DNA of 64,000 nucleotides from Neotamlana sargassicola (GTDB taxonomy: Bacteria > Bacteroidota > Bacteroidia > Flavobacteriales > Flavobacteriaceae), in contig NZ_JAJAPX010000001.1 in the NCBI RefSeq assembly GCF_020523965.1, positions 682,001 through 746,000 on the forward strand. Reading direction: 5' to 3'. The notes beneath the pieces are model-generated. The model worked only from the letters and a program-made list of their open reading frames with translations, was not told where the DNA came from and made no database searches. Made by a program: the position numbers and the translations under genes. Shown in pieces: positions 1-64,000 of the stretch. The stretch's first letter is position 1. The number at the start of each line of letters is the position of its first letter.

Positions 1-501
1 TTGAATAGAAAGCTTTAATCTTTTAAGAAAAGATAACGTTTTAAATATGTAAAATATAACAAACAAATTTTCTATAATATTAAAAGGAATTTCAAGAACA
101 ATGTATAAGTTATGGTAAGTCGATAAATAATTTGTTGTTACAGCAATAGATAAGGGAATGTTCAATAGAATAAATACTATAAAAAAAGGAATTAAACTTT
201 TAATATATGGCTTTATGATAACCTCTTTTTTAAAAACTAAAGATTTTACTAAAAATAAAAATGAAGGCCCTAAAAGGTAGCCAACACCATGCCCAAAAAG
301 TATTGAAATTCCTGCTAATAACTTTATTTTATGTAAAAAGGCATAATAATATAAAAGGAAGAAAAACGCGTTTATAAAAAATATGGTTAATATTTTTTTT
401 GAAAAATGAACTTTAGATTTTAATAGAATTAAAATTAAAAATGCTAAAAAAGACATTCCAGCGATTAAAAAAAAATCGGTAAACATTTCCAAACTATCCA
501 T
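1..501 (-). CDS. N-terminal part of a membrane-sensor (probably AraC-type) regulator, cut by the window edge
   Basis: An open frame of 167 codons runs without a stop from an ATG at 501 to the left edge. An in-frame TAG lies at 556-558, so this ATG (or the one five codons on) is the likely start. The translation is strongly hydrophobic, with about five predicted membrane helices and the motif GHGVGYLLGPSFLFLVKS near residues 74-91. The phrase 'GPsfLFLvKS' after several helices is typical of the N-terminal membrane half of Bacteroidota regulators that end in an AraC-type DNA-binding domain. That C-terminal domain would lie outside the window, so the AraC assignment is inference. It could also be another multi-helix membrane protein. 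Confidence 0.55.
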   Translation of the reverse strand, partial: MDSLEMFTDFFLIAGMSFLAFLILILLKSKVHFSKKILTIFFINAFFFLLYYYAFLHKIKLLAGISILFGHGVGYLLGPSFLFLVKSLVFKKEVIIKPYIKSLIPFFIVFILLNIPLSIAVTTNYLSTYHNLYIVLEIPFNIIENLFVIFYIFKTLSFLKRLKLSIQ

Positions 502-565
502 GTTTCGAATATAGAAAGGATAAATATTGTCACCAAAAATTATCGTTGGAATGTCCTAAATAACT

Positions 566-2284
566 TTATTTTTTTAAAAATTTAAACGTGTTTTGATTGT
601 TTATAGAAAGAAAGTAAACCCCGCTATTTAAAGTGTTTAAATTTATTTTCTCTTTATTTTCTGTAACCCCACTTAAAATAGATTTCCCGTTTATATCAAA
701 AATTATGTAATTTAATTTCTCGTTAAGGTTATTTTTAGATACTATTAAATAATCACTTGTTGGATTAGGGTATATTTTAAAATTGGTTTGTAAAGTGTTT
801 GTTTTTGTGCTTAACACCGTGTTATTAGATAGCCTTAAAATATAATTATCTCTAAAACCTAAAGAGGTAATTGATATGTTTTCAGACGAGAACGGACTAA
901 TATTAACCGTTTCTTTAAACGAACCTCCTAAAATAATATTATCGTTATCATCTATAACTAATGATTGCGTGTCTACAGCATCTAAACCTCCAAATTGATG
1001 CGCAGATAAATAATCACCAGAGTCGTTCATAGCTATTAAAAAATTTTCTTGAGCATTTGTTGTTTGCTTAGTTAGGTTAAAACTGCCTACATTAAGGGTT
1101 TCACCAAAAAAGCCAGCAATGTGTAAAATGTTGTTAGAGTCTGTATCTACTGCAAAGCTATATACCGAGCTATTTGCACCATCTATTTCTTTTATCCATT
1201 TTACATTATTGTTATTAAAGTCTACTTTCGCAATGAATCCTTCATAATTATTATCTGAGTTTAAGTTAAATTCATTTGAAGATCCAATATTCGATGTTAG
1301 TATACCTCCATAATGCCCTGTTAGGTATACATAATTGTTCATACCTACAGCTAAAGACATACCAATGGCACTAGACTCAGCTTCTCCAATTTTAATAACA
1401 TTAATAAAATTACCATTAGTATCTAGTTTTAAAGCAAAAATAGCTTTGTACCCTTCTGTGGTATCTAAAATTACGGGACTTCCCATAAAAAACGGTTCGT
1501 AAAATGTAGCACTATCTCTGTATTGCCCGGTAATATAAATTTCGCCATTACTGGTTACCTCCATGTCAATAGAAATATCGGAGTCGGGTCCTCCTACACT
1601 ATACATCCAGCTATAATAGCCAGATGCATCAAACTTCATTATAAAAATATCATTACTACCTTTAGATGATATAAAATCTGTTCCAGCAGCATGATCTATT
1701 GATATGTTACCACTATAAAACCCAGTAACGTAAACATCTCCATTTATATCTGTTTCTACATCATAAATATTTTCAAAACTATTTTCGGTAGCTCCAAATG
1801 AAGTTGCCCAAATAAATTCGCCATTGCTATCAAGTTTTACAATAAACATTTCATAGCTGTTAGAGGTTAATATAAACTCTCCATTTCCTGGGTCTGCATC
1901 AAACTCACCAGCTTCAAAATAACCTGTTATAATTACATTTCCATTAGCATCTACTGCAACACTTCTAGGTATAACAGAATGGTAGTCGTTTATATCTCCA
2001 TCGTTAGGTTGTCCAAATGACTTAGCCCAAAGTATAGTGCCGTTAGTATCGGTTTTAGTAACAAAACCATTAAAGTAGCCTATACTGTTTAATGTTATCT
2101 CATCAAAATGCGATGTGTTTGCAAAATAACCTGTAGAATAAGTATTGCTGTTTGCATCTGTATCTACAGAAAGTATAACATCTTCTGATGTTCCTCCAAT
2201 TTGCTTAACCCAATCTATATTTTGGGAATGAGTAATGTGTGAGAAAGCTAGATAAATAAATAAGAAAGTAAAAGTTTTGTTCAT
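566..2284 (-). CDS. Secreted SBBP-type beta-propeller protein with T9SS type A sorting tail
   Basis: 572 residues. The N-terminus is a signal peptide (about residues 1-20, ending HSQ). The body is a series of roughly 50-residue repeats with the pattern 'DxNGNvyvTGyF...fdxxxLnsnG...FvxKxdxnGxxxWaksfGg', which is the SBBP seven-bladed-propeller type repeat. The last 75 residues carry the type A sorting tail: FKIYPNPTSDYLIV, then IIFDINGKSI, then LNSGVYFLSI and a terminal FKFLKK. Proteins with this tail cross the outer membrane through the type IX system and are usually attached to the surface. No catalytic domain is visible, so an adhesin or binding role is inference. The start codon directly precedes the signal peptide. 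Confidence 0.85.
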   Translation of the reverse strand: MNKTFTFLFIYLAFSHITHSQNIDWVKQIGGTSEDVILSVDTDANSNTYSTGYFANTSHFDEITLNSIGYFNGFVTKTDTNGTILWAKSFGQPNDGDINDYHSVIPRSVAVDANGNVIITGYFEAGEFDADPGNGEFILTSNSYEMFIVKLDSNGEFIWATSFGATENSFENIYDVETDINGDVYVTGFYSGNISIDHAAGTDFISSKGSNDIFIMKFDASGYYSWMYSVGGPDSDISIDMEVTSNGEIYITGQYRDSATFYEPFFMGSPVILDTTEGYKAIFALKLDTNGNFINVIKIGEAESSAIGMSLAVGMNNYVYLTGHYGGILTSNIGSSNEFNLNSDNNYEGFIAKVDFNNNNVKWIKEIDGANSSVYSFAVDTDSNNILHIAGFFGETLNVGSFNLTKQTTNAQENFLIAMNDSGDYLSAHQFGGLDAVDTQSLVIDDNDNIILGGSFKETVNISPFSSENISITSLGFRDNYILRLSNNTVLSTKTNTLQTNFKIYPNPTSDYLIVSKNNLNEKLNYIIFDINGKSILSGVTENKEKINLNTLNSGVYFLSINNQNTFKFLKK

Positions 2285-2468
2285 GCTGTCGTGTTATTAG
2301 TTACTATACAAGCAAAGAAATTAATTTCGCATAATAAAAGGTTCTTATTGGAAGCATTGATACTTTTTTATGCATTGTAATAGCGCTTTAAAAGAGAGAA
2401 TTATTAAGATTATATTTTTTGGCACGCGTTTTGAAATCTAACAAACAGAAACCATAAACTATTTGATT

Positions 2469-3413
2469 ATGAAAGCAATAAAATTACTTTTAAGTTTTTC
2501 CTTAATTTCAATGTTATTTACATCGTGTTATACCGAGGTAATTGTTGATGATTTTGACGACCGTCCAATTTCTGTAAACCAATTGTTAAACAGTTATGAG
2601 CTATGGTATGTAGATATTAATTCTACATTAGGTTATGGCGAAACTCCTTTTTTACAAAAAGCCTTCACTATTTCCTTTATAAATGGAGTTGTTTATGCGA
2701 ATAATAATATTGTAGGTTTAGGTAGTAGTGGAAACGGATATGGTATAGATGTGGGCACTTACGATGCATATAATATGATTTTAGATGTACAACACGATAT
2801 TGATGGTTTTGAAACTTTTGATGTATACCAAATAGATAACAATACTATTGAGTTGTACAACCCGCATAACGATACTTCATATTTTTTAGATGGATACCAA
2901 CGTAGTAATTTTGATTACGATTATGTGTTTTACGACAATATTCATTATTTCTTGCAAGAGTATGAAGCTTGGGAAAAAACATACACGAGTAATTTTGGAG
3001 CCATTAATGAATTTGATGCAGAAAATTATTTACAATTTTTAGCTGGTGGTAACGATTCGGAATTTAGAAGCTCTCAGGACGCCGCAGGAACAAGTCAAAA
3101 TAACTTGTATTGGGATTATACCGGTGTTTACGGTGTAGGAGATGTGTCTGGAGATTTTTACCTAAAAACTTTAACATTAGATTATGACTACCTAGGCAAT
3201 GAATATTTTGAATTGAGCGTTATTAATGACAGAAAGATTGAGCTATACCACCCTAATTCAGGTACAGTCTATGAGTTTGAAGGACGTGGATATATTCAAT
3301 ATTTAAAAACTGGAATTAAAAAAGACAGTTTAAAAAATCCAAATACCGATAAAAAACGTAAGTATAGAAAAGATAAAATAGATAACCCTAGAGAAAATAT
3401 AAGGGATATATAA
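2469..3413 (+). CDS. Hypothetical lipoprotein of a Flavobacteria family
   Basis: 314 residues counted from the ATG at 2469; an upstream in-frame TTG at 2463 would only add two residues before the signal peptide. The N-terminus is a lipoprotein signal with lipobox LFTSC, so Cys-20 is the probable lipidation site. The mature part is rich in Asp, Tyr and Asn and has two copies of a similar block: 'QLLNSYELWYVDIN...PFLQKAFTISF' near residue 20 and 'FLQEYEAWEKTYTSNFG...EN-YLQFL' near residue 160. This suggests an internal duplication. The C-terminus is a basic tail of Lys/Arg and Asp. Relatives are sometimes labelled nicotinic acid mononucleotide adenylyltransferase in databases, but no nucleotidyltransferase motif is present here, so I do not use that name. 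Confidence 0.7.
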   Translation: MKAIKLLLSFSLISMLFTSCYTEVIVDDFDDRPISVNQLLNSYELWYVDINSTLGYGETPFLQKAFTISFINGVVYANNNIVGLGSSGNGYGIDVGTYDAYNMILDVQHDIDGFETFDVYQIDNNTIELYNPHNDTSYFLDGYQRSNFDYDYVFYDNIHYFLQEYEAWEKTYTSNFGAINEFDAENYLQFLAGGNDSEFRSSQDAAGTSQNNLYWDYTGVYGVGDVSGDFYLKTLTLDYDYLGNEYFELSVINDRKIELYHPNSGTVYEFEGRGYIQYLKTGIKKDSLKNPNTDKKRKYRKDKIDNPRENIRDI

Positions 3414-3441
3414 AAATTTTGGTTGGTTATTTAGTTAAGAA

Positions 3442-3480
3442 GCCGTTTAAAACTCCTGTTTTAGGCGGTTTCTTTTATTT
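3442..3480 (+). terminator. Rho-independent terminator after the lipoprotein gene
   Basis: A 12-bp stem (3442-3453 with 3458-3469, including three G-T wobble pairs) closes a TCCT loop and is followed by a T-rich run. The rest of the gap up to 3729 shows no convincing gene; a 77-codon open frame across it has no start context or recognisable protein. Confidence 0.6.
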
Positions 3481-3729
3481 TATCAACTTTAAAAAGCATG
3501 AGTTCTTTAAATATAAAACCGTTTTGCCAAAACATTGGTTAGTATTTTTAAAAATGAATGAAGAAATTTCTCTTTGTAATGCTTACTTTTATTTAAACGT
3601 TTTGCTATATTTTGAACACGGCAGCTATATAACACAAAACAATATACCATAACTGCTTCAAGTTATGGTAAAATGTTACTTAAAGCCTTTTTAATCATCT
3701 TTTAAAAGCGGTTTTTAATAATTTTAAAA

Positions 3730-5784
3730 ATGAAATACCCACATACAGAAATTAAAAATATTACCGACACCTATTTTGGAGTTGAAGTTGAAGACCCATA
3801 CAGGTGGTTAGAAAATGATGTTAGCGCAGAAACAAAAGCTTGGGTTAAAGCTCAAAACGTAGTTACCAACTCATATTTAAATCAAATTCCGTATAAAAAT
3901 CAAATAAAAAAACGTTTAGAAACCCTTTGGAACTACGAAAAAATAAGCGCTCCGTTTAAAGAAGGCAATTACATATACTATTCTAAAAATAATGGTTTGC
4001 AAAACCAAGATGTTATTTATAGAACACTTGTTAATAGTGATAAAAGTGAAGTTTTTCTAGATCTAAATACTTTTTCTGGTGATGGAACCGTCTCTTTAGG
4101 AGCATTAAGTTTTTCCAAAAGTGGCAGCTATTTGGCATATACCGTTTCAATTGGCGGAAGCGATTGGCGTAAAGTTTACATAATGGATGTCGCCACTAAA
4201 ACCATTGTTGAAGACGCCTTGGTTAATGTAAAATTTTCACAACTGTCCTGGTTTAAAGACGAAGGCTTTTATTACTCAAGCTACCAAAAACCCGATGGCA
4301 GCGAACTTTCTGCAAAAACCGACCAGCATTTAGTGTTTTACCATAAATTAAATACATCACAACTAAACGACACACTAATTTATGGCGGAAAACCAGAAGA
4401 AAAACACCGCTACATTTATGCTAACGTTACAGAAGATAATCGATTTTTAGTATTAACACCAAGAGTTTCAACCTCGGGAAACAAGCTCCTTATTAAAAAT
4501 TTAACCGATGCTAACAGCACGTTTAAAACCATTTTAAATCATAGCGATTCCGATACGTACGTGCTCGAAAATAAAGCGGATAACCTCTTTTTGGTAACCA
4601 ATTTAAATGCACCAAATAAAAAAATAGTTTCGGTTAATTTTAATAACCCAGAACCTAAAAACTGGACAGATATTATACCAGAAACAAATCAAGTTTTAAC
4701 CATTGCTAAAAGTGGTGGGTTTTTGTTTGCTCATTATATGGTCGATGCCATTTCTAACATTAAACAATACAAATTTAATGGTGAGTTTGTTCGGGATATA
4801 AACTTACCTGGTTTAGGCTCTGCACATGGTTTTAGTAGTAAAAAAGATGAAAGTACCTGTTATTTTTCATTTTCAAATTATTACACACCAACAAGCATTT
4901 ATAAACTTAATACAGATACAGGAGCATATAAATTATATTGGCAACCTGCAGTCCATTTTAACACTGAAAATTACACTAGTAAACAAGATTTTTACACCTC
5001 GAAAGATGGAACTAAAATTCCCATAATTATCACCCATAAAAAAGGCATTAAGCTTAATAGCAAAAACCCAACAATTTTATATGGCTATGGTGGTTTTAAT
5101 ATTAGTTTAACTCCCAGTTTTAGTATTGCAAATGCCGTATGGTTAGAATTAGGTGGTATTTTGGCTGTTCCTAATATTCGAGGAGGAGGAGAATACGGTA
5201 AAGCTTGGCACGATGCAGGTACAAAAATGCAAAAACAAAATGTGTTCGATGATTTTATCGCTGCCGCGGAATACTTAATAGCTAACCAATATACTTCTTC
5301 AGAATATTTAGCCTTACGCGGTGGTTCTAACGGTGGTTTATTGGTTGGCGCAGTAATGACACAACGCCCAAATTTAGCAAAAGTAGTATTACCCGCTGTT
5401 GGCGTTTTAGATATGCTACGCTACCACACCTTTACTGCTGGTGCCGGTTGGGCTTATGATTATGGAACAGCAGAAGATAGTAAAGATATGTTCCAGTATT
5501 TAAAAAACTACTCGCCAGTCCACAACGTAAAACAAACCAAATATCCCGCGACTTTAATAACAACTGCCGATCATGATGATAGAGTTGTACCTGCGCACAG
5601 TTTTAAATTTGCAGCAGAACTGCAAAATAAGCATCAAGGTAAAAACCCCGTTTTAATTCGTATAGAAACCAATGCAGGCCACGGTGCTGGTACACCTGTA
5701 AGTAAAACTATTGAACAATATGCCGATGTTTTTGCATTTACGCTCTTTAACATGAACGTTAAAACTTTAAATCCCAAAAATTAA
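3730..5784 (+). CDS. Prolyl oligopeptidase family serine peptidase (S9A)
   Basis: 684 residues. The N-terminus MKYPHTEIKN...YFGVEVEDPYRWLEN is the conserved start of prolyl oligopeptidases. The middle forms the propeller domain, and the C-terminal alpha/beta hydrolase domain carries the triad: Ser-533 in GGSNGG, Asp-616 in DHDDRV and His-651 in GHGAG. Also conserved are 'YGYGGFNISLTPSF' and 'PNIRGGGEYGKAWH'. Enzymes of this family cut short peptides after proline. No signal peptide or lipobox is present, so this copy looks cytoplasmic, whereas many flavobacterial S9 peptidases are exported. It stands alone between two terminators. Confidence 0.93.
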   Translation: MKYPHTEIKNITDTYFGVEVEDPYRWLENDVSAETKAWVKAQNVVTNSYLNQIPYKNQIKKRLETLWNYEKISAPFKEGNYIYYSKNNGLQNQDVIYRTLVNSDKSEVFLDLNTFSGDGTVSLGALSFSKSGSYLAYTVSIGGSDWRKVYIMDVATKTIVEDALVNVKFSQLSWFKDEGFYYSSYQKPDGSELSAKTDQHLVFYHKLNTSQLNDTLIYGGKPEEKHRYIYANVTEDNRFLVLTPRVSTSGNKLLIKNLTDANSTFKTILNHSDSDTYVLENKADNLFLVTNLNAPNKKIVSVNFNNPEPKNWTDIIPETNQVLTIAKSGGFLFAHYMVDAISNIKQYKFNGEFVRDINLPGLGSAHGFSSKKDESTCYFSFSNYYTPTSIYKLNTDTGAYKLYWQPAVHFNTENYTSKQDFYTSKDGTKIPIIITHKKGIKLNSKNPTILYGYGGFNISLTPSFSIANAVWLELGGILAVPNIRGGGEYGKAWHDAGTKMQKQNVFDDFIAAAEYLIANQYTSSEYLALRGGSNGGLLVGAVMTQRPNLAKVVLPAVGVLDMLRYHTFTAGAGWAYDYGTAEDSKDMFQYLKNYSPVHNVKQTKYPATLITTADHDDRVVPAHSFKFAAELQNKHQGKNPVLIRIETNAGHGAGTPVSKTIEQYADVFAFTLFNMNVKTLNPKN

Positions 5785-5837
5785 ATTTATTTCTATATCG
5801 CTTTTAATTTAGAACGGAATTAATTCTATTTTTCAAA

Positions 5838-5868
5838 CCGCTCGAAATATTTTGAGCGCTTTTTTTAT
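5838..5868 (+). terminator. Terminator after the prolyl oligopeptidase gene
   Basis: CGCTC (5839-5843) pairs with GAGCG (5854-5858) around an AT-rich inner part (GAAATATTTT) that can extend the stem, followed by a run of seven T residues. The promoter of the next gene begins three bases further on. Confidence 0.65.
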
Positions 5869-5870
5869 GT

Positions 5871-5878
5871 TATTTTTG
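5871..5878 (+). promoter_or_regulatory. -7 promoter element TATTTTTG of the ABC ATPase gene
   Basis: Perfect match to the Bacteroidota -7 consensus TAnnTTTG, followed by C. It ends only five bases before the ATG at 5884, so transcription is expected to begin at or within a few bases of the start codon, giving a leaderless or almost leaderless message. Confidence 0.6.
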
Positions 5879-5883
5879 CAACT

Positions 5884-6789
5884 ATGCTAAACGTTAAAAA
5901 TCTTACTTTTTCCTATAATAAATCGCCTATATTAAAAAACATTTCTTTTAATGTTAAATCTGGTGAAAACCTTGCTATTATTGGTGAAAGTGGCTCCGGA
6001 AAAAGTACTTTACTCAACCTAATTTATGGTGAATTTGATTTAAATGAAGGAAAAATTTTCTGGAAAGACACCGAAATTTTAGGGCCAAAATACAACTTAG
6101 TTATTGGTTATGAATTCATGAAATACGTGCATCAAGAATTCGATTTAATGCCTTACATAACTGTTGCCGAAAATATTGGAAAACATTTATCACGCTTTTT
6201 TCCAGAAGAAAAAGAACAACGCACCCAAGAACTTATAAAAGTTGTAGAGCTTGAAGATTTTGCCAACGTAAAAGTTAAAACACTTTCAGGTGGGCAAAAA
6301 CAACGGGTAGCATTGGCTAGAGCCTTAGCAAAGCAACCAGAAATTATTTTATTAGACGAGCCCTTTAGCCACATTGATAATTTTAAAAAACAAAGTTTAC
6401 GTCGTAGCGTTTATAAATATCTAAAAGATAAAAACATCTCTTGTATTGTTGCGACACACGATAAAGACGACGTTTTAGGTTTTGCCGATACCATGATGGT
6501 TTTAAACAACAATGAAATTTTAGATACCGGAAAGCCTGAAACTTTATACAAACACCCAAAAACACCATTAATCGCTTCTTTTTTTGGCGAGTTTAATGTT
6601 ATAAATAATGAAATTATCTACGCCAATCAATTAAAAGTTGTTGAGCACTCTAATTTAAAAGCAAACGTTATTACTAGTTATTTTAAAGGGCATTATTATT
6701 TAATTGAAGCTGAATTAAACGGTGAAATTGTGTTTTTTGAGCATGAAAATTCTTTAAAATCAGAAACTAAAGTTAATTTAGAATATTAA
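5884..6789 (+). CDS. ABC transporter ATP-binding protein
   Basis: 301 residues. Walker A is GESGSGKST (about residues 35-43), the signature is LSGGQKQR (about 138-145), and Walker B is IILLDEPF (about 157-164) followed by an H-loop histidine in VATHDKDD. The first residues (MLNVKNLTFSY...ILKNISFNV) match the first strands of this fold, which fixes the start. After the ATPase domain comes a further stretch of about 75 residues of unknown role, possibly an OB-like regulatory extension as in importer ATPases. No permease or binding protein is adjacent, so the substrate cannot be told. Confidence 0.88.
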   Translation: MLNVKNLTFSYNKSPILKNISFNVKSGENLAIIGESGSGKSTLLNLIYGEFDLNEGKIFWKDTEILGPKYNLVIGYEFMKYVHQEFDLMPYITVAENIGKHLSRFFPEEKEQRTQELIKVVELEDFANVKVKTLSGGQKQRVALARALAKQPEIILLDEPFSHIDNFKKQSLRRSVYKYLKDKNISCIVATHDKDDVLGFADTMMVLNNNEILDTGKPETLYKHPKTPLIASFFGEFNVINNEIIYANQLKVVEHSNLKANVITSYFKGHYYLIEAELNGEIVFFEHENSLKSETKVNLEY

Positions 6790-6825
6790 ACATAAGCTCC
6801 TAGTTTTTCTAAAACAATAAATCTA

Positions 6826-7284
6826 TTAAATAACTTCAATAATCTTAAACTTCATTTCTCTAAAAACCACTTTATCACCAACCGATTTTCCTAACAGCAA
6901 TTGACCAATTGGTGTACTAGCAGAAATAGCGTAAAATATTCCACTTTCAACTTTAAGCTCACCTGCACTAATACTAATAAAATAGTTAGATTTTGTTGTA
7001 AATACCACACTACCTAAACCAACATTTTTAGAAAAAGATTCTGGATTAATTTTAGAAAGAACTTGTTTAGTTTTTTCAATTTCTGCTAATTGATGCCCTG
7101 CTTTTTCACGCTCAAGTTGCACCATAGCTCTTCCGGTTTCATGCTTATCGCCTGCACTACTTTTGGTTTCACTTTGTAAGCTTTGTTTTAAGTCGTTTAT
7201 AACTGCTAAAACACTTTTTAATCGTGTTTCTAAACTAGCTTTGCAAAGCTCCAGCAATTGTGCTTTAATTTTTAAGTTTTCCAT
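6826..7284 (-). CDS. GreA/GreB-like C-terminal domain protein
   Basis: 152 residues. The N-terminal half is helical and charged, with the conserved block SSAGDKHETGRAMVQLE near residues 42-58; the C-terminal half (VGLGSVVFTTKSNYFISIS...AISASTPIGQLLLGKSVGD) resembles the FKBP-like C-terminal domain of Gre transcript-cleavage factors. A role at RNA polymerase is therefore possible but unproven. Relatives are often mislabelled 3-oxoacyl-ACP synthase, for which there is no support in the sequence. The gene overlaps the end of mtgA by 20 bases on the same strand, so the two are probably co-translated. Confidence 0.65.
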   Translation of the reverse strand: MENLKIKAQLLELCKASLETRLKSVLAVINDLKQSLQSETKSSAGDKHETGRAMVQLEREKAGHQLAEIEKTKQVLSKINPESFSKNVGLGSVVFTTKSNYFISISAGELKVESGIFYAISASTPIGQLLLGKSVGDKVVFREMKFKIIEVI

Positions 7285-7966
7285 GCTCTTTTTTTGGGAA
7301 ATTTAACGGCCCGTAAAATCCCATTTGCTTAATAATCCACTTTTTTCTGCCCGATATATAATTTGTTGCTGGTTGCGCTTTGTACTGCCTTGGGTTTGGT
7401 AATATAGCTGCAATTGCGGCTGCTTGACTTACGGTTAAATGTTTTGCTGATGTACCAAACCAATATTTTGATGCCGCCTCTGCTCCGTAAACCCCATTTC
7501 CCATTTCAATGCTATTTAAATACACTTCCAAAATGCGTTGTTTGTTCCAAAATCTTTCAATTAAAAAGGTAAAATACATTTCTAAACCTTTACGCAACCA
7601 ACTTCTGTTTGGCCATAAAAACACATTTTTTGCGGTTTGCTGGCTAATGGTACTTGCGCCTTTTATGCGTTTTGCTGTTTTATTGTTTTGGTACGCTTTC
7701 TCGATAGCATCTAAATCAAAGCCATTATGGCTTAAAAACTTTTGGTCTTCGCTACAAATTACGGCTTTTTGTAAGTGAATAGAAATATCATTAATATTTA
7801 CCCATTTATGCTGAAACTGTGAAGTTGATTGTGTTTTTTCAAAATAGCGAATTGCCATTAATGGCGTATAATACACAGGAGTATAACGATACATTACAAC
7901 CCATAAAATTGATATAATAACAAGCCAAAAACAACTTTTTAGTATAAAACGAAATAGTTTTTTCAT
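7265..7966 (-). CDS. mtgA: Monofunctional biosynthetic peptidoglycan transglycosylase
   Basis: 233 residues, the usual length for MtgA. One N-terminal membrane helix (about residues 8-27) anchors a GT51 domain facing the periplasm. The catalytic motif is CSEDQKFLSHNGFD with Glu-73, followed by the family motifs KGASTISQQTAKN, RKGLEMYFTFLIE and the YLNSIEMGNGVYGAEAAS block. There is no transpeptidase domain. It polymerises lipid II into glycan strands. The downstream Gre-like gene overlaps its 3' end. Confidence 0.95.
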   Translation of the reverse strand: MKKLFRFILKSCFWLVIISILWVVMYRYTPVYYTPLMAIRYFEKTQSTSQFQHKWVNINDISIHLQKAVICSEDQKFLSHNGFDLDAIEKAYQNNKTAKRIKGASTISQQTAKNVFLWPNRSWLRKGLEMYFTFLIERFWNKQRILEVYLNSIEMGNGVYGAEAASKYWFGTSAKHLTVSQAAAIAAILPNPRQYKAQPATNYISGRKKWIIKQMGFYGPLNFPKKEHGKLKN

Positions 7967-8039
7967 TTAAAAAATTAAGGACATTTTATATACCATTTAA
8001 TAAGCTGTAAAGATACTTATTTTAACAGGACGTTGCTTT

Positions 8040-8135
8040 GTGTTAAGGATAGAAACGGCATCCTTTTTTTGAGGCACGAATAAAAAAGATATAGTGGATA
8101 GCCTGACTTTTGCCCATAAAAGGCAAAAGTAACAC
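8040..8135 (+). repeat. Structured intergenic element, copy A
   Basis: A closing stem GTGTTA (8040-8045) with TAACAC (8130-8135) encloses the conserved string AAGGAT-A-GAA, a T-tract/A-tract hairpin (about 8061-8090) and a second perfect 9-bp hairpin (8106-8114 with 8122-8130). Copy B at 32013-32093 shares the layout and the strings GGAT-GA and GA-AGCC-G-C but has GCGCTA/TAGCGC as its closing stem. Elements of this general look are common in Bacteroidota intergenic regions. Function is unknown to me; here it lies antisense to both neighbours. Confidence 0.5.
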
Positions 8136-8142
8136 CATAAAA

Positions 8143-8169
8143 AAACTCCGAAAATTAATTCCGGAGTTT
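8143..8169 (-). terminator. Terminator after accC
   Basis: On the minus strand AAACTCCG pairs with CGGAGTTT across a 10-12 base AT loop, followed by TTTTT. It lies eight bases past the accC stop. Confidence 0.75.
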
Positions 8170-8177
8170 CTGTTTAT

Positions 8178-9530
8178 TTATTCTTCAACTTTTTTTTCCA
8201 TTACAAAGTCTTCCATGAATTTTGTGGTATAATTACCAGCAACATAATCTGGATGATCCATTAATTGCCTGTGGAATGGTATCGTTGTTTTTATGCCTTC
8301 TATTACAAACTCGTCTAAGGCGCGTTTCATTTTATTTATTGCTTCTTCTCTTGTTTGCGCTGTTGTAATTAGCTTTGCAATCATAGAGTCGTAGTTTGGT
8401 GGAATGGCGTAACCCGCATAAACGTGCGTATCTAAACGTACACCATGACCTCCTGGAGCGTGTAATGTTGTTATAACTCCTGGTGATGGTCTAAAATCAT
8501 TATACGGATCTTCTGCATTAATACGACATTCTATAGAGTGAAGCTTTGGTGTATAGTTTTTTCCTGAAATTGGCACACCTGCAGCTACAAGAATTTGTTC
8601 ACGAATTAAATCGAAATCTATAACTTGTTCTGTTATTGGATGCTCTACTTGAATACGTGTATTCATTTCCATGAAATAAAAATTACGGTGTTTATCTACC
8701 AAGAACTCAACTGTCCCTGCTCCTTCGTAATTAATATATTCTGCGGCACGTACACCTGCTTCTCCCATTTTTTGGCGTAACTCATCGGTCATGAAAGGCG
8801 ATGGTACTTCTTCTGTTAATTTTTGATGACGACGTTGTACCGAACAATCTCTTTCTGATAAATGGCATGCTTTACCACGAGAATCTCCAACAACTTGTAT
8901 TTCGATATGGCGAGGCTCTTCAATAAGCTTTTCCATATACATATCGTCGTTACCAAAGGCAGCTTTACTTTCTTGTCGTGCAGAATCCCAAGCAGCTTTT
9001 AAATCTTCTGGTTTCCATACAGCTCGCATACCTTTACCTCCACCACCGGCAGAAGCTTTTAACATAACTGGGTAACCTGTTTCAACTGCTATTTTTTCAC
9101 ACTCTTCAAAAGTTGTTATAACACCGTCGCTACCTGGTACACATGGTACTCCTGCAGCTTTCATGGTAGCTTTAGCGTTAGCTTTATCTCCCATTTTATC
9201 AATCATCTCTGGAGATGCACCAATAAATTTTATACCGTGTTCTTCACAAATTTTTGAAAATTTCGCGTTTTCTGATAAGAATCCGTATCCTGGATGAATG
9301 GCATCGGCGTTTGTAATTTCGGCTGCAGCAATAATGTTAGACATTTTTAAGTAAGACTCGCTACTTGGTGCTGGCCCTATACATACGGCTTCGTCGGCAA
9401 ATTTTACATGTAAGCTTTCTTCATCTACTTTAGAATAAACCGCAACGGTTTTTATTCCCATTTCCTTACAAGTACGTATAACACGTAGTGCTATTTCACC
9501 TCTGTTTGCTATTAATATTTTTTTAAACAT
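8178..9530 (-). CDS. accC: Acetyl-CoA carboxylase, biotin carboxylase subunit
   Basis: 450 residues, full length for AccC. The N-terminal biotin-carboxylase fold begins [20 protein letters not shown]; the ATP-grasp glycine-rich loop GGGGKG is at 162-167; the metal and active-site region reads [14 protein letters not shown]; and the C-terminal domain has the usual RINAEDP and [12 protein letters not shown] motifs. It carboxylates the biotin on AccB in the first step of fatty acid synthesis. It is the last gene of fabH-accB-accC. The carboxyltransferase genes are not in the window. Confidence 0.97.
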
Positions 9531-9547
9531 AACTTATAATAAATTAT

Positions 9548-9567
9548 GAATTCAGAATTCTGAATTC
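9548..9567. repeat. 20-bp perfect palindrome between accB and accC
   Basis: The gap of 44 bases between accB and accC contains an exactly self-complementary 20-mer made of overlapping EcoRI-type GAATTC and CAGAATTCTG units, with a further partial unit (TCTGAAT) beside it. It could form a hairpin in the message between the two genes. Confidence 0.6.
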
Positions 9568-9574
9568 TGAATTT

Positions 9575-10060
9575 TTAAGATGGGTCTACTAAAAATAATG
9601 GCTGATCGAACTCTACTGGCGAAGAATCATCCACTAAAATTTTAACTACTTTTCCTGAAACTTCAGACTCTATTTCGTTGAAAAGCTTCATAGCCTCAAT
9701 AATACAAAGCACATCGCCTTCTGCAATAGTTTGACCTACCTCTACAAATAAAGGTTTGTCTGGAGATGGTTTTCTGTAGAATGTTCCAATAATTGGAGAC
9801 TTTATAGTGATATATTTTGAATCGTCTGGTTTTGTTTCGGCTGGTGCTGCAGGTTGCGCTGCTGGTGCTTCTGCAACTGGTGCTGCTTGAACAATTGGTG
9901 CTTGTGCTATTTGAGGTGCTGGCACTTGATGCACAATTGTAGTATCTGAATCTGATCCTGTTTTAATGGTGATTTTTACATCATCCATTTCTAATTTAAC
10001 CTCGCTTGCTCCAGATTTTGCAACAAACTTGATTAAGTTTTGAATCTCTTTTAAATCCAT
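9575..10060 (-). CDS. accB: Acetyl-CoA carboxylase biotin carboxyl carrier protein
   Basis: 161 residues. A short N-terminal helix-rich segment, then an Ala/Pro/Gln-rich linker (about residues 45-76), then the biotinyl domain with Lys-125 in EAMKL, the site that is biotinylated. The length and linker are typical for AccB. It lies 35 bases after fabH and 44 bases before accC on the same strand, so the three are likely one transcript. Confidence 0.96.
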
Positions 10061-10095
10061 AGTTTTATTGAATTAGTGATTTTTGGTTAAATTTT

Positions 10096-11091
10096 TTAAG
10101 AATTATAAGCCCACTTTAAATAAATGGAACCCCAGTTAAATCCGCCCCCAAAGGCAGCAAATATAACATTATCTCCTTTTTTAAGTTTCGATTCGTAATC
10201 GTTTAACAATAAAGGTAAAGTTGCCGATGTTGTATTTCCGTATTTTTGAATATTCATCATTACCTTTTCTGGTTCAAGGCTTATACGTTCGGCTGTTGCA
10301 TCAATAATGCGTTTATTAGCTTGATGTGCTGCCAACCAATCAACGGTTTCTTTAGTTAAATTATTACGCTCTAATATTTTTGCGGTGGCATCTGCCATAT
10401 TAAACACAGCATTTTTAAATACAGTTCTGCCTTCTTGATAAGCAAATTGCTTACCTTCATCTATAGCTTCGTGGGTAATTGCGTTTAAAGATCCACCCAC
10501 CGGTGCTTGTAGAAACTCTCTTCCTGAACCATCACTTCTTAAATACTCGTTTTGGTAGCCTAAGCCTTCTTCATTTGGTTCAAAAAGTACTGCTCCCGCA
10601 CCATCACCAAAAATAATACAGGTGGCACGATCTTTATAATTTATTATTGATGACATTTTATCGGCACCAATAAGTAAAACATTTTTATAACGCCCAGATT
10701 CGATGTAGCTAGAAGCTACGGACATACCGTATAAAAAACTAGAGCACGCCGCATCCATATCGAACGAAAATGCATTAGTTGCTCCAATTTCTGTGGCTGT
10801 ATATGATGCTGTCGAAGCAGCTTTTAAATCGGGAGTTGCGGTGGCTACAATAACCAACTCGATATCTTTAGGATCGATACCTTTTTTATTTATTAAGTCT
10901 TGTGCGGCTTTTATGGCTAAAAATGAAGTTCCTTTATCTTCATCTTTTAATATTCTTCGTTCCTTTATACCAGTTCTAGTGGTAATCCATTCGTCATTAG
11001 TATCAACCATAGTTTCCAGAATTTGGTTGGTTAATACATAATCAGGCACATAAGCGCCTACAGCTGTAATTGCTGCAGAAATTTTACTCAT
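10096..11091 (-). CDS. fabH: 3-oxoacyl-ACP synthase III
   Basis: 331 residues. Catalytic residues are Cys-116 (DAACSSF), His-256 (AAHQANKR) and Asn-286 (YGNTTSA). The C-terminal GGGFNWG loop is conserved. FabH starts fatty acid synthesis by condensing a primer acyl-CoA with malonyl-ACP. It is followed closely by accB and accC, so the cluster supplies both malonyl-CoA and the first condensation. A terminator after rpmF suggests that transcription restarts before fabH. Confidence 0.96.
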   Translation of the reverse strand: MSKISAAITAVGAYVPDYVLTNQILETMVDTNDEWITTRTGIKERRILKDEDKGTSFLAIKAAQDLINKKGIDPKDIELVIVATATPDLKAASTASYTATEIGATNAFSFDMDAACSSFLYGMSVASSYIESGRYKNVLLIGADKMSSIINYKDRATCIIFGDGAGAVLFEPNEEGLGYQNEYLRSDGSGREFLQAPVGGSLNAITHEAIDEGKQFAYQEGRTVFKNAVFNMADATAKILERNNLTKETVDWLAAHQANKRIIDATAERISLEPEKVMMNIQKYGNTTSATLPLLLNDYESKLKKGDNVIFAAFGGGFNWGSIYLKWAYNS

Positions 11092-11205
11092 AACTTTATA
11101 GTTAATTAGGACTAAAAATTATTACAAATCGTACAAATACCGAAATTTGGTGTAATAAATTGCAAATTACTAGTTTTTGAGATGTCTAAAAAACGTTTTC
11201 ATAAA

Positions 11206-11230
11206 AAAAACGCCCAAAAAGAGCGTTTTT
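11206..11230 (-). terminator. Terminator between rpmF and fabH
   Basis: On the minus strand AAAAACGC (11230-11223) pairs with GCGTTTTT (11213-11206), with a further T run beyond. It lies about 20 bases after the rpmF stop. Confidence 0.7.
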
Positions 11231-11251
11231 CTATATGCTTGCATAGCAAAT

Positions 11252-11452
11252 TTATGCTACGTTTTCTACTTCAGTATTGTCAATTAATACTTGACCTCTG
11301 TAATAAAGTTTACCTTCATGCCAATGCGCTCTGTGGTATAAATGTGGCTCGCCTGTAGTAGGACAAGTTGCAATTTGTGGCGCAGTAGCTTTGTAATGTG
11401 TTCTTCTTTTATCTCTTCTTGTTTTCGAGATTTTACGTTTAGGATGTGCCAT
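11252..11452 (-). CDS. rpmF: 50S ribosomal protein L32
   Basis: 66 residues. The N-terminus [19 protein letters not shown] is the highly conserved start of L32, and the centre reads [16 protein letters not shown]. The zinc-binding cysteines seen in some L32 forms are mostly lost: only one Cys (in ATCPTTG) remains, as is usual in Bacteroidota. It lies eight bases after the DUF177 gene, the common pairing in bacteria. Confidence 0.97.
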
Positions 11453-11460
11453 TTTATATG

Positions 11461-12003
11461 TTATTTATCCGTTAATAGATTTTTTAATGTATTCCAACGC
11501 GGATCTATATCCTCGTTATTATCTTTATTTTCCTTTTGCTCGTTAGGGCTAAGTTCTTCTAATTTTTTAAGTATTTCGGAGTCTAAACTTCCGTCTTCAA
11601 CTCCGGGATGCACACGTTTTGCTGGTACCGCCAACACAATAAGTTCGTATACATACTGTTGTATGTTAATTTCGAATGTACCGTGTGGGATTATAAGTAT
11701 ATCTATATAATCGTCGTTATACTCATCGCCAAACTTTACCACCAAATTAAAGTTATTTTCAATAGTTTGGTTGTACGGTTCGTTGGTTAAATCGCAATTT
11801 ACGTTTACCCATCCAGAGATTTTAAAGTTCAATTCTAATAAAGTTGATTTCTTTTCTAGGTCAACCTTTACGCTAATATTAGCATCATTAAACTCTTCAA
11901 ACTCAAAATATTCAAAGAACGCTTTCTCAACTTCATAATCAAAATGATGCTTCCCAATTTTTAATCCCACAAAAGGAATTGTAAACTCTTTTAATGGCTT
12001 CAT
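11461..12003 (-). CDS. DUF177 (YceD-like) protein
   Basis: 180 residues. Conserved features are [29 protein letters not shown] in the N-terminal half, [10 protein letters not shown] with one Cys (others have C-x-R-C), and VPAKRVHPG followed by an acidic, Asn-rich tail ending [11 protein letters not shown], all typical of the family located upstream of rpmF. YceD-family proteins in plants and E. coli are linked to 23S rRNA processing; the role here is inferred from family and position. Confidence 0.88.
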
Positions 12004-12028
12004 TTTAATCGTGTCTATTTTGAGCCTG

Positions 12029-12036
12029 CAAATATA
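12029..12036 (-). promoter_or_regulatory. -7 promoter element TATATTTG of the DUF177-rpmF unit
   Basis: Perfect TAnnTTTG followed by C on the minus strand, 25 bases before the ATG of the DUF177 gene. Confidence 0.6.
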
Positions 12037-12139
12037 TAAATTTTTATTTACGTAGCGATATTTATAAACAATTTTTTGTTTACTCGTTTAATTTATAGTG
12101 CATTAACATTGTTAATTACTTTTATAAAGATAAAAATAA

Positions 12140-13183
12140 TTACTTTTTAGATGCTTTTTTTAACGGATTTGCAGTTAAATATTCGTAATCCGATCGGTTT
12201 TTATAAATATTTATAGCACTAAACACAGCTTCTTTAAACGAATTTTCGTTAGCCAATCCTTTACCTGCTATTTCATAAGCCGTTCCATGATCGGGCGACG
12301 TACGCACTTTATTTAAACCTGCTGTAAAATTAACACCTTGGCCAAATGATAATGTTTTAAAAGGCACCAATCCTTGATCGTGATACGATGCAATTACAGC
12401 ATCGAAACTTTGGTATGTATTGGAACCAAAAAAGCTATCGGCAGCGTAAGGACCATATACTAATTTACCTTTTTCTTGAATTGCCTTTAATGTGGGGCGT
12501 AACACCTCATCGTCTTCCGAACCTATAACGCCATTGTCGCCAGTATGCGGATTAATACCTAACACGGCTATTTTAGGTTTTTGAATTCTGAAATCTTGTT
12601 TAAGTGATGTATATAAAGTGTTTATTTTATCTTCAATTAATTTAGGTGTAATGTGGTTGGCTACATCTTTTACAGGCACATGGTCGGTAAAAAGGCCTAC
12701 GCGTAACGAATTTGTTATCATAAACATCAAACTTTTACCTCCAAGCTCCTTTGCTAAATAATCGGTATGTCCTGGAAAATTAAAATCCTTACTTTGTATA
12801 TTATGCTTATTTATAGGAGCCGTTACTAAAACATCAATCTGGTTACTTTTTAAAGCATGGGTTGCTTTTTGTAACGATTTTATAGCGTATTCTCCAATTT
12901 TAGGGTTTTCCTTTCCAAATTCAATTTTTACATTTTCATTCCAACAGTTAAATACATTAAACTTACCAAGTGCAATTTGTTCTATGTTATTTACAGCATG
13001 AAACTTTATTTCGGAATTAAATTGCTTTTTTAAAAAAGTTATGGTTTTTGCCGATGCAAACACAACTGGAGTACAAAACTCCATCATTCGGGAATCTTCA
13101 AAAGTTTTTAAAATAATTTCTCCCCCAATGCCGTTCAAATCACCTATAGATATTCCTACTATTATATTTTCAGCTTCCTTCAT
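12140..13183 (-). CDS. pdxA: 4-hydroxythreonine-4-phosphate dehydrogenase
   Basis: 347 residues. The start 'IIVGISIGDLNGIGGEIILKTF' and the motifs FPGHTDYLAKEL, LGINPHTGDNG and ASYHDQGLVPFKTL, with metal-binding histidines, identify PdxA. It oxidises 4-phosphohydroxy-L-threonine in the DXP-independent-ring branch of pyridoxal phosphate synthesis with PdxJ. It is divergent from ribE; the two share a 65-bp promoter region. Confidence 0.95.
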   Translation of the reverse strand: MKEAENIIVGISIGDLNGIGGEIILKTFEDSRMMEFCTPVVFASAKTITFLKKQFNSEIKFHAVNNIEQIALGKFNVFNCWNENVKIEFGKENPKIGEYAIKSLQKATHALKSNQIDVLVTAPINKHNIQSKDFNFPGHTDYLAKELGGKSLMFMITNSLRVGLFTDHVPVKDVANHITPKLIEDKINTLYTSLKQDFRIQKPKIAVLGINPHTGDNGVIGSEDDEVLRPTLKAIQEKGKLVYGPYAADSFFGSNTYQSFDAVIASYHDQGLVPFKTLSFGQGVNFTAGLNKVRTSPDHGTAYEIAGKGLANENSFKEAVFSAINIYKNRSDYEYLTANPLKKASKK

Positions 13184-13205
13184 TTAAAATGATAACTTTT
13201 GTTTG

Positions 13206-13213
13206 TAATTTTG
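13206..13213 (+). promoter_or_regulatory. -7 promoter element TAATTTTG of ribE
   Basis: Perfect TAnnTTTG, 35 bases before the ribE ATG, with TTTG/TTTTG further upstream that could serve the -33 site. It sits only six bases from the oppositely oriented pdxA element. Confidence 0.5.
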
Positions 13214-13219
13214 ATTTTG

Positions 13220-13227
13220 CAAATTTA
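13220..13227 (-). promoter_or_regulatory. -7 promoter element TAAATTTG of pdxA
   Basis: Perfect TAnnTTTG followed by C on the minus strand, 36 bases before the pdxA ATG. Polymerases at this site and at the ribE promoter would overlap. Confidence 0.5.
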
Positions 13228-13248
13228 ATTAAATAAACCCACAATAAA

Positions 13249-13839
13249 ATGTTTACAGGTATTATTGAAACTATTGGTACAGTTTCGGCTTTAGAAACCG
13301 AAAAAGATAACCTTCATATATCTATTAAAAGCGATATTACAAAAGAACTTAAAATAGATCAAAGTGTAGCTCATAATGGTGTTTGTTTAACTGTAGTTGA
13401 TATTAAAGATGATATTTATACCGTTACTGCAATAAAAGAAACCTTAATAAAAACCAATTTAAACACTTTAAAAACTAAAGATAAAGTAAATTTAGAACGC
13501 GCCATGAAACTTGGCGACAGACTAGACGGACATATTGTTCAAGGTCATGTAGATCAAACCGCGGTTTGTGAAAATGTAACTGAGGAAAACGGGAGTTGGA
13601 TATTTACTTTTAGCTACGACCATAACTTAAATAACATAACCATTGAGAAAGGCTCGATAACTGTAAACGGCACAAGTTTAACGGTTGTTAACTCTAAAAA
13701 AGACAGGTTTAGTGTTGCTATAATACCGTATACTTACGAACACACAAACTTTAACACCTTTAAAAAAGGAACCGTTGTTAATTTAGAATTTGATGTTTTA
13801 GGAAAATACGTGGCGCGCTTGGTTGAATTGAAGAAATAA
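13249..13839 (+). CDS. ribE: Riboflavin synthase, alpha subunit
   Basis: 196 residues. It begins MFTGIIETIGTV and has the two tandem lumazine-binding domains (about 1-95 and 96-196), each with the V-N-G-x-x-L-T-V signature: VAHNGVCLTVV in the first and ITVNGTSLTVV in the second. The internal motif GDRLDGHIVQGHVDQ is conserved. It makes riboflavin from two molecules of dimethylribityllumazine. No rib operon neighbours are present. Confidence 0.96.
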   Translation: MFTGIIETIGTVSALETEKDNLHISIKSDITKELKIDQSVAHNGVCLTVVDIKDDIYTVTAIKETLIKTNLNTLKTKDKVNLERAMKLGDRLDGHIVQGHVDQTAVCENVTEENGSWIFTFSYDHNLNNITIEKGSITVNGTSLTVVNSKKDRFSVAIIPYTYEHTNFNTFKKGTVVNLEFDVLGKYVARLVELKK

Positions 13840-13844
13840 CAAGC

Positions 13845-14039
13845 CTATTTTTTGCCAAAAACCGTTTTTTTAATGCCATAAAATAAGGCAAAAACAACGC
13901 CAAAAACAACGCCTCCATCAATGGGCAAACCATACGGAGGTGGAGCACTAGGAGGTGGCGGATTAGTTTGTCCAACACATACCAAACTTATTAATACAAA
14001 TAAGATTGAGACAAATATTCTTTTATTTTGTAGTGTCAT
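13845..14039 (-). CDS. Small PID-CTERM-like exported protein
   Basis: 64 residues. A signal peptide (about 1-24, ending VGQT) leads to a proline-rich stretch (PPPPSAPPPYGLPIDGG), a single hydrophobic helix and a basic end (GIKKTVFGKK). The order Pro-rich, PID-GG, helix, Lys-rich tail is that of the small Bacteroidota proteins called PID-CTERM, whose function is not known to me. Its own promoter lies at 14047-14054, only seven bases before the ATG. It is convergent with ribE, five bases from its stop. Confidence 0.72.
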   Translation of the reverse strand: MTLQNKRIFVSILFVLISLVCVGQTNPPPPSAPPPYGLPIDGGVVFGVVFALFYGIKKTVFGKK

Positions 14040-14046
14040 GGGGTCA

Positions 14047-14054
14047 CAAATGTA
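14047..14054 (-). promoter_or_regulatory. -7 promoter element TACATTTG of the small PID-CTERM-like gene
   Basis: Perfect TAnnTTTG followed by T on the minus strand. Only seven bases separate it from the ATG, so the message is probably leaderless or nearly so. The 440 bases upstream to the tRNA are AT-rich, and I see no gene or clear repeat in them. Confidence 0.5.
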
Positions 14055-14463
14055 TGAAAAAAAGCGAGCCAGGAAAGTAAACAGTCTTTTAATGACTAAA
14101 AAAAACCTTTAAAAGGATTAAAAAAATCGATGAAATACATTAAATAGCGAATTCAAACTGCGATTTTTTAAAACTATCTACAAAGAACTAGCGCTTTTTA
14201 TTACGAAACAAATATATGTAATTTAGGTTAAAACCAAAATATAAACGCTTTATGTTAAGTTAAATTACATGTATTTTAATATATTTTTAAAGTTTAACAG
14301 GAAACACTGCTTAAACATGTTCAAATAAGACCCTAAAACATATATTTTTTTGGATTGGAAAAAATAATGAATTACTAACATTAAGTGTAAACTTGATAAT
14401 AATAATTTTTAATAGCTTCCATAAATTTGTAGCGTTTTATGATTATATCATGATAAAATGAAA

Positions 14464-14492
14464 AAACCGTTCCAAAATTAATGAAACGGTTT
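14464..14492 (-). terminator. Terminator of the tRNA gene
   Basis: On the minus strand AAACCGTT pairs with AACGGTTT around a 13-base loop and is followed by TTTT, directly behind the tRNA 3' end. Confidence 0.75.
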
Positions 14493-14499
14493 CTTTAAG

Positions 14500-14573
14500 T
14501 GGTCCCACCTGGGCTCGAACCAGGGACTTTCTGATTATGAGTCAGATACTCTAACCAACTGAGTTATAGGACC
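14500..14573 (-). tRNA. tRNA with CAU anticodon (tRNA-Met, or tRNA-Ile2)
   Basis: Folds as a cloverleaf on the minus strand: acceptor GGTCCTA/TGGGACC with one G-T pair, D-stem ACTC/GAGT with loop AGTTGGTTA, anticodon stem TCTGA/TCAGA with loop CTCATAA (anticodon at 14537-14539), variable AAGTC, T-stem CCTGG/CCAGG with loop TTCGAGC, and discriminator A. The 3' CCA is not encoded. A CAU anticodon is shared by elongator Met and by Ile2, whose C34 is modified to lysidine; the sequence does not decide. The initiator is less likely because the acceptor starts with a G-C pair. Confidence 0.92.
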
Positions 14574-14649
14574 CATTAGCAAAAGCTAATTACTCTTTTT
14601 AAAAAGAGAGTGCAATATTACTACTTATTTTAATACTCTACAAGAAAAA

Positions 14650-15054
14650 TTAATCCTTTATATCCTGGCAAAGCTCTATTAAAACACCATTACTGCTTTT
14701 TGGGTGCAAAAAAGCCACTAATTTATTGTCTGCACCAACTTTTGGATTATCGTTTAAAACTGTAAAACCTTCATTTTTGAGGCGCTTTATTTCAGATTTC
14801 ATATCGGTTACGTGAAAAGCTATATGATGAATGCCTTCGCCTTTGTTATTTATAAACTTCGCAATTGGGCTATTGGGGTTTGTTGCTTCAAGTAATTCAA
14901 TTTTGTTTTCGCCAACTTTAAAAAATGAAGTTTTTACTCCTTCTGAAGCTACTTCTTCAATTTTATAATGTTTAGCTCCAAAAAGCTTTTCAAATAAAGC
15001 ATTAGAGTCTTTTAAACTTTTTACAGCAATACCAATGTGTTCAATTTTATTCAT
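14650..15054 (-). CDS. mce: Methylmalonyl-CoA epimerase
   Basis: 134 residues, a single VOC (glyoxalase/bleomycin-resistance) domain. Start NKIEHIGIAVKSL, metal ligands in HIGIAV and in GIHHIAFHV, and the end GVLIELCQ match methylmalonyl-CoA epimerase, which interconverts the (R) and (S) forms between propionate and succinyl-CoA metabolism. The mutase genes are not in the window. It is divergent from rbfA across 80 bases. Confidence 0.9.
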   Translation of the reverse strand: MNKIEHIGIAVKSLKDSNALFEKLFGAKHYKIEEVASEGVKTSFFKVGENKIELLEATNPNSPIAKFINNKGEGIHHIAFHVTDMKSEIKRLKNEGFTVLNDNPKVGADNKLVAFLHPKSSNGVLIELCQDIKD

Positions 15055-15105
15055 TTTAAGACCCTTATTTGTTTAAGTTACGAATTATGGTAATAAAAAT
15101 AATGT

Positions 15106-15113
15106 TATTTTTG
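15106..15113 (+). promoter_or_regulatory. -7 promoter element TATTTTTG of rbfA
   Basis: Perfect TAnnTTTG followed by C, 21 bases before the TTG proposed as the rbfA start. It lies inside the longest open frame, which argues against any start upstream of it. Confidence 0.6.
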
Positions 15114-15134
15114 CATTTTAATAGCAATAACATT

Positions 15135-15530
15135 TTGGAAGAAAGTCAAAGACAAAAAAAAATAGCGTCGGTTTTACAACACGATTTGGTAGATGTTTTA
15201 CAACGTGCAGCTACCGATGGCGGTATGCGTGGTGTTATAATTTCGGTAAGTAAAGTTCGTGTAACTGTAGATTTAAGTATCGCGAAAGTATACCTAAGCA
15301 TTTTTCCAAACGATAAAGCTACAACACTTTTAGAAGGTATTCGGTCTAACACCCCACTTATACGTCACGAATTAGCACAACGTACAAAAAATCAGTTACG
15401 TCGTATGCCTAATTTAGAGTTTTTTATTGATGATTCTTTAGAGTATATCGACAATATAAACAAGTCTTTAAAAGGTGAAGACAACCCCATTAAAGATCCT
15501 TCAATTTTAGATAAACGCAAAAAAAAATAA
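15135..15530 (+). CDS. rbfA: 30S ribosome-binding factor A (TTG start)
   Basis: 131 residues from a TTG at 15135. Relatives in this family begin ME-ES/N-RQKKIA, which is exactly the sequence after this TTG (EESQRQKKIASVLQHDL). The longer frame from 15069 would add 22 non-conserved residues and would include the promoter, so it is rejected. The KH-like core shows GVIISVSKVRVTVDLSIAKVYLSIF and the C-terminal IRHELAQRTKNQLRRMPNLEFFIDDSLEY. RbfA binds the 30S subunit during late assembly. A permease gene follows after 43 bases. Confidence 0.93.
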   Translation: MEESQRQKKIASVLQHDLVDVLQRAATDGGMRGVIISVSKVRVTVDLSIAKVYLSIFPNDKATTLLEGIRSNTPLIRHELAQRTKNQLRRMPNLEFFIDDSLEYIDNINKSLKGEDNPIKDPSILDKRKKK

Positions 15531-15573
15531 GTCGGTAAACCTATCTGTGTTTTTGCTTTCTTATCTTTAAAGC

Positions 15574-16779
15574 ATGAATTTTTCGCTATACATTGCCAAA
15601 CGCTATTTATACTCAAAAAGTAGTAACAATGCCATAAATTTTATCACTTACATTGCCTTAATTGGTATTATTTTAGGTGCCGCATCGTTATTTATTGTGT
15701 TATCTGGTTTTGCTGGGTTGAAAGATTTTACTCTAAAGTTTTCTAGTGTTTTAGACCCTGATTTAAAGGCTGAAACGGCAAGTGGAAAATCGTTTTTTAT
15801 TACAAACAGCGAACTTACTCAGCTGGAAAATATAAAAGAAATAACTCATTTCTCGAAGGTAATTGAAGATCGCGTTGGCATTCGTGCCGAAGATAAAAAT
15901 GCCTTAGCAACTATAAAAGGTGTAGATACCAATTACAAATATATTGCTAACGTTGATTCTATTTTAGATTATGGCGATTGGTTCGACCAAAAATCGAATC
16001 AAATAGTGGTAGGTTGGGGTATTTCTAATACCTTATCGCTTGGAGTATTAGACTTTACCAAACCTATAAATATTTACGTACCTAAACCAGGAACGGGGCA
16101 AATAACCTCAACAAAAAATGCATTTAACTCAGCAAGAACAATTAATGTAGGTGTATTTTTTATAAATGAAAGTTTAAACGATGAATACATTTTTGCTCCA
16201 ATAGATTTGGTTAAAAACTTACTTAATTATGAGGATAATCAACTTTCATCAATTGAATTTGTTTTAAGCGAAAACGCCAATGAAGCCGATATAAAAGCAA
16301 AAATACAAGCCATTTTAGGCGATCGCGTAACCATAAAAAACCGAACACAGTTAAACGATGCACTTTACAAAATGCTAAATACCGAAAATTTAGCCGTGTA
16401 TTTAATTTTTACTTTAGTACTAATTATTGCGTTTTTTAATATCATCGGTTCACTAATTATGATGATTTTAGACAAAAAGAATAGCCTAAAAACATTATTT
16501 AATATTGGCGCTACCGTAAAAGATATTAAGAAAATATTTTTTCTTCAAGGGAGTTTAATGAGTGTTTTTGGAGGCGTTATCGGGCTCATTTTAGCCTTAA
16601 TTATAACCTTAATACAGCAACATTTTAATTTGGTAATGATTACACCAACATTGCCTTACCCAGTTACCATTAAGCTAGAAAACTTTTTTATTGTGCTGTT
16701 TACTATTTCTGTACTAGGGATTATAGCGAGCAAAATTGCGTCTGCAAGAATTACCAAATCGCTGGTACAACATAGTTAA
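15574..16779 (+). CDS. LolC/LolE-type lipoprotein-releasing permease (FtsX family)
   Basis: 401 residues. One N-terminal helix (about 22-45), a large periplasmic domain (about 46-265), then three C-terminal helices (about 272-400): the MacB/FtsX layout. The start NFSLYIAKRYLYSKSSNNAINFITYIALIGIILG is the typical LolC/E start. In the C-terminal half, LDKKNSLKTLFNIGATVKDIKKIFFLQG is the coupling segment that contacts the ATPase. The ATPase (LolD) is not adjacent. It probably moves lipoproteins out of the inner membrane. Confidence 0.88.
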   Translation: MNFSLYIAKRYLYSKSSNNAINFITYIALIGIILGAASLFIVLSGFAGLKDFTLKFSSVLDPDLKAETASGKSFFITNSELTQLENIKEITHFSKVIEDRVGIRAEDKNALATIKGVDTNYKYIANVDSILDYGDWFDQKSNQIVVGWGISNTLSLGVLDFTKPINIYVPKPGTGQITSTKNAFNSARTINVGVFFINESLNDEYIFAPIDLVKNLLNYEDNQLSSIEFVLSENANEADIKAKIQAILGDRVTIKNRTQLNDALYKMLNTENLAVYLIFTLVLIIAFFNIIGSLIMMILDKKNSLKTLFNIGATVKDIKKIFFLQGSLMSVFGGVIGLILALIITLIQQHFNLVMITPTLPYPVTIKLENFFIVLFTISVLGIIASKIASARITKSLVQHS

Positions 16780-16822
16780 TTTTTTTGTAGGTGTTTAGCC
16801 TTTTCAATTTAATAAAATAAAG

Positions 16823-17103
16823 CTATTGCTTTTTCCTATCGATATGCCCTAAATCTCTGTTTGGAGCAATAACGTCTCGTACCTTTATTTTTAAAGTCGT
16901 AATTTCTGGGAAACCATTCATTTCCTTTCGCGACCAAATCTTCTCTTGGTTGGCATACACTTCAAAAATACCACCGGTTCCTGGTTCTAATATTAGCTCA
17001 TCTATTTCGTCGTTAAACGTTGATAGTAATTCTTGTGCCATCCAAGTGGCTCGCAATAACCATTTACATTGACTGCAGTATGTTATTTTTACAGTTGTTT
17101 TCA
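16823..17103 (-). CDS. Rdx family (SelW/SelT-like) redox protein, cysteine form
   Basis: 93 residues from the ATG at 17103; an upstream ATG at 17125 would overlap the MFS gene and add seven poorly conserved residues. The motif YCSQCKWLLRATWMAQELL has the C-x-x-C pair of the Rdx domain, where selenoprotein members have selenocysteine in place of the second Cys; here both are Cys codons, with no in-frame TGA. A second conserved stretch is EPGTGGIFEVYAN, then FPEITTLK. It is likely a small thioredoxin-like protein, partner unknown. It follows the MFS gene by eight bases, so they are probably co-transcribed. Confidence 0.85.
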
Positions 17104-17111
17104 TAATAATT

Positions 17112-18374
17112 TTAATTTTCGTCAAATTCGTAATCTTCGGTTAAATCTAACTCACGAAGTACTTTATTTTTAAAGCCAAGGCCAACAACAGTAAGTAATG
17201 TCATAGTTCCTCCAAAAATAACAGCTCTCGCAGGTCCTAATAATTTCGCAGCTAAACCGCTCTCGAAAGCACCCAACTCATTAGACGAACCAACAAACAT
17301 TGAATTTACAGACGATACACGTCCGCGCATTTCGTCAGGTGTTTTTAATTGCAAAATAGTTTGCCTAATAACCATAGAAATACCATCGGCAGCACCACTT
17401 AAAAATAGAGCCACGACACTAAGCCAAAAGCTAGACGATAAGCCAAAAACTATAATACAAAGTCCAAAAATAAATATAGAAGCTAATAACTTTTTACCTG
17501 CATTTTTTGCAACTGGAATATAGGTGGTTAAAAACATGCTAACAATACTTCCTAAAGAAATAGAAGCATTTAAAACACCAAAACCTTGCGAACCAACTTC
17601 TAAAATATCTTGGGCAAAAACCGATAATAAAGCTACAGTTCCACCAAAAAGAACCGCAATCATATCTAAAGTTAAAGCACCTAAAATAGCCTTATTTGAA
17701 AATACAAACTTAACACCAACAGCCAAACTTTCTTTAACCGACTCTTCTTTGTTAGTATTTAAAATAGGTTTCTTTTTAATTCTGAAAGTGAAAATTAAGG
17801 CTAAAACTACCAAAACAAAAATGATACAAAGTGTTTTATCGACACCTATCCAATGAATAAAAAACCCGCCACAAAGCGCACCTAAAACGGTAGCTGCTTT
17901 CCAAGTACTCGTGCTCCAAGTTGCGGCATTTGGGTAAGCTTTTTTAGGAACAATTAAAGCGATGAGTGAAAATATGGTTGGCCCAAAAAACGAACGTAAA
18001 AAACCACCAAAAAAAACTAATGTGTAAATACCGTATAAAATAGTTTTTGTGGACCAATTTGCTACAACAACATCCCAAGTTAAACAAAATAAACCTAAAC
18101 TAATAAATGAAAATAAGGCAATACAAATTGCAAGTAAATTCCGTTTTTCACTTCGATCTACAATATGGCCTGCAAAAAGTGCCATGGTAAAGGCTGGAAT
18201 AATTTCCATTAAGCCAATAATTCCCAGAGCTAACGGATCTTTAGTTAAACTATACACTTCCCACTCGATAACAATAAATTGCATGGACCAGCCAAATACA
18301 AGTAGAAATCGCATAAAAAGGAAGATATTAAACTCCTTAAATTTTAAAGCCGCGTAAGGATCGTTTTTTGCCAT
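17112..18374 (-). CDS. MFS transporter (MFS_3, EntS-like)
   Basis: 420 residues with about twelve hydrophobic helices. The N-terminus FNIFLFMRFLLVFGWSMQFIVIEWEVYSLTKDPLALGIIGLMEIIPAF and the loop VDRSEKRN fit the MFS_3 group that includes enterobactin exporter EntS. A second conserved loop is PDEMRGRVSSVNSMFVGSSNELGAFESG. Drug or siderophore efflux is the family's usual role; no siderophore gene is adjacent, so the substrate is open. It is the first gene of a pair with the Rdx protein. Confidence 0.85.
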   Translation of the reverse strand: MAKNDPYAALKFKEFNIFLFMRFLLVFGWSMQFIVIEWEVYSLTKDPLALGIIGLMEIIPAFTMALFAGHIVDRSEKRNLLAICIALFSFISLGLFCLTWDVVVANWSTKTILYGIYTLVFFGGFLRSFFGPTIFSLIALIVPKKAYPNAATWSTSTWKAATVLGALCGGFFIHWIGVDKTLCIIFVLVVLALIFTFRIKKKPILNTNKEESVKESLAVGVKFVFSNKAILGALTLDMIAVLFGGTVALLSVFAQDILEVGSQGFGVLNASISLGSIVSMFLTTYIPVAKNAGKKLLASIFIFGLCIIVFGLSSSFWLSVVALFLSGAADGISMVIRQTILQLKTPDEMRGRVSSVNSMFVGSSNELGAFESGLAAKLLGPARAVIFGGTMTLLTVVGLGFKNKVLRELDLTEDYEFDEN

Positions 18375-18426
18375 AATTTTAAATAACGAATGTATTAAAA
18401 TTACATCTTGCAGCTAGTTAATTTAT

Positions 18427-18786
18427 TCAATTTTTACATAAATCTCCAACATAATCGTCGAGTTCTAACTGAAAAAGCGTGCCTTTAATTAAATCATCTA
18501 CCAAGGCTAATTCTTTGTTATTTATTGCAACATCAATTTGTTTACAAGGTGTTTTAAGTAAAATATTTCTGGTATCGCAATTTAAATCGCATTGATTGCA
18601 AGGTAAATTCCATTTGGCTGCACTTACACAATTGTAAAATTCTATTATTTCTTGGTGAGAAAAATAAAAGCCCATATCTCTAAATATAATTTGAACTTTA
18701 TTTTGAACCTGATCTGTAATTGGGTCTTTCCACTTAAAAGCTATACCAAAGCTGTTGTTGTATAATTTATAAATATCTTGTTGCAT
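18427..18786 (-). CDS. Small conserved protein with a cysteine cluster
   Basis: 119 residues; I do not recognise the family with certainty, though similar proteins (sometimes DUF6686) occur in Flavobacteria. It has no signal peptide or membrane helix. Visible features are a Cys-rich block (CNQCDLNCDTRN near residues 62-73), one further Cys (KTPCKQID) and Cys-117 near the C-terminus (GDLCKN), which may bind a metal. It sits between the MFS and recJ genes, all on the minus strand but not overlapping, so the context says little. Confidence 0.65.
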   Translation of the reverse strand: MQQDIYKLYNNSFGIAFKWKDPITDQVQNKVQIIFRDMGFYFSHQEIIEFYNCVSAAKWNLPCNQCDLNCDTRNILLKTPCKQIDVAINNKELALVDDLIKGTLFQLELDDYVGDLCKN

Positions 18787-18843
18787 AACGCTTGATTTAC
18801 AACAAATATAAGAATTATTTAGATTTATTCTAAATAACTAAAT

Positions 18844-20535
18844 CTATTTAACATCTCGAAGCTTTAATTGCAAACTTACTTGCCCTTGCCAATGATTTTC
18901 ATCTATAGAATATACAGCGTTAAAAGGCTTATTATTGATTACCAAATTTAATTTATCGCCTAAACCAAAACCAATAGCTACTATTTTATTGTGGGCGTTT
19001 TTTTGAGTGGCCGTAAGCCTTAAATGGGTTTTATCTTCGCCAACACATTTAGCATAACCAGTGTCTATTAAATCTTCAGTCATAAAAACAGGCGTCATAT
19101 TACCAGGACCAAAAGGAGCAAATTGTTTTAAAATGCGATAAAATTTAGGTGTAATATTATCTAACTCTATTTTGCCATCTACTTTAATTTCTGGTGTAAG
19201 TAAATTGGTATCGATAGTTTTGGAAACTTCATCTTCAAAAGCTTGTTTAAAAGCTTCGTAGTTTTCTGCTTTTAATGTTAAACCTGCGGCATATTTATGA
19301 CCTCCAAATTGTTCTATATGTGCTTTGCAGCCTTCCAAGGCATTGTAAACATCGAAACCTTTAACCGAGCGCGCCGATGCCGCTAATTTATCGCCACTTT
19401 TAGTAAAGACCAACGTGGGACGATAATAGGTTTCGGTTAATCGGGAAGCCACAATACCTATAACGCCTTTATGCCAGTTTTCGCTGTATACAACGGTTGT
19501 AAAACGCTCTTGCTCATGCTGCGTTTCAATTTGCTGTAAAGCTTCTTGAGTAATTAGTTTATCGGTTTCCTTTCTATTGGAATTAAAGGCTTCAATTTCT
19601 GCGGCGCACCTTTCGGCTTCTGCCAAATTCATTTCTGTTAAAAGCGAAACAGCGTAGTCGCCGTGCTTCATTCGGCCCGCAGCATTAATTCTTGGAGCCA
19701 CAATAAAAACCACATCGGTTATGGTTAATTCTTCCTTATTTGTTTGAGCTATAATCGCTTTTATGCCGGGTCTTGGGTTAGTGTTTATAACTTGTAAACC
19801 ATGATAGGCTAATGCTCTGTTTTCCCCATCTATAGGCACGATATCTGCACCAATAGCTGTTGCCACCAAATCTAAATACGGTAAAAGATCGTTGATGGTT
19901 TCACCAGTTTTTGAAGCTAACGCCTGAATAAGTTTAAAACCTACGCCGCAGCCACAAAGCTCTTTGTATGGATAATTGCAATCGGGTTGTTTGGCATCTA
20001 AAACCGCCACAGCTTCTGGAATTTCGTTTCCTGGGCGGTGGTGATCACAGATTATAAAATCGATACCTTTTTGTTTGGCGTAGCTTATTTTTTCGATGGC
20101 TTTTATGCCGCAATCTAATGCAACAATAAGGGTAAAATCGTTATCGTGTGCAAAATCGATACCTTGTGTAGACACGCCGTAACCCTCGTTATACCTATCT
20201 GGAATGTAAGTCGCTACATTAGGCGTGCGTGTTTTTAAATAGGACGACATTAAGGCAACTGCCGTTGTACCATCTACATCGTAATCGCCATAAACTAAAA
20301 TATTCTCACCATTTGCAAAGGCTTGCTCAATGCGTTTTACGGCTTTATCCATATCTTTCATTAAATACGGATCGTGTAAATCGTTTAAACTTGGGCGAAA
20401 AAACCGTTTTGCATCATTATATGTTGTTATGCCACGTTGCACCAATAAGGTTGCTGTAGTTTCGTCGACATTTAAAGCATTTTGTAATGCTTCAACTTTC
20501 CGCGGTTCTGGTTTTGGTTTTAGCGTCCAACGCAT
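18844..20535 (-). CDS. recJ: Single-stranded-DNA-specific exonuclease RecJ
   Basis: 563 residues, usual length. The DHH phosphoesterase motifs are present: GDYDVDGT (84-90), ALDCG (about 140-143), the name-giving DHHRPG (164-169), a further Asp in LVATAIGADIVP, and the DHHA1 domain with RSVKGFDVYNAL and FGGHKYAAGLTL. The C-terminal OB part (about 440-563) binds DNA. It degrades 5' single strands in recombination and mismatch repair. Start ATG at 20535 gives the conserved MRWTLKP. Confidence 0.96.
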   Translation of the reverse strand: MRWTLKPKPEPRKVEALQNALNVDETTATLLVQRGITTYNDAKRFFRPSLNDLHDPYLMKDMDKAVKRIEQAFANGENILVYGDYDVDGTTAVALMSSYLKTRTPNVATYIPDRYNEGYGVSTQGIDFAHDNDFTLIVALDCGIKAIEKISYAKQKGIDFIICDHHRPGNEIPEAVAVLDAKQPDCNYPYKELCGCGVGFKLIQALASKTGETINDLLPYLDLVATAIGADIVPIDGENRALAYHGLQVINTNPRPGIKAIIAQTNKEELTITDVVFIVAPRINAAGRMKHGDYAVSLLTEMNLAEAERCAAEIEAFNSNRKETDKLITQEALQQIETQHEQERFTTVVYSENWHKGVIGIVASRLTETYYRPTLVFTKSGDKLAASARSVKGFDVYNALEGCKAHIEQFGGHKYAAGLTLKAENYEAFKQAFEDEVSKTIDTNLLTPEIKVDGKIELDNITPKFYRILKQFAPFGPGNMTPVFMTEDLIDTGYAKCVGEDKTHLRLTATQKNAHNKIVAIGFGLGDKLNLVINNKPFNAVYSIDENHWQGQVSLQLKLRDVK

Positions 20536-20622
20536 TGTTCATTTTTAGTTTCAGGGGTTACTTATCGATATTAATTTGCTTGGTTTCTCTTCAAAAATTG
20601 ACTAAAAGAAACCACAATTAAA

Positions 20623-21045
20623 CTATTTATTATGAAAATGAGTTTGAATATCTAACTCGGCGAATTGACGAAACATTTCCATAACACCACAGTATTTTTC
20701 AATAGATAAATCGACTGCTTTTTGAAGCTTTTTTTCGTTTAAGTTCCCGCCTGTAAAGTGAAAATGCATAGCAACTTTATCGTAGTATTTTGGGTGTTCT
20801 TCTGTTAAATTAGCATCGATTTCAATTTTAAAATCGTCTACTTCAAGCTTCATTTTTTTTATTAACGAGGCCACATCTAAACCAGAACAACCCGCTAAAC
20901 CAGATAGCATAAGTGCTTTTGGACGGTAACCTTCGCCTTTGCCTCCGTTTTCTTCGCCTGCATCAATAAATAAATTATGTCCTGATGGGTTTGTACTTTC
21001 AAACTTCATGTCGCCCAACCAGGTTGTTGTAATATGATTTGCCAT
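20623..21045 (-). CDS. OsmC family protein
   Basis: 140 residues from the ATG at 21045 (MANHITTTWLGD); the upstream ATG at 21072 would add nine residues that look like leader sequence. The catalytic-type cysteine is in AGCSGLDVASLIKKM, and a second Cys lies in KYCGVMEMF near the C-terminus. This is the OsmC/Ohr fold. Members reduce organic hydroperoxides or have related thiol functions. This copy is closer to the general OsmC group than to Ohr proper. It lies upstream of recJ on the same strand, with 87 bases between. Confidence 0.88.
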   Translation of the reverse strand: MANHITTTWLGDMKFESTNPSGHNLFIDAGEENGGKGEGYRPKALMLSGLAGCSGLDVASLIKKMKLEVDDFKIEIDANLTEEHPKYYDKVAMHFHFTGGNLNEKKLQKAVDLSIEKYCGVMEMFRQFAELDIQTHFHNK

Positions 21046-21094
21046 TTTTTGTAGTATTTCAATAAACATCAAAAATACTACTTATAAAGTTAAT

Positions 21095-22363
21095 TTAATA
21101 ATTATCGCGAAGCCATTCGAATACCGATTCCATGTGATGCTTAACCTCAACAGTCGATTGCCTGTAATGGTTATTCATAAAACTAAAAATAAGTGTTTCT
21201 CCAGAATTGGTAATTAAATAACCGCTTAAAGAATAATTATTACCAACCGTTCCCGATTTAGCATAAATATAAGGCTTATTACCGCCTTTATAATACCGTT
21301 TTAAAGTGCCCGTTTTTCCGCCTACAGGAAATAAATTAAATAGTCGTTCTTGAGGAATATCGTTATATAATTTAGTTAAAACTTGAACAAAAGATGTTGG
21401 TGTAAATAAATTATATCGGCTTAAACCAGAGCCATCTACCCATCGCGGTTCTTGTTTTAAATCGTTTAACTGATGTTTTAAAATATGAGTTCGCACGCTT
21501 TGAGAACTTAAAGTATCGGACAATGTAGATGATGCCATGATAAGCATTTGTTCGGCCAGGAAATTATCGCTTACTTCCATCATGCGCTTATATAATGAAT
21601 CTGTTGCAATGTTGCTGTAAGCTACCTTATCGAATGGTTTGTTTGATGCTTTTGCAAATGTTATTTTATTAGGATAAATGGCTTGCCAAAGTTGTTTTAT
21701 TAAAGTAGAATCGATGACCAAAGGGACTTCAATAGTATCTTGATTTTTTTTGTTGTAATAGAAGGTGTTATCGTTATAATTTCGGCGTTTGGGGGTAAAA
21801 ACTTCTGTTACATTTTTACTTAAAACTTGAGGAATAACATGCAAACTATCGGTTTTACTAATTGTTGCAACATTGGCGTACATAGGAAAACTGCTTCGCT
21901 CTGGACTAAAATAAGTGTCGTAATCTTCCCAAGCCCAACCAGGACCAAATTTTTCATCATCTAAATTATTATAAATCAATTTTACATGTTTATAATTTTT
22001 AGCCATTTTTAAAGCGGTGCTATCATTAAAAAAAGGATGCAAAAACGTTGGATTTCCGGTACCTAGAATAGTAATAGTATCGCCTTCTGTTTTATATTTA
22101 AATGCAGGAATATGGGTTGGCAAAAGCTGTAATGCCGAATACAGTGTAAAAATTTTGGTATTGCTTGCTGGTGTAAAATATTTGCTGGCGTTATAACTAA
22201 AAACAGTGTCGGTGGTTTTGGCATTTACAACAAGTAAACCCGTAAACTGATTGTTGTAAAAAGGTGCCTCAATTTTATTAATTATACCTTTTTTTAGTTT
22301 AGCCGATTTACAACTAAAAATACTAGCCAACACAAAAACTAAAACTAGCAACTTTTTGAACAT
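21095..22363 (-). CDS. dacB: D-alanyl-D-alanine carboxypeptidase, PBP4 type (S13), lipoprotein
   Basis: 422 residues. A lipoprotein signal ends at ASIFSC, so Cys-18 is the likely lipid anchor. The penicillin-binding motifs are SxxK as Ser-67 to Lys-70 (SNTK), the SxN-like block DGSGLSRYN, and KSGT followed by VGNNYSLSGYL. The insertion domain typical of PBP4 lies between the first two motifs. It trims or cuts peptide cross-links in the cell wall. At 422 residues it is somewhat shorter than E. coli DacB. The next gene upstream is the DeoR regulator. Confidence 0.9.
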   Translation of the reverse strand: MFKKLLVLVFVLASIFSCKSAKLKKGIINKIEAPFYNNQFTGLLVVNAKTTDTVFSYNASKYFTPASNTKIFTLYSALQLLPTHIPAFKYKTEGDTITILGTGNPTFLHPFFNDSTALKMAKNYKHVKLIYNNLDDEKFGPGWAWEDYDTYFSPERSSFPMYANVATISKTDSLHVIPQVLSKNVTEVFTPKRRNYNDNTFYYNKKNQDTIEVPLVIDSTLIKQLWQAIYPNKITFAKASNKPFDKVAYSNIATDSLYKRMMEVSDNFLAEQMLIMASSTLSDTLSSQSVRTHILKHQLNDLKQEPRWVDGSGLSRYNLFTPTSFVQVLTKLYNDIPQERLFNLFPVGGKTGTLKRYYKGGNKPYIYAKSGTVGNNYSLSGYLITNSGETLIFSFMNNHYRQSTVEVKHHMESVFEWLRDNY

Positions 22364-22376
22364 AATTACTAACTTT

Positions 22377-23126
22377 TTAAATGATGGTTAAATTTAAGTC
22401 TCTAAACCCACTAAAAATAGCTTCGCTTGGGTCTATTTCTGAAACAATTGCATCAATTTCAGTTATAGGAACTACGGAATGTCGTTTAACAGAATTTATA
22501 CGACTACTTACACACATAACTACCACATAGTTTGAAGCTCTTATCATACTATTCTTTATTCTAGAAACTTCCCAATTTGGTTCGGTTAAACCGCGATTTA
22601 CATCAATACCATCGGTACCCATAAAACAAATATCGGCACTAATATTATATATCGGGTTTACAATATCGATACCAACGGTAACTTGTGCTTCTTTGTTTAA
22701 TTTTCCGCCAATAAAAATAACTTCAATAGATGGATGATGCGATAACTCCACAGCTATTGGTAAACTATAGGTATAAATAGTTGCATTTATTTCTGGTGGA
22801 ATTATTTTAGCCAATTCTAAGTTAGTAGAACTACCACTCATAATAATAACTTGGCCACTTTTTATAAGCTTTACTGCTTTAATTGCAATTTTTTTCTTTT
22901 CCTCAACATCGGCAATACTGCGCTCATCGTAAGAACGTACTCTATTTTCTTTTAATAATGCACCGCCGTGTACTTTGTAAATTAAATCTTTCGATTCGAG
23001 TTCTTTTAAATCTCTTCTAATAGTATCTTCAGACACTGAAAGCTCGTCACTCAAATTTTTTGACAGCACTTTTTTACTCAATTTAAGCCTATCTAAAATT
23101 AATTTATGACGCTCTTGTTTTAACAT
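22377..23126 (-). CDS. DeoR/GlpR family transcriptional regulator
   Basis: 249 residues counted from the ATG at 23126 (MLKQERHKLILDRL); an upstream ATG at 23198 would add 24 residues and run into the divergent promoter, so it is rejected. The N-terminal helix-turn-helix contains VSEDTIRRDLKELESKDLIYKVHGGALL, the DeoR signature. The C-terminal domain (about 75-249) is the sugar-phosphate sensor DeoRC, with IIMSGSSTNLELAK and VTVGIDIVNPIY...CFMGTDGID. It is divergent from susC; four helically phased GCA repeats in between are the probable operator. It may repress the SusC/SusD pair. Confidence 0.9.
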   Translation of the reverse strand: MLKQERHKLILDRLKLSKKVLSKNLSDELSVSEDTIRRDLKELESKDLIYKVHGGALLKENRVRSYDERSIADVEEKKKIAIKAVKLIKSGQVIIMSGSSTNLELAKIIPPEINATIYTYSLPIAVELSHHPSIEVIFIGGKLNKEAQVTVGIDIVNPIYNISADICFMGTDGIDVNRGLTEPNWEVSRIKNSMIRASNYVVVMCVSSRINSVKRHSVVPITEIDAIVSEIDPSEAIFSGFRDLNLTII

Positions 23127-23150
23127 AAAGGATGAGAATTTTTTTATAAA

Positions 23151-23208
23151 TATGCAATTTTCAAATTTATTTTGCAAAAAAAATGCACAAACACGCAAAA
23201 AAACGCAA
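23151..23208. promoter_or_regulatory. Phased direct repeats, probable DeoR-family operator
   Basis: GCA occurs at 23174, 23185, 23195 and 23205 (spacings 11, 10, 10), each followed by A or C and A-rich sequence (GCAAAA, GCACAA, GCAAAA, GCAACA); an additional GCAA is at 23154, two turns upstream. All copies face the same side of the helix and the last two lie under the probable -33 region of susC. DeoR-family proteins such as B. subtilis IolR bind tandem direct repeats of about one turn, so this is a strong operator candidate. Confidence 0.6.
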
Positions 23209-23217
23209 CACTTTTGT

Positions 23218-23225
23218 TATATTTG
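23218..23225 (+). promoter_or_regulatory. -7 promoter element TATATTTG of susC
   Basis: Perfect TAnnTTTG, 28 bases before the likely ATG at 23254 and ten bases after the last of the phased repeats. Confidence 0.65.
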
Positions 23226-23253
23226 AGTGACTAATAACTCAAAATTAACTTTT

Positions 23254-26200
23254 ATGAAGAAAAAAACTACCCTCGCTCTTCTTGTTTTTTTCACATCCAC
23301 TTTTAGTTTATTGTTTGCTCAAAACATTACTGTTAGCGGTAAGGTAACCGACGCCTCTGGTGTACCGTTGCCTGGTGTGAATATTCAAATTAAAGACACA
23401 AACCAAGGCGCCTCAACCGATTTTGATGGCCTTTACAGCATTTCGGCAAAAACCGGCGATGTACTAACATTTTCGTTTATTGGCTTTGAAACCAAAGAAG
23501 CTATTGTTGAAGGCTCAACATTAAATGTAAGCTTAACAGAAAGTACCGATGCTCTCGACGAAGTTGTTGTAACTGCATTTGGTATTCAAAAGAAAGAAAA
23601 ATCGCTTGGTTACTCGGTAACACAAGTAAAAACCGAAGATTTAAATTTAACTGGTAACACCAACCCAATTCTAGCATTGCAAGGTCAGGTTGCAGGGTTA
23701 CAAATTAGTAACCCTTCTGGAACTGCTGGTGGTGGTGTAGATATTTTAATTAGAGGTATGTCTTCTATGGATCCTACGCAAAACAACCAACCGCTTATTA
23801 TTTTAGATGGTGTTACCTTTAACAACGATACTTTTTCAGGTAGCATTTTGCCTGCAGCCGGAAGTAATGCCTCTGGAAGTAACGAGCAATTCTCGTTTGC
23901 AAGTAGAATTGGCGATTTAAACCCCGAAGATATAGAGAGCTTTAACGTGCTTAAAGGTGCAGCTGCCACGGCGCTTTATGGTAGCGCAGGCGCAAATGGC
24001 GTGATTGTAATTACTACTAAAAAGGGAAAACAAGGGAAACCAAAAATTAATTTAAGTGTTTCTACAACCCTTAGTAATGTTACAAAGGCCCCAGAATTAC
24101 AAACCGAATTTAGACAAGGTATTTACGGTGAAACTAACACTTTGTATTTACCAGAAACACAAACTGGATACCAGTATATTTCTGGAACATCGAGCTCCGG
24201 ACCATACAATTGGGGTGTAAGATACTCCGATGATTCCATTTTACAAGATGGTGAAACTTACGACTTATCGAACGATAAGTTTTACGACCCTTACGAACTT
24301 TTTGATATGGGTGTAAATAAAAATATAAATTTTGATATCTCAGGTGCTACAGAAAAAATAGACTACTATTTTTCGACAGCAAACTCAAAAACCGACGGTA
24401 TAATTCCGTACACCGATTTTGCTAAAACAGCTTTTAGGTTTAAAGCTGGTTTTCAAGCTACCGAGAGTTTTAAAATTAACACCTCGATAATGTACACAAA
24501 ATCGGATTCTAGAAAACCAACTGGTGGCGATAAATCTATAATAAGTGCTTTAGGATATTGGTCACCAACTTTTCCAATAAACGATTTTTTAAATGCTGAT
24601 GGTTCTGCTAGAAACCCTTATCCAGGGTGGATAGACAACCCAAAATACAATGCCTATATTAGTGGTTTAACCGAAGATACTAACCGCTGGTTAGGTAACT
24701 TAAACTTAAACTGGACACCAAAGGAATGGTTCAATTTAAACTACACAGCTCAAGTTGATAATTACACAACTTTACTTAATCGTTTTGTACCACCAGAATT
24801 AGATGCTGGATCTCAAGTAAACGGTTTTATTGTAGATCAAGTTTACGATTTTATGGGATTAGAGTCTAACTTACTAGCAACCTTCACAAAAGATATTTCA
24901 GAAAAACTATCGGCTTATTTACTTGTAGGTAACTCGGTTAGAGATTTTAAAAGAACATCGTATAGAATGTATGGGCAAAACTTAAATATTCCTCATTTTA
25001 ATCATATGAGTAACGCCCAAGAAAACTTTTCTATTTCAAATTATATTGCCCAAACAAGAACCATAGGTGTTTTTGGAGAGTTTAAATTAGATTACGACGA
25101 CAAATTATTTCTGTCTGTTACTGGACGAAACGATTGGTCTTCAACCTTACCCATCGAAAACAATTCTTATTTCTACCCATCAGCTAGTTTAGCTTATAAC
25201 ATTCAAAGTTTATTTGAAAATAACGATATTTTTAGCTTTGGTAAGCTTAGGTTATCTTACGCTCAAGTGGGTAACGACACATCGTTTGGACAAACCGGAT
25301 ATTTCTTTTACCCAGATGCTAATTTCCCTTGGGGAGGCACAGGTGGTTATATTGCCGATAAAACCATTGCAGACCCTAACTTAAAAGCAGAAATGACAAA
25401 AAGCTGGGAATATGGTGCCGATTTACGTTTCTTTAAAAATCGCTTAAGAGTAGATTACGCTTACTTTAAAAACGAAGTGCATGATGCTATTTTTGCAACC
25501 AATACAGCACCTTCAACATCGGTTACTTCTATTAGAAGAAATGCTGGTTTATACGAAACTAGCGGTCATGAACTTTTAATAAGTGGCGATTTAATAAAAT
25601 CGGAAGATTTAAATATTTCCTTAATTTATAACTTTAGTAAAAACCAAGGAAAAGTTATTGATTTACCAGATGAAGTACCTTATATTGATTTCTCTACCGA
25701 CCTTACTGGTGCCTATTTATATTTACAACCAAGAGAAGGCGATAACATTGGTGCTATTTACGGTTATAATTATGACAGAACAGACGATGGAGAACTTATA
25801 ATTGATTCAACCATTGGATTGCCAACCACAACAATAACCGACGAAAATAGAGTTATTGTTGGTGATGCAACTCCAGATTTTGTAATGAGTTTAGGAAGCA
25901 ACATTAAATGGAAAAACTTTGCATTTAATTTTATGTTCGAATGGAAAAAAGGTGGCGATAAATACTCTTGGCAACGTTATATTTTAAATCGTATGGGACA
26001 ATCGGAATTTACCATGCAATATAGAGAAGGTGATGGCCAATATTTATTTGATGGGGTCATGGAAGACCCTAACAACCCTGGAACTTACATACCAAACACT
26101 ACTGTTGCCGATTTCTCACCAGAATCTGTTACAGGATACAGAATGTTTAACTGGACTGCTTACGGACGTAGAACCGCAGAAAACCTATTACAAGACGCCT

Positions 26201-26442
26201 CTTGGGTAAAAATAAGAAGTCTTGGTTTTAGCTACAGTGTTAACGCCTCTGTTTTAGAAAAATTACACCTTAGTAATTTCGAGCTTAGCGCAAATTTAAA
26301 TAACATATTACTGTGGACACCTTTTGATGGTTTCGATCCGGAAGGAAGCGATTACTCTGCAGGTAGTAATAAATACGGATTTACGGGTAGAGGAATTCCT
26401 TTAACCGAAAACTATTCATTTGGTTTAACTATAGGATTTTAA
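23254..26442 (+). CDS. SusC/RagA-type TonB-dependent outer-membrane receptor
   Basis: 1062 residues from the ATG at 23254 (MKKKTTLALLVFF); the in-frame ATG at 23227 would add nine residues before the signal peptide and lies right against the promoter. Order: signal peptide, carboxypeptidase-regulatory-like domain (NITVSGKVTDASGVPLPGVNIQIK), plug domain with IRGMSSM and the conserved LKGAAATALYGSAGANGVIVITTKKG, then a 22-strand barrel ending in FGLTIGF. It imports a ligand captured by its SusD partner, which follows 11 bases later. The ligand is unknown; no glycosidase is adjacent. Confidence 0.95.
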   Translation: MKKKTTLALLVFFTSTFSLLFAQNITVSGKVTDASGVPLPGVNIQIKDTNQGASTDFDGLYSISAKTGDVLTFSFIGFETKEAIVEGSTLNVSLTESTDALDEVVVTAFGIQKKEKSLGYSVTQVKTEDLNLTGNTNPILALQGQVAGLQISNPSGTAGGGVDILIRGMSSMDPTQNNQPLIILDGVTFNNDTFSGSILPAAGSNASGSNEQFSFASRIGDLNPEDIESFNVLKGAAATALYGSAGANGVIVITTKKGKQGKPKINLSVSTTLSNVTKAPELQTEFRQGIYGETNTLYLPETQTGYQYISGTSSSGPYNWGVRYSDDSILQDGETYDLSNDKFYDPYELFDMGVNKNINFDISGATEKIDYYFSTANSKTDGIIPYTDFAKTAFRFKAGFQATESFKINTSIMYTKSDSRKPTGGDKSIISALGYWSPTFPINDFLNADGSARNPYPGWIDNPKYNAYISGLTEDTNRWLGNLNLNWTPKEWFNLNYTAQVDNYTTLLNRFVPPELDAGSQVNGFIVDQVYDFMGLESNLLATFTKDISEKLSAYLLVGNSVRDFKRTSYRMYGQNLNIPHFNHMSNAQENFSISNYIAQTRTIGVFGEFKLDYDDKLFLSVTGRNDWSSTLPIENNSYFYPSASLAYNIQSLFENNDIFSFGKLRLSYAQVGNDTSFGQTGYFFYPDANFPWGGTGGYIADKTIADPNLKAEMTKSWEYGADLRFFKNRLRVDYAYFKNEVHDAIFATNTAPSTSVTSIRRNAGLYETSGHELLISGDLIKSEDLNISLIYNFSKNQGKVIDLPDEVPYIDFSTDLTGAYLYLQPREGDNIGAIYGYNYDRTDDGELIIDSTIGLPTTTITDENRVIVGDATPDFVMSLGSNIKWKNFAFNFMFEWKKGGDKYSWQRYILNRMGQSEFTMQYREGDGQYLFDGVMEDPNNPGTYIPNTTVADFSPESVTGYRMFNWTAYGRRTAENLLQDASWVKIRSLGFSYSVNASVLEKLHLSNFELSANLNNILLWTPFDGFDPEGSDYSAGSNKYGFTGRGIPLTENYSFGLTIGF

Positions 26443-26453
26443 AAAATAGCATT

Positions 26454-27932
26454 ATGAAAAATAAAATAAAACATATACTCCTTTTAGTTTTACTAACTAC
26501 AGGAATTTATAGTTGTGAAGACTATTTAGATGTAAACACGCCTTCGAGTGCTCAAACCGAAGATGCGCTTGATATGAAAGATATTATTGGGCCTGTAATG
26601 TTTAACACTGTTTATGCGTTTTACTATGCCGAATTATCGTACGGAAACTATACGCAATACTTTGGGTCGTACGGTTATGGTGCTGCAGGACTTACAAGTA
26701 CTTCTGCCACTTGGTCTAACATTTATACCGAGGGACTTCCAAACATTGAAGTTTTAAAAGCCAAAGCGGATGCGCAAGGTGCAATACACTACAAAGCAGT
26801 AATTAAAATACTGGAAGCAGTAAATTTAAGCTTAGCCGTAGAATGTTGGGGCGATGTACCTTATTCTGAAATTGGTGATGCCTTTACTTATCCATTCCCT
26901 AATTTAGACGATGGTGAAACTGTTTATACCGAAGCTTTAAACATACTTAATGAAGCCATTTCTGATTTAGAAGGTACCGACGATTCTCAAATTTTAATGG
27001 GAGCCGAAGATTTATTTTACGATGGCGATTTCGATAAATGGTTACGCGCCGCATACACATTTAAAGCACGCATGCAATTAAAACTCATAAATACAGGTGG
27101 TGCAACTGCTAGCGATGTTTTAGCCTCAATAAACAATGGTTTCACTTCAAACGCCGATAACATTATGTTAGAGTTTCCAGAAGGTGAAATAAATCCATAT
27201 TATTCAACCAATATTCTAGCGCGTAACACATCAAACTTTTTTCGCGCTCCTAACGACCAAATAGTTAGCATGATGAATGGAACCTCGTACCCTTTTGAAA
27301 GCGGTGTTGTTGAAATAGACCCTAGACTTCCTGAGTTTTTCGAAAACGAAGGCGAACCAGGAGACCCTTGGAGAGGATTTATGAATGGTGGAACAGGCGA
27401 ATCGTCTGATGGCGAAGATGGAAATACATTTTATAAAGATGGTGGTTATCACACTAGCGCAACTGCTCCATTAATTTTAATGACTTATGCTGAAGCGATG
27501 TTTATAAAAGCAGAAGCTGAGTTTTTAGCAAATGGAGGAACTACAACAAGTACAGGAACTACAACCACTGGTTACAATGCTTATTTAGCTGGAATTGAAG
27601 CTAGCATGGATGAAATTGGTGTTGATGGAACAGATTATATGGCCGATACCGTTGTTGCTGTTGGCGAAACAGGTTTAATGCTTAACCATATTATGAAAGA
27701 AAAATATATCGCTAATTTTCATAACGTTGAAACCTATAACGACATGAGACGCTACGATTTTTCTGCAGATGTGTTTAAAGACTTAGCGCTTCGTTTAGAA
27801 GAAGATTCTGCAAGTGAATATTTAGGGCAATGGTTTAGACGCTCCATTTATCCTTCATCTGAAACCGATTCTAACGAAAATATAACTTACGACGAAACGA
27901 CTTCAATTACTAATATTTGGCTTTTTGAATAA
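26454..27932 (+). CDS. SusD/RagB-type outer-membrane lipoprotein (SusD-like_2)
   Basis: 492 residues. Lipoprotein signal with Cys-21 in IYSCEDYLDVN. The tetratricopeptide-like core is visible (YKAVIKILEAVNLSLAVECWGDVPYSE, FDKWLRAAYTFKARMQLKLI), with TYAEAMFIKAEAEF and the final IMKEKYIANFHNVETYNDMRRYDF typical of the SusD-like_2 group. It forms the lid on the SusC barrel. It is followed by a terminator shared with the convergent gene. Confidence 0.93.
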   Translation: MKNKIKHILLLVLLTTGIYSCEDYLDVNTPSSAQTEDALDMKDIIGPVMFNTVYAFYYAELSYGNYTQYFGSYGYGAAGLTSTSATWSNIYTEGLPNIEVLKAKADAQGAIHYKAVIKILEAVNLSLAVECWGDVPYSEIGDAFTYPFPNLDDGETVYTEALNILNEAISDLEGTDDSQILMGAEDLFYDGDFDKWLRAAYTFKARMQLKLINTGGATASDVLASINNGFTSNADNIMLEFPEGEINPYYSTNILARNTSNFFRAPNDQIVSMMNGTSYPFESGVVEIDPRLPEFFENEGEPGDPWRGFMNGGTGESSDGEDGNTFYKDGGYHTSATAPLILMTYAEAMFIKAEAEFLANGGTTTSTGTTTTGYNAYLAGIEASMDEIGVDGTDYMADTVVAVGETGLMLNHIMKEKYIANFHNVETYNDMRRYDFSADVFKDLALRLEEDSASEYLGQWFRRSIYPSSETDSNENITYDETTSITNIWLFE

Positions 27933-27959
27933 TAGTTAATTTTTTTAATAGCAGGTAAA

Positions 27960-27990
27960 AACCTGAGCATTTCTGCTCAGGTTTTTTATT
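27960..27990. terminator. Bidirectional terminator between susD and the BioF-like gene
   Basis: Ten-base perfect stem AACCTGAGCA/TGCTCAGGTT with loop TTTC and T runs on both strands, placed between two convergent genes. Confidence 0.85.
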
Positions 27991-28001
27991 TAAATTTATT
28001 T

Positions 28002-29021
28002 CTACTTTAAGGCTTGCTTCAATTTTAATAAATCGTCTTTCGTGTGGTTTGCTGTAATAACAATACGACTCATTAAATTTTTGTACGTAGGATATTTAAA
28101 ATTTGTTATTACTATATTTTCATTTAACAACCTTTGGTAAAACGAGGCTTCTTCAGAATAAATAACTGGATAATTTTTATTGAATTTTAATTCTACAGAA
28201 GGCTTAAAATCTTCAAACAAAAAACATAAATTTTCTTTCAATTTAGCTTGCTGAGATTTTATAATATCCTGAGATTTTAAATAAGCATATAAATACGCCG
28301 AATTTGTGCATGACGACGATACAAACAGCGGTTCGTTTTTTATAGCTTCAACAACATTTTCATCAGCAGCAATAACTCCGCCCGATAATCCTAAGGCCTT
28401 TCCTAACGACGACACCATTATTTTTTGATGCAAACAAGAATTATTTATACTATTAAAAACACCTGCGCCATTTTTACCCATTATACCAAGACTATGAGAC
28501 TCATCGACAACCAAAATTACTTTTTTTGATTTTGAAATATCTTGAAGAAAACTAAAATTTGTAGCTTCTACTTCTAAACCTAAAATAGCATCTGTAGTAA
28601 TAACAACATGTTCTTCGGTGTTATTTAATAAATTTGGATGCAACTGCTTGTCTTGAAAAATAGACACACTTTTTTCGTGTAAAATAGCAGGATGTGTTTT
28701 TGGATAATGATAAAACGCATAATTTTTTTTAGAAAAATGCTGTAAAACTAATTTTCCGGCTAAAGTTCCAGACGATGTAGTTACGGCTGCTTCAGCACCA
28801 ATTTGTTCTGCAAAAAGCGTTTCGGCTTCATTAAAAATAGAAAGTTTAATGTTAGAGTTTCGTGAACTTCCGTAAAACGATCCCCATTTTTGCAAACCTT
28901 CAGCTAAATATTCTAGAAATTTTGGATGCGTTGGCAAGCCTAAATAAGCGGTTCCTCCAAAATATAAATAGTCATTACCATCAATATTTATAAACCTATC
29001 TGGAAACTCATTTACAATCAT
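28002..29021 (-). CDS. BioF/KBL-like pyridoxal phosphate aminotransferase-fold enzyme
   Basis: 339 residues, shorter than most alpha-oxoamine synthases (about 390). Key features are VDESHSLGIMGKNGAGV (the Asp-Ser-His of the cofactor pocket) and SSLGKALGLSGG with the PLP lysine at 208. The N-terminus starts directly at GNDYLYFGGTAYLGL, lacking the usual extra helix. The enzyme belongs to the 8-amino-7-oxononanoate synthase/glycine C-acetyltransferase group, but the reaction cannot be named from sequence. No bio genes are next to it. Its gene is four bases downstream of the dipeptide epimerase gene, suggesting shared function. Confidence 0.78.
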   Translation of the reverse strand: MIVNEFPDRFINIDGNDYLYFGGTAYLGLPTHPKFLEYLAEGLQKWGSFYGSSRNSNIKLSIFNEAETLFAEQIGAEAAVTTSSGTLAGKLVLQHFSKKNYAFYHYPKTHPAILHEKSVSIFQDKQLHPNLLNNTEEHVVITTDAILGLEVEATNFSFLQDISKSKKVILVVDESHSLGIMGKNGAGVFNSINNSCLHQKIMVSSLGKALGLSGGVIAADENVVEAIKNEPLFVSSSCTNSAYLYAYLKSQDIIKSQQAKLKENLCFLFEDFKPSVELKFNKNYPVIYSEEASFYQRLLNENIVITNFKYPTYKNLMSRIVITANHTKDDLLKLKQALK

Positions 29022-29025
29022 ACAT

Positions 29026-30036
29026 TTAAATTAGCGTAACTCCAACCCCGTTTTTTTCACTGTATTTTATAACGCCATCAGTTATGGTAACTCCATTTGC
29101 AATATCTTCGGCAAGTAATAAAGCGCCATCCATATCTACATAATCGAGCAGTGGCAATAAGTGCGCAATGGCCGAAATACCAACCGACGATTCTGTCATG
29201 CAACCTACCATAGTTTTCATGCCTAAGCTTTTAGCTTGGTTAAGCATGCGTCGCGCAGGTGTTAATCCGCCGCATTTTACCAGTTTTACATTAACACCAT
29301 GAAAATGATTGTGGCATTTTGCAACATCGGCTTCAACTTGGCAACTTTCGTCGGCAATAACAGGTAAAACCGAGGTTTCGAATACTTTTTTATGGCCATC
29401 CCAATCATCGGCTTTTAAGGGTTGTTCTAAAAATTCAACACCTAATTTTTTTAATTCAATAGCGTTTTTAATAGTTTCATCTACGGTCCAGCCGCAGTTG
29501 GCATCAATTCTAAAAACCGCGTCGGTATGCTTACGAAGTTCGGTTACTATTTTAATGTCTTCTTTGGTGCCCAATTTAATTTTATAAATTGGCCATGGTA
29601 ATTCTTTCATTTTAGACACCATTTTTTCAACGGTATCAATGCCAATAGTATAATCGGTTAACGGATTATTTGTAGTACTATATCCCCAAAGTTCGTAAAG
29701 TTTTTTGCCTTGTTTTTGGGCATACAAATCGTTAAAAGCTAAATCTAAAGCACAAAGTGCAAACATATTGTTTTTAAGCAACGGATAAAATACTTCCCAA
29801 AACTGTTCTGGGGTTTTATTTTTATGCGCTTGAATCTCTGGAATTAAGACCGAAATAGCATCGCGCATTTTTTCAACCGTGATGTTATAATACGGATTAG
29901 AAGTAGCTTCGCCCAACCCGGAAAAACCTTCATCGTTCAACTGAACAATAAGCGATGGTTGCACATCGTGCGACTCGCGCGAAATGGTAAATGTATGTTT
30001 TAATTTAAGCTGGTAAGGTTTTAATATAACCTCCAT
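29026..30036 (-). CDS. Dipeptide epimerase (enolase superfamily, L-Ala-D/L-Glu epimerase type)
   Basis: 336 residues. The muconate-lactonizing subgroup layout is present: acid/base lysine in YKIKLGT, metal ligands in RIDANCGW, EQPLKADD and ADESC, and the second lysine in GVNVKLVKCGGL. These features match L-Ala-D/L-Glu epimerase (YcjG/YkfB type), which acts on murein-derived dipeptides. Substrate range in this family is wide, so the exact dipeptide is inference. It is translated just before the BioF-like gene. Confidence 0.88.
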   Translation of the reverse strand: MEVILKPYQLKLKHTFTISRESHDVQPSLIVQLNDEGFSGLGEATSNPYYNITVEKMRDAISVLIPEIQAHKNKTPEQFWEVFYPLLKNNMFALCALDLAFNDLYAQKQGKKLYELWGYSTTNNPLTDYTIGIDTVEKMVSKMKELPWPIYKIKLGTKEDIKIVTELRKHTDAVFRIDANCGWTVDETIKNAIELKKLGVEFLEQPLKADDWDGHKKVFETSVLPVIADESCQVEADVAKCHNHFHGVNVKLVKCGGLTPARRMLNQAKSLGMKTMVGCMTESSVGISAIAHLLPLLDYVDMDGALLLAEDIANGVTITDGVIKYSEKNGVGVTLI

Positions 30037-30150
30037 AAATAATGTGTTTTTATTTATAGTGAAGGTACTAAAAATGCTTCTTTACACCAATAAAACAAAG
30101 GTTAAAATAAGTTTTTAACGTTAATAATTTAGCGTTTAAAAATAGGACTA

Positions 30151-31143
30151 TTAGGTAAACTGATAATCGGCAAATTTTTCTTCAACCTCATCAAAAGCAG
30201 CGAATACATCTTTAGCATCGTCGCTAGTTACCATTTTTGTTCTGTATTCTTTAAAATGCGGAATACCTTTAAAGTAGTTTGTATAATGTCTTCTAGTTTC
30301 TAACACACCAAGAATTTCACCTTTCCAATCGATACTCATTTGCAAGTGTCGGCGTGCAGCTTCAACACGTTCTTTCATACTAATTGGAGCTAAATGTTCT
30401 CCTGTATTAAAAAAGTGTTTTACTTGCTTAAAAAACCAAGGATTACCAATACTTGCGCGCCCAATCATACAGCCATCTAATCCGTATTGGTCTCGCATTT
30501 CCATAGCACGTTCTGGGGTATTTACGTCGCCATTTCCAAACACCGGAATATGCATTCGTGGGTTGTTTTTTACTTGGGCAATAGGTTTCCAATCGGCATT
30601 TCCTTTATACATTTGTGCGCGCGTTCGCCCATGAATTGCAATAGCCTTACAACCAACATCTTGTAAACGTTCGGCAACTTCAACAATTTTTATAGAATCG
30701 TGATCCCAACCTAAACGGGTTTTTACAGTGATAGGAATAGAGCTTCGTTTTACCATTTCGGCAGTAAGTTTTTCCATGAGGCACACATCTTTTAAAATTC
30801 CTGCGCCAGCGCCCTTACTTACTACTTTTTTTACCGGACAACCAAAATTTATATCGATTATATCCGGTTTAGATTCTGATACAATATCGATGGTTTGAAG
30901 CATGCTATCGAGGTTTGCTCCAAATATTTGGATACCCACGGGACGCTCTTTGTCGTAAATATCGAGTTTCATAACGCTTTTTGCAGCATTACGAATTAAG
31001 CCTTCGCTAGACACAAACTCTGTGTAAACTACATCGGCGCCTTGCTCTTTACATAACTTACGAAATGGCGGATCGCTAACATCTTCCATTGGTGCTAAAA
31101 GCAATGGAAAATCTGGAAGTTCTATATTACCTATTTTTACCAC
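30151..31143 (-). CDS. dusB: tRNA-dihydrouridine synthase (GTG start)
   Basis: 330 residues from a GTG at 31143. Family members in Bacteroidota begin (M)VKIGNIELPDFPLLLAPMEDVSDPPFR, which matches this start; the longer frame from an ATG at 31182 would add residues (MTKILYFCHKNC) and would contain the promoter. The FMN-binding barrel shows LAPMEDVSDPPFR, INFGCPVKKVVSKGAGAG (active cysteine), VKTRLGWDHD and IHGRTRAQMYKGNADW. It reduces uridines in tRNA D-loops. It is divergent from the Lgt-like gene. Confidence 0.95.
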   Translation of the reverse strand: MVKIGNIELPDFPLLLAPMEDVSDPPFRKLCKEQGADVVYTEFVSSEGLIRNAAKSVMKLDIYDKERPVGIQIFGANLDSMLQTIDIVSESKPDIIDINFGCPVKKVVSKGAGAGILKDVCLMEKLTAEMVKRSSIPITVKTRLGWDHDSIKIVEVAERLQDVGCKAIAIHGRTRAQMYKGNADWKPIAQVKNNPRMHIPVFGNGDVNTPERAMEMRDQYGLDGCMIGRASIGNPWFFKQVKHFFNTGEHLAPISMKERVEAARRHLQMSIDWKGEILGVLETRRHYTNYFKGIPHFKEYRTKMVTSDDAKDVFAAFDEVEEKFADYQFT

Positions 31144-31159
31144 AACACAATTTTTGTGG

Positions 31160-31167
31160 CAAAAATA
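31160..31167 (-). promoter_or_regulatory. -7 promoter element TATTTTTG of dusB
   Basis: Perfect TAnnTTTG followed by C on the minus strand, 16 bases before the GTG start. It falls inside the longer open frame and so supports the shorter protein. Confidence 0.6.
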
Positions 31168-31228
31168 CAGTATTTTAGTCAAATGTTATTTGCGGCTAAA
31201 TTAACAACCTTGTTATAAATCTTGTTTT

Positions 31229-31972
31229 TTGAAAATTCCTTTTGAACCCACTGTTTTTGGCTTTAATTTAAATGTTCATTTGATTTTAGAATATTTAGCA
31301 TTTTTTTTAGCATTTAGGTTTTATCTGTTTTTACGTAAAAAACAAATTGATGCTATTAACTCGAATAACAGACTTTCTATAATTCTAGGCGCCACAATTG
31401 GTGCTTTAATTGGTTCTAGAGTTATAGGTTTTCTGGAAAACCCTGTTTTTGACTTTACTAAAGAAAATTTAATTAACCTTATAAATACAAAAACCATTAT
31501 GGGGGGTTTGTTTGGTGGTTTACTTGGTGTAGAATTGGCTAAAAAAATTATTGGCGAAACTAAATCGTCTGGCGATTTGTTTACATTTCCTATTATGTTA
31601 GGCATTTTTATTGGGCGTATTGGTTGTTTTTTATCGGGTGTAAACGAGTTTACCTATGGTAGAAAAACGTCTTTTTTTATGGGCATGGATTTAGGAGATG
31701 GTTTACTTAGGCACCCTACATCGTTGTACGAATTACTGTTTTTAATTGTTTTATTTTGTGGTTTATTTTATTTTAAAAACAAATACAAACTTAAAAATGG
31801 CGACTTGTTTAAATGGTTTATGATTTTTTACTTTGGTTTTAGGTTTTTTATTGAGTTTTTAAAACCTAACTTATTTTTGGTTTTTGGCCTAAGTACAATT
31901 CAATTATTATGTGTAGCTTGCTGGTTGTATTATTTTAAATACAAACCCTGTTTAAATTTTACAAAAAAATAA
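31229..31972 (+). CDS. Lgt-like membrane protein lacking several Lgt catalytic residues (TTG start)
   Basis: 247 residues from a TTG, the only start before residue 91; it gives MKIPFEPTVFGFN. About seven membrane helices. The Lgt fold is recognisable: MGGLFGGLLG (91-100) lies where Lgt has H-G-G, GRIGCF (129-134) where Lgt has G-R-x-G-N-F, and RHPTSLYE (161-168) matches the RHP-Q-LYE motif. Arg-130 and Glu-168 are kept, but the Lgt histidine is Met-91 and the asparagine is Cys-133. True Lgt transfers diacylglyceryl from phosphatidylglycerol to prolipoproteins; this paralogue probably does something else with lipids. It precedes a Tes-like radical SAM gene, and no terminator separates them. 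Confidence 0.75.
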   Translation: MKIPFEPTVFGFNLNVHLILEYLAFFLAFRFYLFLRKKQIDAINSNNRLSIILGATIGALIGSRVIGFLENPVFDFTKENLINLINTKTIMGGLFGGLLGVELAKKIIGETKSSGDLFTFPIMLGIFIGRIGCFLSGVNEFTYGRKTSFFMGMDLGDGLLRHPTSLYELLFLIVLFCGLFYFKNKYKLKNGDLFKWFMIFYFGFRFFIEFLKPNLFLVFGLSTIQLLCVACWLYYFKYKPCLNFTKK

Positions 31973-32012
31973 TACCGTAAATAGCCTTTTACAATTATTT
32001 ACAAACTTGCTC

Positions 32013-32093
32013 GCGCTAGGGATTGAGGCATTTGTTGAAGCTCCTCGACGCAGGAGAGAGCGACTGCCGAAAGCCCGGCCCTTGTGGTAGCGC
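32013..32093 (+). repeat. Structured intergenic element, copy B
   Basis: GC-rich island in an AT-rich gap. Closing stem GCGCTA (32013-32018) with TAGCGC (32088-32093); inner GGCA (32027-32030) with TGCC (32065-32068); hairpin CTCCT (32041-32045) with AGGAG (32052-32056). Conserved strings GGAT-GA after the first arm and GA-AGCC-G-C before the last arm are shared with copy A at 8040-8135. It ends 18 bases before the radical SAM start codon, so it may act on that gene as a leader or be a mobile or neutral element. Confidence 0.55.
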
Positions 32094-32111
32094 CCAAATA
32101 AAAAAATTAAT

Positions 32112-33506
32112 ATGCCCAATAGAAAATATACGTACTACGATTATACTTTAAGCCTTTGCCCCGAATGTTTAACACGTGTTGATGCAAAAATTGTATTTGA
32201 AAACGATAAGGTTTATATGCTTAAGCGTTGCAAAGAACATGGTAACTCTAAAGTATTAATTGCCGATGATATTGCGTATTATAAAAACATAAGAAACTAC
32301 AATAAACCTAGCGAAACGCCTTATAAATTTAATACAAAAACAGATTATGGGTGTCCTTACGATTGTGGTTTGTGTCCAGACCACGAGCAACATTCTTGCT
32401 TAACGGTTATTGAGGTTACAGACCGTTGCAATTTAACTTGCCCTACGTGTTATGCTGGGTCTTCGCCTACTTATGGCAGGCACAGAACTTTGGCCGAAGT
32501 TAAAAAAATGCTAGATACCATTGTGGCGAATGAAAAGGAGCCCGATGTGGTACAAATTTCGGGTGGAGAACCTACAATACACCCGCAGTTTTGGGACATT
32601 TTAGATTATGCAAAATCACTACCTATTAGGCATTTAATGCTTAACACCAACGGTATAAAAATTGCTAAAGATTTGGAGTTTGCTAAACGTTTAAAAACGT
32701 ATACGCCAGATTTTGAGATTTATTTACAATTCGATTCCTTTAAAGATTCGGTATTGCAAGAACTAAGAGGTGCAAATTTAAGCGATATTAGAAAACAGGC
32801 TTTAGATAACTTAAACGCCTTAAACCTCTCTACAACACTGGTTGTTACTCTTCAAAAAGGGTTAAATGATAACGAAATTGGTGAAATTATAGATTATGCA
32901 TTGCAACAAAAATGTGTGCGCGGGGTTACGTTTCAGCCCACACAAATTGCCGGTAGATTAGAAAATTTTAACCCAGAAACAGACCGATTAACTTTAACCG
33001 AAGTACGAAGAAAAATTTTAGAACAAACCTCTATTTTTAATCCAGACGATTTGTTGCCCGTGCCTTGTAACCCCGATGCTTTAGTTATGGGTTATGCACT
33101 AAAATTGGAAGACGAGGTGTTTCCGTTAACGCGATATATTAACCCAAACGATTTATTAGATAATAGTAAAAACACCATTATTTACGAGCAAGATGAGCAA
33201 TTACAAGGTAAAATGATTGAGTTGTTTAGCACTGGTAACTCTGTTGAAGTTGCCGAAGAAAACCTAAAAAGTATTATGTGCTGTTTGCCAAATATTGATG
33301 CACCAAACCTAGGTTACGATAATTTATTTCGTATTATAATAATGCAATTTATTGATGCTTATAATTTTGATGTACGTGCTATAAAAAAATCGTGTGTGCA
33401 TATTGTTGATAAAGACAACAAAATTATTCCTTTTGAAACCATGAATCTCTTTTATCGCGACGATAAAAAACAACGTTTAGAAGAACTAAGAAAAACCACA
33501 TTATGA
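32112..33506 (+). CDS. Tes-like radical SAM protein (possible lipid-tail modifying enzyme)
   Basis: 464 residues. N-terminal Cys motif LCPEC (Cys-16, Cys-19) with Cys-40 in CKEHG; then GCPYDCGLCPDH (81, 85, 88) with Cys-96; then the radical SAM cluster CNLTCPTC (Cys-106, 110, 113); SAM-binding VQISGGEPTIHP; and a C-terminal block PCNPDALVMGYAL, AYNFDVRAIKKSCVHIV, IIPFETMN. This order of clusters is that of archaeal tetraether synthase (Tes) and its bacterial homologues, which join lipid tails carbon-to-carbon. Some C-terminal cysteines of that family appear replaced (Ser in KKSCVH, Glu in PFETMN). Lipid coupling here is inference. It overlaps the next gene by four bases (ATGA). Confidence 0.8.
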   Translation: MPNRKYTYYDYTLSLCPECLTRVDAKIVFENDKVYMLKRCKEHGNSKVLIADDIAYYKNIRNYNKPSETPYKFNTKTDYGCPYDCGLCPDHEQHSCLTVIEVTDRCNLTCPTCYAGSSPTYGRHRTLAEVKKMLDTIVANEKEPDVVQISGGEPTIHPQFWDILDYAKSLPIRHLMLNTNGIKIAKDLEFAKRLKTYTPDFEIYLQFDSFKDSVLQELRGANLSDIRKQALDNLNALNLSTTLVVTLQKGLNDNEIGEIIDYALQQKCVRGVTFQPTQIAGRLENFNPETDRLTLTEVRRKILEQTSIFNPDDLLPVPCNPDALVMGYALKLEDEVFPLTRYINPNDLLDNSKNTIIYEQDEQLQGKMIELFSTGNSVEVAEENLKSIMCCLPNIDAPNLGYDNLFRIIIMQFIDAYNFDVRAIKKSCVHIVDKDNKIIPFETMNLFYRDDKKQRLEELRKTTL

Positions 33507-33706
33507 TGTATTTACTAAGCCCAAACATGGATTTAACCGGTATTTTTATAATAATACTACTAATTATTTCTGTACCTGCTATTATATTGAGTATAATTGG
33601 TTTATTTTTATTTAAAAAGAAAAGAAAGACAGCTAAAATTTTATTTATTATTTCTGTTGTTTACCTTATCGTTAGTTTAGGAGTTTGTGGTGGTGTGATA
33701 TCTTAA
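33503..33706 (+). CDS. Small two-helix membrane protein coupled to the radical SAM gene
   Basis: 67 residues. The start ATG overlaps the radical SAM stop in ATGA, a sign of translational coupling. Two hydrophobic helices (about residues 12-34 and 43-64) flank a basic loop FKKKRKTAK, so the loop is expected in the cytoplasm. No family recognised. Coupling to the radical SAM gene and the adjacent Lgt-like membrane protein suggests a membrane partner of that enzyme, which is inference. It is followed convergently by the TonB-plug gene 15 bases later. Confidence 0.7.
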   Translation: MMYLLSPNMDLTGIFIIILLIISVPAIILSIIGLFLFKKKRKTAKILFIISVVYLIVSLGVCGGVIS

Positions 33707-33720
33707 TGAAAATATCTCGG

Positions 33721-36144
33721 CTACTTTTTTACACTGTAATTCGTCTTTTTTACCACAGGAATACCCGTTGCAGTTATCCCTTCTAGAGTAATTTGAACCT
33801 CGGTTTCAACAGCGCTATTAAAGTAATTTAATTGAATTTCTCCGTTTTCTTCTGGATGCACATATGGGTTCCAATACAAGGTATTTCTAATTGCATATTT
33901 ACTACTGTCTTCGTTTTTTTCTGAAGGATTTGGAACATAAAACGCTCGAGCTTTGTAAAAGCCATCAATATCATCTTTAACGGTGTGGTAAATGGTTTTT
34001 TCTCGGTTTGATGCGCCTTCTTTAGTATAAATTAATATCACACCATTACCGCCATTAGCACCTAAAATAGAAGCACTTGCACCATTTAAAGTTTCTATTT
34101 TTTCCACATCGCTAGGTTGAATAAACGACACCTCTTCTTGCTCCCAAGGAATACCATCTACAATTATTTGCGCAGGTCCATTATAACGCGTAAACTTAAT
34201 GGTAGAACCTGTAACTTGTACTCCAGGAATAGTTACTTGAATAAGCTGAAGGATGGTAGAAAAAGACCGCCTTTCATCTTCGAAAGTAAAGATTCTGTCT
34301 GGGGTTCCGTAAATGCTTTGCGAAGGTTCGGTTTTTTTCTTAGCTATAATTTCAACCTCATCTAAAACATTTTCTGGCATAACACCAAAAGACATATATT
34401 TTCTTAAAATATTATCTTTTATTGTTATGTCTTGCAAGGTGTCTACTTTTACAACTTCAGGATTAAAATTGGTTTCAAGAGGAAATCTACTAAACTTATC
34501 CAACAATAATTGCCCTTTTCCTTTTCCTTTTTCGTTTTTAGAACTTAACACAAACTTTGTTTTGCCGTAAAACATGAGGTCTTTAAACCTAAACATTCCT
34601 AAATCATCGGTTTCTGTACTTAACATTTCTACTTTGCCGTTATTAAACAAAGCCAATGTTACCGTATTATTTGCCTTAGCTTTTGTTCCCAAAATTTGTT
34701 TTACACGACCACTAAATGAAATCCCTTTTTCGGCTAAAAAAGGAGCTTTTAATAGCTTAGGTTCTGGTAAATTTTTCCATAAATAATTTCTCCAACCTTG
34801 GGTTAATAACAATAAATCTAAATTTAGTAATCGTCTTGGGTTTGCTTCATCGAAGTAATAACCCGGATTATGTACTTTTCCTTTAATGTCAAACTCCATT
34901 AAAAAATGCGTCGCAATGTTAGATTCGTATTGTTTCGATTCGTCACCATTTCTATCAATACAACTTATAGAATAACTTGCCAAAGCAACTTCTCCACTTT
35001 TATTTTTAGAAGAAACTGTTACCGTTATGTTTTCATTTGGTTGGTAACTATATTTATTGGTTGTAACTGCAACCTCCAAGTCTTTATCCTTTTCAATATA
35101 AATCAATCGTTCGCTATGTGGCCTATTACTGGCATCGATTAAAGTAACTTGATTTATACCTTCTGGAAGCGTGTTATTTGGAATTTCTAAATAAGTAGTA
35201 GGATTTGAAATTTCTTGCCTAATATCGAAATACGTAACGCCTTTAAATTTAAATATTATTTGAAAAGGCGCACTTGTTTGATTAGCTAAAGTATTTCCGT
35301 TAGTTTTAATAATGAGCATATTTTTACCTCTAATTTTTCTAAAACCTAAAGCATAACCTTGATCCAAACTGCTTGGAATCGCTATTTTTTTATTAGAATT
35401 TAAAAGTTTAGCATAAAATTTTTCTCCTGGTTTAGGCTTAAGCATAAATTTTCCCATACCATCGTGAAGTGTTCCAAAAAAAGTGACTAGCGAGTCGTTT
35501 GATGCTTTATAAATTTCTCCTTTTACATGAATAGGAAAACCCATTCCATTTGTTGCTTTAAAGGCTACAACATTGTTTACACTGCTTATTAACGAACCTC
35601 CTTCTGGAAAAAACTGAACATTATTTTCTATAGAAATCGGGTTTGTTAATTCCTCTTTTTTTGATTTTTTAGAAGCCTCTTGGGATTGAGAATTAGTCGA
35701 CGCTAAAACATTTAAAATTTCTATGTTTTTTTTAAAAACAAAGTGATTTTCGAAATTCCTATTCCAATTGGTATAGGCTCTTAACTGATACATTCCAGGT
35801 TTTTCAATCCCTAACGAATCGTTTAAAATAAAATCCCCATGACCCAATCCGTTTTCTAAAATAGTTTTGTTTTGTACCACAACTTCATTGTCTGGAGAAA
35901 CCAATTCTACATATAAAATATTACTTTTACTAAACAAAAGATTGCTGTAAGGATAAACCGAATATGCCTTATACCAAAGTGATTCGCCAAACATATATTT
36001 TGCACGGTCGGTGTGCACATAAATGCCTTCAATTTCAGGAACTTTTTTATTGGTTTGAGCTTTTAATACACTAATTTTAAAAATAGATAGTAGGAAAAAA
36101 AGGAAAAAAAACGTTCGTTTTGAAGCTTTTAAAAACGTGGTCAT
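33721..36144 (-). CDS. Macroglobulin-like (MG2) protein with TonB plug domain and no barrel
   Basis: 807 residues. Signal peptide (about 1-30, ending LKAQT), then macroglobulin-type beta domains beginning GIYVHTDRAKYMFGESLWYKAY (30-50) and continuing with EKDKDLEVAVTTNKYSYQPNENITVTVSS, a carboxypeptidase-regulatory-like segment (GISFSGRVKQILGTKAKANNTVTLALF), then a TonB plug domain (about 620-720; IQVTIPGVQVTG, AQIIVDGIPW, IETLNGASASILGANGGNGVILIYTKEG). Only about 90 residues follow, too few for a barrel. Such proteins occur widely in Bacteroidota; function is unknown, presumably at the outer membrane. It stands alone and convergent with the small membrane protein. Confidence 0.85.
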   Translation of the reverse strand: MTTFLKASKRTFFFLFFLLSIFKISVLKAQTNKKVPEIEGIYVHTDRAKYMFGESLWYKAYSVYPYSNLLFSKSNILYVELVSPDNEVVVQNKTILENGLGHGDFILNDSLGIEKPGMYQLRAYTNWNRNFENHFVFKKNIEILNVLASTNSQSQEASKKSKKEELTNPISIENNVQFFPEGGSLISSVNNVVAFKATNGMGFPIHVKGEIYKASNDSLVTFFGTLHDGMGKFMLKPKPGEKFYAKLLNSNKKIAIPSSLDQGYALGFRKIRGKNMLIIKTNGNTLANQTSAPFQIIFKFKGVTYFDIRQEISNPTTYLEIPNNTLPEGINQVTLIDASNRPHSERLIYIEKDKDLEVAVTTNKYSYQPNENITVTVSSKNKSGEVALASYSISCIDRNGDESKQYESNIATHFLMEFDIKGKVHNPGYYFDEANPRRLLNLDLLLLTQGWRNYLWKNLPEPKLLKAPFLAEKGISFSGRVKQILGTKAKANNTVTLALFNNGKVEMLSTETDDLGMFRFKDLMFYGKTKFVLSSKNEKGKGKGQLLLDKFSRFPLETNFNPEVVKVDTLQDITIKDNILRKYMSFGVMPENVLDEVEIIAKKKTEPSQSIYGTPDRIFTFEDERRSFSTILQLIQVTIPGVQVTGSTIKFTRYNGPAQIIVDGIPWEQEEVSFIQPSDVEKIETLNGASASILGANGGNGVILIYTKEGASNREKTIYHTVKDDIDGFYKARAFYVPNPSEKNEDSSKYAIRNTLYWNPYVHPEENGEIQLNYFNSAVETEVQITLEGITATGIPVVKKTNYSVKK

Positions 36145-36291
36145 AAGTTTAGTGGTTTAAAGTATAAATTTAAGACTACAAATTGCTGTAAACGTTTAAA
36201 TTAAATGAAATATTTATAAATTATCACCCATAATTTTAAAATAACTTATAATTTACCAACTAGCATTGTTTTACGCTCATTTAAAATCACA

Positions 36292-36299
36292 TATATTTG
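36292..36299 (+). promoter_or_regulatory. -7 promoter element TATATTTG of lepA
   Basis: Perfect TAnnTTTG followed by C, 29 bases before the ATG, with a TTG at 36266-36268, 23 bases further upstream, as a possible -33 site. Confidence 0.65.
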
Positions 36300-36328
36300 C
36301 AAACTAAATCTATTTTTAGGTTAGCCAT

Positions 36329-38125
36329 ATGAAGAATATTAGAAACTTTTGCATTATTGCACATATTGACCATGGTAAAAGTACGCTTGCCGATCGTTTA
36401 CTAGACTACACCGGTTCTGTAACCGAACGCGAAAAGCAAGATCAACTTTTAGATAACATGGATTTGGAGCGTGAACGTGGTATTACTATAAAAAGTCATG
36501 CCATTCAAATGGATTATATTTTTGAAGGCGAAACCTATGTATTAAACCTAATTGACACACCAGGTCACGTAGATTTTAGCTACGAAGTTTCTCGATCTAT
36601 CGCCGCTTGCGAAGGCGCATTACTAATTGTTGATGCGGCACAAAGTATACAAGCTCAAACTATTTCGAATTTATATTTAGCTTTAGAAAACGATTTAGAA
36701 ATTATTCCGGTACTTAATAAAGTAGATTTACCAAGTGCAAACCCAGAAGAAGTTACCGACGATATTGTAGACCTTTTAGGTTGCGATCCAGAAGATGTTA
36801 TTCACGCCAGCGGAAAAACTGGTTTTGGTGTCGATAACATTTTAAAAGCCATTATTGAGCGTATTCCTGCTCCTGTCGGAGAGCCAAACGAACCTTTACA
36901 GGCCTTAATTTTCGATTCGGTTTACAACCCATTTCGTGGTGTAGAAACTTATTTTAGAGTTATAAATGGTTCTATTAAAAAAAACCAACAAATTAAATTT
37001 ATTGCAACCGGTAAAACTTATGGCGCCGACGAGGTTGGTACACTTAAATTAAAACAACAGCCAAAACAAGAAATTAAAGCTGGTGATGTAGGATACGTTA
37101 TTACCGGCATAAAAGAAGCTAAAGAAGTAAAAGTTGGTGATACTATTACAGATTCTGCCAACCCAACTAAAAATGCCATTGGTGGTTTCGAAGATGTAAA
37201 ACCTATGGTTTTTGCTGGTATTTATCCTGTTGATACCGAAGATTACGAAGAACTTCGCGCCTCTATGGAAAAACTTCAGCTTAACGATGCCTCGTTAGTA
37301 TTTGCTCCAGAAAGTTCTGCAGCTCTTGGTTTCGGGTTCCGTTGTGGTTTTTTAGGTATGCTTCACATGGAAATTATTCAAGAACGCTTAGAGCGCGAAT
37401 TTAACATGACGGTTATTACAACCGTTCCAAACGTAAGTTACCACGCCTTCACAAATAAAAATCCAGACGAAGTTATTATTGTTAATAACCCAAGCGATTT
37501 ACCAGAACCTTCAACCTTAAACCGTGTTGAAGAGCCTTTTATAAAAGCAACCATAATTACAAAAGCCGATTTTGTTGGTAACGTAATGAGCTTGTGTATT
37601 GAAAAACGCGGACAAATAACCAACCAAACCTATTTAACCACAGAGCGAGTTGAACTTAATTTCGATATGCCTTTGGCAGAAATAGTTTTCGATTTTTACG
37701 ATCGCTTAAAAACCGTATCAAAAGGTTATGCCTCTTTCGATTATCATCCAATAGGCATGAAACAATCTAAACTAGTACGTTTAGATGTGTTATTAAACGC
37801 CCAATCGGTTGATGCGCTTTCTGCATTAATTCACGCCGACAACGCACATAACATCGGTAAAAAAATGTGCGAAAAGTTAAAAGAGTTAATTCCACGTCAG
37901 CAATTCGATATTCCTATTCAAGCAGCAATTGGAGCCAAAATTGTAGCAAGAGAAACTGTTAAGGCCTTACGCAAAGACGTTACCGCAAAATGTTATGGTG
38001 GAGATATCTCTCGTAAGCGTAAATTACTAGAAAAACAGAAAAAAGGTAAAAAGCGTATGCGCCAAGTAGGAAACGTAGAAATACCTCAACAAGCGTTTAT
38101 GGCTGTTTTAAAACTTAACGATTAA
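36329..38125 (+). CDS. lepA: Elongation factor 4
   Basis: 598 residues, full length. GTPase motifs [33 protein letters not shown] and NKVDLPSA; C-terminal LepA-specific domain with [22 protein letters not shown] and [31 protein letters not shown]. It acts on the ribosome during translation, including back-translocation under stress. The glycogen genes follow 148 bases later on the same strand but probably as a separate unit. Confidence 0.98.
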
Positions 38126-38273
38126 TAATTCTATAAAATTTGCACCTACAAATATTAAATCATTATTAATTCTTTTGTCAATTATTAATAATGTATTAAT
38201 TTATTGAAAAACACAAGTATTATTCATTTTTTGCTATTTATTTTCGTAAGTTTATAACAACGAAAACTAAATA

Positions 38274-39680
38274 ATGAAAATTGTTCATATTAGTGCAGAA
38301 TGCTACCCTATTGCTAAAGTTGGAGGACTTGCCGACGTAGTTGGTGCACTACCAAAATATTTAAATAGTTCTGGAGAATACGCTCAGGTGTTTATGCCTT
38401 TTTACAACAATAAATTTACCCAGGAAAACACCTTTAATACTATTTTTTCTTCCGAAATTCTATTGGGCGAAACGCCTTATAACTTTAATATTTTAGTACT
38501 TGAAGACTCAACATTAGATTTTGATGTGTTTTTTGTTGATGTTCCCAATTTACTTTTTAAAGAATATGTGTATTCCTTTGAAGATACCGAACGATTTTTA
38601 GCCTTTCAAATTGCTACCTTAGATTGGTTATTAACATGGCACGATTACCCAGATGTTATTCATTGTCACGATCATCATACAGGATTAATTCCATTTATGC
38701 TTCAGGAAAGTTTTAAATACGAAGCTTTAAGATACATTCCTAATATTTTAACCATACATAATGCGCAATACCAAGGCTGGTTTCCTCATAACAAAGTCCA
38801 TTTAATTCCGGCATTCAATTTCGATAATGTTGGCCTACTAGACTGGGGAGGAACAATAAACCCTTTAGCCGCGGCCATAAAATGTGCATGGCGCGTAACT
38901 ACGGTATCTCCAACTTACATGGAAGAATTAAAAGAAAATGCCAATGGCTTAGAAAGCCTATTAAGCGCCGAAAGCCAAAAGTGCTCAGGTATTTTAAACG
39001 GTATCGATACCAATGTTTGGGATCCAGAAACCGATGAATTTATAGTACAAAATTATTCTATAAAAACTGTAAATAAAGGGGCAAAAGCCAATAAAAAACA
39101 CCTTTGTGAAGCGTTTAATTTAGACGAAACAAAACCACTCTTCGCTTTTATAGGGCGCTTGGTTCACCAAAAAGGAACTGATTTGTTTCCCGAAATTTTT
39201 AAAAACGCACTAAAAAATAAAAATCTTAATATTCTGCTTTTAGGCTCTGGTGACCCTTATTTAGAAGAAAGCCTTAGTGCTTTAAAAACAGAATTCGAAG
39301 GTAATTACAATACCTATATTGGTTACGATGAAAAACTCTCACATATTATCTATGCCGGTGCCGATTTTCTTTTAATGCCATCGCGAGTTGAACCTTGTGG
39401 GTTAAATCAAATGTATTCTCTTCGATATGGTACCATTCCTATTGTAACAAAAATTGGCGGATTAAAAGATACCGTTATAGATATTACAGAACCCAATGGT
39501 TTTGGGTTTTGCCATAACAGTACCGACATTACAGAAATTAACGAAACTATATTACGTGCCGTGGCACTTTACTCTAAACCTACAAAATACAAACGAATAA
39601 GAACGCAAATAATGAAAATTGACCATTCATGGCATGCTTCAGCTCAACAATATATCAATCTATATAACACTCTAAACTAA
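38274..39680 (+). CDS. glgA: Glycogen synthase
   Basis: 468 residues. GT5 family: the ADP-glucose site KVGGLADVVGALPK starts at Lys-15, with HNAQYQGWFP and GILNGIDTNVWDPETD in the middle and FLLMPSRVEPCGLNQMYSLRYGTIPIV in the C-terminal half. It extends alpha-1,4-glucan chains from ADP-glucose made by GlgC. It is first of the closely spaced glgA-glgC-glgB set (gaps of five and three bases), so the three are almost certainly co-transcribed. Confidence 0.97.
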   Translation: MKIVHISAECYPIAKVGGLADVVGALPKYLNSSGEYAQVFMPFYNNKFTQENTFNTIFSSEILLGETPYNFNILVLEDSTLDFDVFFVDVPNLLFKEYVYSFEDTERFLAFQIATLDWLLTWHDYPDVIHCHDHHTGLIPFMLQESFKYEALRYIPNILTIHNAQYQGWFPHNKVHLIPAFNFDNVGLLDWGGTINPLAAAIKCAWRVTTVSPTYMEELKENANGLESLLSAESQKCSGILNGIDTNVWDPETDEFIVQNYSIKTVNKGAKANKKHLCEAFNLDETKPLFAFIGRLVHQKGTDLFPEIFKNALKNKNLNILLLGSGDPYLEESLSALKTEFEGNYNTYIGYDEKLSHIIYAGADFLLMPSRVEPCGLNQMYSLRYGTIPIVTKIGGLKDTVIDITEPNGFGFCHNSTDITEINETILRAVALYSKPTKYKRIRTQIMKIDHSWHASAQQYINLYNTLN

Positions 39681-39685
39681 AAATT

Positions 39686-40951
39686 ATGATAAATAGTAAA
39701 GTGCTCTCAATTATTCTTGGTGGTGGCCAAGGGTCAAGGCTGTATCCACTAACGCACGAGCGCTCCAAACCAGCTGTTCCAATTGCAGGTAAATACCGCT
39801 TAGTAGATATCCCAATTTCTAATTGTATAAATTCTGATATTAAGCGCATTTTTGTATTAACGCAATTTAACTCAGCATCATTAAACCGCCATATAAAAAA
39901 CACCTACCATTTTAGTTTTTTTAGTAGCGCATTTGTTGATGTATTAGCTGCCGAACAAACACCACATAATAAAGGTTGGTTTCAAGGAACTGCCGATGCT
40001 GTTCGCCAAAGCATGCATCATTTTATTCGTCATGATTTTGAGTATGCTTTAATTCTATCTGGCGATCAATTATACCAAATGGACTACGATAAAATGGTTG
40101 CTGCACACGAAGCTGCAAATGCCGAAATTTCTATTGCCACTATACCAGTAAATGCTAAAGACGCTACTTCTTTTGGTATTATGAAAGCTAACGACGAAAA
40201 CGTAGTAACCTCTTTTATTGAAAAACCAGATGCTAGCTTATTGCCCGATTGGACTTCGGAAGTTAGTGACGAAATGAAAGCAGAAGGCCGAAATTATTTA
40301 GCCTCAATGGGTATTTATATTTTTAATAGAGACCTATTAATTAAGTTGATGGAAGATGAAACTACAATTGATTTTGGTAAAGAAATAATCCCTCAAACAA
40401 TATCAAAACATAAAACGTTAAGCTATCAATATGAAGGCTATTGGACCGATATTGGAAATATCGATTCGTTTTTTGAAGCCAACATAGGATTAACAGAAGA
40501 CATCCCAAAATTCGATTTATACGACAAAACTAAGCGCATTTATACCAGAGCAAGAATGCTACCAACTACCAAATTAGCAGGAACAACACTGGAAAAAGCT
40601 GTAATTTCTGAAGGTTGTATTATTAGCGCTGAAAAAATAGAACAATCGGTTATTGGTATTCGTTCTAGAATTGGTAAAGATTCTACAGTAATTAGCACCT
40701 ATATGATGGGCAGTGATAGTTACGAAACTCTTGCAGAAATTGAAGAAAAACAAATTGAAATTTTAATGGGGATAGGTGAACGCTGTTTTATTAAAAATGC
40801 CATACTCGATAAAAATTGCCGCATTGGCGACGATGTGTCAATTGAAGGCGGTATGCACCTTGAAAATACCGAAACCGATACTTACGTTATTAAGGATGGT
40901 ATTGTAGTAATTAAAAAAGGAGCCGTAATTCCTGCAGGCTTCAAATTATAA
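39686..40951 (+). CDS. glgC: Glucose-1-phosphate adenylyltransferase
   Basis: 421 residues. Nucleotide-binding GGGQGSRLYPLTHERSKPAVPIAGKYRLVDIPISN (from residue 12), active-site Asp in SGDQLYQMDY, SFIEKP, and a C-terminal left-handed beta-helix (about 300-421) for allosteric control. It makes ADP-glucose from glucose 1-phosphate and ATP, the committed step of glycogen synthesis. Confidence 0.97.
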   Translation: MINSKVLSIILGGGQGSRLYPLTHERSKPAVPIAGKYRLVDIPISNCINSDIKRIFVLTQFNSASLNRHIKNTYHFSFFSSAFVDVLAAEQTPHNKGWFQGTADAVRQSMHHFIRHDFEYALILSGDQLYQMDYDKMVAAHEAANAEISIATIPVNAKDATSFGIMKANDENVVTSFIEKPDASLLPDWTSEVSDEMKAEGRNYLASMGIYIFNRDLLIKLMEDETTIDFGKEIIPQTISKHKTLSYQYEGYWTDIGNIDSFFEANIGLTEDIPKFDLYDKTKRIYTRARMLPTTKLAGTTLEKAVISEGCIISAEKIEQSVIGIRSRIGKDSTVISTYMMGSDSYETLAEIEEKQIEILMGIGERCFIKNAILDKNCRIGDDVSIEGGMHLENTETDTYVIKDGIVVIKKGAVIPAGFKL

Positions 40952-40954
40952 TAT

Positions 40955-42862
40955 ATGGCACAAGTTAAAGCACATAGTTTATTTACAGAATTCGATATCA
41001 ATCTTTTTAAAGCTGGTAAACACTTTAGACTTTACGAAAAATTTGGATCACATATTATTACCGTTAATGGTATAGAAGGCACATATTTCGCCGTTTGGGC
41101 GCCGAGTGCAAAAGAAGTGTCGGTTGTTGGCGATTTTAATTTCTGGACAGGAGGCGAACATCAACTTAACGTGCGTTGGGATTCTAGCGGTATTTGGGAA
41201 GGTTTTATTCCGTATGTTGGAAAAGGTAATCTTTATAAATACAAAATTGTAAGTCACCACCACGGCGTAGTTACCGAAAAATCCGATCCATATGCACGAC
41301 GCTGCGAACACCCACCAAGTACAGCTTCTATTGTTTGGGAAGATAATTACAGTTGGAAAGACACCGATTGGATGAAAAAACGTAAAAAGCATAATGCTTT
41401 AAACGCACCATACTCTGTCTACGAAGTTCATTTAGGTTCATGGAAGAAAAAAGTGGAAGAAAACCGTTTTATGTCTTATTTCGAACTAGCCGATGAATTA
41501 GTAGCCTACGTAAAAGACATGAATTTTACCCATGTTGAGCTTATGCCAATTATGGAGTTTCCTTTCGACCCCTCGTGGGGCTACCAATTAACTGGATATT
41601 TTGCACCAACATCACGTTATGGTTACCCTGAAGAATTTAAATATTTAGTAGATAAACTACACCAAAACGATATTGGTATTATACTAGATTGGGTGCCCTC
41701 GCATTTTCCAGAAGATGCTCATGGTTTAGGGTTTTTCGATGGCTCACACTTATACGAACACCCAGACAAACGCAAAGGCTATCATCAGGACTGGAAAAGC
41801 TTAATTTTTAACTACGAACGTAACGAAGTTCGATCGTTTTTAATAAGTAATGCTATTTTCTGGTTAGACCAATACCATGCCGACGGTTTACGCGTAGATG
41901 CCGTAGCGTCTATGCTATTCTTAGATTATTCTAGAGAAGACGGCGAATGGGAGCCAAATATTTATGGCGGTCGCGAAAACTTAGCTGTAGTTAGCTTTTT
42001 AAAAGAATTAAATACAGAAGTTTACGCATCATTCCCAGATGTACAAACCATTGCCGAAGAATCTACAGCTTTCCCTATGGTTTCTAAACCAGTTGATATT
42101 GGTGGTTTAGGCTTCGGAATGAAATGGATGATGGGCTGGATGCATGATACCTTAGAATACTTTAAAAAAGATCCCGTATATCGCAAATTCCACCATAACG
42201 AAATCACTTTTAGTTTAGCTTACGCCTTTACCGAGAATTTTATGTTACCTCTTTCTCATGACGAAGTGGTTTACGGTAAAAACTCTATTTTAGGTCGTAT
42301 GCCTGGTGATGAATGGCAACGTTTTGCGAATTTACGTTTATTATATGGCTACATGTTTACCCATCCAGGAACCAAATTATTGTTTATGGGTGGCGAATTT
42401 GGACAATATAACGAATGGGATTTTCAAGAAAGTTTAGATTGGAATTTACTCGAATTTATTCCGCATCAAAATCTAAAAAAATACTATAAAGCTTTAAATA
42501 CTTTTTATAAAAACACACCTGCACTATACCAAAAACCTTTTGAAGGTGAAGGTTTTGAGTGGATAAGTTACGACGACCACGAAAACAGTGTTATTTCATA
42601 TATTCGAAAAGGAGATAATGCCGAACAAAACGTAATTGTTATTTGTAATTTAACTCCAAGTTTAAGAGAAGATTACTGTATAGGTTTGCCTGAAAACAGA
42701 AACATAAAAGAAATTTTTAATAGCGATTCCACCGAGTTTGGAGGCAGCGGAGTTTCAAACAAAAATCCTGTAAAACCCGTAAAAAAATCATGGAATGGTA
42801 AACCATACTCGACAAAAGTAACTTTACCACCATTATCTGTAATAATTTTCGAATTTATTTAA
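40955..42862 (+). CDS. glgB: 1,4-alpha-glucan branching enzyme
   Basis: 635 residues, shorter than the E. coli enzyme (728) because the first of two N-terminal domains is absent; a single CBM48 (about 35-125) remains. GH13 motifs: FDPSWGYQLTGYFAPTSRYG, nucleophile Asp-315 in GLRVDAVASM, acid/base Glu in IAEEST near 368, and LPLSHDEVVYGK. It introduces alpha-1,6 branches in glycogen. Confidence 0.97.
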   Translation: MAQVKAHSLFTEFDINLFKAGKHFRLYEKFGSHIITVNGIEGTYFAVWAPSAKEVSVVGDFNFWTGGEHQLNVRWDSSGIWEGFIPYVGKGNLYKYKIVSHHHGVVTEKSDPYARRCEHPPSTASIVWEDNYSWKDTDWMKKRKKHNALNAPYSVYEVHLGSWKKKVEENRFMSYFELADELVAYVKDMNFTHVELMPIMEFPFDPSWGYQLTGYFAPTSRYGYPEEFKYLVDKLHQNDIGIILDWVPSHFPEDAHGLGFFDGSHLYEHPDKRKGYHQDWKSLIFNYERNEVRSFLISNAIFWLDQYHADGLRVDAVASMLFLDYSREDGEWEPNIYGGRENLAVVSFLKELNTEVYASFPDVQTIAEESTAFPMVSKPVDIGGLGFGMKWMMGWMHDTLEYFKKDPVYRKFHHNEITFSLAYAFTENFMLPLSHDEVVYGKNSILGRMPGDEWQRFANLRLLYGYMFTHPGTKLLFMGGEFGQYNEWDFQESLDWNLLEFIPHQNLKKYYKALNTFYKNTPALYQKPFEGEGFEWISYDDHENSVISYIRKGDNAEQNVIVICNLTPSLREDYCIGLPENRNIKEIFNSDSTEFGGSGVSNKNPVKPVKKSWNGKPYSTKVTLPPLSVIIFEFI

Positions 42863-42937
42863 AAGAATTACCATATAATCTTTTAATAAAAGATTAAAAA
42901 CTCTTATATTTTTAGCTTCTTGCATTTTTGCAATATT

Positions 42938-42985
42938 AAACACCTAAATTTTTAATCTTTATTAATTTTTTAGGTGTTTTTTTAG
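42938..42985 (+). terminator. Probable terminator after glgB
   Basis: Eleven-base stem AAACACCTAAA/TTTAGGTGTTT (42938-42948 with 42969-42979) around a 20-base AT-rich loop, with T residues after it. The large loop makes it less certain. Confidence 0.55.
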
Positions 42986-43051
42986 GGAAAATAAACGCAA
43001 GAGGATTTTTTAATTTATTAAATTAGATACTTAACATATAAAGTATAAGCT

Positions 43052-45451
43052 ATGATACTTAATACAGAATTAGAATACAAAGGAAACTTATTTCCTTCCA
43101 AAATAATAAACTACGAAAAAAACCTTAATGTACTTTCTTTTACAGCCGATAATGGCGTTGTAATGCAAATTACGGTTCGCAGAGACAGTATACTTCGTTT
43201 TAGATATACAACTACAGGAATTTTTGAAAATGATTTTTCGTATGCCATTACAAAATACGCAAGTAGAGGGTATAATCATTTAGAAGTAGAAGAAGAAACC
43301 GAAGCTTACGTAATTACTACATCAAAATTAATATGTAAAGTTGCAAAAAGCGATATGCGTATTTCGTTATTCGACGCTGTTGATAACACACTAATTTGTG
43401 AAGACGAACTTGGTTTTCATTGGGAAGAAAGTTACGCATTTGGTGGCAACGTTGTAAAAATGTCAAAAACAGCGCAAGCAGGCGAATGTTATTACGGTTT
43501 AGGTGATAAGCCTGTTGATAATAATTTAAAAGGAAAACGTTTTGAAAACTGGGTAACCGATTCGTACGCCTATGGCAGAGACACCGACCCTATTTACAAG
43601 GCCATTCCGTTTTACACGGCATTACACAATAAAAAATCGTACGGTATATTTTTCGATAATACCTTCCGTTCATATTTCGATTTTTGTCACGAACGCCGTA
43701 ATATTACCAGTTTTTGGGCCCATGGTGGCGAAATGAATTATTACTTTATTTACGGCCCAGAAATGTCTGAAGTAGTAGAAAATTATACCGATTTAACCGG
43801 AAAACCACACGAAATGCCAGCGCTTTGGGCGCTTGGTTATCACCAATGTAAATGGAGCTACTATCCAGAATCGAAAGTAAAAGAAATAACAAGCAAATTT
43901 AGAGAACTAAAAATACCATGCGATGCTATTTATTTAGATATTGATTACATGGAAGGTTTCCGCTGTTTTACTTGGAGTAAAGAATATTTTCCAGACCCAA
44001 AACGCATGGTTAAAGAATTGGCTGACGATGGCTTTAAAACCATTGTAATTATAGATCCTGGAATAAAAATAGACATGGATTATTCGGTGTTTAAAGAAGG
44101 TTTAGATAAAGACTATTTCTGTAAACGTGCCGATGGCCCATACATGAAAGGTAAAGTATGGCCAGGCGAATGCTATTTCCCAGATTTTACCAATCCCGAA
44201 GTACGCGATTGGTGGTCTGATTTATTTCAAGAACTTATTGAAGAAATTGGCGTAAAAGGCGTTTGGAACGATATGAACGAACCAGCTGTAATGGATGTTC
44301 CTGGAAAATCGTTTCCAGACGATGTAAGACACGATTACGATGGTAACCAATGCAGCCACCGTAAGGCTCATAACGTTTATGGTATGCAAATGGCGCGTGC
44401 TACTTACCAGGGTTTAAAAAAATTCTCGTACCCTAAACGTCCGTTTGTAATTACCAGAGCCGCTTATTCTGGTACGCAACGTTACACTTCAAGTTGGACT
44501 GGCGATAATATTGCCACTTGGGATCATTTAAATATTGCTAATTTACAAGCACAACGTATGGCCATGTCTGGATTTTCGTTTATTGGATCGGATATTGGTG
44601 GTTTTGCCGAACAACCTAATGGAGAGCTTTATGCACGTTGGATACAATTAGGTATTTTTCATCCGTTTTGTCGTACGCATTCGTCGGGCGATCACGGCGA
44701 CCAAGAGCCTTGGGCATTTGGCGATACTATAACCAATGTAGTTAAAAAATTTATTGAGCTACGCTATCAATTATTACCATACTTATACACGGCCTTTTGG
44801 CGCCATGTAAGCGACGGAATTCCTATTTTAAAGTCGTTGGTATTATACGATCAAGAAGATTCGCAAACCCATTATAGAAACGACGAATTTATTTTTGGTG
44901 AAAAAATACTAGTTTGCCCAGTAAATGCTCCTAACCAAAAAGGACGACGCATGTATTTCCCGTTTGGAAGATGGTATAATTTATGGACGGACGAAATTGT
45001 AACAGGTGGCCAAGAAATGTGGGTTGATGCCGATTTAGATAGTATGCCTATTTTTGTTAGCGAAGGCGCCATTATTCCAAAATACCCAATACAACAATAC
45101 GTTGGCGAAAAAACGATTGAAGAACTTACCCTAGATGTTTATTATAAACTAGGTAAAGAAACCTCCCAAGTTTACGAAGATGCAGGCGACGGTTACGATT
45201 ATATAAAAGGCCGTTACAGCTTACGCGATTTTAAACTTACTGGGAAAGAAGACGAACTTATTATACAACAATTTAAAACAGGTAAATACATTACTACCTA
45301 TAAAACGTTTAAACTTAATTTACATGGGTTGCCATTTAAAATTAAAAAAATTGAAATAGATAATGTTTTAATTCCCGTAGAAGACCTAGTTTATAGTAGT
45401 AATACTTTAGTGCTAGATAAAGAATTTACAGAGCTTCATATTATGGCGTAG
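43052..45451 (+). CDS. Glycoside hydrolase family 31 alpha-glucosidase
   Basis: 799 residues. GH31 motifs: WALGYHQCKWSYYPESKVKEI, nucleophile Asp-407 in WNDMNEPAV, acid/base Asp-485 in SWTGDN, then GFSFIGSDIGGFAEQP and RTHSSGDHGDQEPW. Substrates for GH31 include maltose-type alpha-1,4-glucosides. No signal peptide is seen, so it is probably cytoplasmic; placement behind glgABC suggests breakdown of glycogen-derived oligosaccharides. A terminator separates it from glgB. Confidence 0.93.
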   Translation: MILNTELEYKGNLFPSKIINYEKNLNVLSFTADNGVVMQITVRRDSILRFRYTTTGIFENDFSYAITKYASRGYNHLEVEEETEAYVITTSKLICKVAKSDMRISLFDAVDNTLICEDELGFHWEESYAFGGNVVKMSKTAQAGECYYGLGDKPVDNNLKGKRFENWVTDSYAYGRDTDPIYKAIPFYTALHNKKSYGIFFDNTFRSYFDFCHERRNITSFWAHGGEMNYYFIYGPEMSEVVENYTDLTGKPHEMPALWALGYHQCKWSYYPESKVKEITSKFRELKIPCDAIYLDIDYMEGFRCFTWSKEYFPDPKRMVKELADDGFKTIVIIDPGIKIDMDYSVFKEGLDKDYFCKRADGPYMKGKVWPGECYFPDFTNPEVRDWWSDLFQELIEEIGVKGVWNDMNEPAVMDVPGKSFPDDVRHDYDGNQCSHRKAHNVYGMQMARATYQGLKKFSYPKRPFVITRAAYSGTQRYTSSWTGDNIATWDHLNIANLQAQRMAMSGFSFIGSDIGGFAEQPNGELYARWIQLGIFHPFCRTHSSGDHGDQEPWAFGDTITNVVKKFIELRYQLLPYLYTAFWRHVSDGIPILKSLVLYDQEDSQTHYRNDEFIFGEKILVCPVNAPNQKGRRMYFPFGRWYNLWTDEIVTGGQEMWVDADLDSMPIFVSEGAIIPKYPIQQYVGEKTIEELTLDVYYKLGKETSQVYEDAGDGYDYIKGRYSLRDFKLTGKEDELIIQQFKTGKYITTYKTFKLNLHGLPFKIKKIEIDNVLIPVEDLVYSSNTLVLDKEFTELHIMA

Positions 45452-45480
45452 TACTAAGAAAAGAATTTATATCACATTAT

Positions 45481-45517
45481 AAAAAGCTTCAAACGTTTAA
45501 TTTGAAGCTTTTTTTTA
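45481..45517 (+). terminator. Terminator after the GH31 gene
   Basis: Thirteen-base perfect stem (45481-45493 with 45501-45513), loop of seven bases, and a T run. Confidence 0.85.
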
Positions 45518-45619
45518 TTCTTTTCGTAACAAATTACTATTAACCCTTTGCTCTCCTATATTTTAATACATATCAATTACTTTGTAGTAAGCTTCCAATT
45601 TCTTCAAAAGAAATAGCTA

Positions 45620-45627
45620 TAATTTTG
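45620..45627 (+). promoter_or_regulatory. -7 promoter element TAATTTTG of the 204-residue gene
   Basis: Perfect TAnnTTTG followed by C, 57 bases before the ATG at 45685. Confidence 0.5.
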
Positions 45628-45684
45628 CAATATAAATTTACTTTTACATCTTAATTTACACTAAAAAATTTCAAACATTCATTT

Positions 45685-46299
45685 ATGAAAACCAAATTAT
45701 CAGCCCTTTTTTTACTTCCATTTATCTCTTTTTCTCAAGATGTTATTACAAATATCGATGGTTCCACTATTAATGCTAAAATTTTAGAAATAAGTAAAAA
45801 TGAAATAAAATATAAAAAAACAAACTATCTGGATGGCCCATTAATTATAATTGATAAAAAAGACATATCCCAAATAAAGTATGAAAATGGAGACATAGAA
45901 ATATTTCAACAAACAACATCGGATAAAGAAAAAGTATATGCAGAAAAAGAAAAAAGTGATATTTCTAGTATTTTTAATAAAGGCAATAAAGTTTTTTTAG
46001 AAAAAAGTGATGACGCTAATAATGATGCTTTAGAGTATTTTAAAAATTCACTAAAAAAATGGAACTATTGGCAAATAGTTGAAAATAAATCTGATGCCGA
46101 TTTTATCATTGTTTTTTCATTAAAAAAGAAACTTATGGGAGATAGAAAAGTAAAAGCCACCCTTTTAACATTAAGCGGAAAAACTTACTTAGAAACCAAA
46201 AGTTATGCGGCAAGTCAATCGGCGTTTTCTGGATATAATGGCTCTAGAACCGCAGCAAACAGACTGGTTGAAAAGTACTTTGCTAAAAAGTTTAAATAA
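45685..46299 (+). CDS. Hypothetical exported protein
   Basis: 204 residues with a signal peptide (about 1-18, FISFSQ). The first half has the Bacteroidota pattern IxxxDGSTINAKILEISKNEIKYKKTNYLDGPLIIIDKKDISQIKYENGD, common in small periplasmic proteins. The second half (about 95-204) begins KGNKVFLEKSDDANNDALEYFKNSLKKWNYWQIV and looks like a lipoprotein-type domain of unknown role. Function unknown. It is bracketed by terminators, so it is a single-gene transcript. Confidence 0.75.
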   Translation: MKTKLSALFLLPFISFSQDVITNIDGSTINAKILEISKNEIKYKKTNYLDGPLIIIDKKDISQIKYENGDIEIFQQTTSDKEKVYAEKEKSDISSIFNKGNKVFLEKSDDANNDALEYFKNSLKKWNYWQIVENKSDADFIIVFSLKKKLMGDRKVKATLLTLSGKTYLETKSYAASQSAFSGYNGSRTAANRLVEKYFAKKFK

Positions 46300-46358
46300 T
46301 TTCTTTAACAAAAAAACATTCTTTAACAATATAAAAAAGTGCTTAAAAAGTGAAAAAA

Positions 46359-46395
46359 CTGTGATTCCTAAATAAAATAAGAATCACAGGTTTTT
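46359..46395. terminator. Bidirectional terminator between the 204-residue gene and the antiporter
   Basis: Stem CTGTGATTC/GAATCACAG (46359-46367 with 46381-46389) with T-rich sequence on both strands, between convergent genes. Confidence 0.75.
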
Positions 46396-46432
46396 CTATA
46401 TTTTTTAATACTTAAAGCAGTATTGTTTTACT

Positions 46433-48310
46433 TTACTCCTTACCCAACGAACTATTTTCAACTGTTGGTACTTTTTCAACATCAAAAGGTTTTCCAAGGT
46501 AAACCAATTGAAAACCATCTTTTATTTTTTCAACAATATTTAATCCAAAAGAGGAAATAATGTGTAATTCGCCTTCTATATCTTTAATAAATAAAGGAAT
46601 TATATCGTCGTCGTTATTAGTAATTTCAATAAGGCTTTCGTAATGCGCTTTATCGGTCAAATCAATCTCCTGAATACTTGGGTGACGACGCGAAAGCTCT
46701 AAAAGCGAATTAAAATCGTCGCGATGCGAAAATAATCCTTCTTTTGGATGATTACTAAAATCTTGATCGAGCATTTCCTGTGTGGTAATCAATCTAAACG
46801 AGCCATTTTCTCCAAATTGATTTCCAAATTTTTCAATAGCGTATTTGTTGATATCGGAATTTCCCGTTAAAGCCATTAAATAACCTACATCACTAAGTTC
46901 AATATTATCCATAAGCGTATCGGAATAAATATTGGTAGAAATAGCTTCAAGCCCAAGTTCACGTGCCTTTTCAATATTGCGTTCGTTACTATCAATTAAA
47001 ACCACATGGCGCCCATTGGTTTCTAAATAATGCCCAAGCAAGCGTGATACTTTCGAAGCACCAACTATTAAAATACCTCCAGATTTTTCTAAAAATACGC
47101 CAACCAATTTTGCAAATAATCTTGCCGTGGTTGCATTAAGTAAAACCGTTCCTAACACAATCATAAACACCAAAGGTGTAATGTATTTGGCATCGGTAAC
47201 GCCTTTATCGGCAAGTGTTAAACCAAATAACGAAGCTATACCTGCAGCTACTATTCCGCGCGGGCCAACCCAACTAATAAAAAGCTTTTCTTTAAGACGT
47301 AGTTTACTGCCTTGTGTACTTAAAAACACGCCAATTGGCCTAATTATAAAAACAACACAAGCAAACAAAATAGCCGCATTCCAATTATAAACAAGTAATA
47401 AATCTTCAAAATTTATATTGGCCGCAAGTAAAATAAATAAAATTGAAATTAATAAAACACTCAACGATTCTTTAAAATACAACAACTCTTTAAGGTAAGG
47501 CGATTTAGAATTTCCTAAAACCATGCCCATAACTACAACAGCCAATAAACCAGATTCGTGAGCAAAAACATCAGATAAAATAAAAACACCCAAAACCGCA
47601 GCTAAGGCAAATACATTAAGTAAATAATGTGGCACTAATTTTTTATTTATTATAAAGTTTAATGCGTGAGCAAATGTAAAGCCGAATGTAAAGCCGAATA
47701 AAACAATTTTTCCAAATTCAATTAAAGCCGTTTTTGTAAACTCGCCTCCTGCACCAACACTAATAAACTCGAATACCAAAACCGCAACAAGTGCTCCAAT
47801 TGGGTCTATTAAAATACCCTCCCATTTTAAAATAGCCGAAACATCTTTTTTTAAGGGAATGTTTCTTAAAATAGGTGTAATTACTGTGGGTCCCGTAACA
47901 ATTATTAAAGCCGAAAATAAAAAAGAAATTTCCCATGTTAAATAAAACACGTAGTGTGCCGCAATAGCAGCACCAAAAAAGGTTACAACAGAACCTAAGG
48001 TTATTAATTTTGTAATAACCGGTCCTACATTTTTAATTTCGTTAATTTTAAGTGTTAAGCCACCTTCAAAAAGAATAATACTAATGGCTAAAGAAACAAA
48101 ATAAAATAAGCTTTCGCCAGGAAATAAACCCTCTTTACCATTCCAAATTGGTTCAATCCATTTCGTTCCGTCGTGCGATAAATATTCGGCTGCAAAAGGG
48201 CCAACAAGTAGGCCTATTAAAATTAAAGGTAAAATAGCCGGAATTTTAAATTTCCATGCTACCCATTGTGCTAATATTCCTAAAATAATTATCCCTCCTA
48301 ATGCAACCAT
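46433..48310 (-). CDS. Cation/proton antiporter (CPA1 family) with TrkA-N (RCK) domain
   Basis: 625 residues. About twelve helices (1-400) with SALIIVTGPTVITPILRN and WEGILIDPIGALVAVLVFEF as the ion-binding region of Na+/H+ exchangers, and SWVGPRGIVAAGIASL in a later helix. The cytoplasmic tail has an NAD-binding RCK domain (about 412-520; GILIVGASKVSRLLGHYLETNGRHVVLIDSNERN) and a further segment. This is the fused antiporter-RCK arrangement for K+ or Na+ efflux. The ion is not determined. Confidence 0.9.
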   Translation of the reverse strand: MVALGGIIILGILAQWVAWKFKIPAILPLILIGLLVGPFAAEYLSHDGTKWIEPIWNGKEGLFPGESLFYFVSLAISIILFEGGLTLKINEIKNVGPVITKLITLGSVVTFFGAAIAAHYVFYLTWEISFLFSALIIVTGPTVITPILRNIPLKKDVSAILKWEGILIDPIGALVAVLVFEFISVGAGGEFTKTALIEFGKIVLFGFTFGFTFAHALNFIINKKLVPHYLLNVFALAAVLGVFILSDVFAHESGLLAVVVMGMVLGNSKSPYLKELLYFKESLSVLLISILFILLAANINFEDLLLVYNWNAAILFACVVFIIRPIGVFLSTQGSKLRLKEKLFISWVGPRGIVAAGIASLFGLTLADKGVTDAKYITPLVFMIVLGTVLLNATTARLFAKLVGVFLEKSGGILIVGASKVSRLLGHYLETNGRHVVLIDSNERNIEKARELGLEAISTNIYSDTLMDNIELSDVGYLMALTGNSDINKYAIEKFGNQFGENGSFRLITTQEMLDQDFSNHPKEGLFSHRDDFNSLLELSRRHPSIQEIDLTDKAHYESLIEITNNDDDIIPLFIKDIEGELHIISSFGLNIVEKIKDGFQLVYLGKPFDVEKVPTVENSSLGKE

Positions 48311-48476
48311 ATGTTAGTGTTATAAGCTACTAATTTAAAAAATTCTGCTAAGTTTAAGTTTTTTAATGCACATTGTTATAAATTTTTAGTATTTACCAAG
48401 CTATTAAAACTTTATATCTTAATAAATTCTTAACGTTTTTAAGCAATCGTACTAGATTTCTTAATTTTACATTCTT

Positions 48477-49337
48477 ATGAATTTATATCCTATAAATGCT
48501 GGTAATTTTAAGTTAGATGGTGGCGCTATGTTTGGCGTGGTTCCAAAATCGTTATGGCAGCGTACCAATCCGGCCGATGCTAATAACATGATTGATTTAA
48601 CTGCCCGTTGTTTATTAATTGAAGATGGTGACCGCCTTATTTTGATTGATACCGGCATGGGTAATAAACAATCGGATAAATTTTTTAGTTATTATTACCA
48701 ATGGGGTGGATTTAATTTAGATAGTTCTTTAAAAAAACATGGATTTCATCGCGATGATATAACCGATGTGTTTTTAACCCATTTACATTTCGACCATTGT
48801 GGCGGATGCATACAATGGAACAAAAACAAAACAGGCTACGAAACGGCTTTTAAAAATGCCCATTTTTGGAGTAACCAAAACCATTGGCAATGGGCAACAC
48901 AACCAAATGCACGCGAAAAAGCATCGTTTTTAAAAGAAAATATTTTACCAATAGAAGAAAGTGGCCAATTAAAATTTACAAACATTCCAGAAAGCGACTT
49001 ACTTAAAAACTCTCAGCTTGGTTTCGATATTTTTTTCGCCAATGGCCATACCGATAAACAAATGATTCCTATTATTAATTACAAAGGCAAAACCATAGTT
49101 TTTATGGCCGATTTATTGCCAACTGTTGGGCATTTACCATTACCCTATGTTATGGGTTACGATACCAGACCGCTTTTAACGCTCACAGAAAAGCAAAAAT
49201 TTTTAAATATAGCCGCAGATAATAATTATTATCTATTTTTAGAACACGACGCTCATAACGAAATAATTACAGTAAAACATACCGATAAAGGCGTTAGGCT
49301 AAACGAAACGTTTGAAACAACAGATATATTTAGTTAA
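48477..49337 (+). CDS. MBL-fold metallo-hydrolase
   Basis: 286 residues. Metal motif THLHFDHCGG (HxHxDH-type), further ligands in ANGHTDKQMIP, MADLLPTVGHLP and FLEHDAHNE. Related proteins include quorum-quenching lactonases and sulfatase-like hydrolases, but substrate cannot be told. No signal peptide. The S8 peptidase gene follows 27 bases later. Confidence 0.88.
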   Translation: MNLYPINAGNFKLDGGAMFGVVPKSLWQRTNPADANNMIDLTARCLLIEDGDRLILIDTGMGNKQSDKFFSYYYQWGGFNLDSSLKKHGFHRDDITDVFLTHLHFDHCGGCIQWNKNKTGYETAFKNAHFWSNQNHWQWATQPNAREKASFLKENILPIEESGQLKFTNIPESDLLKNSQLGFDIFFANGHTDKQMIPIINYKGKTIVFMADLLPTVGHLPLPYVMGYDTRPLLTLTEKQKFLNIAADNNYYLFLEHDAHNEIITVKHTDKGVRLNETFETTDIFS

Positions 49338-49364
49338 ATTATAAGATAAACTCAAAATAAACAA

Positions 49365-50975
49365 ATGAAAATTATTAAACCCTTATTCACTTCTGCCGTA
49401 TTTTCGGCAGTATTATTTGGCTGCGGTACCGGAGCTAACATAATTTCTACACCACCAGAAAATATTGATACCTCACCTTTAAAAGTTTCGGAACTAACAG
49501 AAACCGAAAAGCATAATTGGGGCCATTTAGACATGATTGCCGATACCATTCCTGGTATGAGTGTAGATAAAGCTTACGCTGAAATTATTAAGAACAAAAA
49601 AGGGAAAAAAATTATTGTTGCTGTAATTGATTCTGGAATCGATATTGACCACGAAGATTTAAATGATGTTATATGGACGAATGAAGATGAAATACCAAAC
49701 AACGGAAAAGACGACGATAATAACGGTTATGTTGATGATATTCATGGCTGGAATTTTCTTGGTGAAGGCTATAACGAACAATTAGAATATGTTAGAATTG
49801 TAGCTAGCGGAGATACTAGCAATCCAGATTATGCTGCCGCTAAGGCCGAATACGATTCGCAATACCAAACTTGGTTAGGACGTAAAACACAATACGACCA
49901 AATTTACCAGCAAATTATGGCTGCAGACCAAATTTTAGCAAAAGCTACAGGTAAAGAAAAATACACTAAAGAAGATGTTAATGCTATTGAAAGTGAAGAT
50001 GAAAAAGTAAATCAAGCAAAACAAATGGCACAATACATATTTAGTAATGGTATGGAATCGATGGATGAAGCCAAAGAAGAAATTAATTCTGGTTTAGAAC
50101 AAATTAACGAACGTTTAAACTATAACCTTAATAAATCGTTTACAGGTCGCGTAAATGGTGATAATCCAGACGATTTATCTACAAAATTCTACGGTGACGG
50201 AAATGTAAAACCAACTGTGAAAAGTGAAAGCCATGGTACACACGTAGCCGGAATTATTGCTGCAGAACGTAATAATGGCTTAGGTGCAAATGGTGTAGCT
50301 AACAACGTAGAAATTATGAGTATTAGAACCGTGCCTAACGGAGACGAATACGATAAAGATGTAGCACTTGCTATTCGCTATGCTGTTGATAATGGTGCTT
50401 CTGTAATTAACGGAAGTTTTGGTAAAAGTTTTTCAACGCATAGCGATTGGGTACGCGATGCCATTGCTTATGCAAGTGAAAAAGATGTAGTTTTTGTTCA
50501 TGCAGCAGGTAACGATAGTAAAGATGTAGATACAGAACCTAATTTTCCAGACGATAACATAAATGGTGAAGAAATATCGAACACCTACATTCGTGTAGGC
50601 GCATTGGCTCCAAAATATGGTTCAAACTTAGTAGCTGGTTTTTCTAACTATGGGAAACAAAATGTCGATGTTTTTGCTCCAGGAGCAAGCGTTTATTCTA
50701 CAACTCCAGAAAACGAATACGATACCAAAGGCGGAACATCTATGGCAGCGCCTGCTGTTGCTGGGGTTGCTGCTTTAATTCGTTCTTATTACCCTACTTT
50801 AAAAGCTTCACAGGTAAAACAAATTATTATGGACTCTGGCTTAGCTTTAACACCAAAAGTTATTGTTGGTGGCAATAGCAGTGATATTCGTCCGTTTGCC
50901 GAATTATCAAAATCTGGTAAAATAGTAAATGCTTTTAACGCATTAATAATGGCTTCAAAAGTAGCCGCTCAATAA
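49365..50975 (+). CDS. Subtilisin-type (S8) serine peptidase, lipoprotein, with long insertion
   Basis: 536 residues. Lipobox LFGCG puts a lipid anchor at Cys-20. Triad Asp-89 (VIDSGIDIDH), His-290 (SHGTHVAGI), Ser-459 (GGTSMAAPAVAG). About 200 residues separate Asp and His, where most subtilases have about 40; the insert holds Ca-site-like EIPNNGKDDDNNGYVDDIHGWNF, then a helical, charged stretch (about 150-265). It is followed 12 bases later by the M1 aminopeptidase lipoprotein gene, so both peptidases are likely co-expressed for peptide degradation at the cell surface. Confidence 0.92.
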   Translation: MKIIKPLFTSAVFSAVLFGCGTGANIISTPPENIDTSPLKVSELTETEKHNWGHLDMIADTIPGMSVDKAYAEIIKNKKGKKIIVAVIDSGIDIDHEDLNDVIWTNEDEIPNNGKDDDNNGYVDDIHGWNFLGEGYNEQLEYVRIVASGDTSNPDYAAAKAEYDSQYQTWLGRKTQYDQIYQQIMAADQILAKATGKEKYTKEDVNAIESEDEKVNQAKQMAQYIFSNGMESMDEAKEEINSGLEQINERLNYNLNKSFTGRVNGDNPDDLSTKFYGDGNVKPTVKSESHGTHVAGIIAAERNNGLGANGVANNVEIMSIRTVPNGDEYDKDVALAIRYAVDNGASVINGSFGKSFSTHSDWVRDAIAYASEKDVVFVHAAGNDSKDVDTEPNFPDDNINGEEISNTYIRVGALAPKYGSNLVAGFSNYGKQNVDVFAPGASVYSTTPENEYDTKGGTSMAAPAVAGVAALIRSYYPTLKASQVKQIIMDSGLALTPKVIVGGNSSDIRPFAELSKSGKIVNAFNALIMASKVAAQ

Positions 50976-50987
50976 AAAATTATTATT

Positions 50988-52808
50988 ATGAAACGTTTTT
51001 TTATATCGCTTTTAAGCCTGTTTTTTTTATTATCCTGTGGTGGAGGTAAAGGCGCTGCTTCTAATAAAGCAACACCTCCAAATACGCCAAAAACACCAAT
51101 AATTTCGAACGTAAATTCTGGATACTGGCAACAACATGTAGATTACAAAATGGAAATTGATATGGATGTAAACACCTATCAATATCAAGGAAAACAGCAA
51201 TTGGTTTACACCAATAATTCACCAGATGTTTTAAACAAAGTATTCTATCATTTATACTTTAATGCTTTTCAACCTGGTAGCGAAATGGATGTACGTTCGC
51301 GTACAATTGCAGATCCAGACCGTCGTGTTGAAGATAGAATTAGCAAACTTAAGCCTAACGAAATTGGTTATATAAACGTTAATTCTTTAAAACAAAACGG
51401 AACCATTTTAAAACACGAAACTGTGGGTACCGTTTTAGAAGTTGAATTAGCAAAACCTATTCAACCTGGCGAAAAAGTTACCTTCGATATGGTTTTTGAT
51501 GCCCAAGTGCCTGTACAAATTCGTCGTTCTGGTAGAAACAACAAAGAAGGTGTTGCACTTTCCATGACACAATGGTACCCAAAATTAGCCGAATACGATT
51601 TTGAAGGTTGGCATGCAGACCCATATATTGGTCGTGAATTTCACGGGGTTTGGGGTAATTTTGATGTAAAACTAACAATAGATAAAAATTATGTTGTTGG
51701 TGGTACAGGTTACTTACAAGGAGAGCCATCTGTAAAAGGCAATAAAAAAACCATGCATTTTAAGGCTCCAAAGGTACACGATTTTACTTGGGCGGCAGAT
51801 CCAGAATATATTCACGATACCTTACAAATGGAAAATGGTCCATTGCTTAATTTTTACTACAAAAAAACACTTCCGGAAGAAAATTTAAAATTCTGGAAAG
51901 AATTTCAACCTAAAGCTGCGGCGTTAATTAAATATTACTCCGAGCACGTTGGTAAATATCCTTACAAACAATACTCTGTAATTCAAGGTGGTGATGGCGG
52001 TATGGAATATGCTATGTGTACTTTAATTACTGGTGAACGTAGTTTTGGTAGTTTAGTTGGTGTTACAGCTCACGAAATGGCACATACTTGGTTTCAATTT
52101 TTACTAGCGAGCAACGAGGCAAAACACGAGTGGATGGACGAGGGTTTTACAAGTTACATTAGTGATTTAGCAATGAACGAAGTTATGGAGACTAATAAAG
52201 AAAATCCAACTGCTGGCGCTTACAGAAACTACCTGTATTTAGCTAAATCTGGTAAAGAGCAACCGTTAACTACACATGCCGATAGATATGCTTACAATCA
52301 AGCTTACAGTATTTCGGCTTACAGTAAAGGTGAAGTGTTTTTAGCTCAATTAGGTTATATAATTGGAGAAGAAAACTTAAAGAAAACCATAAAAAAATAT
52401 TTTACCGATTTTTCTTTTAAACACCCAAAACCATTAGATATTGTTAGAACTGCCGAAAGAGTTTCTGGTTTAGAACTCGATTGGTATTTAATAGATTTTG
52501 GACAAACAACAAACACTATAGATTACGGTATTACATCTATTGAAGATAAAACTATAACTTTAGAGCGTATTGGTTTAATGCCAATGCCTATAGATTTAAC
52601 AGTAACCTACACCGATGGTACAACACAAAATTATTACATACCATTACAAATGATGCGTGGGGAAAAACCAACCACTGCAACCCTTATAAAAGATTGGGCA
52701 TGGGCATATCCTACCTATACATTTAACGCAGAAAAATCGGTTAAAAGTGTACAAATTGACCCAAGTGGTTTAATGGCAGATATTAACCCAGAAAATAATA
52801 CGAAGTAG
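50988..52808 (+). CDS. M1 family zinc aminopeptidase, lipoprotein
   Basis: 606 residues. Lipobox LLSCG (Cys-17). The zinc site is complete: HEMAH as His-362, Glu-363, His-366, then Glu-385 after exactly 18 residues (MDEGF). The exopeptidase-type GGMEY motif in front reads GGDGGMEYAM. It removes N-terminal residues from peptides. It is co-transcribed with the subtilase gene and ends before a terminator. Confidence 0.93.
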   Translation: MKRFFISLLSLFFLLSCGGGKGAASNKATPPNTPKTPIISNVNSGYWQQHVDYKMEIDMDVNTYQYQGKQQLVYTNNSPDVLNKVFYHLYFNAFQPGSEMDVRSRTIADPDRRVEDRISKLKPNEIGYINVNSLKQNGTILKHETVGTVLEVELAKPIQPGEKVTFDMVFDAQVPVQIRRSGRNNKEGVALSMTQWYPKLAEYDFEGWHADPYIGREFHGVWGNFDVKLTIDKNYVVGGTGYLQGEPSVKGNKKTMHFKAPKVHDFTWAADPEYIHDTLQMENGPLLNFYYKKTLPEENLKFWKEFQPKAAALIKYYSEHVGKYPYKQYSVIQGGDGGMEYAMCTLITGERSFGSLVGVTAHEMAHTWFQFLLASNEAKHEWMDEGFTSYISDLAMNEVMETNKENPTAGAYRNYLYLAKSGKEQPLTTHADRYAYNQAYSISAYSKGEVFLAQLGYIIGEENLKKTIKKYFTDFSFKHPKPLDIVRTAERVSGLELDWYLIDFGQTTNTIDYGITSIEDKTITLERIGLMPMPIDLTVTYTDGTTQNYYIPLQMMRGEKPTTATLIKDWAWAYPTYTFNAEKSVKSVQIDPSGLMADINPENNTK

Positions 52809-52835
52809 ATTTAATTTTTATATTAATTTTAAAAA

Positions 52836-52862
52836 CCTTCTGTTAAAACAGAAGGTTTTTTA
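52836..52862 (+). terminator. Terminator after the M1 aminopeptidase gene
   Basis: Perfect stem CCTTCTGTT/AACAGAAGG with a two-base apex that in practice opens to a small loop, flanked by A runs and followed by a T run. Confidence 0.85.
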
Positions 52863-52877
52863 TTTTTATAATTTACA

Positions 52878-52885
52878 TACCTTTG
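52878..52885 (+). promoter_or_regulatory. -7 promoter element TACCTTTG of rnpA
   Basis: Perfect TAnnTTTG, 19 bases before the TTG start of rnpA. Confidence 0.55.
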
Positions 52886-52904
52886 GCAAATAAAAGCACA
52901 ATAA

Positions 52905-53279
52905 TTGCGTCTTACCTACCCTAAAAACGAAAAATTAAAAAGCAAAACGCTTATCGACGAACTATTTTCCAGCGGTAAATCGGTTTCGGCCTACCCTTTG
53001 CGTTTAGTATATTTACCAACAACATTTAACGAAAATGTACAGGCTAAAACAGGTGTTTCGGTAAGTAAGCGTAATTTTAAAACTGCGGTAGCTAGAAATC
53101 GTATAAAACGTTTAATGCGTGAAGCTTATAGATTAAATAAACCCGATATATTTAACAATTTATCAACGCCACATGCGTTTATGATTTTGTACATTGGTAA
53201 AGAAATACCAAGCTTTAACCTTGTAAATACTAAAATGAAGCAACTTTTCGAGAAATTTTCGAATAAAAGCCAAGCCTAA
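52905..53279 (+). CDS. rnpA: Ribonuclease P protein component (TTG start)
   Basis: 124 residues from a TTG. The N-terminus (M)RLTYPKNEKLKSKTLIDELFSSGKS lines up with relatives that begin M-F-T-Y-P-K, so the TTG is accepted; no ATG lies upstream after the promoter. The RNR motif reads AVARNRIKRLMREAYR. It is the protein subunit of RNase P, which processes tRNA 5' ends. In this genome it is next to an S41 protease instead of rpmH, as in many Flavobacteriaceae. Confidence 0.95.
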   Translation: MRLTYPKNEKLKSKTLIDELFSSGKSVSAYPLRLVYLPTTFNENVQAKTGVSVSKRNFKTAVARNRIKRLMREAYRLNKPDIFNNLSTPHAFMILYIGKEIPSFNLVNTKMKQLFEKFSNKSQA

Positions 53280-53292
53280 TAAAAATTCGTTC

Positions 53293-54927
53293 ATGAAAAA
53301 ATTATTAAAAAGAAAAGTAATTATTCCCGTTTTACTTTGTGCTGTATTTTTAACAACTTCAGCATTTAAAAACGATTTTTTTGAAATTGCAAAGCAAATT
53401 GAAATTTTCACTATGCTCTTTAAGGAAATCAACATGAATTATGTTGATGATACCAACCCTGGCGAACTTATGGATACCGCTATAAAAAGCATGCTTGCCG
53501 ATTTAGATCCGTACACCAATTTCATGAACGAACAAGATGTTGAAGCGGCAAGAATTAACAACACTGGCGATTATACAGGCATTGGAGCCAAAGTAAAAAC
53601 CTTAAAAGATAAATTATTAATTATTGAACCTTACAAAGATTATCCTGCGGATAAAGCGGGCCTTAAAGCCGGGGACGAAATTATTAAAGTTGGCAACACT
53701 TCTATTTTAGATTATAAAGACGATGCGGGTAACTTATTAAAAGGTACCGCCGGATCGCAAGTTGAAGTCACTTTTAATAGACAAGGCAAAACACAAACTA
53801 CAACCATTAAGCGCGCCGAAGTAGAAATTAAAGCTGTGCCTCATTTTTCAATGATAAACAATAACACAGGTTATATTGTTTTAAGTTCCTTTAGCCGTAA
53901 AGCGCATAGCGAAACCAATTATGCACTGCGCGATTTAAAAGCACAAGGTGCTAAACGTATTATTTTAGATTTACGCGGAAACCCTGGTGGATTGGTTAAC
54001 GAAGCTATAAAAATTGTTAACCTATTTGTACCCAAAGGTCAATTGGTAGTAACCACTAAATCTAAAGTTAAAAAATACAACCGTACATATTACACACAAA
54101 ACGACCCTATTGATACCGAAATTCCTTTGGTTATTTTAATTGATGGTAAAAGCGCTTCGGCTAGCGAAATTGTATCTGGATCTTTACAAGATTTAGATCG
54201 TGCTGTAATCGTGGGTTCTCGTAGCTTTGGAAAAGGTTTAGTGCAACGCCCAAAAGAATTAACATATGGAACACAAATAAAAATTACTATTTCGCGCTAT
54301 TACACGCCTTCTGGCCGTTGTATTCAAGCTTTAGATTATTGGCATAGAAACGAAAACGGAGAAGCTGTTCGTGTAAAACAAGAAAATTACAACGAATTTA
54401 AAACTAAAAACGGACGTAAAGTGTTTGATGGTGGTGGTGTTTTCCCAGATGTTTTAATAGGAAGTTATAAAACCTCACCCATAACATCTGCAATTGTTAA
54501 TAACGATTTAGTGTTTAACTATGCAACAAACTATTATTACAAACATAAAATTAACGATATTAACAGTTTAAAATTAAATGATACCGATTTTAAAGACTTT
54601 AAAAATTATTTAAAAACTAACAATTTTACTTTCGAAACCGATACAGAGAAAGCGCTAAGAAAAGCCTTCGAAATTGCTAAAAAAGAAGAATTAAACGATA
54701 ATATAAATACAGATTATAACACGTTAATTTCAAATTTAAACAAATCGAAATCAACTGTAATCGACGAAAATAAAGACTATTTACTTAACAAACTTACAGA
54801 AGAAATAGTAAAACAATATGCCTACCGAGAAGGTTTATACGACTATTATAAAATACACGATAACGACATAAAAAAAGCTACCGAAATACTTGGTAACCTA
54901 AGTACCTATTCTGGATATTTAAATTAA
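53293..54927 (+). CDS. S41 family C-terminal processing peptidase
   Basis: 544 residues. Signal peptide or N-terminal anchor (about 8-25), PDZ domain (about 95-180; GIGAKVKTLKDKLLIIEPYKDYPADKAGLKAGDEIIKVG), catalytic Ser in DGKSASASEIVSG and Lys in GSRSFGKGLVQ, the Ser-Lys pair of tail-specific proteases. The C-terminal part after about 400 is helical. It cleaves periplasmic proteins near their C-termini. It starts 13 bases after rnpA. Confidence 0.93.
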   Translation: MKKLLKRKVIIPVLLCAVFLTTSAFKNDFFEIAKQIEIFTMLFKEINMNYVDDTNPGELMDTAIKSMLADLDPYTNFMNEQDVEAARINNTGDYTGIGAKVKTLKDKLLIIEPYKDYPADKAGLKAGDEIIKVGNTSILDYKDDAGNLLKGTAGSQVEVTFNRQGKTQTTTIKRAEVEIKAVPHFSMINNNTGYIVLSSFSRKAHSETNYALRDLKAQGAKRIILDLRGNPGGLVNEAIKIVNLFVPKGQLVVTTKSKVKKYNRTYYTQNDPIDTEIPLVILIDGKSASASEIVSGSLQDLDRAVIVGSRSFGKGLVQRPKELTYGTQIKITISRYYTPSGRCIQALDYWHRNENGEAVRVKQENYNEFKTKNGRKVFDGGGVFPDVLIGSYKTSPITSAIVNNDLVFNYATNYYYKHKINDINSLKLNDTDFKDFKNYLKTNNFTFETDTEKALRKAFEIAKKEELNDNINTDYNTLISNLNKSKSTVIDENKDYLLNKLTEEIVKQYAYREGLYDYYKIHDNDIKKATEILGNLSTYSGYLN

Positions 54928-55006
54928 AATACCGTTGAAATATGCTGTATAACAGTATATAGCTTCGATTTCATTTAAAAATATTATATTTATCACATAG
55001 GTTGCT

Positions 55007-55861
55007 ATGAACAAAGTTTTAATAATTATACTTCTCAATTTTATTTCAATTTTAAGTTTTTCGCAAGAAAATTTAAAACACGAAGTCTATTTTGAAACTG
55101 ATGAATTCGTAGTACCAAATACAGAAACTAATAGGCTTTTATTATTTATTTCTAAATTAACCGATGTAGATATAGAAACTATATCTATTTTTGGATTTTG
55201 TGATGATAGAGGCGCCGATACTTACAATTTAAAACTCTCACAACAACGTGCCGAAGCAATAAAAACTATTTTTTCTGAAAACGAAATTAGCGAATCATTA
55301 ATTACAAACGTAGATGGTAAAGGCGAAATTTTATTAAAAATAGTTGAAGAAAAAAACCTGTTAAAAATTAGAGGTTTAAATCGAAAAGTTGAAATTATTG
55401 TTACACCAAAACCACCTAAACCTGTAGTTAAAGCTGTTGAAATAATACAACCACCTAAAGAAAAAACCGTTGTCGAAAAAATTAACGAAAGCGTTAAAGG
55501 CGATAAAATAATTTTTAAAGATATTTTATTTAAAACAGGTTATGCTACTGTTACTCCAGCAACTAAAAAAAACTTAACTGCCATAGCTGAAGCATTAGCC
55601 AACAGACCAGATATTTACTTTACCATTCAAGGGCATGTGTGTTGTACAAAATATTCACGCGATGCTATAGACAGGAAAACAAAACTTAGAAATTTATCGG
55701 AAGCTCGAGCAAAATATGTTTACGATTATTTTGCGAAAAAAGGCGTAGATAAAAAACGCATGAGACATCTAGGAATGCGACGTAAATTTCCATTAGGTGG
55801 CGATCCTAAATTCGATCGTCGTGTTGAAATTGTAATCAATTACGTAGATAATGCCAACTAA
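55007..55861 (+). CDS. Exported protein with two OmpA-like domains
   Basis: 284 residues with a signal peptide (about 1-19, LSFSQ). Two OmpA-like peptidoglycan-binding regions are visible: residues about 25-130 (YFETDEF, FGFCDDRGADTYNLKLSQQRAEAIKTIF, NRKVEIIV) and about 165-284 (DILFKTGYATVTPATKKNLTAIAEAL, GHVCC, NLSEARAKYVYDYFAKKGVDKKRMRHLGMRR, FDRRVEIVINY). It probably holds the envelope to the wall. The T9SS type B gene follows by five bases, so it may anchor or serve that protein. Confidence 0.85.
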   Translation: MNKVLIIILLNFISILSFSQENLKHEVYFETDEFVVPNTETNRLLLFISKLTDVDIETISIFGFCDDRGADTYNLKLSQQRAEAIKTIFSENEISESLITNVDGKGEILLKIVEEKNLLKIRGLNRKVEIIVTPKPPKPVVKAVEIIQPPKEKTVVEKINESVKGDKIIFKDILFKTGYATVTPATKKNLTAIAEALANRPDIYFTIQGHVCCTKYSRDAIDRKTKLRNLSEARAKYVYDYFAKKGVDKKRMRHLGMRRKFPLGGDPKFDRRVEIVINYVDNAN

Positions 55862-55866
55862 ATGTT

Positions 55867-57270
55867 ATGCGCTTCAAAACCTTATATATATTCGTTATTT
55901 TAATTGTTTTTCAGTTAAAACTAACAGCGCAAACTTATGTTCCAGATAATAATTTTGAACAAGCATTAATTAATTTAGGTTACGACACTGCACCTATAGA
56001 CAATTTTGTGCCCACAGCTAATATTAACACCATTACAAACTTAGATGTTTCTGCACAAAATATAAGCGATTTAACAGGAATAGAAGATTTTACAAACCTA
56101 ATAAGTTTAGACTGTTCACAAAACCTATTAACAACCTTAAATGTATCTCAAAATAGCTTATTAACAGAGTTATATATTCACAATAACTTGCTAACAAATA
56201 TTGATGTTTCAAACCTTAAAGCACTAAAAATTTTATGGTGTTACTCAAACAACTTAAACACTTTAAATGTTATTAACAATACAAGTTTAATTTCGTTAGT
56301 TTGTTGGAATAATAATCTATCCGTTTTAAACGTAACTAACAATACAGCATTAACCGTATTGGTTTGTGAAGAAAATAATATATCGAACCTAGATATAACT
56401 CAAAATACAGCATTAAATAGATTGCAGTGTGGTAACAACACATTAAATAATTTAAACCTAAAAGAAAATACAAATTTAACCTATTTGACTTGTGAAAATA
56501 ACCAACTAACAACACTAGATATTAGTGAAAATAAAGCGCTAAAAACAGTAATTTGTAGTAACAATAATTTTAAAACGCTTGATTTTTCTAAGAATTCAAA
56601 CCTATCTTATTTAGATTGTAATACAAACGAATTATGTACCTTAAACCTTAAAAACGGTAATAATTCTGCTATAACTTTTATAGATTTTAGCAATAACGAT
56701 TTTTTAAATTGTGTAGTTGTAGATAATGAAAATGATGATTTTAGTACTTGGCAACCAACTAATTTTAACAATTATACAAATACTGTTGAAACTTGTAGTG
56801 TTTTTGTTCCCGTAGATGAAATTGATGATTTTATAGGAACAACCTACACCTTACCAACTTTAACAAACGGTAATTATTTCACCGAATCTGATGCCAACGG
56901 AACACCTTTAAGCGCTGGAGATGTTATTAACCAATCGCAATTAATTTACATTTATAATGCAACCGTATGCGATAGTAATGAATCAAATTTTTATGTTTTT
57001 ATAACAGATTCAGATTATTATATTCCAAAATATTTTACACCTAATAACGATGGTAGCCACGACTTATGGCAGGTTATAGATAATACTAATGTTATTAACA
57101 CAATTAGTATTTACAATAAATACGGAAAACTTATAAAATTTTTAGCACAAGGTATTTTAGAATGGGATGGCACTTTTAAAGGTAACCATTTACCAACCGA
57201 CGATTATTGGTATGTTATAAGTTTTAATACTGGTGAAGTTTTATGGGGCCATTTTACATTAAAACGCTAA
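55867..57270 (+). CDS. Leucine-rich-repeat protein with T9SS type B sorting domain
   Basis: 467 residues. Signal peptide (about 1-21, LTAQT). About ten repeats of 21 residues between roughly 50 and 270 have the pattern LxxLxCxxNxLxxLxxxxNxxL (for example LISLDCSQNLLTTLNVSQNS). The C-terminal 90 residues (FTPNNDGSHDLWQV...ISIYNKYGKLIKFL...GTFKGNHLPTDDYWYVI) are the gliding-motility-associated type B tail. Type B cargo is exported by T9SS and often stays on the cell surface. A binding role is inference. Its last four bases overlap the convergent ElaA-like gene. Confidence 0.9.
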   Translation: MRFKTLYIFVILIVFQLKLTAQTYVPDNNFEQALINLGYDTAPIDNFVPTANINTITNLDVSAQNISDLTGIEDFTNLISLDCSQNLLTTLNVSQNSLLTELYIHNNLLTNIDVSNLKALKILWCYSNNLNTLNVINNTSLISLVCWNNNLSVLNVTNNTALTVLVCEENNISNLDITQNTALNRLQCGNNTLNNLNLKENTNLTYLTCENNQLTTLDISENKALKTVICSNNNFKTLDFSKNSNLSYLDCNTNELCTLNLKNGNNSAITFIDFSNNDFLNCVVVDNENDDFSTWQPTNFNNYTNTVETCSVFVPVDEIDDFIGTTYTLPTLTNGNYFTESDANGTPLSAGDVINQSQLIYIYNATVCDSNESNFYVFITDSDYYIPKYFTPNNDGSHDLWQVIDNTNVINTISIYNKYGKLIKFLAQGILEWDGTFKGNHLPTDDYWYVISFNTGEVLWGHFTLKR

Positions 57271-57710
57271 TTTTTAAGCATTGCTATATGCGGTATACCA
57301 TCTTCAAGATACTCCTCTCCTATTTCGTTAAATCCTAAGCTGTTATAAAACTTTTTTAAATAACATTGTGCAGAAATTTTTATTTCTGTTTCGTTAAAAT
57401 ACTTACTAACCGCAGTTATTGAAGCTTTCATTATATCGTAACCGTATTTATGTTTGCGTTCGTTTTGCGCCACTACTACTCTACCAATGCTTGATTTTTC
57501 AAAATAATCACCAGGTTTAAAAATGCGTGTATAAGCCACTATTTTTTCATTTTTAAAACCTAATACATGAATCGCTTTTTGGTCTTTATAATCTATATCT
57601 TGGTAAACACAATCTTGTTCTACTACAAATACCTCGCTTCGTAATTGTAATATATTATACAGCTCGTTGGTAGTAAGTTCGTTAAATGTTTTAGTTTGTA
57701 TGGTTAGCAT
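57267..57710 (-). CDS. GNAT family N-acetyltransferase, ElaA-like
   Basis: 147 residues. The start (TKTFNELTTNELYNILQLRSEVFVVEQDCVYQDIDYKDQKAIHVLG) is the ElaA type, and the acetyl-CoA loop reads VVVAQNERKHKYGYDIMK. Substrate unknown for the family. It lies 60 bases after the CDF gene on the same strand and may be its downstream partner in transcription. Confidence 0.88.
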   Translation of the reverse strand: MLTIQTKTFNELTTNELYNILQLRSEVFVVEQDCVYQDIDYKDQKAIHVLGFKNEKIVAYTRIFKPGDYFEKSSIGRVVVAQNERKHKYGYDIMKASITAVSKYFNETEIKISAQCYLKKFYNSLGFNEIGEEYLEDGIPHIAMLKN

Positions 57711-57770
57711 ATATAAGTTTTACTAATTAGTAGTTGTCACCTAGAGCGAAATCGAAAGGTTTTAAAAAAA

Positions 57771-58688
57771 TTAATCCTGAACAATAATATCTTTTATATC
57801 ATCTTTATTAAACTCAGGTTGAATAGTAACGTGGTTAATATTAAATTTTTCTTGTAATACAGCTTCAATGGTTAATAAAATAGCATCAAAATCTGTGATG
57901 TTAACATCTTCAATTAAATCTAAATGTGCTTCTAAATGCAATTCATCATCACTTAAATTCCAAATGTGTACATGATGTAATTTTTTTACTTTTGGTAACT
58001 TGTTAACTTCGTTTACAACTTCTTTAATGTCAATATGTTCTGGTGTGAATAACATTAACATTTTGGTAGAAGATTTTAATAAAAAATACCCAACCCAAAT
58101 TAAATACAAAGCAATTAAAAAAGTGAGTAAACTATCTACCCAAAACATATTAAAATACTTCATTAACAAGCCACCAACTAAAACAGCAATACTTGCTAAC
58201 ATATCTGTTAATAAATGTATGTAAGCAGATTTTATATTAATATTATTATTAGATTCTTTTTTTAGCAAATACACACTAAATCCGTTTCCTAAAATAGCCA
58301 CAAGCGCAAGTATTATAACTAAATTAGATTCAATGGTTTGCGGATTTTTAAAACGCTGTACAGCTTCTTTAATTAAAATAATAGCAACAATTATTAAAGT
58401 AGAAGCATTTATAAAAGCTGCTAAAATTTCGGCACGCTTATAACCAAAAGTACGTTGTTCTGAAGCCTCTTTTTTTGCTAATTTATTAGCTATATAACTA
58501 ACTATAAGCGATAAAACATCACTAAAATTATGCAATGCATCGCTTAATAGAGATAAACTACCAGAAATTAAACCACCAATTACTTGAGATGCTGTAATAA
58601 CTATATTTAATAATATAGAAACTAACAGATTCTGTCCATTTAAATCTTTATAATGAGTATTTTGGCTATGCGAATGTTTGTGTTCCAT
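57771..58688 (-). CDS. Cation diffusion facilitator (zinc-type exporter)
   Basis: 305 residues with a His-rich N-terminus (MEHKHSHSQNTHY) and six helices. The metal sites HNFSD in helix 2 and HLLTD in helix 5 are the HxxxD pairs of zinc-type CDF proteins. The cytoplasmic C-terminal domain (about 215-290; LHHVHIWNLSDDELHLEAHLDL) binds metal too. It probably exports zinc against proton entry. Directly downstream of rpiB, five bases away. Confidence 0.92.
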   Translation of the reverse strand: MEHKHSHSQNTHYKDLNGQNLLVSILLNIVITASQVIGGLISGSLSLLSDALHNFSDVLSLIVSYIANKLAKKEASEQRTFGYKRAEILAAFINASTLIIVAIILIKEAVQRFKNPQTIESNLVIILALVAILGNGFSVYLLKKESNNNINIKSAYIHLLTDMLASIAVLVGGLLMKYFNMFWVDSLLTFLIALYLIWVGYFLLKSSTKMLMLFTPEHIDIKEVVNEVNKLPKVKKLHHVHIWNLSDDELHLEAHLDLIEDVNITDFDAILLTIEAVLQEKFNINHVTIQPEFNKDDIKDIIVQD

Positions 58689-58693
58689 TCATA

Positions 58694-59128
58694 TTAACAA
58701 GATAACGGAATTTTATCTACACGACGTTGATGACGACCACCTTCAAATTCTGTATTTAAAAACGTTTCAACCATTTCAACAGCTTGTTCTATAGCTGTAA
58801 ATCGCGAAGGAATGCATAATATGTTAGCATTATTATGGCCTCGAATAAGTTCAACAATTTCTTTAGTCCAACATAAACCAGCACGAATACCTTGATGCTT
58901 ATTAGCTGTAATAGCAACACCATTGGCACTACCACAAATTAAAATACCAAAAGTAGCTTTTTGGTTGGTAACATCTGTGGCAACTGGATGAACAAAATCT
59001 GGATAGTCTACACTATCTTTACTATCTGTACCGTGATTTAAAACGGTATATCCTTGTTCTTCAAGATATTTTACAATTGCGAATTTATAATCGGTACCAG
59101 CGTGGTCGTTTCCTATAGAAATTGTCAT
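58694..59128 (-). CDS. rpiB: Ribose-5-phosphate isomerase B
   Basis: 144 residues. Start MTISIGNDHAGTDYKFAIVKYL, catalytic Cys in LICGSANGVAITANKHQGIRAGLCW, and HNNANILCIPSRFT are those of RpiB. It interconverts ribose and ribulose 5-phosphate. It heads a short minus-strand group with the CDF and perhaps ElaA genes and is divergent from rnr across the 687-bp gap. Confidence 0.95.
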   Translation of the reverse strand: MTISIGNDHAGTDYKFAIVKYLEEQGYTVLNHGTDSKDSVDYPDFVHPVATDVTNQKATFGILICGSANGVAITANKHQGIRAGLCWTKEIVELIRGHNNANILCIPSRFTAIEQAVEMVETFLNTEFEGGRHQRRVDKIPLSC

Positions 59129-59216
59129 TTTTTTATACTTTAATATATGTATACAAAGGTAACGAATTAGTATTTAGATAGCTATTCTGTAAAAAAACTT
59201 ATCATTTATATTAACA

Positions 59217-59596
59217 TGTTAATAATCTCGTGTTTTTTACAAAAGCTGTGTATTAGTTTTTCATTACCTGTTAATAACTGTTGATATGTTTATAAAATAT
59301 TTATTTGGTTTTTATCTAAAAAATTACAATCCGTAACGTTTACGTAACACACAAATAAGTTAATGTAAATTTTTAGTTAACTTATAAGCACTAAAATGTA
59401 CAGTTATAAGCTATGTTAACTAAATATTTTATTAAAAATTTACTGTTAGTTTAGTTATTAACAGCTGTTAATAGTAAAATAAAAAAGCTTAAAAATTAAC
59501 AAGTTAAGTATGTTCATAAATGTTAATTACCTATCAATAGTTTTAAATAACATACTTTTCAAAATAAAAATCTAAAAAGTTATACCGCTATTAACA
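59217..59596. other. Cluster of TGTTAATA/TATTAACA motifs in the rpiB-rnr gap
   Basis: The gap 59129-59815 has no gene. It holds five exact copies of TGTTAATA or its complement at 59217, 59269, 59456, 59466 and 59589, plus near copies at 59279, 59414 and 59521. Two copies form a perfect 18-bp palindrome at 59456-59473. TTATTAACA differs from the bacterial DnaA box TTATNCACA by one base outside N. This could be a replication origin or a regulator-binding array. The AT content is very high, so chance copies are also possible. Confidence 0.4.
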
Positions 59597-59711
59597 AACA
59601 ATAATCATCATCAATATTTTTTTAAAATTTTTAAAAGAAAAAGATATTATAATATATAGTGTGAATAACTTCAATTTAACATTAATTAAAACGTTTTACA
59701 TTTTATTATTG

Positions 59712-59719
59712 TAGCTTTG
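59712..59719 (+). promoter_or_regulatory. -7 promoter element TAGCTTTG of rnr
   Basis: Perfect TAnnTTTG followed by T, giving a leader of about 90 bases before the ATG at 59816. Confidence 0.55.
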
Positions 59720-59815
59720 TGTAAACAAATAGCTATTACTTCGCCTTTTTAAGCTATTTTTATAACAGGCTTTCTAATATTTTGTTATTAGGAATTAAAA
59801 GATTACTCAAATTAT

Positions 59816-62050
59816 ATGAGCAGAAAAAGAAAAGGAAAATCCAGAAAAAACGGTATTTCCAACCTTACAAATACAATATTAAGTATATTAAAAAAAGAAC
59901 GTAACCAAGCGTTTAACTACAAACAAATAGCAGCAAAACTTGGTGTTAACGATGCTAGCAGCCGTAACCAAATTATAAAAACTTTAGCTAAACTTGCAGC
60001 TAAACAAGAAATTGAACAAGTAGATCGTGGTAAATTTAAAGCCGTTGTTAATACCGAATATTACGCCGGTATTTTAGATTTATCGTCGCGTGGATCTGGT
60101 TATATTATTTGCGACGAGTTTGAAGAAGATATATACGTAGCTTCAAACAATATTAATCGTGCGTTAAACGGTGACGAAGTAGAATTTTACTTATACAAAC
60201 GCCGTAAACGCGGCAAAATGGAAGGTGAAATTACCCAAGTTTTAAAACGAGATAAAAGTGAGTATGTAGGTGTAATTCAATTACATAGTAATTATGCATT
60301 TGTAGTGCCAGATAGTACAAAAATGTATAAAGATATTTTTGTACCCATAAATAAAACTTTTAAGGCTGAAGATGGAGATAAAGTATTAGTAAAACTTGAA
60401 GATTGGCCAGAAAAAGCCGATTCACCTTACGGAAAAGTAATAAAAGTCCTGGGTAAACCTGGAGAACACAATACAGAAATTCATGCTATTTTAGCAGATT
60501 ATGGCTTACCAAGCGAGTTTCCAGAAGCCGTTGAAGCTTATGCAAATGAGTTAGATACATCTATAACCGAAGCCGAAATAGCAAAACGCCGCGATATGCG
60601 TAAAGATTTAACCTTTACCATCGACCCGAAAGACGCAAAAGATTTTGATGATGCTTTATCATTTACAAAATTAGAAAATGGTTTATTCGAAGTTGGTATT
60701 CATATAGCGGATGTATCGCATTATTTGCAAGAAGGAACTGTTTTAGATGATGAAGCGTACGAGCGAGCTACATCGGTTTATTTAGTAGATAGAGTTGTGC
60801 CAATGCTGCCCGAAGTATTATCTAACAATGCCTGTTCATTGCGTCCGCATGAAGAAAAATATACATTTTCAGCAGTATTTACTCTAAACGATAAAGCTGA
60901 AATAAAAGACCAATGGTTTGGCAGAACCGTAACTTACAGTGATGCTCGTTTTGCTTACGAAGAAGCTCAGGCAATAATTGAAAATAATTCCGGTGTCTCG
61001 CTGAGTGCAATCGAAACGTTAAAAATCAATACTGAAATTCCAGAAGAAGTATCATTAACAGGAAAAACATACCAAACAAAACCGGAAATTGCCGAAGCCG
61101 TTTTAGTATTAGATAAACTTGCTAAAAAAATGCGTGGTGTTCGTATGCAATCTGGAGCTATTTCTTTTGATAAAGTTGAAGTAAAATTTAACTTAGATGA
61201 AAATAATGATCCGGTTGGGGTTTTCTTTAAAACCAGTAAAGATGCTAATAAGTTAATTGAAGAATTTATGCTTCTTGCTAACCGAAAAGTATCGGAATTT
61301 ATTGGTAAACAATCACCTAAAAAAACCTTTGTTTACAGAGTTCATGACGAGCCAGACGAAAGTAAATTAGCCAGTTTACAAGGTGTTGTAAAACGTTTTG
61401 GTTATAAACTCGATTTTAAAGATAGAAAATCTACTTCAGCGTCATTAAATAATTTACTTAAAGAAGTTAATGGTAAAAAAGAACAAAATTTAGTAGATAC
61501 TTTAGCCATACGAAGTATGAGTAAAGCCGAATATTCTACACACAATATTGGGCATTATGGTTTAGCATTCGATTATTACAGTCACTTTACATCGCCTATA
61601 CGACGTTATCCAGACGTTATGGCACACCGATTACTACAACACTATTTAGATGGCGGAAAAAGCGCTAATGAGGATGTTTACGAAGAAAAATGTAAACACT
61701 CCAGCGATATGGAAAATTTAGCTACAAAAGCCGAACGTGATTCTATTAAATACATGCAAATTCGCTTTATGGAAGATCATAAAGATGAAGAATTTATAGG
61801 CGTTATTTCTGGAGTAACAGATTGGGGTATTTATGTTGAAATTATTTCGAATAAATGTGAAGGTATGGTAAGTGTTCGTGATATGACAGACGATCATTAT
61901 GCTTTCGATCAAGAACTTTATGCTATGGTTGGGAGAAGTAATAAAATTGTTTACCAACTTGGTGATGAAGTTGTTGTAAAAGTAAAAAATACCGATTTAG
62001 TTAAAAAACACCTCGATTTTACATTAATTGGAAAGGCAGAAGAGGTATAA
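59816..62050 (+). CDS. rnr: Ribonuclease R
   Basis: 744 residues. N-terminal winged-helix-like part (about 15-75), two cold-shock domains (about 80-220), RNB exonuclease domain with the acidic cluster TIDPKDAKDFDDA (268-280), then an S1 domain (about 655-740; EFIGVISGVTDWGIYVEI). The basic N-terminus (SRKRKGKSRKN) is typical. It degrades structured RNA 3' to 5'. Confidence 0.97.
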   Translation: MSRKRKGKSRKNGISNLTNTILSILKKERNQAFNYKQIAAKLGVNDASSRNQIIKTLAKLAAKQEIEQVDRGKFKAVVNTEYYAGILDLSSRGSGYIICDEFEEDIYVASNNINRALNGDEVEFYLYKRRKRGKMEGEITQVLKRDKSEYVGVIQLHSNYAFVVPDSTKMYKDIFVPINKTFKAEDGDKVLVKLEDWPEKADSPYGKVIKVLGKPGEHNTEIHAILADYGLPSEFPEAVEAYANELDTSITEAEIAKRRDMRKDLTFTIDPKDAKDFDDALSFTKLENGLFEVGIHIADVSHYLQEGTVLDDEAYERATSVYLVDRVVPMLPEVLSNNACSLRPHEEKYTFSAVFTLNDKAEIKDQWFGRTVTYSDARFAYEEAQAIIENNSGVSLSAIETLKINTEIPEEVSLTGKTYQTKPEIAEAVLVLDKLAKKMRGVRMQSGAISFDKVEVKFNLDENNDPVGVFFKTSKDANKLIEEFMLLANRKVSEFIGKQSPKKTFVYRVHDEPDESKLASLQGVVKRFGYKLDFKDRKSTSASLNNLLKEVNGKKEQNLVDTLAIRSMSKAEYSTHNIGHYGLAFDYYSHFTSPIRRYPDVMAHRLLQHYLDGGKSANEDVYEEKCKHSSDMENLATKAERDSIKYMQIRFMEDHKDEEFIGVISGVTDWGIYVEIISNKCEGMVSVRDMTDDHYAFDQELYAMVGRSNKIVYQLGDEVVVKVKNTDLVKKHLDFTLIGKAEEV

Positions 62051-62082
62051 AATTTTTAACCTTTAAAAGAAATAAAGGGCTT

Positions 62083-62120
62083 AAGCATTCTAATTTGTAC
62101 AAATTAGAATGCTTTTTTTT
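62083..62120 (+). terminator. Terminator after rnr
   Basis: Stem of 14 perfect pairs (62083-62096 with 62101-62114), loop GTAC, then eight T residues. The whole stem and loop form a 32-base perfect palindrome. Confidence 0.9.
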
Positions 62121-62233
62121 CGCTTTTATCTAATAAGTAATATTTTAAATTCGTTACAAAACTTTAGTATTCTTCTTAATTAATTAACTCTTTTTGTATA
62201 AATATACTTAATCTAAGTACGTATTATTTTATT

Positions 62234-62247
62234 AATACTTAAGTATT
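62234..62247. promoter_or_regulatory. Palindrome AATACTTAAGTATT upstream of narK
   Basis: Perfect 14-bp palindrome made of AATACTT and AAGTATT half-sites. The same half-site recurs at 62380-62386 and in the palindrome at 62389-62406. These are candidate operators of an unidentified regulator of the nitrate transporter gene. Confidence 0.45.
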
Positions 62248-62349
62248 TAGTTGATATAAATGAGTCAAATTTTATATTGTTTAATTTTAAATCACTAAAA
62301 TTAAGGTATTTGTAAAAAACACAAATATGTAAAAAAGCAGTTTTTAAAA

Positions 62350-62361
62350 TGATAAAAATCA
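62350..62361. promoter_or_regulatory. FNR/Crp-like box TGATAAAAATCA upstream of narK
   Basis: Matches TGATnnnnATCA, the core of the FNR-family site, two bases upstream of the -7 element. At this position, inside the spacer region, it would more likely repress or need a different polymerase contact than the usual -41.5 activator site. Confidence 0.5.
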
Positions 62362-62363
62362 TG

Positions 62364-62371
62364 TATGTTTG
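62364..62371 (+). promoter_or_regulatory. -7 promoter element TATGTTTG of narK
   Basis: Perfect TAnnTTTG followed by T, giving a leader of about 55 bases that contains the palindrome at 62389-62406. Confidence 0.55.
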
Positions 62372-62388
62372 TAATATATAAGTATTTT

Positions 62389-62406
62389 ATAAGTATTAAT
62401 ACTTAT
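62389..62406. promoter_or_regulatory. 18-bp palindrome in the narK leader
   Basis: Perfect palindrome ATAAGTATTAATACTTAT, just downstream of the expected transcription start. It carries the half-sites seen at 62234-62247, so a dimeric repressor could block transcription from here. Confidence 0.45.
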
Positions 62407-62431
62407 TTTTTAATCTTAATCGCAGACAATT

Positions 62432-63787
62432 ATGAGTAATATAAGTACAAGTAAAGCTACAAAAATTACACTTACAGATTTTAAAACCGTACAAATGCGT
62501 ACATTTCATTTAAGTTGGATTGCATTTTTTTTATGTTTCTTCGGTTGGTTTTCGCACGCACCATTAATGAAATCTACTATTGCACCAGATTTAGCACTTA
62601 CTAAAGCACAAACAACCTTAGCTTTTATTGCTTCTGTAGGCGTTACCATTTTTGCACGTTTACTTATTGGTTCATTATGCGATAAAATTGGTCCTAGAAA
62701 GAGTTATGTTTATTTACTCATTTTTGGAGCTATTGCTGTGGCTAGTTCATCCTTTGCTTATTCTTGGGAAACCTATTTATTGTCAAGATTAGCCATTGGA
62801 GTAATTGGTGCATCGTTTGTAATTACGCAGTATCACACTTCGGTAATGTTTGCACCTAATGTTATTGGTATTGCAAATGCTACAACTGCTGGTTGGGGTA
62901 ATTTAGGCGGTGGTGTAACAAATGCTGTTATGCCTTTAATTGCTTCTGGAGTTTTGGCTTTAGGACTAGCCGAAGCTAATGCACATTGGCGTATTGCTAT
63001 GTTTGTTCCAGCAATAATTATGTTAGTTGTAGCTTTTTTGTATTGGAAATATACTACAGATTGCCCAAAAGGTAATTATGTTGATTTGCCAGAAGAAAGA
63101 CCTCAAGTTAAAAAAGGTGAAAAAGGATTGTTTTTAACAGCCGCTTCAGATAAGCGTGTATGGATATTATTTTTAATGTATGCAGGTTGTTTTGGTATGG
63201 AATTGTTTGTTACCGGTAAGGCTTCAACATATTATCAAGAAAAGTTTGGTTTAAGTCAAGAATCGGCTGGTTTTATTGTGTTATTTTTTGGGGCAATGAA
63301 TTTGTTTGCGCGTTCTACAGGTGGATGGATTGCCGATAAATTCGGAAAGAACTCTGGACTTAATGGTCGTGTTAAAATATTAGTTTACGTGGTTATTGCC
63401 GAAGGTATTGCATTATTGTTATTTTCTCAAATGAATGTTTTAGGATTTGCAGTTGCAAGTATGGTATTTTTCTCGCTATTTGTGCAAATGGCAGAAGGTG
63501 CCACATATTCGGTAGTACCATTTATTAACAGAAAAGCTCTAGGAGCCGTTTCTGGTATTGTTGGTGCAGGTGGTAATGTTGGTGCAGTGCTTTATGCACA
63601 GTATTTATTAAGAAGTGGTTCTAGTTTACAAGAAGCATTTTTTGCCTTCGGATTTATTGTAGCTGCAGTTGGATTTCTTGGATTGCTAGTTAAGTTTTCT
63701 CCTAAAGAAGAGCAGGCAGCAAAAGATGAACAAAAAAGAATAGAAGATTTACAAAAAGCGGTAGATAACTCGGCTGTTACTGCCTAA
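62432..63787 (+). CDS. NarK-type nitrate/nitrite transporter (NNP family)
   Basis: 451 residues, twelve helices. Both nitrate-family signature stretches are present: AGWGNLGGGVTNAVMPL (about 150-165) and GAGGNVGAVLYAQ (about 389-401). Conserved Arg in FARLLIGSLCDKIGPRK lies in helix 2. Whether it imports nitrate or exports nitrite is not decidable from sequence. No nitrate reductase genes are within the window. The promoter region carries FNR-like and palindromic sites. Confidence 0.9.
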   Translation: MSNISTSKATKITLTDFKTVQMRTFHLSWIAFFLCFFGWFSHAPLMKSTIAPDLALTKAQTTLAFIASVGVTIFARLLIGSLCDKIGPRKSYVYLLIFGAIAVASSSFAYSWETYLLSRLAIGVIGASFVITQYHTSVMFAPNVIGIANATTAGWGNLGGGVTNAVMPLIASGVLALGLAEANAHWRIAMFVPAIIMLVVAFLYWKYTTDCPKGNYVDLPEERPQVKKGEKGLFLTAASDKRVWILFLMYAGCFGMELFVTGKASTYYQEKFGLSQESAGFIVLFFGAMNLFARSTGGWIADKFGKNSGLNGRVKILVYVVIAEGIALLLFSQMNVLGFAVASMVFFSLFVQMAEGATYSVVPFINRKALGAVSGIVGAGGNVGAVLYAQYLLRSGSSLQEAFFAFGFIVAAVGFLGLLVKFSPKEEQAAKDEQKRIEDLQKAVDNSAVTA

Positions 63788-63813
63788 AAATTTGGTAAAT
63801 ATTGTTAAATAAG

Positions 63814-63850
63814 AAATCCTGAAAAGTTGAGCTTTTCAGGATTTTTTTTG
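63814..63850. terminator. Terminator after narK, shared with the convergent partial gene
   Basis: Perfect 13-bp stem (63814-63826 with 63832-63844), five-base loop, T run on the + strand. It lies 24 bases past the end of the minus-strand partial gene. Confidence 0.8.
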
Positions 63851-63874
63851 ATTGGTATTCAGGTTTTTATAAAT

Positions 63875-64000
63875 TTAGTAATCGGTTACCGAGCTCCAGT
63901 TTTCACCAGATTTTATGCGGTATAATTGCATTTCGGAAATGCCAAATTGTTTGGCAATCATTTTTAAACGTGTTCTGCGGTTAGGATCGTTTATTTTTCG
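63875..64000 (-). CDS. C-terminal end of a helix-turn-helix protein, cut by the window edge
   Basis: An open frame of 41 codons plus TAA runs into the right edge without a start. It encodes RLKMIAKQFGISEMQLYRIKSG followed by ENWSSVTDY, which reads as a helix-turn-helix (IAKQFGIS-MQLYRIKSG). The ending G-ENWSSV resembles the DNA-contact motif of some phage-type and HNH-associated helix-turn-helix domains, but the family is not decidable from this end. Confidence 0.45.
   Translation of the reverse strand, partial: RKINDPNRRTRLKMIAKQFGISEMQLYRIKSGENWSSVTDY

What the first reader, a model, noticed from the sequence alone, without database searches (positions are those of the whole stretch)
31229..33706. 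Lgt-like, Tes-like radical SAM and small membrane protein: a possible lipid modification system
Seen directly: three + strand genes in a row, the last two overlapping in ATGA. The first encodes an Lgt-fold protein that lacks the H-G-G histidine (Met-91) and the G-R-x-G-N-F asparagine (Cys-133) but keeps Arg-130 and Glu-168. The second is a radical SAM protein with an LCPEC/CKEHG N-terminus, a GCPYDCGLCPDH motif and the CNLTCPTC cluster, the layout known from archaeal tetraether synthase (Tes), which joins lipid tails. Inference: the pair may modify or couple bacterial lipids or lipoprotein acyl chains, with the two-helix protein as a membrane partner. I know of no described system of this make-up.
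Basis: partly seen in the sequence, partly recalled or inferred. Interest (0 to 1): 0.8.

Follow-up and report, generated by a model that had tools for sequence, protein, structure and literature searches.

The report
Lipid-enzyme pair with cysteine-tailed membrane proteins
Some bacteria carry an undescribed gene set that pairs a relative of the enzyme that fixes lipids onto proteins, a relative of the archaeal enzyme that joins lipid tails, and tiny membrane proteins that end in one conserved cysteine, which looks like a new way of lipid-modifying proteins.

Summary
The three genes are there as described, and the linkage is stronger than the finding says. In 299 Flavobacteriaceae genomes the full radical SAM gene and the Lgt-like gene occur in the same 37 genomes, and all 37 encode a small membrane protein ending in a cysteine motif. 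The gene pair recurs in ten further families of the phylum sample and on Mycobacterium and Nonomuraea replicons. This resembles a lipoprotein signal placed at the C terminus, with a large residue at -1. The Lgt-like proteins form one clade with the E. coli Lgt fold; they keep Arg143 and Arg239 but replace His103 (aliphatic) and Asn146 (Cys). The radical SAM protein keeps the ligands of three tetraether-synthase metal sites and the labile Met of the fourth, yet scores below the Tes and TrsS cut-offs. Best explanation: the Lgt paralogue lipidates the C-terminal cysteine and the Tes-like enzyme remodels or couples the lipid tails. The module is shown; the chemistry is inferred.

The parts
31229..31972 (+). 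Lgt-like membrane enzyme, 247 aa, TTG start; codons 31499-31501 Met-91 (E. coli His103), 31616-31618 Arg-130 (Arg143), 31625-31627 Cys-133 (Asn146)
   Evidence: PF01790 94.3 bits; TIGR00544 47.4 bits, below its cut-off of 118.9; fold of 5azb; residue table over 124 distinct relatives
32012..32098 (.). dispersed repeat inserted between the Lgt-like and radical SAM genes; probably not part of the function. In close relatives the two genes often overlap (for example L033 7268-8011 and 8001-9395)
   Evidence: 16 places in the genome including itself, best other copy 91% identical over query bases 13-99; gene positions in relatives
32112..33506 (+). Tes-like radical SAM enzyme, 464 aa; rubredoxin-type site C16, C19, C40, H43; N-terminal cluster C81, C85, C88, H91; radical SAM cluster C106, C110, C113 (codons 32427-32450); C-terminal Cys 319, 390/391, 428 and Met-411
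   Evidence: Tes ligands from PMC9433317
33503..33706 (+). small two-helix membrane protein, 67 aa, the proposed substrate; Cys-62 (33686-33688) in ...IVSLGVC-GGVIS at the end of helix 2

Best explanation
A protein-lipidation module. The small two-helix proteins are the substrates. Their second helix, with a K/R-rich start on the cytoplasmic side and an [LF]GxC end on the periplasmic side, is presented like an internal lipoprotein signal. The dedicated Lgt paralogue moves a diacylglyceryl (or related glyceryl) group from phosphatidylglycerol to the thiol of the C-terminal cysteine; because the -1 residue is mostly Ile/Val, signal peptidase II probably does not cut and the helix stays. The Tes-like radical SAM enzyme, from the cytosolic face, abstracts hydrogen from the lipid tails and alters or couples them, before or after transfer, so that the small protein ends up with a remodelled, perhaps macrocyclic or membrane-spanning, lipid anchor. 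Shown: the module, its co-inheritance, the conserved cysteine, the kept phosphatidylglycerol-binding arginines and the kept Tes metal sites. Inferred: the cysteine is the modified residue (about 0.7); the modification is a glycerolipid put on by the Lgt paralogue (about 0.55); the radical SAM enzyme acts on lipid tails (about 0.5) and joins them (about 0.3).
For: Co-occurrence: full radical SAM gene and Lgt-like gene (E <= 3.1e-84; next match 2.8e-10) in the same 37 of 299 Flavobacteriaceae genomes. All 37 have a small membrane protein with a C-terminal Cys: 30 of 30 loci L003-L032 plus G222, G018, G177, G236, G186, G032 and G113. The pair is present in 32 of 32 phylum-sample genomes with the radical SAM match at E <= 2.1e-53, in two of them unlinked (G330, G559). 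Cysteine: 167 of 175 distinct hydrophobic small ORFs after the radical SAM gene carry it near the C end, 160 of 167 with Gly at -2, against 78 of 300 background hydrophobic small ORFs from the flanks. Last K/R lies 16-21 residues before the Cys in 164 of 167, no K/R after it in 157 of 167. The same C-terminal motif occurs in Mycobacterium, Nonomuraea and Persicobacter. Lgt chemistry is S-alkylation of a Cys at the periplasmic end of a helix (PMC4728403 passages). Arg143 124 of 124, Arg239 123 of 124, Glu202 124 of 124. The 22 system Lgt-like rows are one side of a 100/99 branch; radical SAM and Lgt-like distances correlate (Mantel r 0.86, 0 of 5000 permutations, n 22). One decayed locus (G003) lost enzymes and the Cys together.
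Against: No product, mass or phenotype is known. His103, which E. coli Lgt needs, is absent in 124 of 124, so transfer may not be the reaction. The motif is not a lipobox: -1 is Ile or Val in 126 of 167, and K/R to Cys is 17 residues against a median of 14 in 63 lipoprotein candidates. Eight of 175 small ORFs lack the C-terminal Cys. G330 has both enzymes but no small protein was found near either. G152 lost both enzymes but keeps a small protein with the Cys. Tes Tyr459, Cys438 and Cys470 positions are Ile, Ile and Glu here (alignment). No membrane-spanning lipid of Flavobacteriaceae is known to me (recalled, not searched exhaustively).
Confidence: 0.45

Rival explanations
1. Free-lipid pathway: the Lgt-like and Tes-like enzymes make an unusual free lipid (for example an ether- or carbon-linked one), and the small protein is a non-covalent helper whose Cys forms a disulfide, binds metal or carries the lipid only briefly.
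For: Tes and its bacterial homologues have been linked to free membrane-spanning lipids (PMC8941075, PMC11868695 passages). His103 is lost in the Lgt-like family. G330 has the enzymes without a detected small protein.
Against: Tandem copies (1-4) that vary everywhere but at the Cys and neighbouring Gly and a single Cys in 140 of 167 suit a substrate better than a helper.
Confidence: 0.25
2. RiPP-like reading: the small proteins are precursors; the radical SAM enzyme modifies the peptide at or near the Cys (cross-link or thioether), and the Lgt-like protein then lipidates it, giving a secreted lipopeptide from the short C-terminal tail.
For: Small, variable, multi-copy ORFs beside a radical SAM gene; precedent for a RiPP-lipoprotein hybrid that uses Lgt in Chryseobacterium-type bacteria, there with an iron oxidase (PMC12636315 passages).
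Against: The radical SAM relatives are lipid enzymes of the Tes layout, not SPASM maturases. The tail after the Cys is short and poorly conserved, and no protease or exporter recurs in the 26 loci clustered.
Confidence: 0.17
3. The radical SAM protein is a methylase or other enzyme like TrsS (partnered by a methyltransferase) and its link to the Lgt-like gene is regulatory or historical.
For: Its best NCBIfam model is TrsS, 335 bits, ahead of Tes, 295 bits; related plasmid copies sit beside a methyltransferase; an ICMT/PEMT-type gene lies in the L142 module.
Against: TrsS cut-off is 490; no methyltransferase lies between or beside the window genes; exact co-occurrence with the Lgt-like gene, also when unlinked.
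Confidence: 0.1
4. Chance neighbours or spurious small ORFs.
For: The small ORFs are short and hydrophobic, and 26% of background hydrophobic small ORFs also have a Cys near the end.
Against: 37 of 37 co-occurrence, purifying selection in 80 of 81 pairs, recurrence in two phyla.
Confidence: 0.01

Closest known systems
Prolipoprotein diacylglyceryl transferase Lgt (E. coli, PDB 5azb; PF01790, TIGR00544)
   Same: Fold over 232 residues (Z 12.5); Arg143, Arg239, Glu202, Gly154, His196 and the Y235/E243 positions. A true Lgt with His103 and Asn146 sits elsewhere in the same genome.
   Different: Below TIGR00544 (47 of 118.9 bits); His103 is Met/Val/Leu/Ala/Ile/Thr, Asn146 is Cys in 124 of 124, Tyr26 is His in 119 of 124; separate clade; partner genes.
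Second mycobacterial Lgt, MSMEG_5408, and other distant Lgt with Asn146Cys (PMC13251419, sections 12 and 13 and passages read)
   Same: Tyr26His and Asn146Cys, as reported there; the Lgt-like genes on Mycobacterium plasmids here have the same two changes.
   Different: That paper reports presumed low activity and Tyr, Trp or Phe at 103; the passages read name no radical SAM or small-protein partner. Whether MSMEG_5408 lies in such a module was not tested.
Tetraether synthase Tes / GDGT-MAS (MJ0619, PDB 7tol; NF045702)
   Same: Top sequence hit (E 1.5e-69) and top Foldseek hit (E 2.3e-25; next family 8.1e-07, on a weak model of pLDDT 51); rubredoxin, N-cluster and radical SAM ligands; Met439 and Cys456 counterparts.
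   Different: 295 bits against 450; Tyr459, Cys438 and Cys470 positions differ; joined to Lgt-like and small-protein genes. Two phylum genomes with Tes-scoring proteins (L144 494 bits, L145 442 bits) have no system-type Lgt-like gene.
TrsS radical SAM (seleno)protein (NF045646)
   Same: Best NCBIfam model, full-length match.
   Different: 335 bits against 490; no selenocysteine codon needed (open frame); no adjacent methyltransferase.
RiPP-lipoprotein hybrid made with Lgt (DybA, PMC12636315, passages read)
   Same: Small peptide whose Cys is lipidated by Lgt while a second enzyme modifies it.
   Different: There the lipobox is N-terminal and canonical, the housekeeping Lgt is proposed, and the second enzyme is a multinuclear iron oxidase, not radical SAM.

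Membership tests
Lgt (prolipoprotein diacylglyceryl transferase) | PF01790 gathering score | tested here: met
   94.3 bits, cut-off 24.9
Lgt (prolipoprotein diacylglyceryl transferase) | TIGR00544 equivalog cut-off | tested here: not met
   47.4 bits, cut-off 118.9
Lgt (prolipoprotein diacylglyceryl transferase) | Lgt fold | tested here: met
   5azb Z 12.5, rmsd 5.0, 232 aligned, next entry 6.9; plain Foldseek gave no match at E <= 0.001
Lgt (prolipoprotein diacylglyceryl transferase) | His103 (or Tyr/Trp/Phe) in HGGL | tested here: not met
   M 106, V 12, L 2, A 2, I 1, T 1 of 124
Lgt (prolipoprotein diacylglyceryl transferase) | Asn146 of the signature motif | tested here: not met
   Cys in 124 of 124
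Lgt (prolipoprotein diacylglyceryl transferase) | Arg143 and Arg239 | tested here: met
   124 of 124 and 123 of 124, one gap
Lgt (prolipoprotein diacylglyceryl transferase) | diacylglyceryl transfer activity | not testable with these tools
   needs an assay
Tes (tetraether synthase) | NF045702 equivalog cut-off | tested here: not met
   294.6 bits, cut-off 450
Tes (tetraether synthase) | rubredoxin-type site CX2C...CX2H | tested here: met
   C16, C19, C40 126 of 126, H43 125 of 126 core rows
Tes (tetraether synthase) | N-terminal cluster ligands C73, C77, C80 and a His | tested here: met
   C81 125, C85 126, C88 126, H91 126 of 126 core rows; lost in the Actinomycetota-type rows by eye
Tes (tetraether synthase) | C-terminal cluster with labile Met439 | tested here: inconclusive
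   Met439 counterpart M411 in 123 of 126, Cys 319, 390/391 and 428 conserved in 126, 123 and 125 of 126; the Cys ligands in Tes are not named in the passages read and Tes Cys438 and Cys470 are not Cys here
Tes (tetraether synthase) | C-C coupling of lipid tails | not testable with these tools
   needs an assay
TrsS | NF045646 equivalog cut-off | tested here: not met
   334.8 bits, cut-off 490
Bacterial lipoprotein (small protein) | N-terminal signal with lipobox [LVI][ASTVI][GAS]C (motif recalled) | tested here: not met
   the motif is at the C end, -1 is Ile or Val in 126 of 167; 63 lipoprotein candidates in the flanks have mostly Ser at -1
Known curated small-protein family | Pfam or NCBIfam cut-off | tested here: not met
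   best DUF4064 25 bits of 32.1, and NF049893 16.4 of 120

The most novel reading that the evidence does not exclude
A new class of protein lipidation: small integral membrane proteins receive, on a C-terminal cysteine, a glycerolipid from a dedicated Lgt paralogue, and a Tes-type radical SAM enzyme carbon-carbon couples the lipid tails, so that bacteria build a macrocyclic or membrane-spanning lipid anchor on a protein, a bacterial counterpart of archaeal tetraether chemistry.
Probability: 0.22. Interest if true: 0.92.

Novelty: categorically new. Interest (0 to 1): 0.8.

Why it matters
Bacterial Tes homologues have been known since 2022 without a substrate, and Lgt paralogues with a changed active site are common and unexplained. 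This module gives both a concrete, small, testable substrate: a conserved cysteine at the end of a two-helix protein encoded next door. If right, it would add radical chemistry on lipid tails to protein lipidation, and a C-terminal counterpart of the lipobox. The literature searches here found no paper that joins these parts (open-licence PubMed Central papers only).

Tried and rejected
Chance neighbours: rejected by co-occurrence and selection. The hypergeometric p of 3.5e-48 overstates the case because the genomes are related.

A defence role: the PADLOC hits to pVip (48 and 46 bits) are the generic radical SAM core; not pursued. Viral spread: the viral-contig scan found 104 pattern matches and no relative.

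Plain Foldseek of the Lgt-like model had no match at E <= 0.001; VIA-align 2, among 984 of Foldseek's own candidates, put 5azb first.

TrsS/TrsM identity, true Tes identity and canonical lipoprotein identity: considered and not met.

Small protein of G330: not found near either enzyme, and a profile search gave only a broken weak match (E 0.007).

Promoter and terminator scans gave nothing beyond shuffled expectation.
Full report
OBSERVATION. The window is G000:C10:682001-746000. The three + strand ORFs are as described: an Lgt-like protein at 31229-31972, a radical SAM protein at 32112-33506 and a 67-aa protein at 33503-33706, the last two sharing ATGA. The Lgt-like protein scores 94.3 bits on PF01790 (cut-off 24.9) but only 47.4 on the Lgt equivalog TIGR00544 (cut-off 118.9). 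The genome also has a full Lgt elsewhere (E 4.0e-56), so this is a paralogue. The radical SAM protein scores 335 bits on TrsS (cut-off 490) and 295 on Tes (cut-off 450). Its best solved relative is GDGT-MAS/Tes 7tol, E 1.5e-69.

LINKAGE. A genome-contig scan kept 80 loci from 286 relatives, all 88-92% identical in the radical SAM protein. 80 of 80 hold an Lgt-like ORF in the fetched DNA, usually beside or overlapping the radical SAM gene; in L057 it lies 5.5 kb away. In 299 Flavobacteriaceae genomes 38 match the radical SAM protein: 37 full and one fragment with a stop (G072). The Lgt-like protein matches at E <= 3.1e-84 in the same 37; the next match is 2.8e-10. The small protein is found by sequence in 38 of 299: 36 of the 37, plus G003 and G152. 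The 37th, G113, has a diverged 72-aa protein ending IGFSMC-FGLLAGF. I read the small protein in all 37: 30 of 30 loci L003-L032, G032, G113, and G222, G018, G177, G236 and G186. Each has at least one with a C-terminal Cys.

WIDER SPREAD. In 395 genomes of the phylum, 61 match at E <= 1e-10, many by the generic radical SAM core. 32, the own genome included, match at E <= 2.1e-53; they fall in the window's family and ten others. All 32 have a system-type Lgt-like gene: 30 beside the radical SAM gene, two elsewhere in the genome (G330, G559). Outside the phylum only plasmid records could be searched. There, Mycobacterium branderi and M. avium plasmids carry Lgt-like, two small proteins and radical SAM in a row, and Nonomuraea gerenzanensis carries a 368-aa Pro-rich protein with the same C-terminal two-helix end, Lgt-like and radical SAM. 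Persicobacter psychrovividus has all three. Relatives on a Mycolicibacterium vanbaalenii and a Halorarius plasmid sit beside a methyltransferase with no annotated Lgt in the stretch shown. Two phylum genomes with Tes-scoring proteins (494 and 442 bits) have no system-type Lgt-like gene.

THE SMALL PROTEINS. After the radical SAM gene lie one to four tandem small ORFs. Among the 80 loci, 34 begin the first Cys-ended one as ATGA. Of 175 distinct hydrophobic small ORFs (135 loci, about a dozen genomes sampled twice), 167 have a Cys near the end, 140 as their only Cys; -2 is Gly in 160, -3 is Leu or Phe in 155, -1 is Ile or Val in 126. The eight others include three relatives of one type without the Cys and some that look spurious or degenerate. 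80 of 80 genome-contig loci have at least one within 480 nt. Of the 135 loci, 127 do; of the other eight, five have it between the Lgt-like and radical SAM genes, L146 has one that failed my hydrophobicity filter, L155 ends at a contig end, and L152 (G330) has none. Background: 78 of 300 hydrophobic small ORFs in the flanks have a Cys near the end, 19 with [GSA]xC, and two of those are extra copies of this family in L039. In the aligned 155 close members the Cys is invariant by construction, and Gly at -2 (153), Tyr at -8 (150) and Ile at -13 (151) stand out while most other columns vary. Divergent modules keep the Cys where little else aligns: 23 listed, chosen because they end so. Selection is purifying: pN < pS in 80 of 81 pairs, median pN/pS 0.22.

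WHY IT LOOKS LIKE A LIPOPROTEIN SIGNAL, AND WHERE IT DIFFERS. The last K/R is 16-21 residues before the Cys in 164 of 167, and 157 have no K/R after it. By the positive-inside rule (established knowledge) the Cys then sits at the periplasmic end of the helix, where the Lgt active site is (PMC4728403 passages). In 63 lipoprotein candidates from the same flanks the K/R-Cys distance is 11-16, median 14, and -1 is mostly Ser. So this is lipobox-like, not a lipobox.

THE LGT-LIKE ENZYME. In 124 distinct sequences: Arg143 124, Arg239 123 (one gap), Glu202 124, His196 124, Gly154 124, Asn146 to Cys 124, His103 to Met 106, Val 12, Leu 2, Ala 2, Ile 1, Thr 1, Tyr26 to His 119. E. coli Lgt needs Tyr26, His103, Arg143, Asn146, Gly154 and Arg239 (PMC13251419 passages and sections 12-13). 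The AlphaFold2 model (pLDDT 75) matches 5azb at Z 12.5 over 232 residues, next 6.9, although plain Foldseek missed it. A tree puts 22 system Lgt-like proteins, two phyla together, on one side of a 100/99 branch from 18 others; long branches advise caution.

THE RADICAL SAM ENZYME. Rubredoxin, N-cluster and radical SAM ligands of Tes (PMC9433317, sections 5 and 7 and passages) are kept in 125 or 126 of 126 core sequences; the Met439 counterpart in 123; three C-terminal Cys in 123-126. Tyr459, dispensable in Tes, is Ile here. The Actinomycetota-type proteins lack the N-cluster motif by eye. The Lgt-linked proteins separate from four others at 93/89, and their distances follow those of the Lgt-like proteins (Mantel r 0.86, n 22).

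NATURAL EXPERIMENTS. G152: the locus has collapsed, 23 residues of the Lgt-like start lying beside 23 of the radical SAM end, while a small protein with its Cys remains. G003 (80% complete): enzymes gone, small protein kept but its motif now reads SSGFFYA, without the Cys. G072: remnants of radical SAM and small protein. One loss with and one without the Cys is suggestive, not proof.

MECHANISM AND NOVELTY. The likeliest reading is that the Lgt paralogue lipidates the C-terminal Cys and the Tes-like enzyme works on the lipid tails. Zeng et al. note that iso-branched bacterial tails end like archaeal ones (PMC8941075 passages); that Flavobacteriaceae are rich in iso-C15 tails is recalled. In the L140-L142 modules an ICMT-type gene (PF04140 49.9 bits, tested in L142 only; L140 and L141 by eye) and a DUF4395 gene join. 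No paper combining these parts turned up. The enzymes belong to known superfamilies; the module as a kind of system is, as far as searched, undescribed.

Noticed in passing
32012-32098: Dispersed repeat, 16 places in this genome including itself, inserted between the Lgt-like and radical SAM genes.
   Followed up: partly
8038-8112: Flavo-1 RNA (RF01705), 52.1 bits, + strand.
   Followed up: no
14500-14573: tRNA gene on the - strand by Rfam.
   Followed up: no
   Followed up: partly
L187 (genome G128): A Flavobacteriaceae Lgt with Tyr at 103 and Cys at 146, on a very long branch outside the system clade.
   Followed up: no
L142 4784-5377 and 5280-5858: ICMT/PEMT-type methyltransferase and DUF4395 protein between radical SAM and Lgt-like genes of the 40%-identity modules.
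   Followed up: partly
L177 3099-4205 (Nonomuraea): 368-aa protein with a long Pro/Gly-rich N-terminal part and the cysteine-ended two-helix domain at its C end: the domain may serve as an anchor for other parts.
   Followed up: no
L173 5971-8339 and L175 4998-7161: Tes/TrsS-like radical SAM gene followed by a methyltransferase gene on a Mycolicibacterium and a haloarchaeal plasmid.
   Followed up: no
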